NCBI GenBank assembly: GCA_950295325.1
Contig: OX485804.1
Location: 32,924,001 to 32,988,000 of the forward strand
DNA: 64,000 bases
Direction of reading: 5' to 3'
From: Polytrichum commune
Taxonomy: Eukaryota; Streptophyta; Polytrichopsida; Polytrichales; Polytrichaceae
Shown here: positions 1-64,000 of the stretch, piece by piece
Layout of the letters: every line of letters begins with the position of its first letter
How positions within the stretch are numbered: the stretch's first letter is position 1
Program-made: the position numbers and the translations under genes
The notes under the pieces: generated by a model
Database searches by the model: none
What the model saw: only the letters and a program-made list of their open reading frames with translations
What the model was told of the DNA's origin: nothing

Positions 1-258
1 ATTGTGTTGTATTTACCTTCTCACCAACCTTGGTTTGGCAGTGCAAGTCCCACAACAGGCAGGACCGAAACTAGACATTTTCAGGCGGCTCCCCTCAAGG
101 TTGGGGAAGTTGTCACGTTACCCTCCTCACAAATTCCAAACAGTCCTCTCCCCGAGTTCCAAGAATACATTTTATTCACTGCTTCCATGTTGGGAATGGG
201 AGTTGGTTCATGGTGTTGGTTCATGTTTTGTTATGGAACAACAATCAAACCATCATAA
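1..258 (+). CDS. Partial open frame at left edge, unknown protein
   Basis: The frame is open from base 1 and ends at TAA 256-258, giving 85 residues whose start lies outside the window. Its last third contains a hydrophobic, Trp/Met/Gly-rich stretch (around EYILFTASMLGMGVG and SWCWFMFCYG) that could be one membrane segment followed by a short polar tail. I do not recognise the family. A second overlapping frame (2-280) is also open, which weakens the case. It may be the last exon of a gene to the left, or chance. Confidence 0.25.
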   Translation: MVLYLPSHQPWFGSASPTTGRTETRHFQAAPLKVGEVVTLPSSQIPNSPLPEFQEYILFTASMLGMGVGSWCWFMFCYGTTIKPS

Positions 259-1179
259 GGCAAATGCCAAGTGGACCTAAAATGGACATTTTTATTTATT
301 TATTCTGTGATCACCCCATTTCTCCCTAGGATATTAGACCTTACTAGCCCATGGTGTCTCTAAGGGGTCATCTCTTGGCACCCAAAAAAAAAACTCCGGA
401 CTACCACATCATGTCATCACCCGTCACTCTCCCTTGCGACATAAAGATTCATATTTGTTTGAAGAGTACAATAAGTGCAAGTCCTTCGATACTTTGCGTT
501 GATTTGAGAGAGAATGGTGTTCTGAAGTGCATTTGACACTCAAAGGAGTTCATCAAGACATTACCAACATATGAGTCCTAGGCAATCAACTTGCTTCGGC
601 AAGAAACAATACAAATCTATTTCCAAATTCTCCAGTGATATAAGAGTCAAGTTTCTAGTTACGCAGGAAAGTGGCCAAATTTTGATATGCTTGTAGTGAG
701 AGTTGAGTGATTCGATTGACCATATTTTGATACTACGCATATTGCACACAAACATGTCATTTTAGGCCAACAAAGCAGTGGGAGAGATTAAATGGAGTTT
801 GATCAAAGAAATTCAAGAAACATGGGGTTCATGTTTCGTAGGCAAGCCTAAAATCACATTGCATTGAGCACTCTTAATTTAAAACTACGTTGGGACCACT
901 TCGATGCGTATGACGATGTCTCATAGGGGGAGTTTTTACACATAACATGAGTTTGTTTAGATATGTTTTTAAAACTCAAAATAGCAAACCCCTCTTTTTC
1001 TAGACATGATTGCAAATGTCTCACTGCATTCTTGCTTATTTTGAGACGTTAGCAAAATCGGTTCTATTAGCTTGCTAAAAGGCACACATAGTACCTTATA
1101 TATGTGTCTTTTGGACATTCTAGAAGCAAACACAACACAAAATGCTCACGTGCTCTCAAACATCCTTCAATCACGCCAC
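259..1179. other. Non-coding, no gene seen
   Basis: AT-rich sequence with no exon-like frame and no terminal repeats that I could pair. The short frames here are not supported by any recognisable motif. Confidence 0.5.
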
Positions 1180-1880
1180 AATTTGATTAAGATAGACATG
1201 CCCAATCCGGTTACTTATCTTCATCATACACATAATCTTGGGTGGTATATGGTTAGGTATGGATCCAAGAACGGATACCTAAAAGTTGTGTGTTTGAAAA
1301 GATTGGACTACGTGCTCAAAACATGATAACCATTCTAAATTCAATACTCCCTCCGTCCCAAAACGATTGTCTTGCCTCCCGGACATTTTTGTCCCGAAAT
1401 GATTGTCCAGTTTATCTGCCCGGCTAGAAATTTGAGGCTCAAAGTCAAATATTTTCTTGCCAAAGTTTCATCACCAAGAAGTCTATTCGACACTGCAACT
1501 TCACGGGTGTTTCGGAGCAGTTTGATGTTTTCCATACTAAGAGTCATACTTACAACTATTTGGTCAATGATCAACGGGCCTTAATCTCGCCAAAGCTAGG
1601 AACACGGACAATCATTTTGGGACGGAGGGAGTATAAGTCAACATAATTGGAACGGCCAACATCGCCATTTCATGAACACAAGAAACTTCAACTTGATAAC
1701 GAATATGATAATCATATGAGTTTCCAAAAACAACGAGGAAAGTGGGTACGTTTTTATATTTGGATTTGCTAACCCTCTTGTGCTAATCACATGATTCATA
1801 TCGTAGGAGAAGTAGGCTAGTTGGAAAAAGTAATCATTTTTTAAGGCCCATCTACCTTAGCATCCCAAGTTGGACATGAT
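1180..1880. repeat. Dispersed repeat family A, copy 1 (MITE-interrupted)
   Basis: This segment aligns with 59230-59645. Shared landmarks in order are a 'ggttacttatctt' block, 'tggttaggt', 'ccaagaacggat', 'gattggacta', 'ggatttgctaacc', 'aggagaagt', 'ctagttggaaaaagtaa' and 'cccatctacctta'. Related but more diverged pieces lie at about 2690-2930, 4150-4290, 4780-4960 and 6895-7390. The copy is interrupted by the MITE at 1347-1631. No protein is encoded, so the family is probably an old non-autonomous element of unknown class. Confidence 0.65.
1347..1631. mobile_element. Stowaway-like (Tc1/mariner) MITE
   Basis: This is a 285-bp non-coding element. The left end CTCCCTCCGTCCCAAAA is mirrored by TTTTGGGACGGAGGGAG at the right end, and 24 of the first 26 bases of the inverted repeats match. 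TA dinucleotides flank both ends (1345-1346 and 1632-1633), the target duplication expected for Tc1/mariner insertions. The terminal sequence is the classic Stowaway MITE signature of plant genomes. The overlapping open frames on both strands are chance products of the inverted repeat. Confidence 0.92.
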
Positions 1881-2160
1881 TCAATTGAGTGGTCAATAGG
1901 TTAACTGGACTAAAAATGTACGGAAACTTCCTCAACGGTAATTGAGGATCTTTATTGGAGCCCATTTCCCATGTGTGGCCGCATGTGCAATTGCTTGCTT
2001 ACCACTTACTTCATAAACTTTCAACTTGAGAGCATCAAGTTAAGCTTAGCCCATGTGAGAATCTCAAAGACCCATTCAACGCTCTTAAAGCGCATTTAGT
2101 GTACTTTTCGAATAGAATAGAATAGAATGGAGGCTCGTTTAGCAGCTCACCACTTTGGAG

Positions 2161-2312
2161 TGGGTTTGGATCGCAAAGAAAACCTTGATTTCTATTCATT
2201 ACATCTAAATCACTCGATGTTATAACACCATGTAGTTGGGTTTGGATCGCAAAGAAAACCTTGATTTTTATTCATTACATCTAAATCACTCGATGTTATA
2301 ACACCATGTAGT
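2161..2312. repeat. 76-bp direct tandem duplication
   Basis: Two adjacent 76-bp units (2161-2236 and 2237-2312), each starting tgggtttggatcgc, differ at one base (tttctatt versus tttttatt). The near-identity implies a recent local duplication in non-coding sequence. Confidence 0.95.
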
Positions 2313-2485
2313 CCATTGCGTTACTAACTTTCTTATAAGTTTTTTTTTTTTTGTTTTTGAATTTACATGTTACACAGTGTGGGTATTAAGAGTTCAAAAT
2401 GTCCTTTATCGGTGCTTCTATTTAAGTTAGAATTCCTTTTGCAAAAGTATTTAATGAAGATGAAGAAACTTGTCAAAACTTATGA

Positions 2486-2507
2486 TGTGTGTGTGTGTGT
2501 GTGTGTG
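2486..2507. repeat. (TG)n microsatellite
   Basis: Eleven TG dinucleotides in an uninterrupted run. Confidence 0.95.
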
Positions 2508-4499
2508 GATCTAAGACATGTGTATAAATAAAATTGGACTACGGGCTCAATAGTTAACGTAATTGGGAGACCTATATGATCATTCTATAAGAAATAGAGT
2601 CTTGATAGTAGTAATGGTTAAGATATTCATTTGAAATCCAAAACTTATGAGAAAATGGCTTTAACCTTGATTCTATTATGTTAATCACCTTGCAGTAATT
2701 GTGTTTTTTGCATCCTATGAGAAGTGGGTGCGGTGCTAAAAGCGTGCGGTTAAGGTTCGCGGATCTTACATGGTTATCTTATTCATACACCTATGTTTGA
2801 GTGATGTTGTTAGGATAGATCTAAAAACGGCACCCAATAAGACATATGTTTTTAAAGAGATTGGATGGCGTGCTTAGAATTGAACATCCATTCTAGACTC
2901 AATTGTGAACACATTTCAGAAGACCTAGATATTCATTTAAAAAGTCAACACACACACAGTTTCAATACTCATAACTACATAAAAGAAAGTCCGAATTTCA
3001 CACCGATTATTGTTGACGGTTCATTGTAGATTTGGTAATAAAACACAAATTCCGTTGCATAAATTTGATCTGTAGAAGGTGGAGAACACGAAAAGTGGGC
3101 CACTTACTTAACACCCCATACGTCACTTACCTTATTAAGGCCTGTTACGATATGTGATACAAGTGTTGAAAATGGTGGACTCATAGCATCCTAGTGGTCA
3201 ACATGGGTCAAAATGGAAGCGGAGACAAAAGAACATTCTCCGGGCCGTAAATTTTGCTTTTCAAAAAGGCCACCACACGGGCCTTGTTTGGATGCACTTT
3301 GGACTTAATCCTTGACCCGTTATCCATATGGGCTCCATGCAACTTGTGATTTGTAGCTATGGCCTAAACTAGGTATACATGTATTGAATATCTACATTCT
3401 TCCATTCACGTCAATCCCTACCCATGCAAAAACCTACTTCAAGTACTTTTAAAAACATGCCTATGAGCTCCATGGGATCCATTTCATGCTAGAATTTCTT
3501 TGTCCAAACTTCGTACCCTCATTACCACCAATGATGCGACTTGAGAGGTGAAAAATTGCATGTGAGTGTACCTCTCATCCAACCACGCCAAAACTTGACT
3601 CCGTGTAGGGTTTTCTTGTCGATTGCTTTCAAATGACTTGGTCTAGATTAATTTGAGGTCTTTAAAGCTAAATAGGGTGTCAAATCAAAATTTAAAAAGT
3701 AATGTGTAAGTTGCATGCTACTCCATGATAATTATGTCGGATGAATGTAAGATACGTTTCTTTTGTGACGATGTCTTCTTGCCAGTTGGACCGGTATATA
3801 GGTGAACGCATGGTATCAATATATTATTTCAATAATGATCAAAGGGCCTACCCCATCCGTATCAAAATTAGAATACAAGAAATATGTTGATACTTCGTGG
3901 GTGTCACAAGATGAGAGAGTCTTTTATATATGAGTCATTAATTGGGTGAATACCACCCTAATGACACATTGATATTAGGGTGTTTTGTATGTGAGTACAC
4001 AAGTTTTTGGATGGTGGATAGACATGAATGGTGTCAAAAACAATGATATCTATAAATATCCCAAATACCGGCATCTTATAGGTATCACTAAATCGTATAT
4101 CCCTCAATTGTATGTTTGAGTGGTATAAATAAAAGATTAGTAATGGCAAGAGGACCTAATTCAATTACTTATCTTCATCAGACACCTATAATTGAGTGAT
4201 GTGGTTGAATTTGGATCTCAGAACATATTCCATAATTCAAACTTATCTAAAAGAGTGTGGACGATGTGCTCGAAAAAAAACTTTTAAACAAGTATTTAAT
4301 TAGTTCCTAAACCTTAAAATTTTAGCAATTCATTGGTAATTTAGTCCAATGTAGTTCAAATAATATCATTAGAGAACAAATGCACCCTCTTAAGGGCCAC
4401 TCTGAGGTCATTGTCAAAAGGGTCTTGGGGATTTATTTTTCAGCCTTCAATTGCAAGGACTTGCATAATTGGCTATGGTCACGAGGTAAAATTCTAAAG
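2508..4499. other. Non-coding with diverged family A fragments
   Basis: No gene seen. Fragments resembling dispersed family A ('gagaagtgggtgc', 'gagtgatgttg', 'gattggatggcgtgct') occur near 2690-2930 and 4150-4290. The rest shows no paired repeats or exon-like frames. Confidence 0.5.
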
Positions 4500-4591
4500 C
4501 CAAGTACACTACATGCATGTCAATGTATTGGCCAAGTACACCACATACATGTCACTCTATTGGCCAAGTACATCACATGTATTTCCATTGG
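4500..4591. repeat. Three ~30-bp tandem units
   Basis: Three successive units begin 'ccaagtaca' and end 'attgg', with an internal 'cacatacatgt'-type block. They start near 4500, 4532 and 4564. The units differ at several positions. Confidence 0.75.
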
Positions 4592-4929
4592 CCAAGCTTC
4601 ATTCACCATACTTCCACACGTATTTACCATGGGGTAAAACCACACAAGGTATTAAACTGACCTCACCACACACCCAAAATTGTACATCACCTACTTCTTG
4701 AATACAGTATGCTTGTCAACTTGAAGGGGCCCTTGGAAGGGCTCACTTTTTTTTATAATGTTGTTTCGACTATTCTACTTTCCACACGGAACATGGTTGG
4801 GAGGACGTTTATGATCATTCAAGAAGAATGGAATATTCCTTTTGATAATGAATATGATGTGCATGTGAACTCAAAAAGTCATAAGTAGAGTGATTGTACT
4901 CTTTGTGGGTGCAAACATGGTGAAGTGGA

Positions 4930-5485
4930 TCAAAATTGTGCTCCAATATACTAATACCATATTGTTTTGGTCAAATGCCTAAAAGTAATAGCAAAGTGTT
5001 GTTTAAATTGGCTATCTTTCTTTCTTTCTTTCTTTCTATGATGACCTCTATTGTTGTGTTAAATAACCAAGTGTATAATATCAAGTTGAGATCTTTAAAA
5101 CTTAAATATTTAAAAGTGATGCTAAAAAACACATGGTTGAATCTAGTTCTGAACATAAATTTCATAAACTTAAATATTTTGGTCTTGGAATTTTTCATAT
5201 TCATTGTATACTTGAGGTCATCATCACAACATTTTGTAGAAAACCATGAATTTAATGTAATAACATTGCAATATGAACAAATCTTAGACAATTACTTGGT
5301 CAATATCACCTACTTGCACGCCACTTGCCCATCTTTTGAAATACATAGAATTTTCTTGAAAAATCCTCCGTCATCCATCATGAATTGCTTGGCTTTGTAG
5401 ATCAATATGTTAAAATGTCCATGAATTTTTTTCTTCACAAAATTCAAAGTTTTTACATAGTTATGAAACACTTTCACTTGAACCT
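4930..5485. repeat. Dispersed repeat family C, copy 1
   Basis: Aligns end to end with 28110-28680. Shared blocks include 'attgttttggtcaaatgcc', 'agcaaagtgttgtttaaatt', 'tagacaattac/tag', 'tgcttggctttgtagatca' and 'cactttcacttgaa'. The open frames inside are not maintained in the other copy, so they are not genes. It is an element of unknown class. Confidence 0.65.
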
Positions 5486-6894
5486 AGGCAAGGATCAAGA
5501 GCTATCCACTTTACCATGCTCCACCCTTGTTCAAGTATTTCCGAAGTGACTTCGCTCTTCAGGTTGATGACCGTATTGTTCATGAGATGTCCCAAAACCC
5601 TTTCTTCTTCTTCATCGTCATCTCCCCCCCCCCCCCCCTTCGAGACAAACAAAATGCTTTGACTTATTGCCAGAAAACATACAAGACCACCAAAACCCAA
5701 AAATTGTTCCATGAGATGTCCCTAACCTCTTGTCCTCCTCCCTTGGCACGTTCATTCCTTTTGACAACGAAGCAATTCTAAGGACTCCATGCATGACCAT
5801 CCAATTTCATGAAGACAACTATGGACCGATGGATAGTATCGGGACCAAAGAAATTGGTCGGTTGTTAAGAGCACATAAGCTACTTGGCTGGGCCACCTTG
5901 ACTAAAAAAAGAAAAAAGAAACAATAAATACAATATACAAATAACAAAAACAACGAAAAAAGAAGTCTCGAGCTTTGTGTTTGATGTTACTCGTAACTTT
6001 ACCCTTTTGGGGGGCTGGCGTTTCTATCTGTCTATCTATCTTGTGACTTTCCACTTTGCTAGAATCGAACCATCAAATGTATTGGATTTTACACACCCAT
6101 TTGGGGGAAGAGGAAAAAAACAAAAGATTGTTCTTGTGTGTTGATGCACAAAAGGTGGTCAAAAAAATAGTGTCCCTTCCTTTCATATTTCCTTTTTCTT
6201 CCAATGATCTTTATCTTTAGGTAACTATGAGCATATTGACTGAATTCTAGAAAGTTTGGGGATCGTCATCCATAACATTTTTAATTGGTGAGAGTGTGTT
6301 CTCTTTTCCTTTGAATGATAGTCAACCTTAGTTGGGTGCACTTTCATTCTAGACTATTAGTGAAAGATATCAGGTATTGTTTCAATTTTGGGGTTGAATT
6401 TAAAAGTGGATGGAAGACATGGACCATCCCTCACTAAGTTCAGAATGTTATCAAGCTTTCTAGGTTGACGAATATTTTGTCTATCTAGTGTGAGACTGGC
6501 ATAGCAATGTTCAAAAAGTGGGGGCTTTCCCTTTTGAATATCGACATGAATAGAGTAAAATGGGCATGAATGAATTGTGTCTCCAAGATGCATCCATCGT
6601 TCTTAAGATGCTCATGAGGAATGCTCCATCGTTCTTAGGAATGAGGATCATCTAAGGGGTCCTCTCACTAGGATCAAGTTTTTTTTTAAGTTTCCAAACA
6701 TGAGCATTGGCTACAATCATTGGAGTGATGAAGCCACATATGGATGATTAAATATACCTTCATCCAAAATAGTACACATTCACCCCAACGTTGATAGATT
6801 CATCCAATTTTTAGGGATTTAATGGTAATTTCATCCATAGAAAACCATAAACAATTTGCAAAAGAAAAAAAATCCTATTTCAAAACTGCAAATT
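5486..6894. other. Non-coding, with a 15-bp poly-C run
   Basis: No supported gene. A run of 15 C (5624-5638) lies inside overlapping short frames on both strands and is a likely sequencing or slippage hot spot. Nothing else is recognised. Confidence 0.5.
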
Positions 6895-7390
6895 ACAATT
6901 GAGTGACGTGTGGTTAAGTTTGAATCTAAGACCCCAAAAGGACATGTCCTTAGAAGGAGATTGGACTATGTGCTCAAAGTTTAAGTGGAGAGACCTATAT
7001 GATCATTTAAGAAAATTAACAATCTTTAGTTTGATATCAAGAAGATATTGTTCCCACAAAGAAATAAAGCCAAACATAATGGGAATGCGAGATCCATAAT
7101 ATCAAATTCCTATCACGGTAAATCAAAACACATGTTTGATTGCTCCTTGCTTCAAGAATGTATCCTATGAGCGAGATTGATTTCATTTCCTTCCCAACGG
7201 TAGCTTGTTATTTCATTGTCCATTAGAAATCGAGAAGAGAACTAACACAGTCCTAATGATTAATGTTGTTATTGAATTTGGATTTGCTAATTGTCTTGCA
7301 CTAATCGCATGTTTGAGATCCTAGGAGAAGTGGGTGCAGAGCTAAATGTGTCCTTTTTAGGTCGACCTACCTTATGAATCACAAGAGTTG
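6895..7390. repeat. Dispersed repeat family A, diverged copy
   Basis: Landmarks shared with the 1180 and 59230 copies: 'gattggactatgtgctcaa', 'gagacctatatgatcat', 'ggatttgctaatt', 'ctaggagaagtgggt' and 'cgacctacctta'. It has no coding capacity. Confidence 0.55.
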
Positions 7391-7594
7391 GGGTTTGTCA
7401 TTTGTTTTTATCGAGGTCATTGGTCAAAGAACATATATGACTATGATATGATCAAACTAACTACTGTTAAGATTATAATGCTACAAATGACATACTCGAT
7501 CTAGACTGCTAATTTCACCACCAAGTTCTTCTTGATTTGTAAGTAATTTTGATCACCCCGTACTAGAGATGCGAGGTGTGTGGGCCTAACTTAT

Positions 7595-7935
7595 GCCACC
7601 ATTCTTCTTAATTGGACATCTATACTTGAGTGGTATGTCACAATGTTCATAGTTAACAATGAACACCAAAAGTCTAATTTTTGTGACATTGCGTTGGACT
7701 ATGTGCTTGAATTACAATATTGATTGTTTTGGGTCCAATTGTTAACACTGTCAACAAGGATGAGAGAGAGAGAGAGATCGATGATTTTTGCATCTCAACT
7801 CCGATCATGAAACTTGAAATGACAATATTCAAGATCCATAATTGCTAATTGGTGAAACGATTTCCAATTTTGACCCAGCAATCAAAATGATTTGTAAAGT
7901 TGGAAGTGCCCAAAATATGACCACATGCCTTAAGT
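7595..7935. repeat. Dispersed repeat family F, copy 1
   Basis: Aligns with 58770-59062 inside the Rsm22 gene. Shared blocks are 'cttcttaat', 'gagtggta', 'caatgaacac', 'aaactcgaaatgaca'-like text, 'attgctaa', 'gagacaatttc'-like text and 'tgcccacaa'. A short (GA)n lies within it. It is non-coding. Confidence 0.6.
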
Positions 7936-8453
7936 AGGATTGTCTCTACCACGGATTCACTAAGTTTTTGACTCTTCATCGGTTAAGGATCATTACCCAC
8001 CTTGCATGGGCTAACTTAACATAGAGGGTGCTAATCCGGTTACCATACCCTAAACGCACACCTACACTTGCCTCCCAGCTGCCAACACTCTACTACCTTG
8101 AACCGATCCCCATGGAAAAGGCATGCGTGAGCTCACATTGACAGGTTTAGTTAGCATTAGTGGAGCCACCTCATACCAAGCCTCCACTACTTTCGTATAG
8201 GGTAGGACACAGACTCCACTCTATCTCAGGTCGGTTCAAGATGGATTTAAGATAGCTTGTCTGTGCCTATTCTAGCCCTTAGGGTCACAGGGGGCTATGA
8301 CTACCCTACATAAAGGCATTGGCTTTATACCCTCAATCTTTTAATTTTTGCGTTAGTCTAACTTGAAAATGCTGTTGATTTAGGATCAGGTATGCTGTTG
8401 GTTGGTGCTTAATGTTGCTACTCACATTTGTTGAAGTTGCCACTTGCTGGCTA
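7936..8453. other. Non-coding, no gene seen
   Basis: Slightly more GC-rich unique sequence with no long frame. It could be a remnant of a larger element, but I could not pair it with any other part of the window. Confidence 0.4.
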
Positions 8454-8536
8454 GGGTGAACCAACTCATACACTGGTTCCTTGGAGGCAAGGGTTTAAGC
8501 ATCCAACATGGAACGAGTGTATGGGTTGGTTCGCCC
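8454..8536. repeat. Near-perfect hairpin, 27-bp arms
   Basis: The left arm (8454-8480) and right arm (8510-8536) are inverted copies matching at 24 of 27 positions, beginning GGGTGAACCAACTCATACAC. A loop of about 29 bases shows further partial pairing. Size and pairing resemble a plant microRNA precursor or a tiny foldback MITE. The sequence does not decide between them. Confidence 0.6.
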
Positions 8537-8853
8537 AAATCCCACTTGTTGGGTTGGATATTGCTGCTGATTAATTACCAAGGTTGCAGCAAGGTGATTA
8601 AGGTTATTTAATGGGTGATTAAGGCCAATTAGGGCATGATTAGGGCCCTTGGGCAGCTGATCAGAGGGTGATTTGTGCTTGATTTAGGGTCTTCAATGGA
8701 TCTCTTCTCTGCCATTCACCTGAGATCTAACGGCCTGGATCGACTGGCATTTATTGGCATATACCTTTCAATAGATTCTTATCAGCATTCTCATCGGATT
8801 TCTCATCACTTCTTATACAAAATTCTTATTTTTCATCAAATTTCTTATCATCA

Positions 8854-9226
8854 GATAGATAGATAGAAACTCCGGTCCCTTTTTTAGCAAGGGGCCGGCG
8901 TGAATAAAGTGTCCGTTCGTAATGCCAATGACCCAATGCCCATTGGACAAGGGGACATTGGGACAATACTACTCTCCCCTTTCGAGGATGGACACTATAG
9001 TGACACACTATACTAGTTCCTAGCTAGCCACTAGTGCCTTGAAGATACCGGACATGGTATCCCCCCAAAGGGCTTTGAGGTACCCATACAACAAGGTCCA
9101 AGGACCCCCCACCATAGTTGGGTGGACTAAGGTGGTGAGCACCACGCCGGCATGGGGAATAGAACCCACAACCTCCTCATTGGGGGCCATGAGCCCTAAC
9201 CACCAAGCCAAGGCCCGTGGTACCTT
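8854..9226 (-). mobile_element. Full-length tRNA-derived SINE
   Basis: On the minus strand the element starts near 9226. It contains a pol III A-box-like TGGCTTGGTGG (9200-9210) and a B-box-like GGTTCTATTCC (9156-9166) at tRNA-like spacing. The body follows, then a 3' hairpin (CCGGCCCCTT pairing with AAGGGACCGG, one mismatch) and a (CTAT)n tail. It is flanked by 13-bp direct repeats TTTCTTATCATCA (8841-8853 and 9227-9239), a clear target-site duplication. The minus-strand frame running through it is not a protein gene. A 5'-truncated copy lies at 20842-20931. Confidence 0.9.
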
Positions 9227-9239
9227 TTTCTTATCATCA

Positions 9240-10045
9240 CTTATCATCGCTATCTATAATCACTTCTTATACACAATTCTCATTTTTCATTGGATTTTTT
9301 TATCATCACTTAACTAGGTACTCATATTTTATCAAATTTTCTATATTTTTATTCTCATGGCATGTGCCTCTCATTCTTCATGTTGCATTTCAAATGTATG
9401 TTGCATCTCTTACCACAACAGGATTTAAGGGTACACGTACACGATATGGATACTAACGTATCCGATTAACAATTTTGGTTAAGTTCATCATTCATGATTA
9501 AGGCTATGACATCGAGGCGTAGAATTTTTCAATAATGCTTTGAGGTTATGAGTGCAACAATGAGGAGGGCTAGGTCACATGCAGCGGATTATGTTACAAG
9601 TTTGATTGATCAAATTGAGCAAATCTTTGAGCACATTAAAGATTTCCAAGTGGTAATTGAACCATTATTGACTTGGAAGAAGATCCGAGAGTGGGGAAGG
9701 CTATGATTTTGATCCTTGTAGTGGAGATTGTTTTGTTTACTTTGCCTAACTCCGTGAGTTGTCCCCCAGTTTGAACGTATTGAGAATGGGATTGTCCATG
9801 ACATGTGGGATCGGGGAGGGTGCCATGGCGTCCCCCAAAATGTTGGTTACTAGAATTCAACATCTTGGTGGTCTAAGGGCCTGGGTGGTGGGAAGTTCTA
9901 GTGGGACCCAATCTCATAATGACGATGGCTTACCCCCTGGGCCTAATGCAACCAATGCTAGAGCAGATCACATTAGTGCACTAGGGGGCCATTCTAATGA
10001 CTTTTACCCCGCTTCACAACACACGTTCCCAAAACATGCGTCAGA
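9240..10045. other. Non-coding or 5' part of a decayed transposon
   Basis: No recognisable domain. A 104-codon frame (9759-10073) precedes the transposase remnant and may be a decayed part of the same element, but it shows no motif I can name. Confidence 0.4.
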
Positions 10046-12157
10046 GTGCGGAGGACATTCAAGAGGGTGTTGAGGTGGGCAATGTGGATGGTGTATGTTC
10101 TAAAAAGCTTGGTTAAAAAACTTTTAAAAAATTGCAACTGGACAGATGAGCAACTAGAGGCAGTGTTCCTTGCAGTTGATGATGGGGTTTCTATAGAAAT
10201 ATTGGCAAAAAAGTATAAAATACCCACCACGCCTTTGTGGGACCATGCTTTAGAGAAAACTATAGGTAGGAAACGTGGCAAGCCAGGGATGGTTTCATTT
10301 GAGGAGGAGAGTGAACGTGTAAACTAGATTCTCAAAATGCAAAGACTAGGCCATCCAATTGATTTGCATCAATGTTGCTTGAAGGTGGTTGAGATCACAT
10401 AGGACCATGACACCCCCTTTACAAAGGGCATTCTTGGACTAGGGTGGGTAAAATGGTTCAAAATTAGGAACCCCAAATTGACACTTAGAGCGGCGTAGGG
10501 TTTGGAGCAAGGCAAGGCAAAGGATTCATGCCCTGAGAATGTTACATCTTTATAAAATAACTTACAGAATATGTACTCTAAGCATAATTACCCAAACACT
10601 CACATTTGAAACTATGATGAGTCTAGGGTCCAAGCAAGGCAGAATGGCGGTGGCCACATTTTGGCCAGGAGGGGGATGCGGAGCATGCATACTATCATGT
10701 TTGATGAGAGAATGGTTGCTTGTCTTGTCTTGCATCAATGCACCGGGTTCTAGCAATCCCAATTTTTATATATCTAAGGGTAGGTTATTTAGGCATAATT
10801 TTATAATTAGGTGCAAGGAGGGGGCTTGTATGGCCATACCAAAGAAGGCTTGGATGACGGGAGAACTATTCAACAAGCAAATTAATCATTTCAAACTTCA
10901 TGTGGTAAACTATATGGCATTCTAATGAGAACCGACATTTACTCATAATGGATGGACACAACTCCCATGTCACCCTAGATGTTGTGCACATTTCCCAAAA
11001 AATAGGTCAAGATTTTTTTAACCATTCCTAGTCACACATCCCACACCACCTAGTCCGTAGATGTGAGTACTTTTAAACCATTTAAGACGTTATTTAGAAA
11101 ATACCGGGAATTTTGGACTCTTAGGAACAAGGGGAAGGGCACTGCAAAGGAGGACCTAGCCCAATGGGTTTCATTGGCCTTGAAGAAGGCCATGACTTTG
11201 GAAAACATTAGGAAAGGGTTTTCTGCCACATGTATTTGGCCTTTGAATCATTTAGCCATGGATGATAAAATAAGGCCAAGTGAAGTGTTTGTTAATGTTG
11301 CAATTGAGGTTAATGATGTCAATGAGGTCAATGAGGAAGAAGTGGGCAATGAGCATGTCAAAGAGGTGCTTGAAGAAAGGATAACATAAACTCAAGAAGG
11401 TGGAATGCAATATATGGTGGCGTTGGGAGATGACAATAGGGACACAATGCAAGGTTTGGAAATGGGGAGGTGGGGGATGGGGGAGGAAGATACCAATGTG
11501 GAGTTTAGTATTTCACAAGAATCGGATGAGGTTGACCCAAATGCAACATTAAAGTTGACATCAATTTTGACATAAATATTAGTGTCCATTCCTTGAAGGA
11601 GCCGTGATACCCCATTTATAGACCATTCTAAGTCTATAATTACGGTTAGCGATGAATACATAACCACTCTAGAACACAAACAAGAGAGATGGGAGGGGGT
11701 GATTAAAAAAAAATGGGCTGACCTCGAGATTACCAAAAATCAAAAGGCAGAAGAAAAAAGATAAAAGGCGAAGAACAAGACGTTAAAGGCTAAGGAACGT
11801 GTGGAAGAACAAGAAGTAATGTGACCCATTAAACAATGCATTGAAGTAGGGATGAAATTGCACAAGGCAATAAGGGCTATTGAGCCTATTGGCATGGGGG
11901 GCATACCAAGTCCCATGTTGTGGTGTAATGTATCTATTGTTAAAGTTGAACCAAAATATAAGCATGTGGAGGAGGGCTATGAGAAACAAACAATACCTAG
12001 TGAAAAACTATGTCCGTTTTAGGAGCGCCTTTGGGTGCATTACCCTGGAGCCCCTCGTAGGGAGTGGCTAGCTATGAGGTTGGCATCACCAATTGTGGAC
12101 GTGTACACCACTCCTAGAACCTATGTGGGCAATGGATCTCCTCATTCTAGTGGATAG
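10046..12157 (+). pseudogene. Dead pogo/Tigger-like DDE_1 transposase
   Basis: Conserved pieces follow in family order but in shifting frames. First is an N-terminal helix-turn-helix-like region (around NWTDEQLEAVF and SIEILAKKYKIP, 10130-10230). The core pieces are REWLLVLSCINAPG (10710-10750) and KKAWMTGELFNKQINHF (10840-10890). The second catalytic Asp sits in LLIMDGHNSH (Asp codon 10951-10953). The third Asp region (SVDVSTFKPFKTLF, near 11055) follows a TAG. A C-terminal tail contains ENIRKGFSATCIWPLN. A degraded frame (KWADLEITKN, YPGAPRREWLAMRLASP) runs on to about 12157. The first catalytic Asp motif (CDESG-type) is not recognisable. Multiple stops and at least two frame changes make it non-functional. 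Terminal inverted repeats were not found. Confidence 0.8.
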
Positions 12158-12641
12158 GGTATGTTTCTAAGAGTCTTTGTGCACTTAATTGAAAGGTATG
12201 TCATCCTAAACTATAGTCGGGTTCTTTAATTGCACAATAAACTCTAATCTCTAGAAGATATGCTACATTAGTTTGTAAACATTCGTTGAACTACCGGTAC
12301 ACTCTTAACATTTGGCATGCATTAAAAGTAACCACTTAAGACCCATCCCCATTAATGCAAGTCTAAACGGGTACATATAGTTATCGTTTGCCCTATATTA
12401 ATTATATTTGGTAGTAAGTTTTAGTTATTTCAATAGCAATAAATTATGGAAATGCACATTGGTATCCAAGGTCTAGTTTGCTTCCAAAAAGGTAAGCCCA
12501 CTAACCCAAGGGGTTGGTTCTAGGCACAAAATGGGGCGGTAACCATGATGCAAGGGGCTGGTTATCTTCATTTGATAAGGTTGTACTTGAGTTGCAGTAT
12601 GGACGGTTCTGCAACCGAACTGGATGGGATCATGGAGGTTG
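12158..12641. other. Non-coding
   Basis: No gene seen. The sequence on both sides of the hAT element (before 12642 and after 19496) would be contiguous without the insertion. Confidence 0.5.
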
Positions 12642-12744
12642 GCTATGTGCAGGCCACGTTAATATAGGATATTTTGTTTAATAAAGGATATAATCCTAGA
12701 TTAAGGTTTAAATTGCGTCCTTTATTAAAATGTCGGTGACGATG

Positions 12745-12816
12745 TCTTAAACCCTAAACCCTCAATGCCGAAGCACAGTGTCTTGAACCCTAAACCCTAA
12801 ACGCCGAAGCACAATC
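12745..12816. repeat. 36-bp tandem pair with telomere-like motifs in hAT 5' region
   Basis: Two 36-bp units (12745-12780 and 12781-12816) each contain AACCCTAAACCCT and GCCGAAGCACA. They lie just upstream of the transposase ATG at 12841. AAACCCTAA is the plant telo-box, so the element may carry a host-like promoter motif. This is an inference from motif and position. Confidence 0.7.
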
Positions 12817-15800
12817 ATTTTGTTGTGTTTGAAGAGCAAGATGCCTCCCAAGATTGTCTCCAAGGATGTTCATGAGAAGTGGAACAACTCGTATCAAGTT
12901 GATCTAGCCCTCAAACCCACTGAGTACGGTGCGTCTGATTCACTAAAGTCGGCGGCTTGTAGGTTCTGTGAGGTCTACGGCCGAGAGCAAGACCCTAATG
13001 AGGCGGCTATTGAAGAAGTTGTTTTGCCACTTTTAACTCCATAAGAGACTCGTGAACGGAAGCGTCGTAAGAAGACCACCAAGACGCAAGATTGGACAAA
13101 GTTTCGTGTTGACAACATTCAAAAGCACCATCGTGAGCAGCATGCCAAAAAGTGGGCTGCATATAAGATTTTGTTGGAGAAGAAGCATACCGAGCCTGAG
13201 AAGCTGACTTTATTCTTTGAGCAATCCAAATTGGAAGCCTTCTTCGAAAAACGTGTTACCATTGACGGTAGAAAGAGAGTTTTTTCTCTTGACAAGGGCA
13301 TTGTCAATGAAGTGGTTCGCAAAATGTTGTACAATCCCAACGACAAGGATCACAAGCTCGCGGGAGATCGTGCCATGGAAGTATTTTCACCAATGTTTGT
13401 GGTAGAAAACGATGATTCAAAGACTATTGTCCGCTACAATGTTGTTGTTTCAGCGGCTGTGGAGTTCGAGTATGTGGTGTCCTTGCTTGTAGCTGGACTT
13501 ACCTTCAACCAAATTTCCAAGGTAGTCGATAGTAACCGGGATGTACTTGGAACAGCTGGAAAGCAGAAGTCGATGAGTCCTGGAGAGGTTTCATGTACTA
13601 CTCGAATTGTTTGTGCTGTTGCTTTACAACTTTTATCCAATTTGATGCGGAATTCCTGGTCGTTCTCAATTGGAGCTGATGCATCAACAGACCGTTTTGG
13701 ACACGCGCACCTTGACGCAAGGATTCGATTGCCTCCAACTCAAATAGGGAAGCCTCTTGTGTCTTTTCACCTTCTAGCAATTCTTTTGTTCGAAGAATCA
13801 CATTCTGGAAAATCGCTTCATGATTTTATGGTGTATTTTCTCAGTTCCTTGTGTCCGGATTGGCAGAAGCGTTTGATTGGTTCATCAACTGATGGTGCAC
13901 CTAATATGACGGGTTCTATTCAAGGTTTCTCAACCCGCTTGAGTGGTGATGTTGCAGAGCACGGTCCTCTATATCGTATTTGGTGTCTAGCTCACCAACT
14001 TGACATTGTTGTCAAAACATCGATTGTGAATATGCAGAATCTAACCAACTTCTCGTTCGAGAAGACCTTGACGACCCTGATTGGATATCTTCGTAGACAA
14101 TAGGCATTGATTCGTGACATGGGAAGCAAATGTCCCTACACTACTACAAAACACGTCTTTTATTCCAACACCTACTTCACTACATGTCTTTTACTACTAT
14201 AAACAATGATTGGAGGAATTATAGAAATCCACATGGGCTCATTTGATGTCCGAATTAACTTTGCGGAGTCATAGTAGTGAAGTGGGACAACAATTCAGTT
14301 GGGAACGCTCTTGTAAACGTGTTTGGGAACGTCCAGTAGAACGTGCATGACTGTGGGTAGTGAAGTGGTCCACATGGAGAGAATGTTAAGTCCAATGGTC
14401 ATGTGTTTTAGGGTTTTAGACAGAATACTCACAAAAAATGACATCCAACAACTCACAAGAATCTTAAAGGTAAGAAGTTTCAATAACAATTGTTGTGAGT
14501 AGTTAATCAATCAATCTTTGTTAGTATCAATAAAATATTTGTTACTATCCTTACAATTTACTTAAAGAATTGAATATGAGTAAGTTCAACTATCATCCAT
14601 AAGTCATATAATATATATAGATAGTTTATATTGAGAAGTTTCTCTCAATTAATTGTATCTCTTTCTTAGTAATATTTAAGAAGTCTTACTCTCAATTTAA
14701 TTGAAATATGCATGCAAATCTTATCAACTCAATCTTAATCACTCTATCATTTTATATTTGGATAATTCCCTTTTGAGGAGTTCAATAATAACTTCCACTT
14801 TTAAGAGACAATCTTGTTTCCTTCATTCACGTTGTATGAATTGACGTTTGCTTCATCATAACAACATCTCTCAAAGTTCCATTGATTCTCCGAATATCCT
14901 TGAGCGCTTTGTTCTCACCCTCACACACTAATCTTTTGAATTATTGCTCAAAAGAGTCTACTCTTCTCTCGGTTGCTTAATCACTTAAGTTCCAAGTACC
15001 GCTTAACAACTTGTAAGTCCAATTGAGAGAGAGAGATATAGATCACACATATTTGTGGAAAAGATAGTATATTGCAAAAGTACTCCGAGAGGAGAGATAC
15101 AAAAGGAACTCAAGTGTTTTTGACACTCAAATTTAAGATAGCTTCGTCGTATTGAAAATGAGGTGTAGTCTCCTAAAAATGTTCCCTTTATATAGTATTT
15201 TCTTCCTAACCCAAAATCTATATTTAAAATGGTTGTTAACTCCACTTTCCTACATAACTACCTATCTCCGACATAGGTAGATGATATCTATTATAAACGG
15301 TTATAACCGTTTTACCACTCTAATGTTCGTCTTTCTAAGATTCCACTATATCTTTGTCGTGGCTACATTCCAAATCATTTTTGACAATCCATCAAATCTT
15401 CATATTGATTGATTTAAATTCCAATGATCATACTAATAGAATGTACCATATTCCTATATACTCCTTAATACTTATATACTTCTCGTAATTGCTTAAATAT
15501 TCTTCTTTCATAATTGTCCTTGAACAAAATCTCGTATACTCATACTAATGGAATGTAATCCTAGTCCTATATATTTTCTAATATCCCTATATACTCCTAT
15601 ATATTCCTCATATAAGACCTTTCATACTTACATAGTGATCTTTTATCTCTAAATTCTAAGTTTCCTTCACTAGGCCGCTGGGGACCCATTGCCGTGGGGT
15701 AAGGGGCCCTATAACCGCGCGATTTCCTTGTATATCCGTGGAAAGGGGGCCTAAAACCGTGGCCGAGGGCTCTCCGAGTTCTTCTTGTCTTCGGTGCTCA

Positions 15801-15910
15801 TTCTTCGTTTCGGTGGTGATTCCTTTCTCCTCTTGGTGATGTATGTTGTCGTTGGCTTCTCCATTGTGCCTCTTTTTTCTCTTATAATGTTGTTACTCAA
15901 CAAGTGTAAG

Positions 15911-16610
15911 TGTGGATATGAGAGACAAGCCAAAAATGAGGAACTTAGAGTGTGGAACCCAATATTTGTAATATTAGGGTTTACCATAAATGTGTGAGGA
16001 AATAAATGAGAATGTGTGTATGAGTATGAGAGTGCTAGTGTGGATATAAGAGATAAATCAAAAGCGAGGAACTTAGAGTATGCAATCCCATGTCTTCACC
16101 AAATCCAATGACAAAGGTATGTTTATATATTTGTGTGAATGGAAATGTGTGTGTGTGAGTGTAATGATAAGAGTGTTAGTGTAGATATGAGAAATAATCC
16201 AAAGGTTAGGGTTTGGAATGTGTAACCTAATGCCTTCACCAAATGCATTGACAAAGGTATGTGTATATTTGTATGAATGAAAATGTGTGTGTGTGTGTGT
16301 GAATATATATGTGAGTGTAATGATAAGATTGTTAGTGTGCATATGAGAAATAATCCAAAGGTTAGGGTTTGGAATGTGTAACCTAATGTCTTCACCAAAT
16401 GCATTGACAAAGGTATGTGTATATTTGTATGAATGAAAATGTGTGTGTGTGTGTGTGAATATATATGTGAGTGTAATGATAAGATTGTTAGTGTGGATAT
16501 GAGAAATAATACAAAGGTTAGGGTTTGGAATGTATAACCTAATGCCTTCACCAAATGCATTGACAAAGGTATGTGTATATTTGTATGAATGAAAATGTGT
16601 GGGTGTGTGT
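15911..16610. repeat. ~140-157-bp tandem array within the CACTA element
   Basis: About five degenerate units share 'ggttagggtttggaatgtgt', 'ccttcaccaaatgcattgac' and 'aaaggtatgtgtatatttg'. Unit starts fall near 15911, 16041, 16201, 16358 and 16513. Inside the later units are (TG)n runs. The minus-strand frames rich in Thr-His are products of this array. Confidence 0.85.
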
Positions 16611-16611
16611 G

Positions 16612-17226
16612 AAAGAGGGGACCTAAACCAAAGCGTATACGTCTGAGTGAAGACGAGAAATTAACTTTGGAGGCCAGTGCAATGCTGCAGAAAGGTTACG
16701 TTCTCACGAAGGGGGGTTGCATTATTCTGAGTGTTTATGCTAAGTTATATTTTTATGTAAACATAACTCCACATGGTGAAGTATCACTGTAGCCAGTATG
16801 CAATAATGGCCATTGTCGTATTTTTTTACTACCTGTAGTCACTGACGCTTACTACGTATAGTTATTGGCTTGTAACATAGTTGTCCTATATTACTAGAAG
16901 CAGTAATGTGATAGCCATAAAGCCATGGAGTGTTTAGACATTAGAGATGGATTTCAAGAGATTACTTGTGTGGGTATGATTCGGAGGAGTCGAAGGTGAA
17001 GTTCGTTGGGAAGGGTGTTATTCAGCATATAGCAGGTGGGATGTTGCACGGGAAGGTGATTGGCAATGGCTATGTATCATTGGCCATCACGGAGTCACTT
17101 GAAGACGACTATCATTTGCTTGAACCTCTCAGTGGAGACGACCCTCCAGTGACTACTATTGGCAAAGCGAAGGGCCATTACATTCTTTGGTCAAGCGAAT
17201 GTGTAAAGCCATGTGCAGCTACGTGA
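16612..17226 (+). pseudogene. Decayed CACTA TNP1/En/Spm-like coding remnant
   Basis: A first segment (about 16612-16735) reads RLSEDEKLTLEASAMLQKG. A second (about 16966-17226) reads VKFVGKGVIQ, LEPLSGDDPPVTTIGKAKGHYILWSS. The second resembles the small C-terminal module found in plant CACTA En/Spm-like proteins, where a Val-Gly-x-Gly start and a 'TIGDAVGxxIxWP' end are typical. This recognition is from memory of the family. The two pieces are separated by non-coding sequence that could be an intron. No TNPD/Tnp2 transposase was found. Confidence 0.55.
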
Positions 17227-19495
17227 ATGTGGAGTGGATTTGTAGACCCAGGTTGATTTGCAGACATTTGGAGTTCACTGTTTAATATTGTTAGAACCAA
17301 ATTGTGAAACATTCATGACATAATATTGGATAAATATGATTTGGTTTTTAGCAATGGCGACATTTGGTACATGTCACAAATTTATGACTATGTTGAGTTA
17401 GCCCCATGTTACTAGTTGCTGTAAATGCGCACAGTTGCATCCTAATCACGGCACTTAGCGCAGTCGATATTCACTGTAGTACCAGTAAAGACATTAAAGA
17501 CATGTGAAGACCACATAACCTCACAACGAACACAAAATACTAGAGTTTGTTGTCTACATTACGTTACATAGTAATATAGATATCACGACTTTAAGTAACA
17601 AATATATGCCATCTAAATATGTATTCACTCTTGGTAGTCACAGACACTTACTACGTACAGTTACACAGACACTTGGCAAGGACATGAATACTTCACTGGT
17701 AGTAATACACAAAAAAGACATCCGTGAACCACATGACCTAACAACGTAGGCCATAGACCACTGCTTGAGGTAAACATCACTCCAGCCAGTGAAGTTCACA
17801 TGACGACGTGGAGTAAGAAATTATGCAGTTGTTGTATGTATTTACTACCAAAAGTCAAAGATGCTAACTACGCAACGTTATTCACTACCCACTTGGTTGT
17901 CCGCGATTACTGGAATAAGTAATGTGTGAAAATTAATTCAATTAATCTTAGCCACGTGGTTACATATTTGTTTCAACCACGTTGTTATGGTTCACTAGTA
18001 ATTTGGAATGTATGTATACGTATTTTACTTTGTATTACTCTGTGTAGTGAAGTAAAAAAAACCCGACCATGACTAGTGGCAGTGACATTATATCTCTTCG
18101 ATGAGTTATATTGACGTGTGTCGTATCTTACTTATATTGCCAAAACATAGTGAAATAGAACATGACTCTATGAAGTAAAGCACGCGGAGCTAGTCCAACT
18201 TCACTGCCATTGGGAACGTATCCATTGGGAACATCATGTCCGATATTCCTTTACTGCTTGTCCGGAGCGACTGGTCGTTTTCCACGTTAGTAAAGTCTGG
18301 ATTTTTTCACTCGTAGGAGTTAAAAAACCCAGTTGTAAAAGACGTGTTTTGTAGTAGTGCTACTGGATTAATGTTCGTTGGAAGTCAATGTCGAATGTTT
18401 TGCAATGGCAACTTAGACACCGTTTCCGAATCCAATTTTTGTGCATCGAGAAACGATTTGGATCAACACCGACTGATCAATGGTGGCTAGTGGCAATAGT
18501 TGTGCAGAAGAGGTTCTTTGAATATGTCTGCATCACTTTTTCTGCTCTTCAAGTAGACGTTGTTGTTGTATCCAAACAATATAACAGTCTGAGGGTTCTT
18601 CTTAGACAGTTATAGGATCAATGTAGCGCAACAAGATATGAGGAGAAATCTTGCAATGATGTAGAAGTGTCTTCAGGGAATGATGTTGTTTCCATTGGAT
18701 AATTTACTGTTCATGCAAGCAGTCTCAACACTTTGGTTCGCTCTACTGGAGTTGCTGCTCAAAAGATTCAAGAAGGTCTGACAACACAACAGTACAATGA
18801 AGTCATCCTTGCCTTGGCTATTTTGTACCTCACCGCTCTCAATGCTATTGTCAAAATTATTCAAGGTCGCCAAAGTACTCACATTGAGTCGGAAATTGTG
18901 CCTCCAGTTCTACCGATGGAGTTGTTTAGGGTTTCTCAATGCGATATGATCGCTCTGGTTCGAAAGCATAAGAAAATGTTGGTTAATAATTTCCAAGAAA
19001 AGGCAAATAACGTTATCGAATCTATCTGTGACCAACACACGAAGTTGAAGCAATGTATCGCTTCAGAGTCGGAGCTTGAGACTTCCTTCCGATCTTGCGC
19101 AAGTGCAGACTTTGAGATTGCATGGATTCCTGGCGGTTCTCGTTTCCAAGATCTTCAAAGGTTTTGTGTTGGGCTCGCCACTGTAATGCCCACCACTTCT
19201 CGAGTCGAAGGAGACTTTTCGTTGGTCAACTATCGTAGGAATGATCATTGTTCTAATATGTCCGACTTTGCTTTAGAAGGAGTGATGCACTCTCATAAGC
19301 TCCGTGAGCTCCACAATGCAGTCGTTAATCTCGAATATGCAAAATAATTTCATCAAAACTTCATTTTCGCCTTGTTTGAGAGTGCAAATATGTGCACATC
19401 CTACTTATCCTATAATAAAGTTCATATGTTGTCCTATATTAAGCTAATATAGGAAAATAGGACAGTATCCTACATTAAAATGGCCTGGCTATGTG

Positions 19496-20830
19496 GCTTT
19501 GGGTACCACTACTAACTGGACATTGATCTAGCTTAGGTCTAGTAATCAACTATGTTAGGTTGAAGCTAGGCAATGAAAGCAGGGGTCCTGGGCATTTGCA
19601 ATCATAGCATACACGGGGCCTAGGTAGCGATTAAAAGAAGCTACTGTTCTTGACTTTGAAAATTCAATGTAATATAATGTCTAGAAATGATATTTTATTC
19701 TTTACACCTATAACGAACCCAAAAGGCTAACATGAATTTATATATTTTTTGATATCAACCACATAGCCATATGTACGTGCTTACAGTGTTGATTAAGCAC
19801 CCTCTACCGTATGCACTTGGTGTGGTAGGCTTCCGAGCACCAAACATTAGACCCAAGGCCAAGTCACCAAGGCTATGTCACATTAATATACTCTTGAACG
19901 CCTATCCTTTCAAGTTGTCCTTGGAAGAGTACATTTGTTTCCCACCAATTAGCAACCCACACACATGTTATCCAATTTTGTTGCATTTACTCCGGATGTG
20001 CAAAGGATTAATTGGATTTCTTCGTCAAGGCCATCATTTTCAAGCTCTCAAGGGCCACGCGATGGTTACTTAATAATTTGAGAATCGTGACTCAAGCATC
20101 CGTCCACGCAAGGTTAATTTGTACATTCAAAGAACCTAGTTCATTCGTACCAATACGACCTAGTTGTTTCTTGTCTTTCTCTTCTATTGGAGTTTAGCTA
20201 CATCCGATGTGCACATAATCCTCAGCGATAAAAGTGTTGAGGGAAGCCGACATTTAGAGAATCTATCCCATTCCAAACCCCTTAGGAAACAATTTGGGCC
20301 CCTCATTCGGACTCACATGCTCCAATGCCGTGGCGCTTTACACCATTGGCCTTGTGCAAATTAGTACATTCACTACAAGAAAGTTGAGAGTTAGATGGCA
20401 TTTCTCAAATGACAAGAGACAAACAAATAAAGGAGGTGCGTCGTCATATATTATATTGAGAGCATATTATGTCAATTTGTTTATGTCAAAGTGGTCATAG
20501 CGTCATCCATAACATTCTTCAGGGGCTCACAACCGTTTGTTTCCTTATAATGGATGTAGGGTTATGTGATCTATCACACCCATCAGACACTGTGGTCCAC
20601 ATACCGATTGTCTCTGTGGCCTCCAATAACAATGACAATTATCCTTGCCACGATTGGCCCTACGTTATCTAATTAAACATCTCGACTTACATAACCGGTC
20701 ACAATCACCCACAAATTATCAAGCTAATTGTACTCGAGATGAGGAGAACGTGTAATAAATCCTAGAACTTTGTGTTGGGCACCACTAAACGTCACACAAT
20801 GTTATACAAAAATTGTTATACAAAAATTGG
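19496..20830. other. Non-coding, no gene seen
   Basis: A 100-codon frame (19771-20073) and several shorter ones have no recognisable motif and no splice context. There are no paired terminal repeats. Confidence 0.4.
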
Positions 20831-20841
20831 TAGATATCTCT

Positions 20842-20931
20842 CTTGGGCATCGGGTCATTGGCATTATGAACGGACACTTTATTCACGCCGGCCCCTTGCT
20901 AAAAAGGGACCGGAGTTTCTATCATCTATCA
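20842..20931 (+). mobile_element. 5'-truncated SINE copy
   Basis: It matches the 3' ~90 bases of the SINE at 8854-9226 in the opposite orientation, including 'cgggtcattggcatta', 'gaacggacactttattc', the CCGGCCCC...GGGACCGG hairpin and the TTTCTATC tail. It is flanked by 11-bp direct repeats TAGATATCTCT (20831-20841 and 20932-20942). The pol III boxes are missing, the expected outcome of incomplete reverse transcription from the 3' end. Confidence 0.88.
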
Positions 20932-20942
20932 TAGATATCTCT

Positions 20943-21269
20943 TATGACTCTTGTCATTTGGGAAGTGTCATCTAGCTTCCTTCTCCTTGTATTTATTAGT
21001 TGCCACAATTATTGTGCACTACCACCATATGAGTTTCAACATTAGATCTGTAACTATTTCATAGATACATGACATGTTGCCTTTGCTCTCATATAGTGGG
21101 TGCACACGTGTCATAATTATAAGGGCATCCTCACTACTAATGTCGCTATTCTCTCCAATTTTTATTCTAAACCAACGGTGAAGGAGCTTGTGGTGTATTT
21201 GGCAAAGGGCCTTAATAACAAATATTGGTGGAGGGGCTTTTACAACCCAATTGCTAAGTCTTTATACGT
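20943..21269. other. Non-coding
   Basis: Nothing recognised. Confidence 0.4.
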
Positions 21270-21605
21270 TCCTTAGTTCTTTTTTCATATCCTCCAACTT
21301 CTAGTGATTATATTTACACCAAAAAAAACTCGTGTTGCATTGATTAATCTACAATGAAACATATGCAAAAATTTGGATTGAGAATTGGACCTCCCCTACT
21401 TTACTTATGGCTATCGAAAGTGCATTTTTATTGATATCTTAACTGGATACATAGGTCCTCCTAATTATGTTCATTATCGAGTGTAGAGTAGTTGAAAATA
21501 TTTGAAGATGCAATCCGATTCCTTTTTGACATGTGTCCATATGATATTTGCTCTTTGATCTTCACCAAACCACATACCAATCAAATCTATGGGTCCAATT
21601 AGAAC
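21270..21605. repeat. Dispersed repeat family E, copy 1
   Basis: Aligns with 36455-36785. Shared blocks are 'tctccaacttctag/tgtac', 'gattatatttacac', 'ctcgtgttgcat', 'gtctac/ctacaatgaaa', 'gagtgtagagta', 'tatttgaagatg' and 'aaatctaggggtccaa'-like text. It is non-coding and of unknown class. Confidence 0.6.
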
Positions 21606-22194
21606 AATTAGGCAACCGCATAACACCTGCATACCTTACCGTAAGTTGCTTTTTGGTTCGGCTATTTTATAGGGGGAAATAATGTGTTCGGCTTCCTATT
21701 TCTAATATATAGATATTTCAACACTTCAACTATAGCTTCTTGTTGTCCTGAGCTAGACATTGAGAAATGAGTACTCTAATGATATGTCCTTGCTTTAATA
21801 CCCATATGTTTGCTAAGGGTGGTTCTATAGTGGAGTGAGAAAAGCTTCACTATGTTGAGCAATGCTATGCCATTTTGGTCCCTTGAAATCTACATCGCCC
21901 AATGTGGAGGGAATTGTGGTGGCAAGGGTGGAAATGTTTTTGTTAGCAAAACAAATAGAAAGTAAAAGTAAAAGTAGTGCCTTTGGCATAAGAGGAAGCT
22001 AGGGAGAGGAGAGAGGATTTTTTATATTTTTTTGTTTCTCTCCTATGGTTGGGTGGTTCGAATTTATTGTATTTGTAATCACATTGTATTTGTAAAGAGT
22101 GAAGTTTTTATATTATACTTTGTTGAAAGTTCACAATTATTGTACTGAGTGTAAATGTCTATTATAGTATTTATGAGTGATTGAGGTACGTGCA
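21606..22194. other. Non-coding
   Basis: Nothing recognised. Confidence 0.4.
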
Positions 22195-23890
22195 AATTGT
22201 GGACTGACATTGATAGGTGTCACAAAGCCGTGTGGAAGCTAGGTCGATATATATTGCCGTAGACGCAACCACGCAAACAAGTCGTTTGGCTCCCTTTTTG
22301 CCTTTGAATTGGTCGCCTAAAGTTGCAAGGGAGGAGTTAAACTTCACATGTAACACGTACTTACATTGAGAATATAAGGAGTCGAATGCCCTCTTTGTTT
22401 TGGCCCCTTTGAAGATTCGTCGAAGCATCCTAGTGAGGGCAATCTCAATGTTATGTGAATTTCTGTCATGATGCTTTTGAATTTATGTTGTCTACTATGG
22501 TGCGGATTGTGAATACAACGGTGGAGATGCTCTTATAAGCAAAGCCAAGCATGGGTTGCCATTGATAGGTGTAACAAAGCCGTGTTAAAATTGGATTGCA
22601 ATGGGAGCAACCATGCAAACAATGTTTTGGCTAAAGTTGTGAGGGACAAGGTAAGCCCCACAATGACCCAACTTACATTGAAAAATATAAAGCATTTGTG
22701 CCTACATTGACAGGTTTGACCGGGATAGAGGACCCTCAATAAACATATATCAAATGAAAATGTCAAGCTACATCTTGGTCCTCTAAATCTACATTGTTCA
22801 ATTTAGAGGGAATTTCAATCTCAATGGTGAATTGCTCTTATAAACAAAGTAAATCAAGATAGAGCATGCTAAATCAAACACCTTAAAACCGTGCACAATA
22901 AGTATATGAAGAGTGTGCACCAACAAAACGTTGTTGTTCTTTTGCGTTGGTTTTGGATCATCTACCACTAAAAAAAAACGTTGAACCTTTATAACTCTCG
23001 CATACAAACTCAAGTACTACATAATATGGTGCGTTGGAATCCCCTACCAATTGCTAACGGGATTAAATAAGGATTTCTTTTTTAAGATCCCATTAGACTA
23101 TATATATCCTCATAGTTCAAAGTGATGATTTTAGCACCATCTACTTTACGGGTTGATATTGATAAGTGTCACAAAGCCAAAACAAAAAATAGTTTTGGAT
23201 CATCTACCCATGAAACTTAAAACCCTTATACCTTTGCATACAAAACTCAAATAAAACATCATATGGTGCATTGGAATCCCCTACCATCTGCTAACAAGAA
23301 TGATACATGCCTTTTCTTCTTCTTCTTCTTCTTCTAAGATATCTCATAATAACGCATATCCTCATAGTTCAAAGTGATGATTTTAACACCATTTCTATTA
23401 TATATGTAGTAAGTGTCACAAAGTCAAGACAAAATCAGTTTTGGATCATCTACCAATAAAACTTTAAACCCTTATACCTTTTGCATACGAAACTCAAATA
23501 TAACAGTATGTGGTGCATCGGAACCCCCAACTGATTGTTAACGAGATCAACAATTGAGAAAACCTCTTTGGATCGATCCAATAAGACTATACATCCTCAT
23601 AGCTCAAAGTGGTGATTCTAGCACCCGCATTCACCCTCATGGGGCCGACATCGATAGGTGTCACGACATAAGTGGCGACAAAATTAAGCTGGGTCAAATA
23701 CATACATGGGAGTGGGAAGCAATGGCAAAATGAAACGAAACGAAGCGCCGAGGTGGCTTTCCTTTCCTTTCCTTTCCTTTCGCTCTCTGAAGTCGGTCAC
23801 CTAAAGGTGCAAGGCCCGGAGTTTATAAACCTCACACGTAACCCCAGCTTCCATAGAGAATATAAAGCATGTGAGCTTGCCTGCTCGTAC
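22195..23890. repeat. Composite block of ~240-bp tandem repeats (family D)
   Basis: Three degenerate units at about 22950-23210, 23211-23454 and 23455-23690 share 'cccttatacctttgcatac', 'aatatggtgc', 'tggaatcccctacca', 'atcctcatagttcaaagtg' and 'gtgtcacaaagcc'. Flanking copies near 22195-22445, 22535-22770 and 23640-23890 share a second module with 'gataggtgtcacaaagcc', 'cgcctaaagttgcaagg' and 'acattgagaatataa'. The block is non-coding and satellite-like. It may have grown by tandem duplication of one dispersed element. Confidence 0.75.
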
Positions 23891-25623
23891 TACTCCCCTT
23901 TGGTTGGTAATGCCACCGAGTGAGGAGACAGCAATTAACAACACAGCTACACTATGTGCCTCCTTGTCGGCCTCTCTCTTTCTCTCTTTCTCTTTCTCTC
24001 TCTTTCCCCTCTTTAATCCGGGTCATCTATATTTACTCGGCACCTCAATCGACACGGATATGTGCGATTAGGTTGCCCCACACACTAATGTGTCGACATT
24101 CCGCAATACTTTGAATGTGCATGACCACAATGACAAAATACGTGAACTATGTCTCTAAACTATGGTTTCTATATGGAGGAATAGTAATAGTGATAGTAAG
24201 AACCAATGTCGGGCACTCTGATGTGAATTTGAGCCTGTTGGTCCTACCCTTGCTCAAGAATCCTCTGGGTGTAGGGTGGGGTTCACTGCCTACCTTGCGG
24301 TGGGTGGGCTCTTGGCTGCCTATCTACCTACCTAGTTAGTTTTGGTGTTTCCGTCAAGTAGAGAGACGATTTTCACCGGTTGGGAATTGAACCGCCAACT
24401 ACTTCATCTGGAATTGGGTACTTCTTCACTATCATCCGGTAGTTTAGGGTCATCTCGGACCATATGTGTAGGAATGAAACAAAATTCTAAATTTTTGTAA
24501 TATGATTTTGACCCAAAATAACCTGCGTGGGTGAAGAGGGAACCTATTCGTGAAGGCAACCTACTTGCACACAGCAATGTACGCTCGGGGGGGGGGGTAG
24601 TCATTGGTTGGAGTAGCAATATACGTGCGAACAAATGATAGGGTATTTTAAAAACATGGGGGCTAAAAATTATAAATGGACTTAAGAGTAATATAGGGTA
24701 TCAAAAATGGCACTGGACATCTTTAAAGTACTATAGGGTATGGAATAATAGGTAATTTGGAATTATAAGTAATGCAAGCCATTTTTCTATTAACCCAAAG
24801 TAGAAATTTACATAATGATAGCATGTGAAAAAAAAATAGAATTGAAAGTAATACCCCCCTATAAAATAGTGGTTGTTCGCACCTATATCCTTAACTTTTT
24901 AACACACTGCCCCCCCCCCCGAGAATGTACGTAGTTTGGCATTTGAAGTATTAGAATGGAGCCCATTGCATTGCAATAAGCATAAACATTTCAAATGTTC
25001 ATCCGTGTATATATCATTGAAGCGTATTCCGTCACATGTATTGATGAATTGTGAGATTCGAACTTCGGTTTGTATGTGAGGGGAGGAGAGGGGGCACTTT
25101 TCTTTGAGTGTGGGAGCCACATAGACGTAACTCCTTATTAAACTTCCCAGATTTATAATTTTTTCATGATGAATGAGAAGATTGTACATACAAATCATAA
25201 TATACATAAGATGTGTTTTGTCGAGAAGAAGTCTATGGGCGATGAAAGCAGCTTCTGGCTTCTGGTGAGGCCACGTTGCATGTGCTTTCTCGACCGTCGG
25301 ATTTGACCGATGTAACCCTCCTCCCCTGATCTCCTCCGTCCACTGCGTTTATATATGATAATTTTGAACTCCTAAAAGGAATTGGCTAAATCATGCATAT
25401 AACATGTAATTCATTAGGAAAGAGAAAGAAAAGAATGAAATGAACATTCCTTGCTTATAAACTAGTATGGACATGTGCCGTCTCAACCCTATTCACCTGT
25501 GCGTAGGAAAAAAACACTTTGACGTGGTACCTCTACCTATCATAGACAATGGAAAAACAGTGGGACAACAACCACTACCACCACTATCACCACTACGTTG
25601 TCCGTTGTATGGTAATTCATAAA
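23891..25623. other. Non-coding, C/G homopolymers and a possible B-box
   Basis: No gene seen. G11 at 24587-24597 and C11 at 24910-24920. On the minus strand near 24386-24397 the sequence GGTTCAATTCCC fits a pol III B-box, with a weak A-box-like stretch about 40 bases upstream. This could be a second, decayed SINE, but I found no second copy and no target duplication. Confidence 0.35.
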
Positions 25624-25965
25624 TCATTGTTTTATTGACAAGCCATTGAAGACTTCTTTTATCCATTGGATAAGATCATATGCAATTTTTCTCACTACAT
25701 ACATCATTGTTACATCGTCATTGCCAAGGATAACTCTACCATCACATGTGAACTTTGACATATCTTTGCACATGTAAACTAAGTGCAACAATATCCATCC
25801 CATATGTATATTTTTGTAGGCCAATCTCTCGTTGATCACCTTTTTGTACACCCACATGGTATCGTATAGCTTATGTTGACCCCCCCCCCCCCCAACATGT
25901 ATGGGCACTTGCAACCCTCCAATACAGTTATGACCATTAGATATGATGGGTAAGAACCATTTCAA
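25624..25965 (-). other. 113-codon open frame, unknown
   Basis: The minus-strand frame has a poly-G tract (C14 at 25880-25893) that would encode five consecutive Gly. Its second half (MGWILLHLVYMCKDMSKF) looks more protein-like than neighbouring frames. No family is recognised and there are no splice or terminal signals. It could be a transposon fragment or chance. Confidence 0.15.
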
Positions 25966-26329
25966 GTTTTAGAATCGAAGTTGAGATGCCAAAGTTATAA
26001 GAGGGCAAAATAAATATTCTCTCTCTTTAAGTAATCGCATAGGCCATCCCAAAGTGATTAATACCAAACCAAAAATGGTTAAATGGTTTGAGCACATGCT
26101 CCAATCCTATCATAACACACATCTCTTTTGGCATCCATTCTTAATGACAAGCTTTTTCCATATACCACTCAAGTATAGATGATTGATTGAGAAAAGTGTT
26201 CACAAGAGATCCACACACCAAATATGTAGTTTGATCTAAATGTCATGAGCATATCACAATAAAACAGGCATGCCCAAAATCAACACATAGACTATGTATC
26301 CATGTCATACATGTGAAGCCCGAAAACAT

Positions 26330-26885
26330 ATCGCTATGGTACACATTGGTGGTTTACAAACTTAGGATACGTGGTGCCTACGTAAACTTGTCCATTAGAA
26401 AGATGAAAACGCACTGCACTGTCTATACCATGAGATTGATTATTTTTAGTTTTATGTAAATCCAAATATAGTATTAAAGACTTGAATTAGTCAAGTTGGA
26501 TTCAACTAGAGTGAGTCAATCCTCAACTTGTAGGGAACTCGTTTTTACTAGAATCCCTTCATCCATAATGGATGATGTTACACAAATCGTCATGAGCCCA
26601 AAATTTTATGGCTACGGTATGTAAGGAACAGGTATAGGAACTAGGGATTTGTGGTCTATGCATAAACTTGTCCATTGGGAAGGTGAAAACATAACATATT
26701 AAGAGTGATATATTTTTAGATGATATGAATCCGCAAATAATATGTCAAAGACTTAAATTAGTCTACTACGATTGAACTGAAATGAATCAATCCTCAACTT
26801 GTAGGGGACTTGTTTTTACTAAAACCCCTTCATCTTCAATGGATGCTTTATTAAATCGCCACAAACCCCAAGCCTTGGTTTGGAG
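26330..26885. repeat. Two ~275-bp diverged tandem units
   Basis: Units at about 26330-26612 and 26613-26885 share 'aaacttgtccatt', 'aggtgaaaac', 'aagacttgaattagtc', 'tcaatcctcaacttgtaggg' and 'cttgtttttact'. They are non-coding. Confidence 0.75.
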
Positions 26886-28109
26886 TATATGTACGTTGCT
26901 ACTACCTACCACTTTGCAATAAACTCCAGTTTATAGCAGTTTCTCACTCTCAGTTCAGGTGGGGTTCCCAATGGTACCTCATCCACCAAACCGATGAGGC
27001 ACTCAACCCTAAATTGGGGTTGAACTTATCATGTGTTCCCTTAATACGGGGCAACAATTGATTCAAATTTTGAAGTGGTAACTTAGGGAACATCGTTGGG
27101 ATCCGGACCCCTATGTTTCACCTATAATAATGGGAGCCTCAAAAAGAATCGTTTGTGATGACAAAATTTAGGGTACATCATTTGGAACACAAACCATTCA
27201 AAACTTGTCCGATGTGGTTGCACTCCTTATGTTGCTAACATTGGCTCCCAAGGGAGAAAATGTGAATGAAGAGCCTCTTCACTTGCATACCGTTACCATG
27301 CTTTCAAGTGTGGGCTCTATTCTTGGTACAACTTCCGAGTAGTCAACAATATTAGAGGTGCATGTGGTAGGGAGAAGGGTTTAGAGAGGGTTCTTATCAT
27401 GAAGTGTGATTAGGTGTGTGTAATCTGAAAGCTATGTGGGCTAGTTGGTGATGACCTGAGTTTGTGAATATTGGAAGGCTAGGGATTGAAACCCAAAAGA
27501 ATCTCTTGAATGCTACTCTAAATAGTCCTATCACTGTGGGCAAAAAATGAGTGTGGAGATAATTAGAGTGGGCCATTATAATTCTCTAATCAGGGTGGAA
27601 TTAACGTGGGTCCAAGACCCCGGGTCTTCCCCTCAATCTTTTTTAGACTTTTGACCAATGCCTTACATGATATAAAATAGTCACCTTACATCAAAACTAT
27701 GAGTTGACAAGGCCTTCACAAAGCTTTGGTCTTCAAAAAAATGGTCTTGACTATCATCCATGAGTGGTTCTCGGTCATGAGAACATGCGTATCACTTGAG
27801 TCACCCCATAAACCCAAAAAACGCCCGCTAGAGTTAGGGGCACACTTCCATATGCCCTGCCACTCCGGCGAAGCAAAATAGAGTTCATCAACATTGGTGA
27901 AGCTTTTGCCAAGTATTCAAGCATCATGTTGGTTGAGCACTTCCATGTTGAGTAGAAAGGCCAACACATGAAAGAATAGATTTGCTTAGTTGTTGTCCAA
28001 CGTGCAAGTTGGCATGTGGCAGTCCTTGCACTTACCCATTTTTTGTGTTGCATGACTAGATTTAATGAGTTGTATATCTGGGAATTGTAGAATAGGGAGC
28101 AAGCACGGT
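26886..28109. other. Non-coding
   Basis: No supported gene. A 92-codon minus-strand frame (27775-28053) lacks any motif. Confidence 0.4.
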
Positions 28110-28680
28110 CAATTGTACAGAAAAATTGCTCCGGTATACTAAAACCATAATTGTTTTGGTCAAATGCCTAAAAGTAGTAGCAAAGTGTTGTTTAAATTGG
28201 AATTTTTTTCATGGGGCCCTCTAGTGTTGTGTTAGGTACTCAAATATAGAATATCAAGATGAGTTCTTCAAAACTTATCATGAAAAGTATTGCTCAAAAG
28301 TAATGGCTAAATTTGGTTTTGGACGTAAACTTCATGACCTTAAACATTTTGAAGTTGGGAAATTTTTCATGTTCCTTGAATGCATCATAAATGTGAGGAC
28401 ATCATTACAAAATTTTGTAGAAAAACATCAATTTAATGTAATTTTATCATATTTTAAAAAAATTATAGACAATTAGGTGTTCAATATACCTACTTGCAAA
28501 CTACTTGCACCGTCTTCTAAAATATGTGTATTGTTCTTGAAAAACAATTTGTGAACATAAATTGCTTGGCTTTGTAGATCAATGGGTTTTTTAAATGGTT
28601 ATGGTTTTTTCCTTCAAAAAATTCAAGGTTAGTATATAGTTTTGAATTACTTTCACTTAAATCTATGAAGGGAAATGGAA
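28110..28680. repeat. Dispersed repeat family C, copy 2
   Basis: This is the partner of 4930-5485, in the same orientation and similar in length. The frames present in the first copy are broken here. Confidence 0.65.
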
Positions 28681-28967
28681 ATGTGTACTTGACCATGGTT
28701 GCGCCCAATAACTAAAATAAATCTTTCTCTCTCTTTTTTTGAAAACTTTGGATAAAGTTTGAATAAAGGAATATGCCACTATGATAATATATAGTGTGAA
28801 TTACCACAATCTCGGGTCCACACCAGCAAGTTTATGCATAATCAATTATTTTCCTCTCGTATGAAGTTGGTTTCTTGTTCTAGAATACACATGCAATGAA
28901 ATCTTCCTCCCTCAAACTTCAACTTTCTCCTACAATCATGTTAGCTACCAAATTTTTATTTTCCAAG

Positions 28968-29156
28968 GAGCAATAGCACTCTCTTCCATGTGGAGGGTCC
29001 AATTTTTTTGTCATCTATAGTATGCCCTTTATAAGTGTTAACATTTCTAATGGGGGCTTATGTTTGCCCCAAATTTAAAATGTTACCATTTATAAAGGGC
29101 AAATGTAGTGGATTTTACTGGCTTTACCAACACATGGAAGTGTGCTCTTGGTGTTA
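28968..29156. repeat. Foldback (MITE-like) element
   Basis: The inner arms GCCCTTTATAAGTGTTAACA (from 29024) and their inverted copy ending at 29100 flank a short loop. Outer parts also pair loosely ('ttccatgtgg' with 'cacatggaa'). It has no coding capacity. Class and target duplication are not resolved. Confidence 0.6.
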
Positions 29157-29781
29157 ACATGCCGACATGTGGGCCCTCTTAGTGATCTTGATGTTATACA
29201 TGCAAGAACATGATTTCTAATAACAAAGGACCTTGTAGGTACCAATGTTGGACCAGTTTATGATTTTTTTGATAAAATTGGGGTTAAAAGTATTGGGGTT
29301 GAGGGCATAGATGTGGATGATCATGGTGGTGGTATTGGATGGCTTGTAAAGGAAGGGCATTGGGATGGTATTTTGTGGTTTAGGGTAAATGATTGCCTGG
29401 TATGGTATATGCTGGAAAATTAAGCAGACATCAGCATGGTATGTGCCAGGGTTTGGTATCTATCCCACTAGTGCTTTATTGGAGGGTATTGCGCAATCCT
29501 CAACCTCTTATGTAAAAAAATACATGGTAATGAAAGCTACGTAGTAGATAATTTCAAACCTCACTTAGCAAATGCCATACAAATGAATGATTTTATGTAT
29601 ATGCACAAATTTTCATGGTCTTGAGTAATTTGCATATAAGATTACTCAAAGTTCAAAATGAAGACAATTTTATTAGATTCTGCTAGTTCTTCAAAAACCT
29701 CACTATGGAAGAACATATGTACATGTTCAAGACTTTACATTCTGCTAGTTCTTTCTAGTTGATTACTCATTGTTTACAACT

Positions 29782-31700
29782 TCATGCTAATGAAATTAGC
29801 ATACTCCTCTTCAAACAATCCAACCTCTCTATCTCCTCCTCATGGGCTTCAAGAAGGTCCATTTTGGTGTTGAAGTATTCTACAACATTGCCCCTAGGGA
29901 ACACGCATCCATCCCTAGGGTCATCTAGCCAATTCTTGTAGATCATCACCAATGCATCTAGGTTTTCAATACCTAACTTGCACATGTGCAAAGCACGCAA
30001 GACTCTAGCCACAGAAGAAAAAAAATCCCCTCGCTCTTGATTTGGCTTCTTGGTATTCCAAGAATTTGATGAGCGAGGAAAGAAACAACCAGGAACTTGG
30101 CTTGGTGCTCCTTCCGCCACGCTAGAGGCTGGAAATCCCCCTATATTGTCACATGGGTTCATCAAAAAATACTCAATTCCAATAGCACTAACCCTTTTGT
30201 GGCCTCCTCACCAGTGAAGTGGGCTTCAAAAAACGACTATGTTGCATGTGCACCTTGTGTTGATGGCACTTGTGCCACATGAGGGTTCAAGTACTTTGTT
30301 GCCCTCACCAACATGGGCAAAAACATTTTCCTATCATAATCCTGCACCCAAGATTTTGGCCCGATCTCTGCCAATAAATTTTGTAATGCATGTCGACTCT
30401 TTAAATCTAGGATCTAACATTAATGCCAACATGTTGTGAGCTTTCTCTTTTACAAAACCTATAGCAAAGGCAAAGAATGGTGCCAAAGACCCCCAAATGC
30501 CACACCTCCTATGCGAGCATACAAAATCTCTAAGTTTAAATCGCCCCTCCCTCACCCCCCCCCCCAGTATGATTGAGAGCACATTGTTGCACTACAAGCT
30601 TTAGTGTCTTTGTCACAGCTCTAGCTACTGCCCAAATTAAGCCACTTAAAATTGAACTCTTGAGTTCAAAAGTCTTCCAAGTGTAGCAAATGTTGAAAGG
30701 AGAGGTGTACTCTAACATCTCCTATGCAATCAACCTACAGACTAGAAGCACACAATATCTTAGAATTCTCCCATGAAATACAAAGCAAGGGAAAAGAAAA
30801 TGGAATAAGTAAGTGCCATTCCCTAGAATAAAACCACCTTGGATGCAAGTCATGTCTTTAGTGGGGTTCTCAGGTTTCTTGCTGAAAGCCCAACCCCCAG
30901 ACAAGCCTTATCCCACTCAATTTTTCCGTTTCCAGACTTCTTAGTTCACATTATAGTTTTTTTTGCAAGGTTGCATGTGCATCTTTCAAACTCACACATG
31001 TCATGCGTGTACACACTACAATGTCAGTTGTACCATTTTGGCAAGCCTTAAACATCACATGCCCGAAACAAGTGCCATGATATGGCTCATCAATCTCTAA
31101 AGTTTTGCATTTCATCACAGACTTTAGGGAAGTGGCCAACATGTTCAAGTCGGTGCCTTCATCTTTGACATAAGCTAACACTTAGTCAATAAGCCCGAAC
31201 TCGCTCAGGAGCCGCTTGATGACCTCGGGTAGGGCCACCCTAGATGTGTCGGCCACTTGGAAGATGCCTACCATGACGTCCCAATGGACCCACTCATCAT
31301 CCACAAAATTCACCACTAGGAAAATGCATCAAACCCACACCGAGACATCCACAAACCAACAATGACAAAGAGTTTTGCAAAACTAGCGAGAAGGGGCAAG
31401 ACAAATTTGTCCATGATGCAAGTGAGCATAGCTAGAATGTGTTCCCTCATCAAGGCCTTCCTTGTAGGAAACTAGACCTTGCCATCCCGCCACAAAAGCG
31501 ACCTTCAAAGCAAGCATTTTCCACTACAAACAGGGGGACAAACCCTTCTACAATGCAACACACCAAATCCTCAAGGAATCTTACATGAGCTAGGTCACCC
31601 TTTTTGTAGCAAGTGTTGAAATTGAAGAACCATGTGATGGTGTTGGGGTGGATCTTTTGCCGCATCTGAAAGGTTGTTTGTCGTGCTCCATATTATCCCC
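29782..31700 (-). pseudogene. Dead hAT-like transposase (second lineage)
   Basis: Read on the minus strand from about 31700, conserved pieces appear in order across several frames: LFVVENACFEG (31535 region), KALMREHILAML, LWMSRCGFDAFS with VVNFVDDEWVHWDVMVGIF (31270-31340), YVKDEGTDLNMLATSLKSV (31110-31175), NMLALMLDPRFKESTC (30390-30430) and a C-terminal VMIYKNWLDDPRDGC (29900-29950). These match the RNase H-like and C-terminal parts of plant hAT/ZBED-type transposases. Multiple stops and frameshifts are present. It is a different lineage from the hAT at 12650. The frame at 31792-32055 may be the decayed N-terminus. Confidence 0.75.
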
Positions 31701-33026
31701 CTTCGATTTCTCCTCGCATTTATAACACTCAAAGTCCCCACACTAGCAAAAAACTATGCCTAAAAAAAACTGCAGCCATAATCAGATGCGGTTATTTTTG
31801 GCATAGTTTATTACTAGTGCTAGGATGCTCATTGACTAGGTCTTTGGACATGCTTGTGTTTTTTTGATTGTTCTCAACGGCTTTGAAGTCGAAGGTGGTG
31901 TTGCTAGTCACTTGGGTCTCCAACACTGACTCCACAGTGATGCTTGTATCGCCTACATCCGTGAAGACAAATTCTTCATAGAAGCTAGCACCCACTGCAT
32001 CCATTATCAAAAAAATTATTAAGGACAAAAGCACGAAATGCAAAACCCTAAGCAACAGTAGATCACCATGGCCCCTGGTAGCTCATAGCGACGAGCACAA
32101 GAGCGTTGGGAGTAACCATTGCTATACCAACTATCCACCAACCCATAATCAACAAAAATTATGTAACAAGCTATTTGTGCACAGCAAACCCTAGCAAGAA
32201 ATGCTAGCGAACAGCCTAACGATGATAACAAAAACACCTAGAAAACCCCAAATGACCATGATACTCTGATCAATTTTATAAGTAACCCTATACAACAACC
32301 ATATGTTGCAAATTGATGATCTACTGCATTTGAGGTAGGTGAACCTACACAAATTCCCAAGTCAAATTTTACAAACCGAAAAAGCATAGCCATCTTGTGT
32401 TTAGGGGGATGCTAGTTGTCCAGTTTGTCGAACTTCATATGTAAGGAATCGCTTCCATCAGTGTCCAAGAGTTGAATTGCATGGTTCATGTGTGCATGAT
32501 CCCAAAATAGATTCCACAAGCCATGAATCTTGAGAGTTCATATTCAAACTTTCCATTGATTTGTGCATAAATACTGTCAAGCATTTGGTAACAAATTTAA
32601 TTACTTCAATACTTGCCATAATATCCTAGAAAGACGACCACACGTTACTTATTTTCAAAATTAGCACTCGCAGATTTGTGATAAACATTAGCTTTTCTCA
32701 TCAGGGAATTTGTGTTCCAGCAAAATTTGGCTTATTAAAAAGTAACACAAACGTGACCATGCTAATACAAATCCTTTTTGACAACCTTTAGCACATTGAG
32801 CGCGCGGAAAAAATAGCATAAGCCATACAAGATTGACAATACAGTATTGGCAGAGGTAGTCTGAAAAATCAACACAGAATATATACACAAGGACACTATT
32901 GCTGTGTACAATGGTCCCCATTGCAGCTTGATGAAATTACAAGCGTGTCTGTATAAAAAAATTCTCTCTGAAACGACAAATTCTACTTCCCGCACAGACC
33001 AGAAAAACCAGATATTCTGAACTAAA
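31701..33026. other. Non-coding, including fibrillarin 3' flank
   Basis: From about 32810 to 33026 the sequence is shared with the 3' flank of the second fibrillarin gene ('acaatggtccccattgcagc', 'acaagcgtgtctgtataaaa'), so it belongs to the 3' UTR and the duplicated block. The remainder has only short frames without motifs. Confidence 0.6.
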
Positions 33027-35089
33027 TCAAGCCTTGGTTTTCTTTGGAGCCCGGTAGCTACCAACAACACAAGCGTGATCACGTTCAAAAGGCTCCAATG
33101 TAACTTGCTCAGCAGGCTTAAACTGTTCTTTCTGCAACTTCTTCACCTCGGCGGCAAACACAGCTTCTGCTGGTACTGTTGAATCGATACAATTTGCCTG
33201 TACACAGCACACCAAGTTTAGGTACCGCATTAAATGCCTCCTCAGAAGCTCTCCCTAGACTCCTAACCAACATTTACAATGAGCTTATTATGTACAAGGA
33301 AATACATCCAGAGCCGTCTGAGAACGTAAAGGAATGAAAACAATACCTTGATGGAAATAACGAAGTGACCACCGTTCTTCAAGAAACTGTGAGCGTTCAG
33401 AGCAACAATACGAGCCTGCAAACACCAATCGTCAAAAATAGTTCTCACATTCCGTCAAAATACATGGGTGCCGCATATATCACATCAACTACACCCTTCA
33501 TCCAATATTCAGTTACCACCACAAGTTTGAAGCGTCAGAATTAGGACTTTTCTTCATTCCGTAGTTGGTAGGGGAATCCATAATTCTCTTCATTCGCTTA
33601 ATCACACCAACTATGACATCAAAACACTCTACACATTGTTTTCTATTCAATGTCCACCACAACACCTTCAAAACACGACCCACAACTTCGATATAGAAAG
33701 ACACTGCAACATACCCTTGCATCAAATATAAGCGTCAGAATTTGGACTTTTCTTCATACCGTAGTTGGTAGGGGAATCCATAATTTCTCATCATCTGCTT
33801 CACAAAACCAACACTCCAAACCACCTCTACAAATAGCTTCGCATATTTCAAACTTGCCATAACAACCACTTGTCCTCGGGACCAAATTGATACAAGGTCA
33901 AAATGCAATACCTGATCGGGTTGAGCAACATCAGCAAATATAACATCCACCATACCAACAAGCATTCGGTACTTCATTGGATGCCTAGCATCTTCGATGA
34001 TGGGGATCACGTTTGTACGCTTCTTAGCCATGTTCACTAGATCACGCCCACTCCTATGCGAAAACTCCACTGCGTACACTATTCCAGTCTGCATTCACAT
34101 GCCAATTTTAGCATCATCCCAACACCGCACCTACAAGCCCTCATTATCAAAACTAGCATAACCTTCAAACAAACGACTTTCCGTCATGCCCGTACTTCAA
34201 GGGATCCAAACTTCTCATCATCTGCCCCAACATATTCAAAAACTCCTTCCAACAAAAACTTACCGGTCCAACAATATCTGATACGTGAGACACGGTTGTT
34301 CCCGATGCGGCTCCAAGGTACAGCACATGAGCTCCAGGTTTCTGCCAAATTTCAAAACAGAATCATCCAACTGTGTACAAAAAATCCAATTCCACACACC
34401 ATGCAACAACGATGGCTCATCTCAAACAAATTCTTTCACACTACGCTGAACGTGTGAGAAGAGAGTGATAAACACTTACAATCCAGATGTTGTCCACACC
34501 TCCCAAAATAGCTGCCGCAAGCTTTGACCTAAAAGGATTCCACACCCTGTATTCCGTCTTCGTTCCATCCTCGTTCTGCAAACACAACCATTTTATCACC
34601 AAATTCACGTACTCGCCAACTGCATCACTTTACAAATACCACCAAATATCTATCAAAACGTCTCGCGGTATCGCTTCGATACAAAACAGCATTGCCCACA
34701 TTTTCGAAACTACGATACTGTGCGCCAACCAAGATACTTACATCGACGCTGATTCTCTTCTCTCCATATACGCTCTCTCCGGGCACCATGTTCTTCGTTA
34801 CCAGCGCATCTTCCTTCGCCTTGGCTACGAACACACCCTCGTGTCTGTGCTGCTCGATGATCACCTTGGCTCCTCCCTTCATGCCCCCGCCTCGACCTCC
34901 GCCTCTCCCTCCTCCACGCCCGCCGCCGCCGCCCCTTCCACGGCCTCTGTCACCACCGCGGCCCCCTCCACGCCCACCGCCGAAACCACCTCGGCTGCCT
35001 CCACGGCCGCCTCCGAAACCTCCCCGGTCTCCTCCGAAGCCTCCACGGCCTCCTCCTCGGCCACCACCTCTAGTCAATGGAGGCCTCAT
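33027..35089 (-). CDS. FIB: Fibrillarin, rRNA 2'-O-methyltransferase (copy 1)
   Basis: Exons on the minus strand: 35089-34742, 34575-34480, 34341-34264, 34088-33912, 33415-33347 and 33197-33027. All junctions are GT-AG and all fall between codons, giving 312 residues, the usual length. Fibrillarin is the nucleolar catalytic subunit of box C/D snoRNPs. Residues 1-70 are a Gly/Arg-rich (GAR) domain starting [13 protein letters not shown]. The AdoMet fold follows, with [55 protein letters not shown] and [14 protein letters not shown]. The C-terminus is [20 protein letters not shown] chose the MRPP start because fibrillarins begin at the GAR domain; an upstream in-frame Met at 35197 would add 36 atypical residues. 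Two telo-boxes lie upstream. Intron 4 carries snoRNA-like units. Confidence 0.96.
33530..33599 (-). ncRNA. Candidate box C/D snoRNA, fibrillarin-1 intron 4, unit A
   Basis: On the minus strand a 5-bp terminal stem AAGCG/CGCTT encloses a C-box-like ATGAAGA (33587-33593, one mismatch to RUGAUGA), a C'-like ATGAAGA and a D box CTGA (33535-33538). The length is about 70 nt, in the host-gene sense. The core is about 90% identical to unit B while flanks are more diverged. Arabidopsis fibrillarin genes are known to host a C/D snoRNA in an intron. I could not name an rRNA target. Confidence 0.45.
33730..33800 (-). ncRNA. Candidate box C/D snoRNA, fibrillarin-1 intron 4, unit B
   Basis: The C box is a perfect ATGATGA (33788-33794) and the D box CTGA (33735-33738), bracketed by an AAGC/GCTT terminal stem. 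An internal ATGAAGA could be the C' box, and no clear D' box is seen. The putative D-box guide is AAAGTCCAAATT. It starts 200 bases from unit A and is identical to unit 3 of the second fibrillarin gene (46422-46492). Confidence 0.55.
34171..34228 (-). ncRNA. Possible diverged snoRNA relative in fibrillarin-1 intron 3
   Basis: The minus strand reads GCAGATGATGAGAA, identical to the C-box region of unit B, followed by loosely similar blocks (TTTGGATCCC, GTACGGGCATGA, GGAAAGTC). No good CTGA D box or terminal stem is present. It is probably a decayed copy. The same sequence lies in intron 3 of the second gene (46863-46920). Confidence 0.25.
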
Positions 35090-35245
35090 TGTCGCAAAAT
35101 TTACAACAAGCTGCAGACGCGCAGAGAGGTAGAGACGACTCGGTGCAGATGAGCGTCGGGTGCTCGCAGCTGCAAAAGATAGAAAGAGATGTTGCACCGG
35201 GGTTTATGGTACGTTGCTGCGAGAGGAACACTTCATGCTCAGGGT

Positions 35246-35268
35246 TTAGGGTTTAAGAATTAGGGTTT
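35246..35268 (-). promoter_or_regulatory. Two telo-boxes upstream of fibrillarin 1
   Basis: AAACCCTAA occurs twice on the coding strand (35246-35254 and 35260-35268), about 160-180 bases upstream of the ATG. In plants this motif is typical of promoters of ribosomal-protein, nucleolar and cell-proliferation genes. Confidence 0.75.
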
Positions 35269-35319
35269 GGAGGTACTCCCTCGCGTTCCCATGTGCTGTT
35301 CCCTTCTGTCTCAGGACCG

Positions 35320-35689
35320 GGTTCACATCGGGTCCCAAGCCCCCCCACTCATGTTAGCAAGTCCCAACATGGAGGCAAAGTCCCAACTTTTGAGCCTCAA
35401 GAAACTATTTAATTATGTTTTATTATCATTTACATAGAATCTTGATTACTTTATGAAAAAATATTCACATGATGTATGTTGATATCTGGGTCTAGCATTT
35501 TGCTAGACCCAACTCTGAACACGAGTCCCAAGCACCACCTCTAAAAAGTGTTGCCATGCAGTTATTCATGTCATACTTGGGACTTAGGACTTGGGAGTCT
35601 GTGTAAAAGTCCCAACTTCCATACTCTCAGCGGCTAAGATTGCAAGGATTGACGTCAAGTGATTTGGGATTTGGGACCCCACGTGAACC
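35320..35689. mobile_element. MITE-like element with central palindrome
   Basis: Imperfect terminal inverted repeats GGTTCACATCGGGTCCCAA (35320-35338) and the inverse of GGTTCACGTGGGGTCCCAA (ending 35689) bound 370 bp. Several AGTCCCAA copies in both orientations lie inside. A central perfect palindrome (10-bp arms GGGTCTAGCA, 3-base loop, 35488-35510) is present. A target duplication was not identified. It sits about 230 bases upstream of the fibrillarin-1 ATG and is absent at the same place in the second gene. Confidence 0.55.
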
Positions 35690-36454
35690 AGCCGCCAATC
35701 CCACAACAAATGAGCTTTGATATTTTCTTCTTGTTCACACTTGGTAGTAGGAATTCCTTCAAATTACATATGTAAAATCTATTATAAAGTAAGGTTTATA
35801 AAGGTTACTCAAGAGAGGTTTAAAAAAACAAAAACAAAAAACAACAAATCTTGAGGGATCCCTGGCAAAGGATCACATCCATACGGTTTACAACATATTG
35901 AATTGTCATTGCGGTCCTTCAAAACATGATTCAACCATGGGGGGGTCAGTTCCATGACCTTGGAATATGTCAATCCTATTCCATGGCCCCCTCAAACAAA
36001 TTGTGCAGATTCATTTACTATTCATACATTCAAGTTGAATTTGAAAATTAGGGTGGAGTTATACTCCCGGCACTACGCACCAAAATTATTGTTCATCCCA
36101 TTATTACTCCCTATATATTACTATTAATATTTTAATTATCATCGAGAACACTGACATTATTCACAGTATTCTTATTATTCAAACCAACATTATTCATTAT
36201 TTGTACCATCGTCAATTTCTTCTTATTTTTATTTTTATTCCCATGTAGGTAAGATAGTGGAGGCTCATGTCAAATGCTAAATATAGATTGGATGATGAAG
36301 TGTTTTGTGATGAATGTGGAGGTTTTTTGAGGAAAACCCATCATGATCATACTTTCCACTTTTGATTTCAAAAAGTCATCGCCTAAGGATAATAGTAATA
36401 AAAGTATTTGAAAACCATTGTATGATGCATGGAGGTTCATAAGGTATGTGGGTG
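35690..36454. other. Non-coding
   Basis: AT-rich; nothing recognised. Confidence 0.4.
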
Positions 36455-36785
36455 TTATTTGGTTCCATTTTCATGTTCTCCAACTTGTACCGATTAGATT
36501 TACACAATAAAACTTGTGTTGCATGAGCAAGTCTACGATGAAATATTCATAAAAACTGGATTTGAAATCAGACCTACCCGTATTTAGTTATCATTATGGG
36601 AAGTGCAATTTTGTTGATTTTTTTAATTGAATACATATGCCTTCCCAATTGTGTTCACTAGTGAGTGTAGAGTAAGTATTAATATTTGAAGATGTGAGTC
36701 CAATCTCTTTGAAACATGTGTATTTGAAATGTTTGCTCTATGATCCTCATTGAACCACTACTAATAAAATCTAGGGGTCCAACTA
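36455..36785. repeat. Dispersed repeat family E, copy 2
   Basis: Partner of 21270-21605 in the same orientation. Confidence 0.6.
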
Positions 36786-37269
36786 AGACCAAGGTTCACT
36801 TAAGGCCAATCTACCTTAGTGTGTATCCATGACATTCAAATTAAAGGGTAAGATATGAGATTTCAAAAAAGTAATATAATTAGCCACACTTAAACCCATA
36901 CAAGGAAGTGGACATTTCCTTGCGATGCTTGGAACTCATAGGGTATTTTCTCATTATCAAATCAAGAATGTAATTAATGCCTTAAAATATATTAAAAAAG
37001 CTTTCAATACTTTTCAAAACGAGTTCTAGATTCTCAAAAGACATGTTGAACCCTTTCATGACACAGGTGTCAAAGATTCAATGAATGTATGGCCATAGAT
37101 AGAAGAGGCCATGTGTCCTTCTCCTTTCCTCCACCAACTTCAAAATGAGCGGGAATAGTCACCTACGAGTATAGTACTTGTCATTCATCCAACATCAAAT
37201 TTTAGAAAATCTAATAGAAATAATTAACTCTCTTTGTTTAAGATTGTGGCCAAGCCACTTGAGAACCAT

Positions 37270-37560
37270 CTAAGGGGTTGTTTACATCATGGAGCATGAA
37301 GTTGTCCAATGTCAAAGGGCATTTTTTTGATGGTCACATTTCATGGGCACACTTTCATGGTCCGATTTCTAAAAAAATACATTTTAAAGCCTTTGGGCCC
37401 CTGACTAGGTGTAAATTATACATGGACCAAGAGAAGTGACCATGTTCCAAAAAGTGGATGTGTTGATTTTTTTTCAATAAAAGTAAAAAAATAAAAATTG
37501 GGAAATTTTCTTCACATTTGACCTTCTCCGTTTCTTCTTCCTTTCTTTTCCTCATAACTA
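37270..37560. repeat. Dispersed repeat family B, copy 1
   Basis: Shares 'aaagcctttgggcccct', 'actaggtgtaaa', 'tggaccaaga' and 'tgaccatg' with 42630-42830. A preceding 'catggagcatgaagt' block is also related. It is non-coding. Confidence 0.6.
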
Positions 37561-38488
37561 TGGTGCAGCCAAAAAATAAACCATATCTTCTCTTGTCGGC
37601 AAGTTGCGATGAAATATTGTCATGGATGATTGAAAGTTGGATGAAAAATCACTTGGTAAGTGATAGTAATTGCAAAATTGTAACTCTATAATCCCCATAA
37701 ATGTACAAGGAATGACGAATATTGTAGCACCATAGCTGGTTCGTTCAAAAAAAAATTCCAAATAAAAAACAAAAAAAAATCGGAAATTATGAGTCCAATC
37801 AAACGAATAAGTGAAAATTAACATTAGAAAAAAATGAATAACGGAAAATTTGGACTCTTGTAAGCTCCAACCACATCAACGCATTATTAGAGGATGCATG
37901 ATTACGCGTTAATGGCTCAGCGCCCTGCTCACGAGCCTCACGAGGTTGCTCAAGTCACAGGACAAAAACGCCGAGCACTTCCCGACGGTACCCATAAAAT
38001 GCCTTGCCTTCATCTTGCCTAGTAAGTGTAGAGGAGGGGCTCATGAGGGCGAGGAGACCCAAAGGCTTATACATGGGGAGCGGCTCTACCAACCTATGCC
38101 TAGCCATCGTTTTTGTGCTTTATATTTGCAAACCATGTTGTTTTCATTCGTTAGGGGATTAGGGCATGAGCTAATTCCCGAGGTTTTGACTTGCCACCTT
38201 CCCATCTGCTTGAATGATCTTTTGATGTAATTGCTAGTTGATGTTGATACAACGACTAGCACAAATTGCCAAAGAGATTTTCGGTGATTTTGAGGGTTTT
38301 GTAGCGACAGATGCGACGAGGGTTTTGCATGAGTGCTAATCAATGTGCTCTATTCTGTTTGCAGTTTGTATCAAAGAAGTTCATGTCTATGTGTCTCAAG
38401 TGAACTATCTTCTAACTACATTCTTAAACCATATTGTTTTGGACAATATTATGGATTTTTTTTTAATTTTTAATTTTTAAGTGTTTGT
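37561..38488. other. Non-coding with a small GC-richer patch
   Basis: Around 37894-38230 the base composition is richer in GC and two short frames overlap (one of 42 codons from ATG 37894, and a 94-codon frame from 37946). Neither shows a motif. It could be a gene fragment captured by an element, but nothing supports a function. Confidence 0.3.
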
Positions 38489-39320
38489 TGTGAGATATGT
38501 AGAAGTAGTTGCATTTTGAGTTGAATTTTGTTTGGGCTAATGAGGTAGGTGGGATGTGGTTGCAATTTGCTTTGCCTTGGCATAACTCACCTTCACCTTG
38601 TCTTGAATGCTCTTGGTTGTATGAAATCCACACATAGCAATGAATGTAGTAGTAATCAATTATCTACATATATATGAAATCGTGATCTCTGAAATCCATA
38701 CATAGCAATGTGTTTAGTAGTACTCAATCGTCTAAATAGGTTACATCATATTTTCATAGAACTCTACTGCATTCCTGATAATATTGTTTTGGAGAAGGTG
38801 CAAGGGGTAACCTAATTTATCCTTGTTCATTCGGTAGTTAGCATTTGACTTACATGGGAAGATGAACATGAAATAATAGGTTTGTTTTTGTAGAAGTGCA
38901 TGTGAGTGAGATCATGTAGAAAAAAATACATTTTGAGTTGAATTTTGTGTCTGGACTATTGATTGCAACTTACTTTGCCTTAGGATAGCTCACCTTCCCT
39001 TACCTTGAATGTTCTTGGTTATGAGAGATCAAATTCTTTGAATCCATATTGATTCACTAGAACCTAATTGTCTATGTAGGTTACTTCACATTGTGAGAGA
39101 ACTCTACTACATTCATAAAAATAATGTCATGGCCTAAAGTGCAAGGGGTAACTTAGTTTGTCCTTTTTTATTCAATAGTTAGCATCTGACTTACATGCGA
39201 AGGATAGGTTGCATGCACTATTAATTTTATTTTTGCAGGACTATTTGTGAGATGGGTGGAAATAGTTGCATTATGTTGAGTTGATTTATGTATGGGCTAA
39301 TGATGTAGATGGGAAGTGTG
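38489..39320. repeat. ~350-400-bp diverged tandem units
   Basis: Three units (about 38489, 38891 and 39247 onward, the last partial) share 'gagatgggtagaa/gtagttgcatt', 'ttgagttgaattttgt', 'tgctttgcctt', 'agctcaccttc' and 'agttagcatttgacttacatg'. They are non-coding. Confidence 0.65.
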
Positions 39321-39654
39321 CTCTATCAGTAAGCAAAGAATAATATTTAAGATACACATCTCATGATTTGGAGAGGATGATGGGAGAATTTTTTAAGGGT
39401 AAGACCCGCATAGACTAGAGAAGGTGAGTTGTGTTACAAATGAATATTATACGTAGACAATGGTGGTTAGTTGAATGACTTGTACAACATTCAACTTCAT
39501 GTGTAAATTCCGAACACATATTTATGCAAATGAAAAACTGTGAAATAGTACACTTACACAATCAAAATTGTTACTTCTTTCTAGTTAGATTTCTAATACT
39601 AATCATACTACTAGAAGAAATAAACTTTGGCAATTCAACAATCTTTGTCAAGTT
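39321..39654. other. Non-coding
   Basis: Nothing recognised; probably the flank of the adjacent transposon remnant. Confidence 0.4.
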
Positions 39655-41361
39655 TTATTTCATAACAGTGTGCAAAAACACTTCAACGTCTATCTCATCG
39701 TTGTACTCTGTGTTGTATACTTGAACCTCCTCTTCAATTGTCTTGAATAATGGTGTTTTTATGATGTTCAACATAATTTGCTTATGAAATTCTTTGTCAA
39801 AAGCACGTAGGAGTCCAGTATGCTCCCAACCCTTAAGGACCATAGCAATCTGACTTGAGACATTTGTCCATGCAACATAAAACCACTCACATATGTGAGG
39901 CTTTAGTTTGCTCATTTTGAAATCCATCTGAACATCTTCACTTGCCTTCGGTTGCTTTGCTATAGCCTCCATAGTATACTTGTTAAATGTTTGTCGAAAT
40001 GCATGTTTGAATAGTCGTTGAATGATAACATCCGTAGGTTGATAGATAGTTGTGCAATTTGTTGGAATGTAAAGAATATGAATTTTGGAATGATGATTCT
40101 TCATCCACTCCCAAAATTCTTTGGTGATGTGAACACTCCAGCAATCGATGAATCAAATAATATCTTGCATTGTTGGAAGGTTCAATAGTTCCACTTGTGA
40201 GTCCTTATACGGTACAAAAATCTTCTTCACAATTTTTTTGCATGTGTCCAAAGTAAACCAATGGTTATGGCTGAAAGTCAAATTCCATCTTGCATGTTCA
40301 CAATCATACCTCCCCCCTTATAACTTCAGTAGACTTCTATTAGTTATCATGTGAAAAATTGCCTGTAAAGGGAGGCATTTTCCACTAGCTGCAGAAGATA
40401 ATGCCATACAAATTTATCGTTTGTCACCTTATCCATGTATTTTAATATGCTTAGCACCTTTCGTTTCCCATGTTATACTACCATCTGTAAGAACAATATG
40501 TATCATGGTTTGGTCAGTGTTTACAACTAATTCCGAAGGAATGTTGTGAACACTTACCAAATATGCATATCTTTGAGCCATAGCCTTCCCTTGGTCTTTA
40601 TAATATTTTGGTAGTTTTCCTGCTGCACTGGTTGCTGCTCGGTAACTCCAATTCAGTACACTCTTCACAAAATTCTTAGTCCAAACATACGAAACACTAA
40701 ATGAGGTCTTGTGCATGCTTTCTAAGAGTTCTGGAGCTTATTTTTGGATTATGGCCTTTATAAGTGGTTGAATGCAAATTGCATATAAAGGTTGGCATGC
40801 ATTTATTTGATTCCTAAGAATGGCACAAATCTCATCCTTCAGAATTGGATTAGATTCCAAGATTGGTCAACGTTGTACAGTTTTGGTAAAGTATGTGCCA
40901 AAATCGACACAATGTTTATGGGTCTTCTTCAAATCTCCATTCGGATGAAATCATTCCCGTATAGAGCTCTTAGATAAATTGTCATAGACACAAGAAAGAT
41001 CTCTTAGTTTTCTATAAGTTGACCTAAGAAAACTCCATGCCTCTGCGATATTATGATGTTGTTTTACAGCCTTGTAAATAGGAGGCCAGAGAGTAGGGGT
41101 GAACCAATTGGTGTATGAACCTCTGACCTTCTTTGGTTTGATGATTGGCTTCATCTTCTCAACCTTTGGCTTCAGTAGCATTGTTTGTCTCTCCTTCCTT
41201 GGTCTCCCTATTGGCCGCTTGAATGTCTTCTTTTTGGGCCTTGATTGCTCCTCCTACAATCTCTCACTCAAAGCGGCAAATTCTCTTTCTATATCCATCT
41301 CCCTCTCTTCCTTGCTATTAGGGATAAAAGAAAGATCAACCCGTCGTTGTTTTGGTGCCAT
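39655..41361 (-). pseudogene. Dead DDE_1 (pogo-like) transposase on minus strand
   Basis: Starts at ATG 41361 (MAPKQRRVDLSFIPNSKEE), with an AT-hook-like RPIGRPRKERQ near 41200. The DNA-binding and core parts are broken by stops, including one near 41255. The first catalytic Asp lies in ELVVNTDQT (near 40510), the second in FIDCWSVH (near 40145) and the third in TIYQPTDV (near 40035), so the DDD triad order is complete. The sequence runs to a TAA at 39655. Stops in the middle (around 40345-40355, then 40154) inactivate it. It is a different lineage from the plus-strand pogo-like remnant at 10046. Terminal repeats were not identified. Confidence 0.8.
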
Positions 41362-41916
41362 TTCTAACACTCTTCTCACACATATCAAAGTGCAAATACA
41401 TACAAAAGACCTAACACATACATTGTGCAAAGACGAACAAGAGCCACACTAAGTAAGGTTTAGGTGAATACTTAGGTTTAAGGCCAAGAAGCCGCCATGA
41501 ATGAATGAATGAATGAAATAACAACCTACTTGCATTACTGCTGGACCTTAACAAAAAAACGAATTTTTTAAAAAAAAAATCATAGGACTAAGGAAATTTC
41601 ATAAATTATATTTGTCGTTAACGAACCTTATTTTTCAATAAATAAATAAATGTTTGTTTTGAGGTGCACGAACCGGCTATGGTGCTACGGTAATCTTTAG
41701 CTAGCATTTGGTGGTTGTGACACTACACAATTACGATTAGTATCAAGCAAGACAATTAGAATTGGTGACACTAAATATCATATTTAATGTAGTTGGTTCC
41801 CATGTAGTTATGTTTCGAATATCAACTACGATGTGTCGCATGAAAACCAATGAATTCTAAATATACATTCTAAATTGTGAAACACTAAGTGGTGGTGGGT
41901 GTAGCATACTAGCCAC

Positions 41917-41949
<33 letters not shown>

Positions 41950-42629
41950 CTAGTGCTAAAAATCAACCATTTGAAAGAAAAGAAAAATTGTCCTCGGTTG
42001 TAGGTCTTGAAATTTTCTATCGCTTGCAAAGGTTGATTTGAACTAGGCTAACAAATTGGTAGCCTCTATACTACATTAGGTGCTTACATGTGAAGAGACT
42101 TTAGGACGATGTGATTACTCAAGGATTATGTCATGTGTACAATTTTTTACCAATCCATAGTAGCATAGTACCTTTACCATTTGGCTATTTATAGGCCACT
42201 ACTAATCATTACTTGTATACTTTTAATTCAGTAATCCCGGATTTAAAGGGATATAAATGCATATTAAAATTTCAGACTTAACATTTATTAAATTCAAGTT
42301 TTTGGGTTTCCTATAAATAGTCTAAATAGTGCCGATGTGGTTGAGGTACTATGGTATACGTAATTGTAATGAATCATGTGCGCGTTTTCATCAAAATATT
42401 GGGATTTGTCATATGGCAAATGCTCAAAGTTGGGTACTTCCAAAGTGAATTATAAATATCTCAAGTATGTGTAACCCCGTATGGAGGCAATAAATGGAGA
42501 ATTCTCAAATTTTTATAAGGACATTCATATGATTTTCATAGATCACAAGGAAAATAGCTACAACCTTGAATTCACTAATTGTTGTACTACTGGCATGTTT
42601 GGTATTAGGAGAAGTGGTTGTAGAGCTCA
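41362..42629. other. Non-coding, with (TAA)n microsatellite
   Basis: A (TAA)n run occupies about 41917-41948, and (GAAT)n units lie near 41500-41518. No gene seen. Confidence 0.5.
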
Positions 42630-42830
42630 AAGTGACTGTGGGCCGGTTTACACCATGAACCATGAAGTCAGACCATGGAAGATGGCCTTTTTCCATGGGT
42701 TGATGTCTTACAAAACCAATGTACAAAGCCTTTGGGCCCCTCACTAGGTGTAAACTGAATGTGGACCAAGAAGAATGACCATGCAACAAAAAATGAATGT
42801 GCTAATTTTTTATAATATGTGCCCAAAAAA
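42630..42830. repeat. Dispersed repeat family B, copy 2
   Basis: Partner of 37270-37560. It includes 'accatgaaccatgaagtc', 'aaagcctttgggcccct' and 'cactaggtgtaaac'. Confidence 0.6.
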
Positions 42831-44550
42831 GGCAATTTTTGAAAGAAAACAAATCAAGTTTGACCATTCTCTTGTCTTCTCTTGGGCTTCACTTGTCTTC
42901 ACTTCTTGTTGAGTGTGTTGAAGATGTGACTTGCCAATTTTCTCACAACAATTTTTATAAAAAAAAAGGAGCGATTTAAATTGTACATGTGACATGTACC
43001 TTGTGTTGTACTTTGAGCATTATTTGCAACCCACTTCACCATATGTAGTCGAATTCTTGAGTTCTAGATGTCCAACATTGTTTGGTGAAACATTTGGGAG
43101 TTGGTTTAAGGGGTAGGGCATGGAAGAAATGGTATGTCTCATGGGCTATGATATGATCGAGGCGCATAGAGGGCAAACTTGCTTCCCAAGATTCATTGCA
43201 TCACATAAATGTTGAAAAGTGTGCCTTCTGAGCCTTACCTAGTGGCAAGAGTTGTATGTACCCCCCCCCAATTAAAAGAAATCATCAAAAAGTTATTATA
43301 AGAGCATTTCTACCATACCACCTCTTTTGCCTCTCTCACTGTAAAACCCGCTAGACCATGTTAGTGGATTATGTAGGCCTTCAAATATGTCTTTTGGAGA
43401 CCTCAACCTTCATAATCACTCTGACATTTCTTTCTTGGTGTAAACCAAAGTGATTCCGAGACGAGTTCAACAACCAATCAACACTCTTACATAGCCCTGG
43501 GATGACTTCATGGTTCATGGTGTAAACATCCCTTGAATGAAAGCCATTTCTATCAATAGATACACAAAGTTTTTGATCATTGTCAACTTATCACTTTCCC
43601 AAATTTGAAAAAAAAAAAAAAAAAAAAACATAGATGGATAGGAAAAATGATGTAGGATTCAAAGATGAATTTTTATGTGGTCGTCAAGGATCAACAAGGA
43701 TTTCAATCTTGTGAGAAATTTCCCAACGAGGGGTGGCAGAGAATCATATGATTTTGAGATATTAGGGTTATTTGTTAAGGCTCTCAAAGAGGGACGAGAC
43801 CGCTGCTCAAGGAGAACCAGTTGAGTTTGAGAAATAACCGGTTGAAGTTGGAGACTTCAGGAGAATTAGCGAACATTTTAGAAGAATCTATGGAACATAC
43901 CTCAAATAAATGAAGCAAAATCGGAAGATGTCAACATGTAACCGGCTGGGTTTAGTATCATTAGGATCTTGACCAACTATGCCCAAAAACTTCCTGGGCA
44001 CTAGACGAGACCGTGTCTTTCATCTTCGAAAAACTTTCTATTAAGAGCTCGTTAGCTTGTTGTACGTTGGAGCCTGTTTGAAAAAATGGTGAAACATTTT
44101 AGGACTTTCACTTTCCTCCTCTCATACTTTGAGAGAATTTTAGGATCTAAATTAGGGTATGCACATTGGACATGTTGTCTTAAATCCCAAATTGGATTAT
44201 GCAAGGCTAGCTTGGCCCATCCATCCTAGTAGGACAAGCTAGAAAGCTGGTTTTTAATAACTTGACACCACTCTTCAAGTTTGTGTATGATGATTTAAGC
44301 ATTAAGAAAACTTGGGTGACTTTGTCTTAATTTTCATAAACTCAAGGTTGGGACTATACCCATGGTTTCCTTTTCCTTTTTATTTAATTTTTTTAACCTG
44401 GTGGAGGGTTTGGAGTTAAAGGATCATGTAAGGTCAAGGTATCTATAGTCGACCGTGTTTATTTAACGGCTCACAAGGGTCATGCAATGCCAACATAGAT
44501 GAGATCTATGATTTTTAAAGCAATCGAAATTAGTTCACATGGTGGCAACT
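42831..44550. other. Non-coding
   Basis: No gene seen. C9 at 43261-43269 and A21 at about 43609-43629. A fragment 'ttcatggtgtaaac' near 43510 echoes family B. Confidence 0.4.
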
Positions 44551-44551
44551 T

Positions 44552-45117
44552 GTGATTGATTGCCCTCATAAGACTTCTGACAATTGTTGTAGACTAGGAA
44601 TAGCACTATACCTTATTCCCATAGATCGACTACATGTTACTCTGAAATATACGTTTGCAGATTTGTATCAATTTCCATATTCATGGATTTTTCAAATTCG
44701 TTTACGAAAAGATTGCGTTCTATTCAGAATTTGTTTCCCTTGGCAAGAAAAATAATTCCCCACTATTGCTCCTCCTGAACGGATGCAAACTCTTACACTT
44801 GATCGAGTATAGATAGCTCAACCTTTTTCCGGGTCTGGCGTCATATTCCACGAGATACTTCGTATCGGACTAGGCCAGATGGATGTAGGAGAGCAAAGCT
44901 TTGAAATTGTAGCAGCCGGATACGTGGATAGCAATGACGTGTTAGTGGGTTATTTCCTACCCATGGGAGAATTTTTGTAGGAAGAGGATATGTTGGAAAA
45001 GTTGAAACGAAACACAAGAATTAACTCTGACAATCTTGAATCCCTGCATTTATTGCCGGCATACATTTCATATTCGCCCCGACAGATCGTCCTTTTGACA
45101 AATTGGCATGAGGCATA
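44552..45117 (+). pseudogene. Coding-like remnant of unknown identity
   Basis: From about 44764 a frame reads TIAPPERMQTLTLDRV, GSGVIFHEILRIGLGQMD, FEIVAAGYVDSNDVLVGYF and LLPAYISYSPRQIVLLTNW, broken by TAG stops near 44810 and 44977 and ending near 45117. Residue composition and codon use look protein-like. An upstream 67-codon frame (44552-44755) may be part of the same gene. I do not recognise the family. It lies just past the 3' end of the second fibrillarin gene and could be a broken gene or transposon cargo. Confidence 0.3.
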
Positions 45118-45520
45118 GGTCTTCAGAGTCTATCCTGTCCACAGAGCGTGTCAGATGTAGCAATGCTTGTGTTTGTTTAGTGTTGAGACAATCCAACAGA
45201 TGTGCGAATTTATGTTACAGTCCTTAGTAGCATTGAATTGAACAGAACGTGACTCCTACCACTAGGTTAATGCAACCCTCGATAGAGACCCGTGCAAACC
45301 TGCACAATCCGTATAACTTGAATTTTGAGATTGACACAAAGTAGTATCAAAATCAACACCTGGTAATATACACAAGGACACAATTGCTGTGTACAATGGT
45401 CCCCACTGCAGCTTGATGAAATTACAAGCGTGTCTGTATAAAAAATCTCTCTGAAACGACAAATTCTACTTCTCGCGCGAACCAGAAAAACTGAACTTCA
45501 ACTGGGTGCCTTGGGTCTTT
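45118..45520. other. 3' flank of fibrillarin 2
   Basis: From about 45360 the sequence matches the 3' flank of the first fibrillarin gene, so it is shared 3' UTR and marks the lower edge of the duplicated block. Confidence 0.6.
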
Positions 45521-47781
45521 TTAGGCCTTGGTTTTCTTAGGCGCCCGATAGCTACCAACAACACAAGCGTGATCACGTTCAAAAGGCTCCAATGTAACTT
45601 GCTCAGCAGGCTTAAACTGTTCTTTCTGCAACTTCTTCACCTCGGCGGCAAACACAGCTTCTGCTGGTACTGTTGAATCGATACAATTTGCCTGTACACA
45701 GCACACCAAGTTTAGGTACCGCATTAAATGCCTCCTCAGAAGCTCTCCCTAGACTCCTACACAACATTTACAATGAGCTTATTATGTACAAGGAAATACA
45801 TCCAGAGCCGTCTGAGAACGTAAAGGAATGAAAACAATACCTTGATGGAAATAACGAAGTGACCACCGTTCTTCAAGAAACTGTGAGCGTTCAGAGCAAC
45901 AATACGAGCCTGCAAACACCAATCGTCAAAATTGTTCTCACATTCCGTCAAAATACATGGGTGCCGCATATATCACATCAACTACACCCTTCATCCAATA
46001 TTCAGTTACCACCACAAGTTTGAAGCGTCAGAATTAGGACTTTTCTTCATACCGTAGTTGGTAGGGGAATCCATAATTCTCTTCATTCGCTTAATCACAC
46101 CAACTATGACATCAAAAAACTGTATACATTGTTTTGCATTCAATGTACACCACAACACCTTGCAAACACGACCCGGACCTTCAATGGATAAAAGCAGTAC
46201 ACCACACGTTGCATAAAATGTAGACGTCAGAATTAGGACTTTTCTTCATTCCGTAGTTGGTAGGGGAATCCATAATTCTCTTCATTCGCTTAATCACACC
46301 AACTATAACATCAAAACAATTTACACATTGCTTTCTATTCAATGTCCACCACAACACCTTCAAAACACGACCCACAACTTCGATATAGAAAGACACTGCA
46401 ACACACCCTTGCATCAAATATAAGCGTCAGAATTTGGACTTTTCTTCATACCGTAGTTGGTAGGGGAATCCATAATTTCTCATCATCTGCTTCACAAAAC
46501 CAACACTCCAAACCACCTCTACAAATAGCTTCGCATATTTCAAACTTGCCATAACAACCACTTGTCCTCGGGACCAAATTGATACAAGGTCAAAATGCAA
46601 TACCTGATCGGGTTGAGCAACATCAGCAAATATAACATCCACCATACCAACAAGCATTCGGTACTTCATTGGATGCCTAGCATCTTCGATGATGGGGATC
46701 ACGTTTGTACGCTTCTTAGCCATGTTCACTAGATCACGCCCACTCCTATGCGAAAACTCCACTGCGTACACTATTCCAGTCTGCATTCACATGCCAATTT
46801 TAGCATCATCCCAACACCGCACCTACAAGCCCTCATTATCAAAACTAGCATAACCTTCAAACAAACGACTTTCCGTCATGCCCGTACTTCAAGGGATCCA
46901 AACTTCTCATCATCTGCCCCAACATATTCAAAAACTCCTTCCAACAAAAACTTACCGGTCCAACAATATCTGATACGTGAGACACGGTTGTTCCCGATGC
47001 GGCTCCAAGGTACAGCACATGAGCTCCAGGTTTCTGCCAAATTTCAAAACAGAATCATCCAACTGTGTACAAAAAATCCAATTCCACACACCATGCAACA
47101 ACGATGGCTCATCTCAAACAAATTCTTTCACACTACGCTGAACGTGTGAGAAGAGAGTGATAAACACTTACAATCCAGATGTTGTCCACACCTCCCAAAA
47201 TAGCTGCCGCAAGCTTTGACCTAAAAGGATTCCACACCCTGTATTCCGTCTTCGTTCCATCCTCGTTCTGCAAACACAACCATTTTATCACCAAATTCAC
47301 GTACTCGCCAACTGCATCACTTTACAAATACCACCAAATATCTATCAAAACGTCTCGCGGTATCGCTTCGATACAAAACAGCATTGCCCACATTTTCGAA
47401 ACTACGATACTGTGCGCCAACCAAGATACTTACATCGACGCTGATCCTCTTCTCTCCATATACGCTCTCTCCGGGCACCATATTCTTCGTTACCAGCGCA
47501 TCTTCCTTCGCCTTGGCTACGAACACACCCTCGTGTCTGTGCTGCTCGATGATCACCTTGGCTCCTCCCTTCATGCCCCCGCCTCGGCCTCCGCCTCTCC
47601 CTCCTCCGCGCCCACCGCCGCCGCCCCTTCCACGGCCTCTGTCACCACCGCGGCCCCCTCCACGCCCACCGCCGAAACCACCTCGGCTGCCTCCACGGCC
47701 GCCTCCGAAACCTCCCCGGTCTCCTCCGAAGCCTCCACGGCCTCCTCCTCGGCCACCCCCTCTAGTCAATGGAGGCCTCAT
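45521..47781 (-). CDS. FIB: Fibrillarin, rRNA 2'-O-methyltransferase (copy 2)
   Basis: Exons on the minus strand: 47781-47434, 47267-47172, 47033-46956, 46780-46604, 45909-45841 and 45691-45521. Every exon has the same length as in copy 1, and the 312-residue protein appears identical to it, including the GAR domain and the YRAPKKTKA end. Introns 1, 2, 3 and 5 have the same lengths as in copy 1. Intron 4 is 694 bases instead of 496, because it carries one extra ~200-bp unit. Upstream introns are nearly base-identical, so the duplication is recent or homogenised by gene conversion. The stop is TAA here and TGA in copy 1, and 3' flanks diverge just past the stop before similarity resumes. Both copies look intact. 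Confidence 0.96.
46023..46092 (-). ncRNA. Candidate box C/D snoRNA, fibrillarin-2 intron 4, unit 1
   Basis: It differs from unit A of copy 1 at one position in the core. It has the AAGCG/CGCTT stem, C-like ATGAAGA and D box CTGA (46028-46031). Confidence 0.45.
46222..46291 (-). ncRNA. Candidate box C/D snoRNA, fibrillarin-2 intron 4, unit 2 (stem degraded)
   Basis: Same core as unit 1 with CTGA kept, but the 3' stem side reads CGTCT instead of CGCTT, so the terminal stem is weakened. It starts about 199 bases from unit 1. It may be non-functional. Confidence 0.3.
46422..46492 (-). ncRNA. Candidate box C/D snoRNA, fibrillarin-2 intron 4, unit 3
   Basis: Identical to unit B of copy 1, with the perfect C box ATGATGA, D box CTGA and AAGC/GCTT stem. 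It is the best-formed unit and the one nearest exon 4. Confidence 0.55.
46863..46920 (-). ncRNA. Possible diverged snoRNA relative in fibrillarin-2 intron 3
   Basis: Same sequence as 34171-34228 in copy 1. The C-box region GCAGATGATGAGAA is present, but no good D box is seen. Confidence 0.25.
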
Positions 47782-47935
47782 TGTCGCAAAATTTACAACA
47801 AACTGCAGACGCGCAGAGAGGTAGAGACGATTCGGCGCAGATGAGCGTCGGATGCTCGGGAGCTGCGAAAGACAGAAAGAGATGTTGCGCCGGGGTTTAT
47901 GCTTCGCTGGTGCGAGGCACTCCACGCTCAGGGTT

Positions 47936-47973
47936 TTAGGGTTTAAGAGTTTAAACTTCAAGAATTAGGGTTT
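47936..47973 (-). promoter_or_regulatory. Two telo-boxes upstream of fibrillarin 2
   Basis: AAACCCTAA on the coding strand at 47936-47944 and 47965-47973, spaced 20 bases further apart than... in copy 1 they are 5 bases apart and here 20. The position is about 155-190 bases upstream of the ATG, as in copy 1. Confidence 0.75.
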
Positions 47974-49630
47974 GGGGATCTTCGCCCCGTTCCCATGCAA
48001 ATATTTGTTCTCACCGGTGGTTAACACTAGGGTCCAAGACTAAAGCAACTCCAAATTCGAGCAATCCTATTGGTCGAGAGCAAAAGTTTGGACCCAAGCG
48101 GTTTACACTAGGGTGCGAGTCCAAGGTATGAAAACATGCAGCGGTCTAAAGGGTGGAGTTAAGTTACATTAAGGTCAGATTTAAGAACCTTGAGCTTCCA
48201 AACATTAAAGACCGAGGCGGATGTTTTTGTTCAGGCAGTCATCGTTACCTAACCATACAAGTGTGCATGATTGTGTCCTAATCTTTTCATGTTCAACACA
48301 TACATGGTAGGTTGGGAATTCATGTGAACAATCCCAACTTAACACTGATTTCATCAGTATAGTAATATATATCATGAGACGTCCGATTTTCTTTAATGAG
48401 TTGTTGAATTGGACTACATTGGTATACGAGATTTTGGGAAGATTTTCCTTCCTTTTTATTTCAATTTATTATTATTATTTTGTGAGTATCTTCTCAACTA
48501 GCGATCACAAAATATTAATATGCTTTCAAAGACATTAGAGGGTATGGGGTTCCCTTAGGGTTTAAGTATCAAGGCAATATTGGGCAGTTATTAAGTGTTT
48601 ATGCTAATTACAACTCTAAATTGCTGACACTATATTGAGCTTGATAATTTTAGGTTGTGATAATTTTAGTAAACTATTTACTTTATGGCCGCGGTTATGA
48701 ATATATTACAACACACCAAATAGTTGTGGTTCCCTATCTTGATTAACAATCTCAATTCGTTATTTTTTTTGGTTGCACTAAATATTGAGACATTATTTTG
48801 AAGGCGATCCCCTTAACATGGCGACATCTCCATGATAGAATGTAACTAACGATATCATATTCGACATTATTTTGACTCTTGAGATTGTTGAAAGGAAATT
48901 GTTGCATACGAACATGTCTTTTTGCATGTCTCTCATCCATCCAACATAAAACTTGACCTTCTACAGGTTCGCAATTGTTTCATTTCATATGAGTTCCACT
49001 GGACTACTTTAGATATTTTATTTTAATGCTAATTCCAATGTCGAATCAACTTTCAAAAAGTAATCTCCAGGCTTCATAGTATTTAAAGACTTGTACGTTA
49101 GATGAATGAAAGATATGCTCATATAGGATAATCCCTCTCGCCTTATCAACCTATTATAGTTATAAGCATCTACGATCTCCAATATTTAGGTCTCAACAAT
49201 TGTGAAAGTTAGCAATAACCATATTTATTGGGAATTTTCTATGTGTCCACAAGCCTTTCTTGAAATTTTCTATGTGTATCAAAACCACAAATACATCAAA
49301 ATCTAGAATGATCAAATCTTGGGACATAATGCATTTTGCCCCAACGGAGCGCTTTGCCCATGCACTCCTTTGGACATAATGCCCAATATACATGTCCTTT
49401 ATGTCTTTTGCATAAATTCAAAAGAGCTTCATGCAAGGGAATGGCCTTTAGGGTGTGATCTATGAAATTGGTGAGTCCATAGACCCGGGAAAGTCTTGGG
49501 TGGAAGGACTCAACCAATGTAAAGATCTGGGATTATTTTTCATTCTGTGGGAACTTGGATTTTTGTAATGCCCTTTGGAAAATCCGACGGACAATTACAA
49601 GGAATGATGGTCCTAGTGAATAACTTATAG
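47974..49630. other. Non-coding
   Basis: Upstream flank of fibrillarin 2. It has diverged from the copy-1 upstream flank beyond about 47980. No gene seen. Confidence 0.5.
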
Positions 49631-49781
49631 CCCACCCACACTTACTGGTGCGGGCCACCAATGAACGGTTCCTACCAGTATTGGTTACATTTAGTGGCTT
49701 TCATTGGCTAAACCAACTCTAAAACTGGTCCATGCTGGTAAGAATCGTTCACTAGTGGCCACACCAGTTCATGTGGGTGGG
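49631..49781. mobile_element. 151-bp foldback MITE
   Basis: Two ~50-bp arms (CCCACCCACACTTACTGGTG from 49631, and the inverse of CCCACCCACATGAACTGGTG ending at 49781) are inverted copies with about 80% identity around a ~50-bp centre. The class is uncertain because no clear target duplication flanks it. Confidence 0.7.
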
Positions 49782-51301
49782 TTGTTAGAAGCACAAAACT
49801 ATCCCATGTAGTGTTTGGGCAGATTTTGGGCTAAATAAGTTGATATCCAAGTGTTTTCAAGTTCAATTGGATGCATGATGATGTCTTTCACTTTTTTTTT
49901 AATTATTAACTTAAAAGTAGAGTAGAAGCACCCATAACCGATCACTTGAGAGATTCTACGCCAAATCTTGAGAAGCACAAGGTGGTGGAATTTTTTCTTG
50001 TGAAATTATTGTGAATTTTTGAAGCCAAAAGTTGGTCTGAACATATTGCCAATGTCTAGAGTCCGGTGTAACCGCTCATGTCTCCTTACTTTAGCACTCA
50101 AAACTAGGACATGTGTCATGGCACTATTGGCTATGATCTTATTGAAATTCAGTCCCGCCCTTGTTGAAATTTTTGTACCCTATAGATTGCCGATGGGGCC
50201 CAAATTGGGAATAAGTGTCTCTACTATATAATCCATAGAGCTTCGACAACGATTGACAATTTGTCTAAAGTCTTGAACTTGAACCGGTTATTTCGTAAGC
50301 TCAACTGGCTCGTTTGAACTAACTAGTGGTCGGATGTCCCCGTTCATAGACCCAAACCCCTGCAAAATTTGCAGGCACTGTCCTAGGGCTCCACAATGTA
50401 CTCCCTCTCACCCCCCCCCCCCTATACGTACCATAACTTGACTAAAAATTGGTTGATACCCTTGCTGATCACTGACTTAGGGTGAGTATTCATGTAGGCT
50501 GCTCGCCCATCATATTCTAATGGGAATAAGGACAAACCAACCCAAATGTAGATTGAATTTGGTGGGGTAGGGTTCATGTGTGCCAACTATCGCCAAATAT
50601 ACCAATTAGTGAGGGTGGTACCAATTCAAGTCACACACACAATCTAGCCAAATCTCAAAGTTATCGAGGGTTGAAGCTGCTACTAAGTGACACTAAATTC
50701 ATGAAGATGGTAAATTCTATGCTCATTTATCATACATTTATGTGGAGAATTAATGCATGCTTGTGATTAGTGTGTGCCACATCCTTGTCAATGAATAATG
50801 CTTATACTTTTAGCGATTAGTCTTGAGTGTTGGTACTTTAATGAATAAGTTAGTGTCAAGTGCATGTACTTTAATTGAATATTGCCAAGTGTTGAGATGA
50901 ACAATGCTCCCTAGATCTTTTGGTGGCACTAATTCATAGCATAAAGAAATTTAGTATCATCATCACTGATTTCTCACACTCACTAATTAGTATATTCAAT
51001 GTAGCTATAATACTCTCATCTTCTCAAATTCAAGCCCATCCACTAACCTCCTCCTTCAAGTTATCAAGGATGGACCTCCTGCTTTAATCCTTCAATGACC
51101 AACACTTGTAAATTAAAAATGTTTTAGTGGGTGCATGAAAATCTAGTGGCCCATGTCCATGGCCCTCCACATTCTAATAGGCCATCATAATGTGGTTGAT
51201 TGACAACTTGTGCTTATCTACATGAAAACACCTCCAACCCACTATTATCTAGAATCTAGGGGTGAGCAGCCTACATGCAAACTCACCCTTATATAATTTC
51301 C
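49782..51301. other. Non-coding
   Basis: No gene seen. C12 at 50411-50422. Confidence 0.5.
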
Positions 51302-51356
51302 GATAACCGGCTGATATGAACTAGGATAACCGGCGGTTATCATATCTGATAACCGG
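51302..51356. promoter_or_regulatory. Triple GATAACCGG array with palindrome
   Basis: GATAACCGG occurs at 51302-51310, 51325-51333 and 51348-51356, each 23 bases apart. The middle copy is half of a perfect palindrome GATAACCGGCGGTTATC (51325-51341). It lies about 265-320 bases upstream of the Rsm22 ATG, next to a telo-box. It could be a multi-site operator for a dimeric factor or a local tandem repeat. Confidence 0.5.
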
Positions 51357-51421
51357 CCAAACAGGTTTTGGATTCCAGAGGCACAGAGACTCATATGCTT
51401 CGAAATATTGGACTCAGGGTT

Positions 51422-51430
51422 TTAGGGTTT
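51422..51430 (-). promoter_or_regulatory. Telo-box upstream of Rsm22
   Basis: AAACCCTAA (TTAGGGTTT on the plus strand), 190 bases upstream of the ATG, matching the motif found before both fibrillarin genes. Confidence 0.6.
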
Positions 51431-51619
51431 AAGGATCGAGGTTTTGCGTCCAGTGATAGATTCTGCGCGAGACTTCGTGTAGGGTCTGGACCAAGCGGAT
51501 CGAGGCAGTGACAGAACCTCTGAAATCAATTTTGCGGCAGTGTAGGTAGACACAGTGAAGGAATTCATTGTGGAATTTTTTGCAATTCATTTGATGGATT
51601 AGAAGCAAGAGTTGAGAGC

Positions 51620-54600
51620 ATGGCGAGCTCAATGGCAGCCGAAGTAGGGCAAAAGGCTTTCACATTGGCAGGACTTCGCGCAGCTTCATGTCAGACTCAA
51701 GGGTTGCTCCGGTTGCCTCCTTCGCTACAATCTGCAATTTCTGCATTTATTGGCGGTGCGTATCTCATCTCACAGTCACCCGTGCTGAACTGGCATTTCT
51801 TTGGCAATCTGGCAAAAAGCAGCAGTGAGGTGTTCAAAATTTATTAAAGAGAAGTGGAAGGATATGAGGATACGGGGATATCAATTTGAGGATATTGAGC
51901 GTGGTGAATTTGGTATGCTCTCAGATGTGTCTTGTATGTGAATTTGATACGGAGTCATAATATTCCAATAAGTTGTTGCGCGGGACTTCACTTTGTGATT
52001 GCCCATGGCATTTATTGGCAATTTGTTCTGTGCAATTTACGCTGTTAAAACTACACTGAACATCTGATGATTTAGTGTGGCCCACACTATTCATCATCAA
52101 CCCGCATTAGTTGTCTTGTAATCAATGGGTGACAACTATGTAGAGAGGGTGTCACTTGACACTTGGTGTTACATGGCAATTCCAATCAACATGACACCAA
52201 TTTTAATGCCGCACTAAATTAGATGTTAAGTGTAATGTTGCAATCAAGTTGAAAGTGATATGAGACTAATCCTAACTTTAGTTCATCAAATTGAACCTGT
52301 GTGCGTGAGTGTTGCCACTTTGTTTTGTGTGGGCGACCTCATGTAAAACATTTGGAACTGATGACGGTCATCGTTTGGCATTTCAGATGTTCTGAGAAAG
52401 GGCTAAACATCAGGGTGTGAGGTTTAGAACATCTACATTATAATTTGCTCAAAGGTGACAGGTTCAAGCGAATGAGCTTGGACTTAGGCCCCCTTTACAT
52501 TAGACAGGTTGAGAGCTCGTAGAAGGGAGCCTTCTCGTTGGTGGGGAGCCTCTTACACATGCTTGTTCACTGAAGTTCACGTTACACTTGAGCTTTCAAT
52601 TTAAGAGCTGGAACTCTGTACCCGGGCTTGTAATCGGGATGGATCCCATATGGAATGACTACGACAAGCTCTCTGTCATTGTTGAGAAGCTCTCTGTCAA
52701 GATTCTAAGCTAAGTAGCTTAGGAGTGTTGAGAGTTCGAGGTCACAATTTGTGGGTCCCAAGCCATTGGGCTTTCGAGTATTCTTTGGCTTGTCATGATT
52801 CCATTTTTGTTAGGATCATTCCCCCCTTGATAGCTCACCTTGAGCATGGCCACTTTACACTAGCTCAAATTTTGAGAGCTTGAAGATAGGTCAAGCTCTC
52901 AATTGTTTAAGCTTTGGATGAAAGATTGTCAACTCCAAGTATCAAACTCCTTACACTTGCAAGTTCTAGCTCTGAAGTCAAGCTCTAGTTTAAAGGGGGC
53001 CTTAGTGATGATTGTTGAAGGGTACTTAACTGGCAAGAGGAGAGTATACGATGAGCTGCAATAGCAGTGAGACATCTGCCCACTCAACCTGCTTATTGAG
53101 CATGATGTCATGGTCTGCTTGTGGACAAAATCCGGAGGTTATGGATGGAATGCTCTCTGTGTTTACAGAAAAGCACAAGGGAGTTGCTGGAAGTGCTCTC
53201 CATTTGGATGGGCAACTGATTATGGTGCTTGAGATCGTAACACAAGCGTTGGATTGATTTGAGGAAGGCAACTATATGCATAAGTGAGATATAGATGGTT
53301 TTGCTAATTATAGAGGAATGAGATTCTGGAATTCAATATAGTGATTTGACTGTCTTTTTTGATTGGTTAATATTGAAGAAGTTGCTTGAAGCAGTCTATG
53401 GGGACCTTGGGAGCTTGACTTCTGGTGTTAAGACATCCTACAACATGCCACTTTTCTACAGCAGTGTTTTGTGTTTTACAATTTGTGCATTTGAGATCAA
53501 TGTCCAGATCGTGACATCAACAAGTTTATTAAAGTAGCACGAAAAGCTGACATGTTTGGCATCTCATAAGCTTTTTTTAATTTCATTTTTTCAGATATTC
53601 CTACAAGGGAAGTGAAACAAAGTGTGGCACGATTGACGGCAAATATGAAAGCCCGGAAAGAGGCCACAATAATCTCTATGGATAGAGATGGGGTTGAGGG
53701 CTCAGATGATGCACAGGCAGCCGTCGAGGAGTACATGGGAAGAACGACCCCAACACACACCCGCTTGAGTAAAAAGCTTTTCTCCCCTGCTCAGGCACCA
53801 CTTCAATATGATTACGAGGAGAAAAATACTGCTGCTTATGTGGCAGCTCGTATGCCAGCTGTGTATGGTGCTGTCCATCGTGTTTTATCAGAGGTGTGAC
53901 TTCTGATCACGGTGGCAGCTTTTCTTCCTTTTAGTCAATGGTTTTGGGGTTGATTTGAAGATGTCAATTAGTAGATTCATATCGAAGAAGCAAGTTGATC
54001 CAATAATTAAGGAAAGAAAATGAAGCTTCGTGTATAAACTATATGTAGCAATACACATTTCCATGCAATCTATGTATTGTCTGCTGGAAAATGAATCATC
54101 TATGTGCTGAAGCCTTGGCAATGTATGGGCAGGGTGACAATTGTAGTGTTGGCCATTGAGATTGCTCATACATGCTTTTATGTCCTGGTTTTGTGATTGA
54201 TTTTCTGCTCCTTTTAAGCTGTACCAGAAATTTACTGGAGGATGACAGTGTAGGCAACTTCAGTGGCATATCTGTAGTTGGCAAGCAATAAGCTGCCACA
54301 TCCTCACTTTGATCACTGTATGTGATTTCACCATTTTTGGGTTCATTGTTGTTGTAATAGGTTTCCTCAAGACTTCCTGAATTCAAGCCCTCTCGAATTC
54401 TAGACTATGGCTCAGGTCCCGGAACTGTGCTATGGTACTCCCATACTTCTGCCCTGCTGACATATTCACAATGTGTCACTTATCATGTTGTACCTAGAGT
54501 AAGAACTTCTACATTTCTTATGAAAACAAGTTTCGTGATAAGGTGCATTGATGACAACTGCAATCACAACTAGTTTACCTTGGCCAACTACGATACAAGG

Positions 54601-57600
54601 TGCAGTTGGGAGTAGTTGCGATGGTTGTAGTTTACTTTCTCTGGATCTATTTTGTTTGTAGTTACTATGTGGCACCGGGAAAGAACTTCAAGGTCAAAGC
54701 ATAGGAGAGGATTTGTAGGACGCATTTAGTCTTAGACAAACTTTCCACTAGAGTCCCTAAATTGTTTGTCTCAAAGCCACCGATTGCACCAATAGGAGGG
54801 GCGATCATTGAGGTTAAATCCACTCTTCTTTTGTAGTTGTGGTTGAAAGTGGGCCCAAACCACAACCACAACCACTTGAGTAGTTGTGTATAAACACACC
54901 TGAAGCCTCACATGTCCAACCAAGAGATTTTCATATTTAAGGTGTTTAATGAAGACACTTAAATTTCACTAAGGGGACACTGTTTTGTGCAGGGCAACAA
55001 GTGAGGTGTGGCCCAAACAAGTAGAGCATGCAAATCTGGTGGAACCATCTCGAGCAATGACGACGGCTTGCCGTACACTCTTGCAAGGTGTAGCATCATG
55101 CTTCATCATTGTTTTGAAAACTTCTTGTAGAGTGGGTTGTAGATCAATTCAACATTGTGTATCTCTCTTTGGGGTGCATATTGATTGCCATGTAGCCAGG
55201 CATGATTTATTGGGTCCATCTATCTCCCATGTGAGTGAGTCATGATAAGTCATTATTTAATCTAAAATCAACCCAAAAGAAGTGCTGGTGAAACAGGTGA
55301 GGATATGAAAGGCTGCTGATAAAATTCGTTCCCTGGGGCCGTTGAATCTGGGCAGATGTGGAGGACCTTCCACTTGTCAAAGTCCATCCAAGCCTTGCTT
55401 TGTTCTCTCGCAGTTTACGGAAAAATACTCGGCACCATGATCTTGTCATATCTGTAAGAAAACCTTCCTTCACATTTGACATCATGTCTATAGTAACATA
55501 GAATGTGGGATCGCTTTGATGCAATTAAGTATCATCTGTAGCAGTTTATATCCTGATTGATACGTTTTTGTGAATCTGTGAGGTTTGTTTGTAACCTGTG
55601 TAACAGAGCTTTATTTGTGATGAGAAGGTCATGGTATAATACTCACTTTGAATTAGTCATGCTCCTCCTCAAAGTGATCCTTGGTCACCTGGCATCTTTT
55701 ATCGAATGCTTTCTAGCACTTAGGCTTAGTGGTGTCCATTGTACCTTTGGGTATCGGTTGGGTAGGTTCTTTGATACCATTTTTGATGTTGTGTATTGAT
55801 ACTATGTGTTCACCTATATTCTGGTCCAACATTGGTATAGAGGTATAGAATAAGTGGGCAACATAAGTGTAATATAATGACACCATCACCTTGGTCCTTT
55901 GGAGGTGGGTATAAGCAGGCTCGGCTTAGGCCACTTTTGGTCCTTGATATGTGTGAAGGTATTATGTGTGTTTCCATGTCTACAACGTTGGTTTAAATAC
56001 TTTCACAAAGAGAAAGAAAATTCAAGAGTGTTCAAAGCAATTGATCAAACTTTATCTAGCAGAAGAGCATATAGAGCTCAACCTCTAATAATGTCTACTT
56101 GATTGTTATGTAAGTATACATAGATCAAACATTTTTATTGTGTAAAACAATTCTCATGTTTTTTCACTTACATTTTCATTTGTCGATTTTACCTGTGGGT
56201 GCAGTCGTATGCACTGGGCGAGTTGCCAACAGCAGCAGAGCGCATTACTACAGTGCGTCAGCTGTGGGCTCTTACAAGTGACCTTCTTGTGAGGATCAGA
56301 CCCTTGCACAAAATCACACAAGTTTTCATGTTTAGAGCCATTCTTAATATGTTCTCTCTGCAGCTGATTGTCTTTGGAACTGGTCATTCTCATACTGGTA
56401 AATGTATTATATGTTAGTTAGGTATGGCCTATCTGCTTGAAAGTGTATATAAAGGGCATCAAGTTGCAGTAAAATCCTACCACCATATTGCTGTTGGAAT
56501 TTTGGTGCTTTACATGTTTGTGCTGACCTATTTGTGAATGCATATGGACTGCCTGTTGTAGAATTGGAATGGTTCACATGTGGCAATTCAATTGTTTGAG
56601 CCCAGTGTGCTGACATTCATAGTAATTTGTCAAGATTGTTCTGTCTGCTTATGCAAGTTTCATGGGATTTTGATCATGGCTTGTGGTTAAATTGATTCAT
56701 ATTCTCTTTGTTGAGTAGGTTTTAATTGAGCCTGGGACACCCCAAGGCTCGAGTCTTGTACGAGAGATGCGAGCTCATATACTTCAAATGGAGAAGAAGG
56801 TACTGCAAGGAATACTATGTACTTGAGTTTGTCTGATCAATGCGAAACTTGGCAGAGGTCCTATTAGGTGGCGTGCAGATTCCAGATAATGTCGAGGGAT
56901 AATTTAGTATTAACTTCACACAATCTTGTTCCTTGATTCAAGATAATATCAGTCATTATGTAACACTTAGCAACACCTATTTCCCTGGATTGTCACAGGC
57001 ATTTTGATTTCATTAATTGCAGCTACAATTGGAATTGCAAGTATTTGTAAGATATTTTGTGATTTTTCAAAGGTTATGAAAGGAGGAAGTCTTGTAGACA
57101 ATGTCCTTTGTAGGGTCTAACACCAAGAGTTCCGAATTTAAGTATACAAGAGATTTTTCTCTGTTGTAAAGGACTCTTGAAATTATATTGTAAAGTATTT
57201 AACTTTTCAAACACAACCTAGGGTATGACAACAAAGTGAGTATGACTCTTTCTCCTTCCAAGCATCAATTTCTAGTGGATCTAGTCTCGTCAGGGAAGAA
57301 ATCCATGTTAAGGACTTATGTTTGGTATACTTCAAATCCTTTGTAGGAATTACCCCTGCATTACATACTAATAAATAGCACCAGTAAAACATATTGCCAT
57401 GTTATGCCGGATAGTTTCCAACTGATCAATTTCAGTGCTGATGTTACGCAAACCATTAGTCAAGCCACAGAAAGGGGCTAGGATTCTGAATGTCTCATTT
57501 GCATGTTTTCTTGTACATGTTTTGACATGAGGTACTGTTTTGTGAACAGAAAATGCGGCGATCAGTTCAGAATGCTGAAGACAGTACTGTTGAAACAGAC

Positions 57601-60176
57601 TCTGGGAGGATGGGTGCTTTTGTTGTTGCTCCGGTGAGTATCCAGCGAAGACAGTGCACCATATTGTTAGATTTGCTGTATTTTGATTCCAACCACCATT
57701 CTCTTTTCTTGTAGCTTATACCTGCACTTGACGCCTGCATTAGAGTTTTCCCTTAACTCAATGGGACTTTTTGTTGGGAGTTGGCCCCCTCTGATATCCC
57801 ATTGGTTGTTTGCATGCAATATGAATAATGTCTTATCACTTGTGGTGCATGCTGGAGGCAGTGTTTGAGTTGAATGAAAGGCAACCTATCTCGGTTCATT
57901 GAGGCAAAACTCATCTCTTGACATGCCAAAATGAGTTTGACCCTCAATGAACCGGTATAGAATGTTCTTCATTCAAACCTCCACACTATCTCCAAGCATG
58001 CACCGAAAACTTACCAAACATGGAAGGTCTTGTATGCAAAACAACCATCTCCCAACCAAAAGTCTTGTTGAGTTAGAGGATAATTCTATTTTATAATGTC
58101 CTCCATGCTGACTCAGTCAGGTTGAATGTGGAGAAGGAAGCATAGCATGGGGTCCAGTCAGGTTTCATTGCACGGTTGTCACGAGTGTGCGACCACAGGA
58201 TATAATAACACATGAGGTGATGAAATAGGGACTGAGTTCTCAAGAGATCGGGAAAATGAGGACCAGAGAAATACTGAGTTGGGTGGCCCAATCACTAAAC
58301 CAGCCAAACATGCCACAACCTACCCAACCAAATTATCTAATTTGACTTCTGTAAAAAGCTGTTTAATTGGTGAAATTTGACGTATTTGCAGTGCCCGCAC
58401 GATGGTCAATGCCCAATGGACAAGACTGACAAGTGGTGTCATTTCATTCAACGAGTACAGCGAACTCCTTCCCAGCGCATTACCAAGGTTGTTGCTTCCT
58501 TCAGTTACTCCCTATCCCATCAAAATGTTTATGTGAAAACATGAGTCATTTAGAGTCTCGATCAAACAAATAGTAACTGTGGTGCCTCAATACAAAGACT
58601 ATATACATATTTACTTACTACATATGTGAGGTGGACTACTTTCCAAGCAAGAAGTGCAGGTCTAGTTCTTTGCCTACTTATTCACAAGAAATTTCTTGAC
58701 TCTCATTTGATTGTCTAGCCCATGGTGTGGTCTCTTCATATAAGCTGTGTGATCCTTATATGGTCTCTCTTCTTAATCAGACACCTATATTTGAGTGGTA
58801 CATGGCAAGACTTCCAGTTAAGAATGGACACTAAATATACATGTGTTACTAAGAGATATGTGCTCAAAATATAGATGCCATTATAGGTTCAACAATGAAC
58901 ACAATTGGGAGGGCCTCTGTGACCTCTACTCCAATTTTAAAACTCGAAATGACAGTCTGTGTGATTCATTGCAATTGCTAACCGGTTGAGACAATTTCTG
59001 AGCTGATGCAACAGAGAGTTGTCTGTGGGGTTGAATGTGCCCACAATGGGGCCACATACCTTAGTTCTAAAGCTTCCAAATCTGTGTTGCATGTGTAGAG
59101 GCATAGTAGCCAGGCTCTACGGGCTTTTGAGGATGAGAAATTCTCTTTTGTAGTACTCCGACGCGGCATCCGACCCAGGTACACATCATCCTACCTTTTG
59201 ATGACAACATATTGTCCCCAGCTGTTCTATACATAAGGTAGACGTGCCTAATTTGGTTACTTATCTTAATTGGACACTATATTTGAGTGGTATGTGGTTA
59301 GGTGTGGCTCCAAGAACGGATGCCAACAAGAAATGTGCTTAAACGAGATTGGACTAAGCCTCAATAGTTAACATGATTGGGTGTGTGTGTGTGGGGAGGA
59401 CCTATATGACCATATGATGATAAAGAGAATACTCATTTTGATAATGAATAAAATATTTATATGAGCTTTTAAAATTATGGGGAAAGTGGCTACTGCCTTG
59501 GTTTGGATTTGGATTTGGATTTGGATTTGCTAACCATCCTGCACTAAATGGTGTGGCTCATATTCTAGGAGAAGTGCGCTAGTTGGAAAAAGTAACCATT
59601 TATGACCCATCTACCTTACATCTCTTCACATTCCTAAGTTGGCAAGTACAACATCACCACATTTCTTTGTTACAAAACTGTTGTTTTGGGCTACAGCTTT
59701 AGGGTTTGTCTCTGGTGATCTATCTCTATGTCTCTCACGATGTACCAAAATGTCTCTGCAGTCTACCCTATCCCTTAGAGGGCCTCCAAATTGTGGCACC
59801 ACCTGAAGACTCAGACATTGGCCACGATGACGATTTTGAAGTTATGGAAGAATCTGCAAGTGGTGAGGTTTTGGCTCCTCCAGATGCGGAGGAGCAAGTA
59901 GATGGATCCGAAGAGGAGTATGAGGAGGAGGAAGAAGAAGATGAGGAATTAGGCGAAGATGATGATAGTGTGGCTGATGTAGGAAGTGGGTGGGCACGAA
60001 TTGTGAGGTCACCGGTGCGGCGGGGTCGTAGGACAATACTAGATTTATGCATGGCAACCGAGAAGGATGGCTCGCGGGGCGTAATCACACGTGTTGTTTG
60101 CTCACGAAGAGGGCATGCGGCACCCCTCCATCCACAGGCTCGGAAATCGCGATGGGGCGATCTCTGGCCCTGCTAA
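51620..60176 (+). CDS. RSM22: Rsm22/METTL17, mitochondrial ribosome assembly protein
   Basis: Eleven exons: 51620-51755, 53595-53893, 54361-54434, 54993-55087, 55356-55453, 56205-56288, 56719-56799, 57550-57633, 58392-58487, 59099-59178 and 59762-60176. All junctions are GT-AG and the phases agree, giving 513 residues. The family acts in assembly of the mitochondrial small ribosomal subunit and has a methyltransferase fold. Landmarks are YVAARMPAVYGAVHRVLSE (126-145), motif I ILDYGSGPGTVLW (158-170), NLVEPSRAM (184-192), SYALGELP, VLIEPGTPQGSSLVREMRAH (from 263), and the C-terminal QARKSRWGDLWP. Cys318, 324, 333 and 472 (CPHDGQC, WCHF, LDLC) match the iron-sulfur ligand pattern described for METTL17. 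Residues 391-449 form an acidic linker. The N-terminus is Ala/Ser-rich, a plausible targeting region. Introns hold a MITE, a foldback element and old repeats. Confidence 0.93.
52487..53001. mobile_element. PIF/Harbinger-like (Tourist-type) MITE in Rsm22 intron 1
   Basis: This is a 515-bp non-coding element. The left end GGCCCCCTTTACATTAGA mirrors the right end (inverse of GGCCCCCTTTAAACTAGA), with 16 of 18 positions matching. It is flanked by TTA on both sides (52484-52486 and 53002-53004), the 3-bp duplication of this superfamily. Internal short motifs (gagagctc, caagctct) recur in both orientations. Confidence 0.82.
57844..58004. mobile_element. Foldback element in Rsm22 intron 8
   Basis: Inverted arms begin GGTGCATGCT (57844) and end AGCATGCACC (58004), with interior pairing of 'ggttcattgagg' and 'cctcaatgaacc' and of 'aaaactcat' and 'atgagttt'. 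The length is about 160 bp and it is non-coding. Class and target duplication are unresolved. Confidence 0.65.
58770..59062. repeat. Dispersed repeat family F, copy 2 (Rsm22 intron 9)
   Basis: Partner of 7595-7935. It ends only about 36 bases before exon 10 (59099), so the branch-point and polypyrimidine region of this intron lies at its edge. Confidence 0.6.
59230..59645. repeat. Dispersed repeat family A, copy in Rsm22 intron 10
   Basis: Partner of 1180-1880 without the Stowaway insertion. A (GT)n run (about 59379-59392) and four 'ggattt' hexamers (59503-59528) lie within it. Confidence 0.65.
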
Positions 60177-60585
60177 CTTAATTTGATGGTGTTTTAGTCC
60201 TTCAAAAGAAAATTTTAGACACACATGTCATGTTTGTTATGTCTGGAGATGACTACAGATTGGACACCATATGAATAAAGATTGAATTTACACTGACACT
60301 TGAATAGGCACCCAAGAAAATTACCATGCATTCAACCAAGTAATAATGAGTTGTGCAATGGAGTTTTCCTTGAAAGAAGTTGGAACCCATAGTTTAGTAT
60401 AGGTAAGTACTATGGGCATGAACGAGTTGAACAAGGGAAAAGTTCTCATACTTATTCAAATTGAAAACTGCGTAGCCTCAAGCTATAATGCAGCACAAAT
60501 CGACAACAAAATGATTTGTGCAATTTGAAACCAAAGATTGTGACACTAAAGATGATTTCATCGTCACAATCGAGGTATAAAAACT
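60177..60585. other. Convergent intergenic region
   Basis: 409 bases separate the stop codons of the two converging genes, so their 3' UTRs probably abut or overlap. No other feature seen. Confidence 0.6.
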
Positions 60586-63026
60586 CTAGAGAGCAACATC
60601 AGTTGGGTCATCCTTGGGAACCATGCGTTTCCAGAACCAATGCTTGCGCCAAATAAAGCCAACCTCCTCAATAGGCACATTCTTTGTCTCTGGAAGGAGG
60701 AGGTAGACGAAAGAGGTCATGACGATCTCCCAGCCTGCAAAAAACAAGAACGAACCATACTGGAAATGGCATAAGATGCTGAGAAAGGCTTGTGCTATAA
60801 CAAATGTCATTGCGAGATTCGTGGACACAACAATTGCTTGCCCTGCGGAGCGAATTTCCATGGGAAAAATTTCACTGGGAACCAACCATCCTAGTGGTCC
60901 CCAAGACCATGCAAACGCAGAAACAAACGTCGAGACGAAAAATAGGACGAGGCTTCCCAGTCCCTTGGAAAGGACCTTCGTGCCTCCGAATTTTGTGCCC
61001 AATATGACTGCAATTGCAATCTGCCAATTTCAATCACATTGTAAGTAACCACGAGTGAACCAACGTTGCAAAACCTCCATTATCAGTACTTAAATCTAGG
61101 AATGCATTGTCTGCAATTTTAAGCATTTATCAATCGACAATTGAAGATTTTTGGGGTTCTCATTGTTTAAGTTACATAATATGATCCATTTGTGGTTTGA
61201 GATTAGACTAAGAATTGAAGTTTAAAGCGTTCACAAACCTGAGATAGTATCATTTGAACACCACCTTGTATGAGCAATGCCCTTCGGCCTAGTTTATCGA
61301 CAGCCACAATCGACACTATGGTTGAACCAATGTTCACAGCTCCAATAATCGCGGCTGAATATAAAGTTGTATTGGCCCCAAAGCCAATGGTGCTGAATAA
61401 AACAGGTGCATAAAACATAATAACATTGATCCCCGTTAGTTGTTGTAGAAAAGGGATAGCAAAAGAGAATATGAGTTGTGGTCGATACTTTTTTTCCAGC
61501 AAGTTTCGCCACGGATGTTTAACCTGTAGTATATCCAAAAGCAAATGTTAGTGCCATATTTTCATGTGCAATTTCCTTATCCTTTTCTACGAAGCTGGTT
61601 TGTGAACCCAAAAAACACATCAATCGAATCTGTACCTGGTTTGCAAGTTCACTAGCCTCCACAATATCCTCGAATTCAACATCCACATTTTCCACCCCTC
61701 TAATCTTCTGCAAAATCACTCTGCCTTCTGCTCGGTGTCCTCTTTCGATTAGACTGTTAGGGGTGTCGGGAAGGAAAAACGATCCAAGAATGAGCATAAT
61801 TGCAGGAACCATTGCTATTCCCAATGAATATCGCCATCCATGCACATGTGAGGACGTCAAGTAGTTGATTATATTTGCCACCAAGATTCCCAAGGTGATA
61901 GCAAATTGAAACAGAATGTTCAATGCTCCACGATATTGTGCAGGAGCCATTTCGGAAAGGTACAATGGCACGGCCTGGTACCACAAACACGAGATGAACA
62001 ATCAAAAAAATTGATCTAGTTTCAACATAAACTTGATCACAGAATTCACAATAAAACAATGAAACAATAAATAAAATTTATACGATTTTCCTAGAAGACG
62101 GAGATCAATTTAGTACAGTCTGGTACCTGAGAAGCAAAGCCGACTCCAACACCCAATAAAATTCTCCCAATAACAAGCATCGCCAAATCCTGACTAGCTC
62201 CATTAAGAACCGCACCAACAAAAAAACTGATGCCCCCCATGAACATGGTCCACTTGCGTCCATAAAGGCGTGTGATGTAAGATGCAGGGAAAGCGGCGCA
62301 CAAACCGGCAATATACAAAGACGATGTGAACAATTGCAGCAATTGATTGTCGTACTTACAATAGTCGGTATTAATTGCCATATGCTTCTTTTCGTAGACG
62401 GTAGGAAAGAATTTAAGAAGAAACTCATCCATACTCGTAACACCGCCTATTTCACATATACATAAGATAAGATTAATGAGAGTAGCATAAAATCAAACAA
62501 GTTGGATGAATATATCAACAACATCAATAAGCAATCTATGATTACTACACTAAATATGATATTTAGTGTTACTTACTATTTGGAATTATGCAACGCTATA
62601 ATTGTTTAATGTACATCTCACTTTTTACCAACAAAGGTTGAATTGGGTGTTTGGACATTACAGAACATTAACGTCTTTACTTGATAGAAAATTACATCAA
62701 TAAAAAATAATATATAAGAGTGTGGAACTCCGAATAGTATGTGACACTAGATTTCATTTTCTATGTAGTTTGTAATTAGTTGAAATGATACAAATTTTCA
62801 GTTTTTCTTTTTCTGTTTAAATGCATCTTGGATAGAGCAGAGCAACAATTTTTATAGCATAAACACAACTTTTAGCATTACCTGATATCCCGATGTCATA
62901 TCCGAAAATGAGGCCACCAAATGCCCCCACAATGCATGTTAAGAAGACATATCCTGTAAAATGACCCTCATACTCGGTCCTCTTTGGGTTGAGTGTGTGA
63001 ACATGGTGAACTCCTCCCTTCCCCAT
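60586..63026 (-). CDS. STP: STP-type monosaccharide/H+ symporter
   Basis: Exons on the minus strand: 63026-62882, 62446-62127, 61974-61636, 61523-61239 and 61020-60586. All are GT-AG with consistent phase, giving 507 residues, normal for plant sugar transport proteins. The protein is a plasma-membrane MFS carrier importing hexoses with protons. Motifs in order: [18 protein letters not shown] (Asp44 is the expected proton site), [95 protein letters not shown] and [10 protein letters not shown] (usual Gly replaced by Asn). Cys78 (DYCKYD) and Cys447 (LCHFQYG) match the lid-domain disulfide pair known in Arabidopsis STP10. I chose the Met in [10 protein letters not shown], a typical STP start. 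No break is seen. Confidence 0.95.
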
Positions 63027-64000
63027 CTTCGCAAAAATCTAAACTCACCACAAACAACACAACACGTCAATACATAATCCATTAACATCCTTCACAAATT
63101 CCAATTGTATTCACACATGCACTTGTTCAATTGTTCATTCATCATTGTTCACATCATTACAAGATGGAGTAGTTACTATGTATTAATATGTTGGCGATTT
63201 TTGTGCCTATTATGAACGCTCTTAAGATGACACAACTCTTGCATCCCTTGATTATTTTATGAGCAAATTTAATTGAGACACGTTAGAATCTTGTTGAGAT
63301 TTCTAGAAGGGAAGTATTTGAAGGTGAAATATTGTTCCTATGTCAATGATTTGCCAACTACAAAATGTATCTTCAAGTATTAAATGATGGGTGAGTAATA
63401 GTCCAAATGTGTGTCAAAATTACTTAGATTATACTGTAATTAAGCTCTAATCTGATGTTCAATGAGCATATTCATCTTAAAGGTAACCCAAAGAATAACA
63501 ATTTACAGTAAACCGAGCTTCAAACATGAACTCAAGACATATATAACTTCTCAGTGTTTCACCATCCTTTACTTAGTCACAATATTCGAACTTGAAGCTA
63601 AGAAACATATACAAATGACATGATCTACAGAAGAATTGAAACTATGTCAACTAAATCTCAATTGAGCACACAAACCTGCAGAGAATTGCTCACAAACAAC
63701 AAGAGCAAGAACCACCTTGGGAGGATGTCGTCTATAGAACAAGGCCAAATGACCTTGCGAAAGCTTCGCCTTGAAAGTGCTACCCACATCGGAGAGAACC
63801 AATCGAACCTCCTCATGTGTGTCAAACAGTAGTTAACTACAAAGGAACTCCTCCTTCGGATTATCTCAATAGATTTTCAATTTAGACCTTATATGCATAC
63901 ATAAAATGATGGGCGAGTGGATAAAAATTTATCATGATGTTGCCGGATACATACATGCATTTTCAATACATAAATCACACATAGATTTTGACATTCTCTC
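63027..64000. other. Upstream flank of the STP gene
   Basis: Presumed promoter and 5' UTR of the minus-strand transporter. A 70-codon plus-strand frame (63620-63832) has no recognisable motif. On the minus strand the 63660-63830 stretch is somewhat GC-richer and could be a 5' UTR exon, but nothing proves it. Confidence 0.4.

Follow-up and report, generated by a model that had tools for sequence, protein, structure and literature searches.

Does the fourth intron of a fibrillarin gene in Polytrichum commune encode box C/D guide RNAs, such that one gene supplies both the enzyme and a guide, and if it does, to which family do these RNAs belong and how did their copies come about? We addressed this question in the whole 64-kb stretch of DNA analysed, referred to here as "the window", and in the remainder of the genome assembly. 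The product of the gene concerned (gene A) matches PF01269 with 369 bits (E 7.3e-111), and the coordinates proposed for the snoRNA-like units in the initial annotation proved to be exactly those of intron 4 of this minus-strand gene. Two cores, A1 and A2, lie in the intron with their starts 200 nt apart. Read in the sense of the host gene, each consists of AAGC, box C, the antisense element TGGATTCCCCT, a box C' that is ATGAAGA in both, a second antisense element, CTGA and GCTT. The boxes (ATGATGA or ATGAAGA, and CTGA) and the AAGC/GCTT ends that had been read there are all present at A1 and A2. Together with the Rfam assignment given below, they bear out the view that the intron of a fibrillarin gene is occupied by box C/D snoRNA genes, and hence that enzyme and guide come from a single gene. 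Coordinates are collected in Table 1.

Table 1. Positions, within the window, of the fibrillarin genes, their host introns and the U60f-like copies
Feature	Position	Strand	Details
Fibrillarin gene A, coding part	33027..35089	minus	6 exons, 312 aa; translation with GT/AG introns
Gene A exons	35089-34742, 34575-34480, 34341-34264, 34088-33912, 33415-33347, 33197-33027	minus	
Gene A intron 4	33911..33416	minus	496 nt, GT..AG; host of two snoRNA copies
snoRNA copy A1 (U60f / snoR60-like)	33731..33800	minus	RF00339 32.0 bits, E 0.00025
A1 parts	C 33794-33788; D'-side antisense 33780-33770; C' 33757-33751; D 33738-33735	minus	C ATGATGA; D CTGA; ends AAGC/GCTT
snoRNA copy A2	33531..33599	minus	RF00339 31.1 bits, E 0.00044
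A2 parts	C 33593-33587; D'-side antisense 33580-33570; C' 33557-33551; D 33538-33535	minus	C ATGAAGA; D CTGA
Decayed U60f-like copy, gene A intron 3	34155..34233	minus	shuffle test; model R1
Fibrillarin gene B	45521..47781	minus	tandem duplicate of A; 312-aa protein identical to that of A
Gene B intron 4	46603-45910	minus	694 nt; three snoRNA copies
snoRNA copy B1	46423..46492	minus	RF00339 32 bits; same as A1 over 81 nt
snoRNA copy B2	46223..46291	minus	RF00339 24.7 bits; 3' end of terminal stem GCTT -> GTCT
snoRNA copy B3	46024..46092	minus	RF00339 30.7 bits
Decayed U60f-like copy, gene B intron 3	46847..46925	minus	same as in A

Gene B lies 12.7 kb from gene A. In the genome searched (408 Mb in 64 contigs), ten exon matches to PF01269 were listed, five per gene, and all of them fall in genes A and B; tandem duplication has already been reported for plant fibrillarin genes (PMC7608942, part of the text). 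A genome-wide DNA search with A1 listed five copies, every one of them within intron 4: gene A accounts for two and gene B for three. This search omitted the decayed copies in intron 3 described below, so other diverged copies may exist. A genome search with RF00339 at E up to 10 gave nine matches, namely A1, B1, one member of a snoRNA gene cluster (L001) and six further loci; it scored 61 of 63204 candidates and is incomplete, as A2, B2 and B3 are not listed. The six loci (L004-L009, 22.2-25.5 bits) were treated as chance matches: when rescanned with Rfam, L004 and L005 gave a weak snoR60 match alone, and L006-L009 gave nothing at E up to 0.5.

The five copies differ in how closely their boxes follow the consensus. 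Box C is the consensus ATGATGA in A1 and B1 and ATGAAGA, one base off RUGAUGA, in A2, B2 and B3, so that the diagnostic pair of RUGAUGA and CUGA occurs as such in A1 and B1 and approximately in the other three. The complementary ends AAGC/GCTT are found in four of the five, the exception being B2. The D'-side antisense GGATTCCCCT occurs five times in the window, against 0.06 occurrences expected, and the D-side guide differs by one base at most among all five copies. The D' box is degenerate, with CCAA at the aligned place, and it is degenerate in the Rfam snoR60 consensus as well. Single-strand folding of the cores was unremarkable (z -0.22 to -1.67), in line with what C/D RNAs, with no more than a short terminal stem, would be expected to show.

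Conservation is concentrated in the cores. The initial annotation had described repeat units of 200 bp with a best-conserved central part; a core of about 71 nt stands up to alignment (65 of 71 columns identical between A1 and A2), and the longer unit does not. In the flanks of this pair, 82 of 186 columns are identical (Fisher p 3e-13 for the core against both flanks together), 61/118 upstream and 21/68 downstream, and since some downstream columns align non-repeat stretches, which lowers flank identity, the fairer comparison is with the upstream columns. The contrast between core and flank was tested in four older pairs out of ten and held in all four, the other three being B1-B2 (63/71 versus 104/177), B2-B3 (67/70 versus 113/181, with 92/115 upstream) and A1-B3 (66/71 versus 72/185). 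Pairs that do not display the full contrast are A2-B2 (core 68/70, upstream 109/115), A2-B3 (core 69/70, upstream 93/115, downstream 58/59) and A1-B1 (core 71/71, upstream 113/113, downstream 58/59), as would be expected if these are recent copies.

A further copy, in a state of decay, was found in intron 3, which is 175 nt long and identical between genes A and B. Its alignment to the core scores 63.5, a value reached by none of 5000 dinucleotide shuffles, whereas introns 1, 2 and 5 (stretches placed to within two bases) score 19.0-22.0, values reached by 335-783 of 1000 shuffles. A model built from the five copies (R1) finds the intron-3 copy in both genes (26.4 bits, E 0.00018); its eight matches comprise the five copies, the two intron-3 relics and one weak match at 61555-61635 (E 1.8). 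The intron-3 copy retains an intact box C and has neither a CTGA box D nor matching ends. It is identical to A1 at 53 of 74 positions, against 17/30 and 25/60 in the flanks, as counted in a gapped alignment without a baseline.

The uneven state of the boxes raises the possibility that A1 and B1 alone are functional, and that the tandem duplicates A2, B2 and B3 are in decay. The substitution of ATGAAGA for RUGAUGA in all three, the loss of part of the terminal pairing in B2 and the presence of a dead copy in intron 3 speak for such a process. We nonetheless think it somewhat doubtful: between B2 and B3 the core is better conserved than the sequence upstream, which points to selection on both; the core of A2 is nearly identical to those of B2 and B3, in part a matter of recent common descent; and the change to ATGAAGA may be one that the RNA tolerates.

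The history of the array can be partly reconstructed from the differences among units. The introns 4 of genes A and B are 98.7% identical across their first 379 nt, yet between B2 and B3 the upstream regions match at no more than 92 of 115 columns; the three-unit state is thus probably older than the split between A and B, unless later conversion homogenised the two genes. At the sites telling B2 from B3 between 33711 and 33558, A2 agrees with B2 at 20 and with B3 at 4 (33711, 33639, 33627 and 33615), and from 33532 on it agrees with B3 at every such site. A2 is therefore B2-like in its front part and B3-like towards its end, from which it appears that units 2 and 3 of gene A recombined and that one unit was probably lost in this way. 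The junction would fall within 33625-33532, most simply inside the snoRNA, from 33558 to 33532, a placement that hangs on the single base 33558 and is blurred by the four B3-like sites, so that a junction slightly farther upstream is possible.

To which family do the copies belong? The initial annotation held that the core did not look like the U60 guide and that the guide might be a different one. Rfam, searched with 1.6 kb, did not bear this view out: the best family for both A1 and A2 is snoR60 (RF00339), aligned over all 72 model positions. The likeness extends to boxes, antisense and ends, and the D'-side antisense GGATTCCCCT is also carried by the snoR60 consensus in the Rfam alignment. 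The difference lies in the scores, which at 24.7-32.0 bits are below the gathering score of 40 bits, a curator's inclusion cut-off and not a property of the RNA; a scan of the whole window at gathering thresholds gave no matches. The guides considered in the initial annotation, AAAGTCCAAATT and AAAGTCCTAATT, are the D-side ones and not the antisense of snoR60. If these were the main guides, the copies would belong to some other C/D family, as might be argued from box D being a perfect CTGA whereas D' is degenerate, and from the near-constancy of the D-side guide across the five copies. With snoR60 as the best Rfam family for A1 and A2, and with no D-side target found in the single short LSU stretch tried (94 and 111 of 500 shuffles paired as well), we regard a different family as very unlikely. 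Scores below the gathering score might also suggest a chance resemblance within an ordinary intron, but the full-length snoR60 match, the excess of the antisense over expectation, the conservation of the cores amid diverged flanks and the fact that the same host gene carries U60 in Arabidopsis (PMC8053127, part of the text) make that explanation exceedingly improbable.

The target was placed by way of LSU conservation, because the 25S stretch of the species itself was not found: searches of the genome with LSU pieces gave five short fragment matches or nothing (conserved rDNA may be missing from the sequence searched, so this absence carries no weight), and an exact LSU pattern had no matches in viral_contigs. 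The LSU stretch with G2125 that was used for pairing stands in for the species' own. The antisense GGATTCCCCT of the window forms a duplex of -20.0 kcal/mol with this stand-in stretch, and none of 500 letter shuffles did as well. For the sequence that follows the antisense, a possible pairing with 18S was judged by eye and dropped.

The position of the guide is read from the D' box. By alignment to snoR60, the guide of the window would point to G2125: counting upstream from CCAA, the aligned D', the fifth base is a C that would face G2125. Because the antisense contains four consecutive Cs, a D' box shifted to ACCA, one base earlier, or to CAAC or AACU, one and two bases later, also has C as its fifth base, so that the sequence alone allows four neighboring Gs. 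In Arabidopsis 25S rRNA, U60 targets G2125 and SnoR12 directs A2127, 2 nt away (PMC8053127, Table 1). The Rfam consensus guides of snoR60 and snoR12 have GGAUUCCC in common, and in our own reading the fifth bases from D' (CAGG in snoR60, UUGA in snoR12) fall two apart in the consensus pair, in agreement with the published sites G2125 and A2127. The window copies likewise share the antisense core GGATTCCC with plant SnoR12 (RF00204), and differ from it, again in our reading, by a guide register two bases apart. An identity with SnoR12 was rejected, since A1 and A2 score only 17.7 and 19.1 bits against 39 for that family, and their aligned register points to G2125.

Taken together, we consider it very probable that the intron encodes the box C/D snoRNA U60f in two copies guiding to the equivalent of G2125, and that copies arose and were lost by recombination between units. 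We infer expression, processing and methylation in this species as follows. Once the fibrillarin pre-mRNA is transcribed, the U60f copies would be cut and trimmed out of intron 4, with the C/D proteins on the cores shielding them while the remaining intron is removed. An intron with two or three snoRNAs would have to be cut at least once between units; a title cited within PMC5122169 reports splicing-independent processing of plant snoRNAs. The copies would form particles with fibrillarin, NOP56, NOP58 and 15.5K. In these, GGAUUCCCCU, the D'-side antisense, would guide 2'-O-methylation to the 25S G that corresponds to G2125 of Arabidopsis, where the expected 25S counterpart is AGGGGAAUCC. Recombination between units would have moved the copy number up and down, so that gene B now has three, gene A has two, and intron 3 holds a dead one.

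A U60f in a fibrillarin intron is of a known kind, and what is added here is the presence of several copies per intron, a recombinant copy and a decayed copy next door. Barneche et al. (2000) reportedly described one U60f per fibrillarin gene of Arabidopsis, located in intron 5, and conservation of the snoRNA in other plant fibrillarin genes. In both moss genes, and for all five listed copies, the host is intron 4. Unlike Arabidopsis U60f, the moss RNAs occur as two and three copies in one intron, with a decayed copy in the preceding intron, and box C is one base off in three of the five. U60.1F and U60.2F sit in an intron of Arabidopsis FIB1 and FIB2, respectively (PMC8053127, part of the text). 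They resemble the moss copies in being box C/D snoRNAs in a fibrillarin intron, and the published target stretch around Gm2125 fits the antisense found here (PMC8053127, PMC8351944, parts of the texts). In the fib1-1 mutant, U60.1F is not expressed and methylation of G2125 drops; in fib2-1, U60.2F is still expressed and methylation of G2125 is unaltered (PMC8053127, part of the text). Several U60 copies in one fibrillarin intron are not reported in the literature searched (passages of PMC8053127, PMC8351944, PMC7608942, PMC11028025, PMC5122169, PMC7464842 and PMC12218528).

The new part is mainly the number and history of the copies, the pairing of this snoRNA with fibrillarin being known already from Arabidopsis. 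In a comparison with PDB chains, the PsaD protein of the genome scores highest against 9vfj, a 698-aa chain (485.5 bits, no single stretch passing by itself); next come 8htu, 7ksq and 6l35 (315.5, 301.8 and 301.3 bits), chains from the moss Physcomitrium, and then 9lut (288.7 bits) and lower scores, which suggests a moss. Provided that the moss copies were not acquired separately, the placement of U60 within a fibrillarin intron would predate the parting of mosses and flowering plants; an enzyme gene would then have long kept its tie to a guide of its own. The copies also illustrate how intronic snoRNAs multiply, recombine and decay. A more speculative idea, to which we give little credence, is that the introns of the fibrillarin genes serve to control dosage or provide feedback, in that U60f copies, some with a weak box C, and the box-C-only relic of intron 3 would compete for snoRNP proteins on the nascent pre-mRNA, and assembly would alter splicing and hence fibrillarin output. 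A published study reportedly concerns a snoRNA carried in the pre-mRNA of a gene for a snoRNP protein, the same arrangement as here; that snoRNA reportedly regulates its host in cis, and nothing in the present data shows regulation.

The genome searches also yielded observations at other loci. The cluster (L001, G000:C5:47838307-47841383) consists of box C/D snoRNA genes that all lie on the same strand, of which snoZ107_R87 (54.9 bits) and snoZ223 (47.5 bits) score above gathering; below it are snoR30 (54.0 bits, gathering 60) and a weak snoR11 (31.2 bits, E 0.066). The member at 1501-1577 gives 33.3 bits for snoR60, slightly above the copies in genes A and B, and 26.5 bits for snoR12. It carries GGATTCCCT followed by CCGA, which in our own reading places its register at the equivalent of A2127, like that of Arabidopsis SnoR12. 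Another locus (L010, G000:C2:38380305-38380468) contains short LSU rRNA fragments within other DNA, with 95% identity over 65 query bases and 85% over the neighboring 55. In the window at 31740-31830 and in L010 at 980-1325, we noted by eye the sequence ACTATGCC and a downstream inverted partner, GGCATAGT, near ACTAGTG; these stretches are perhaps a dispersed inverted-repeat element.
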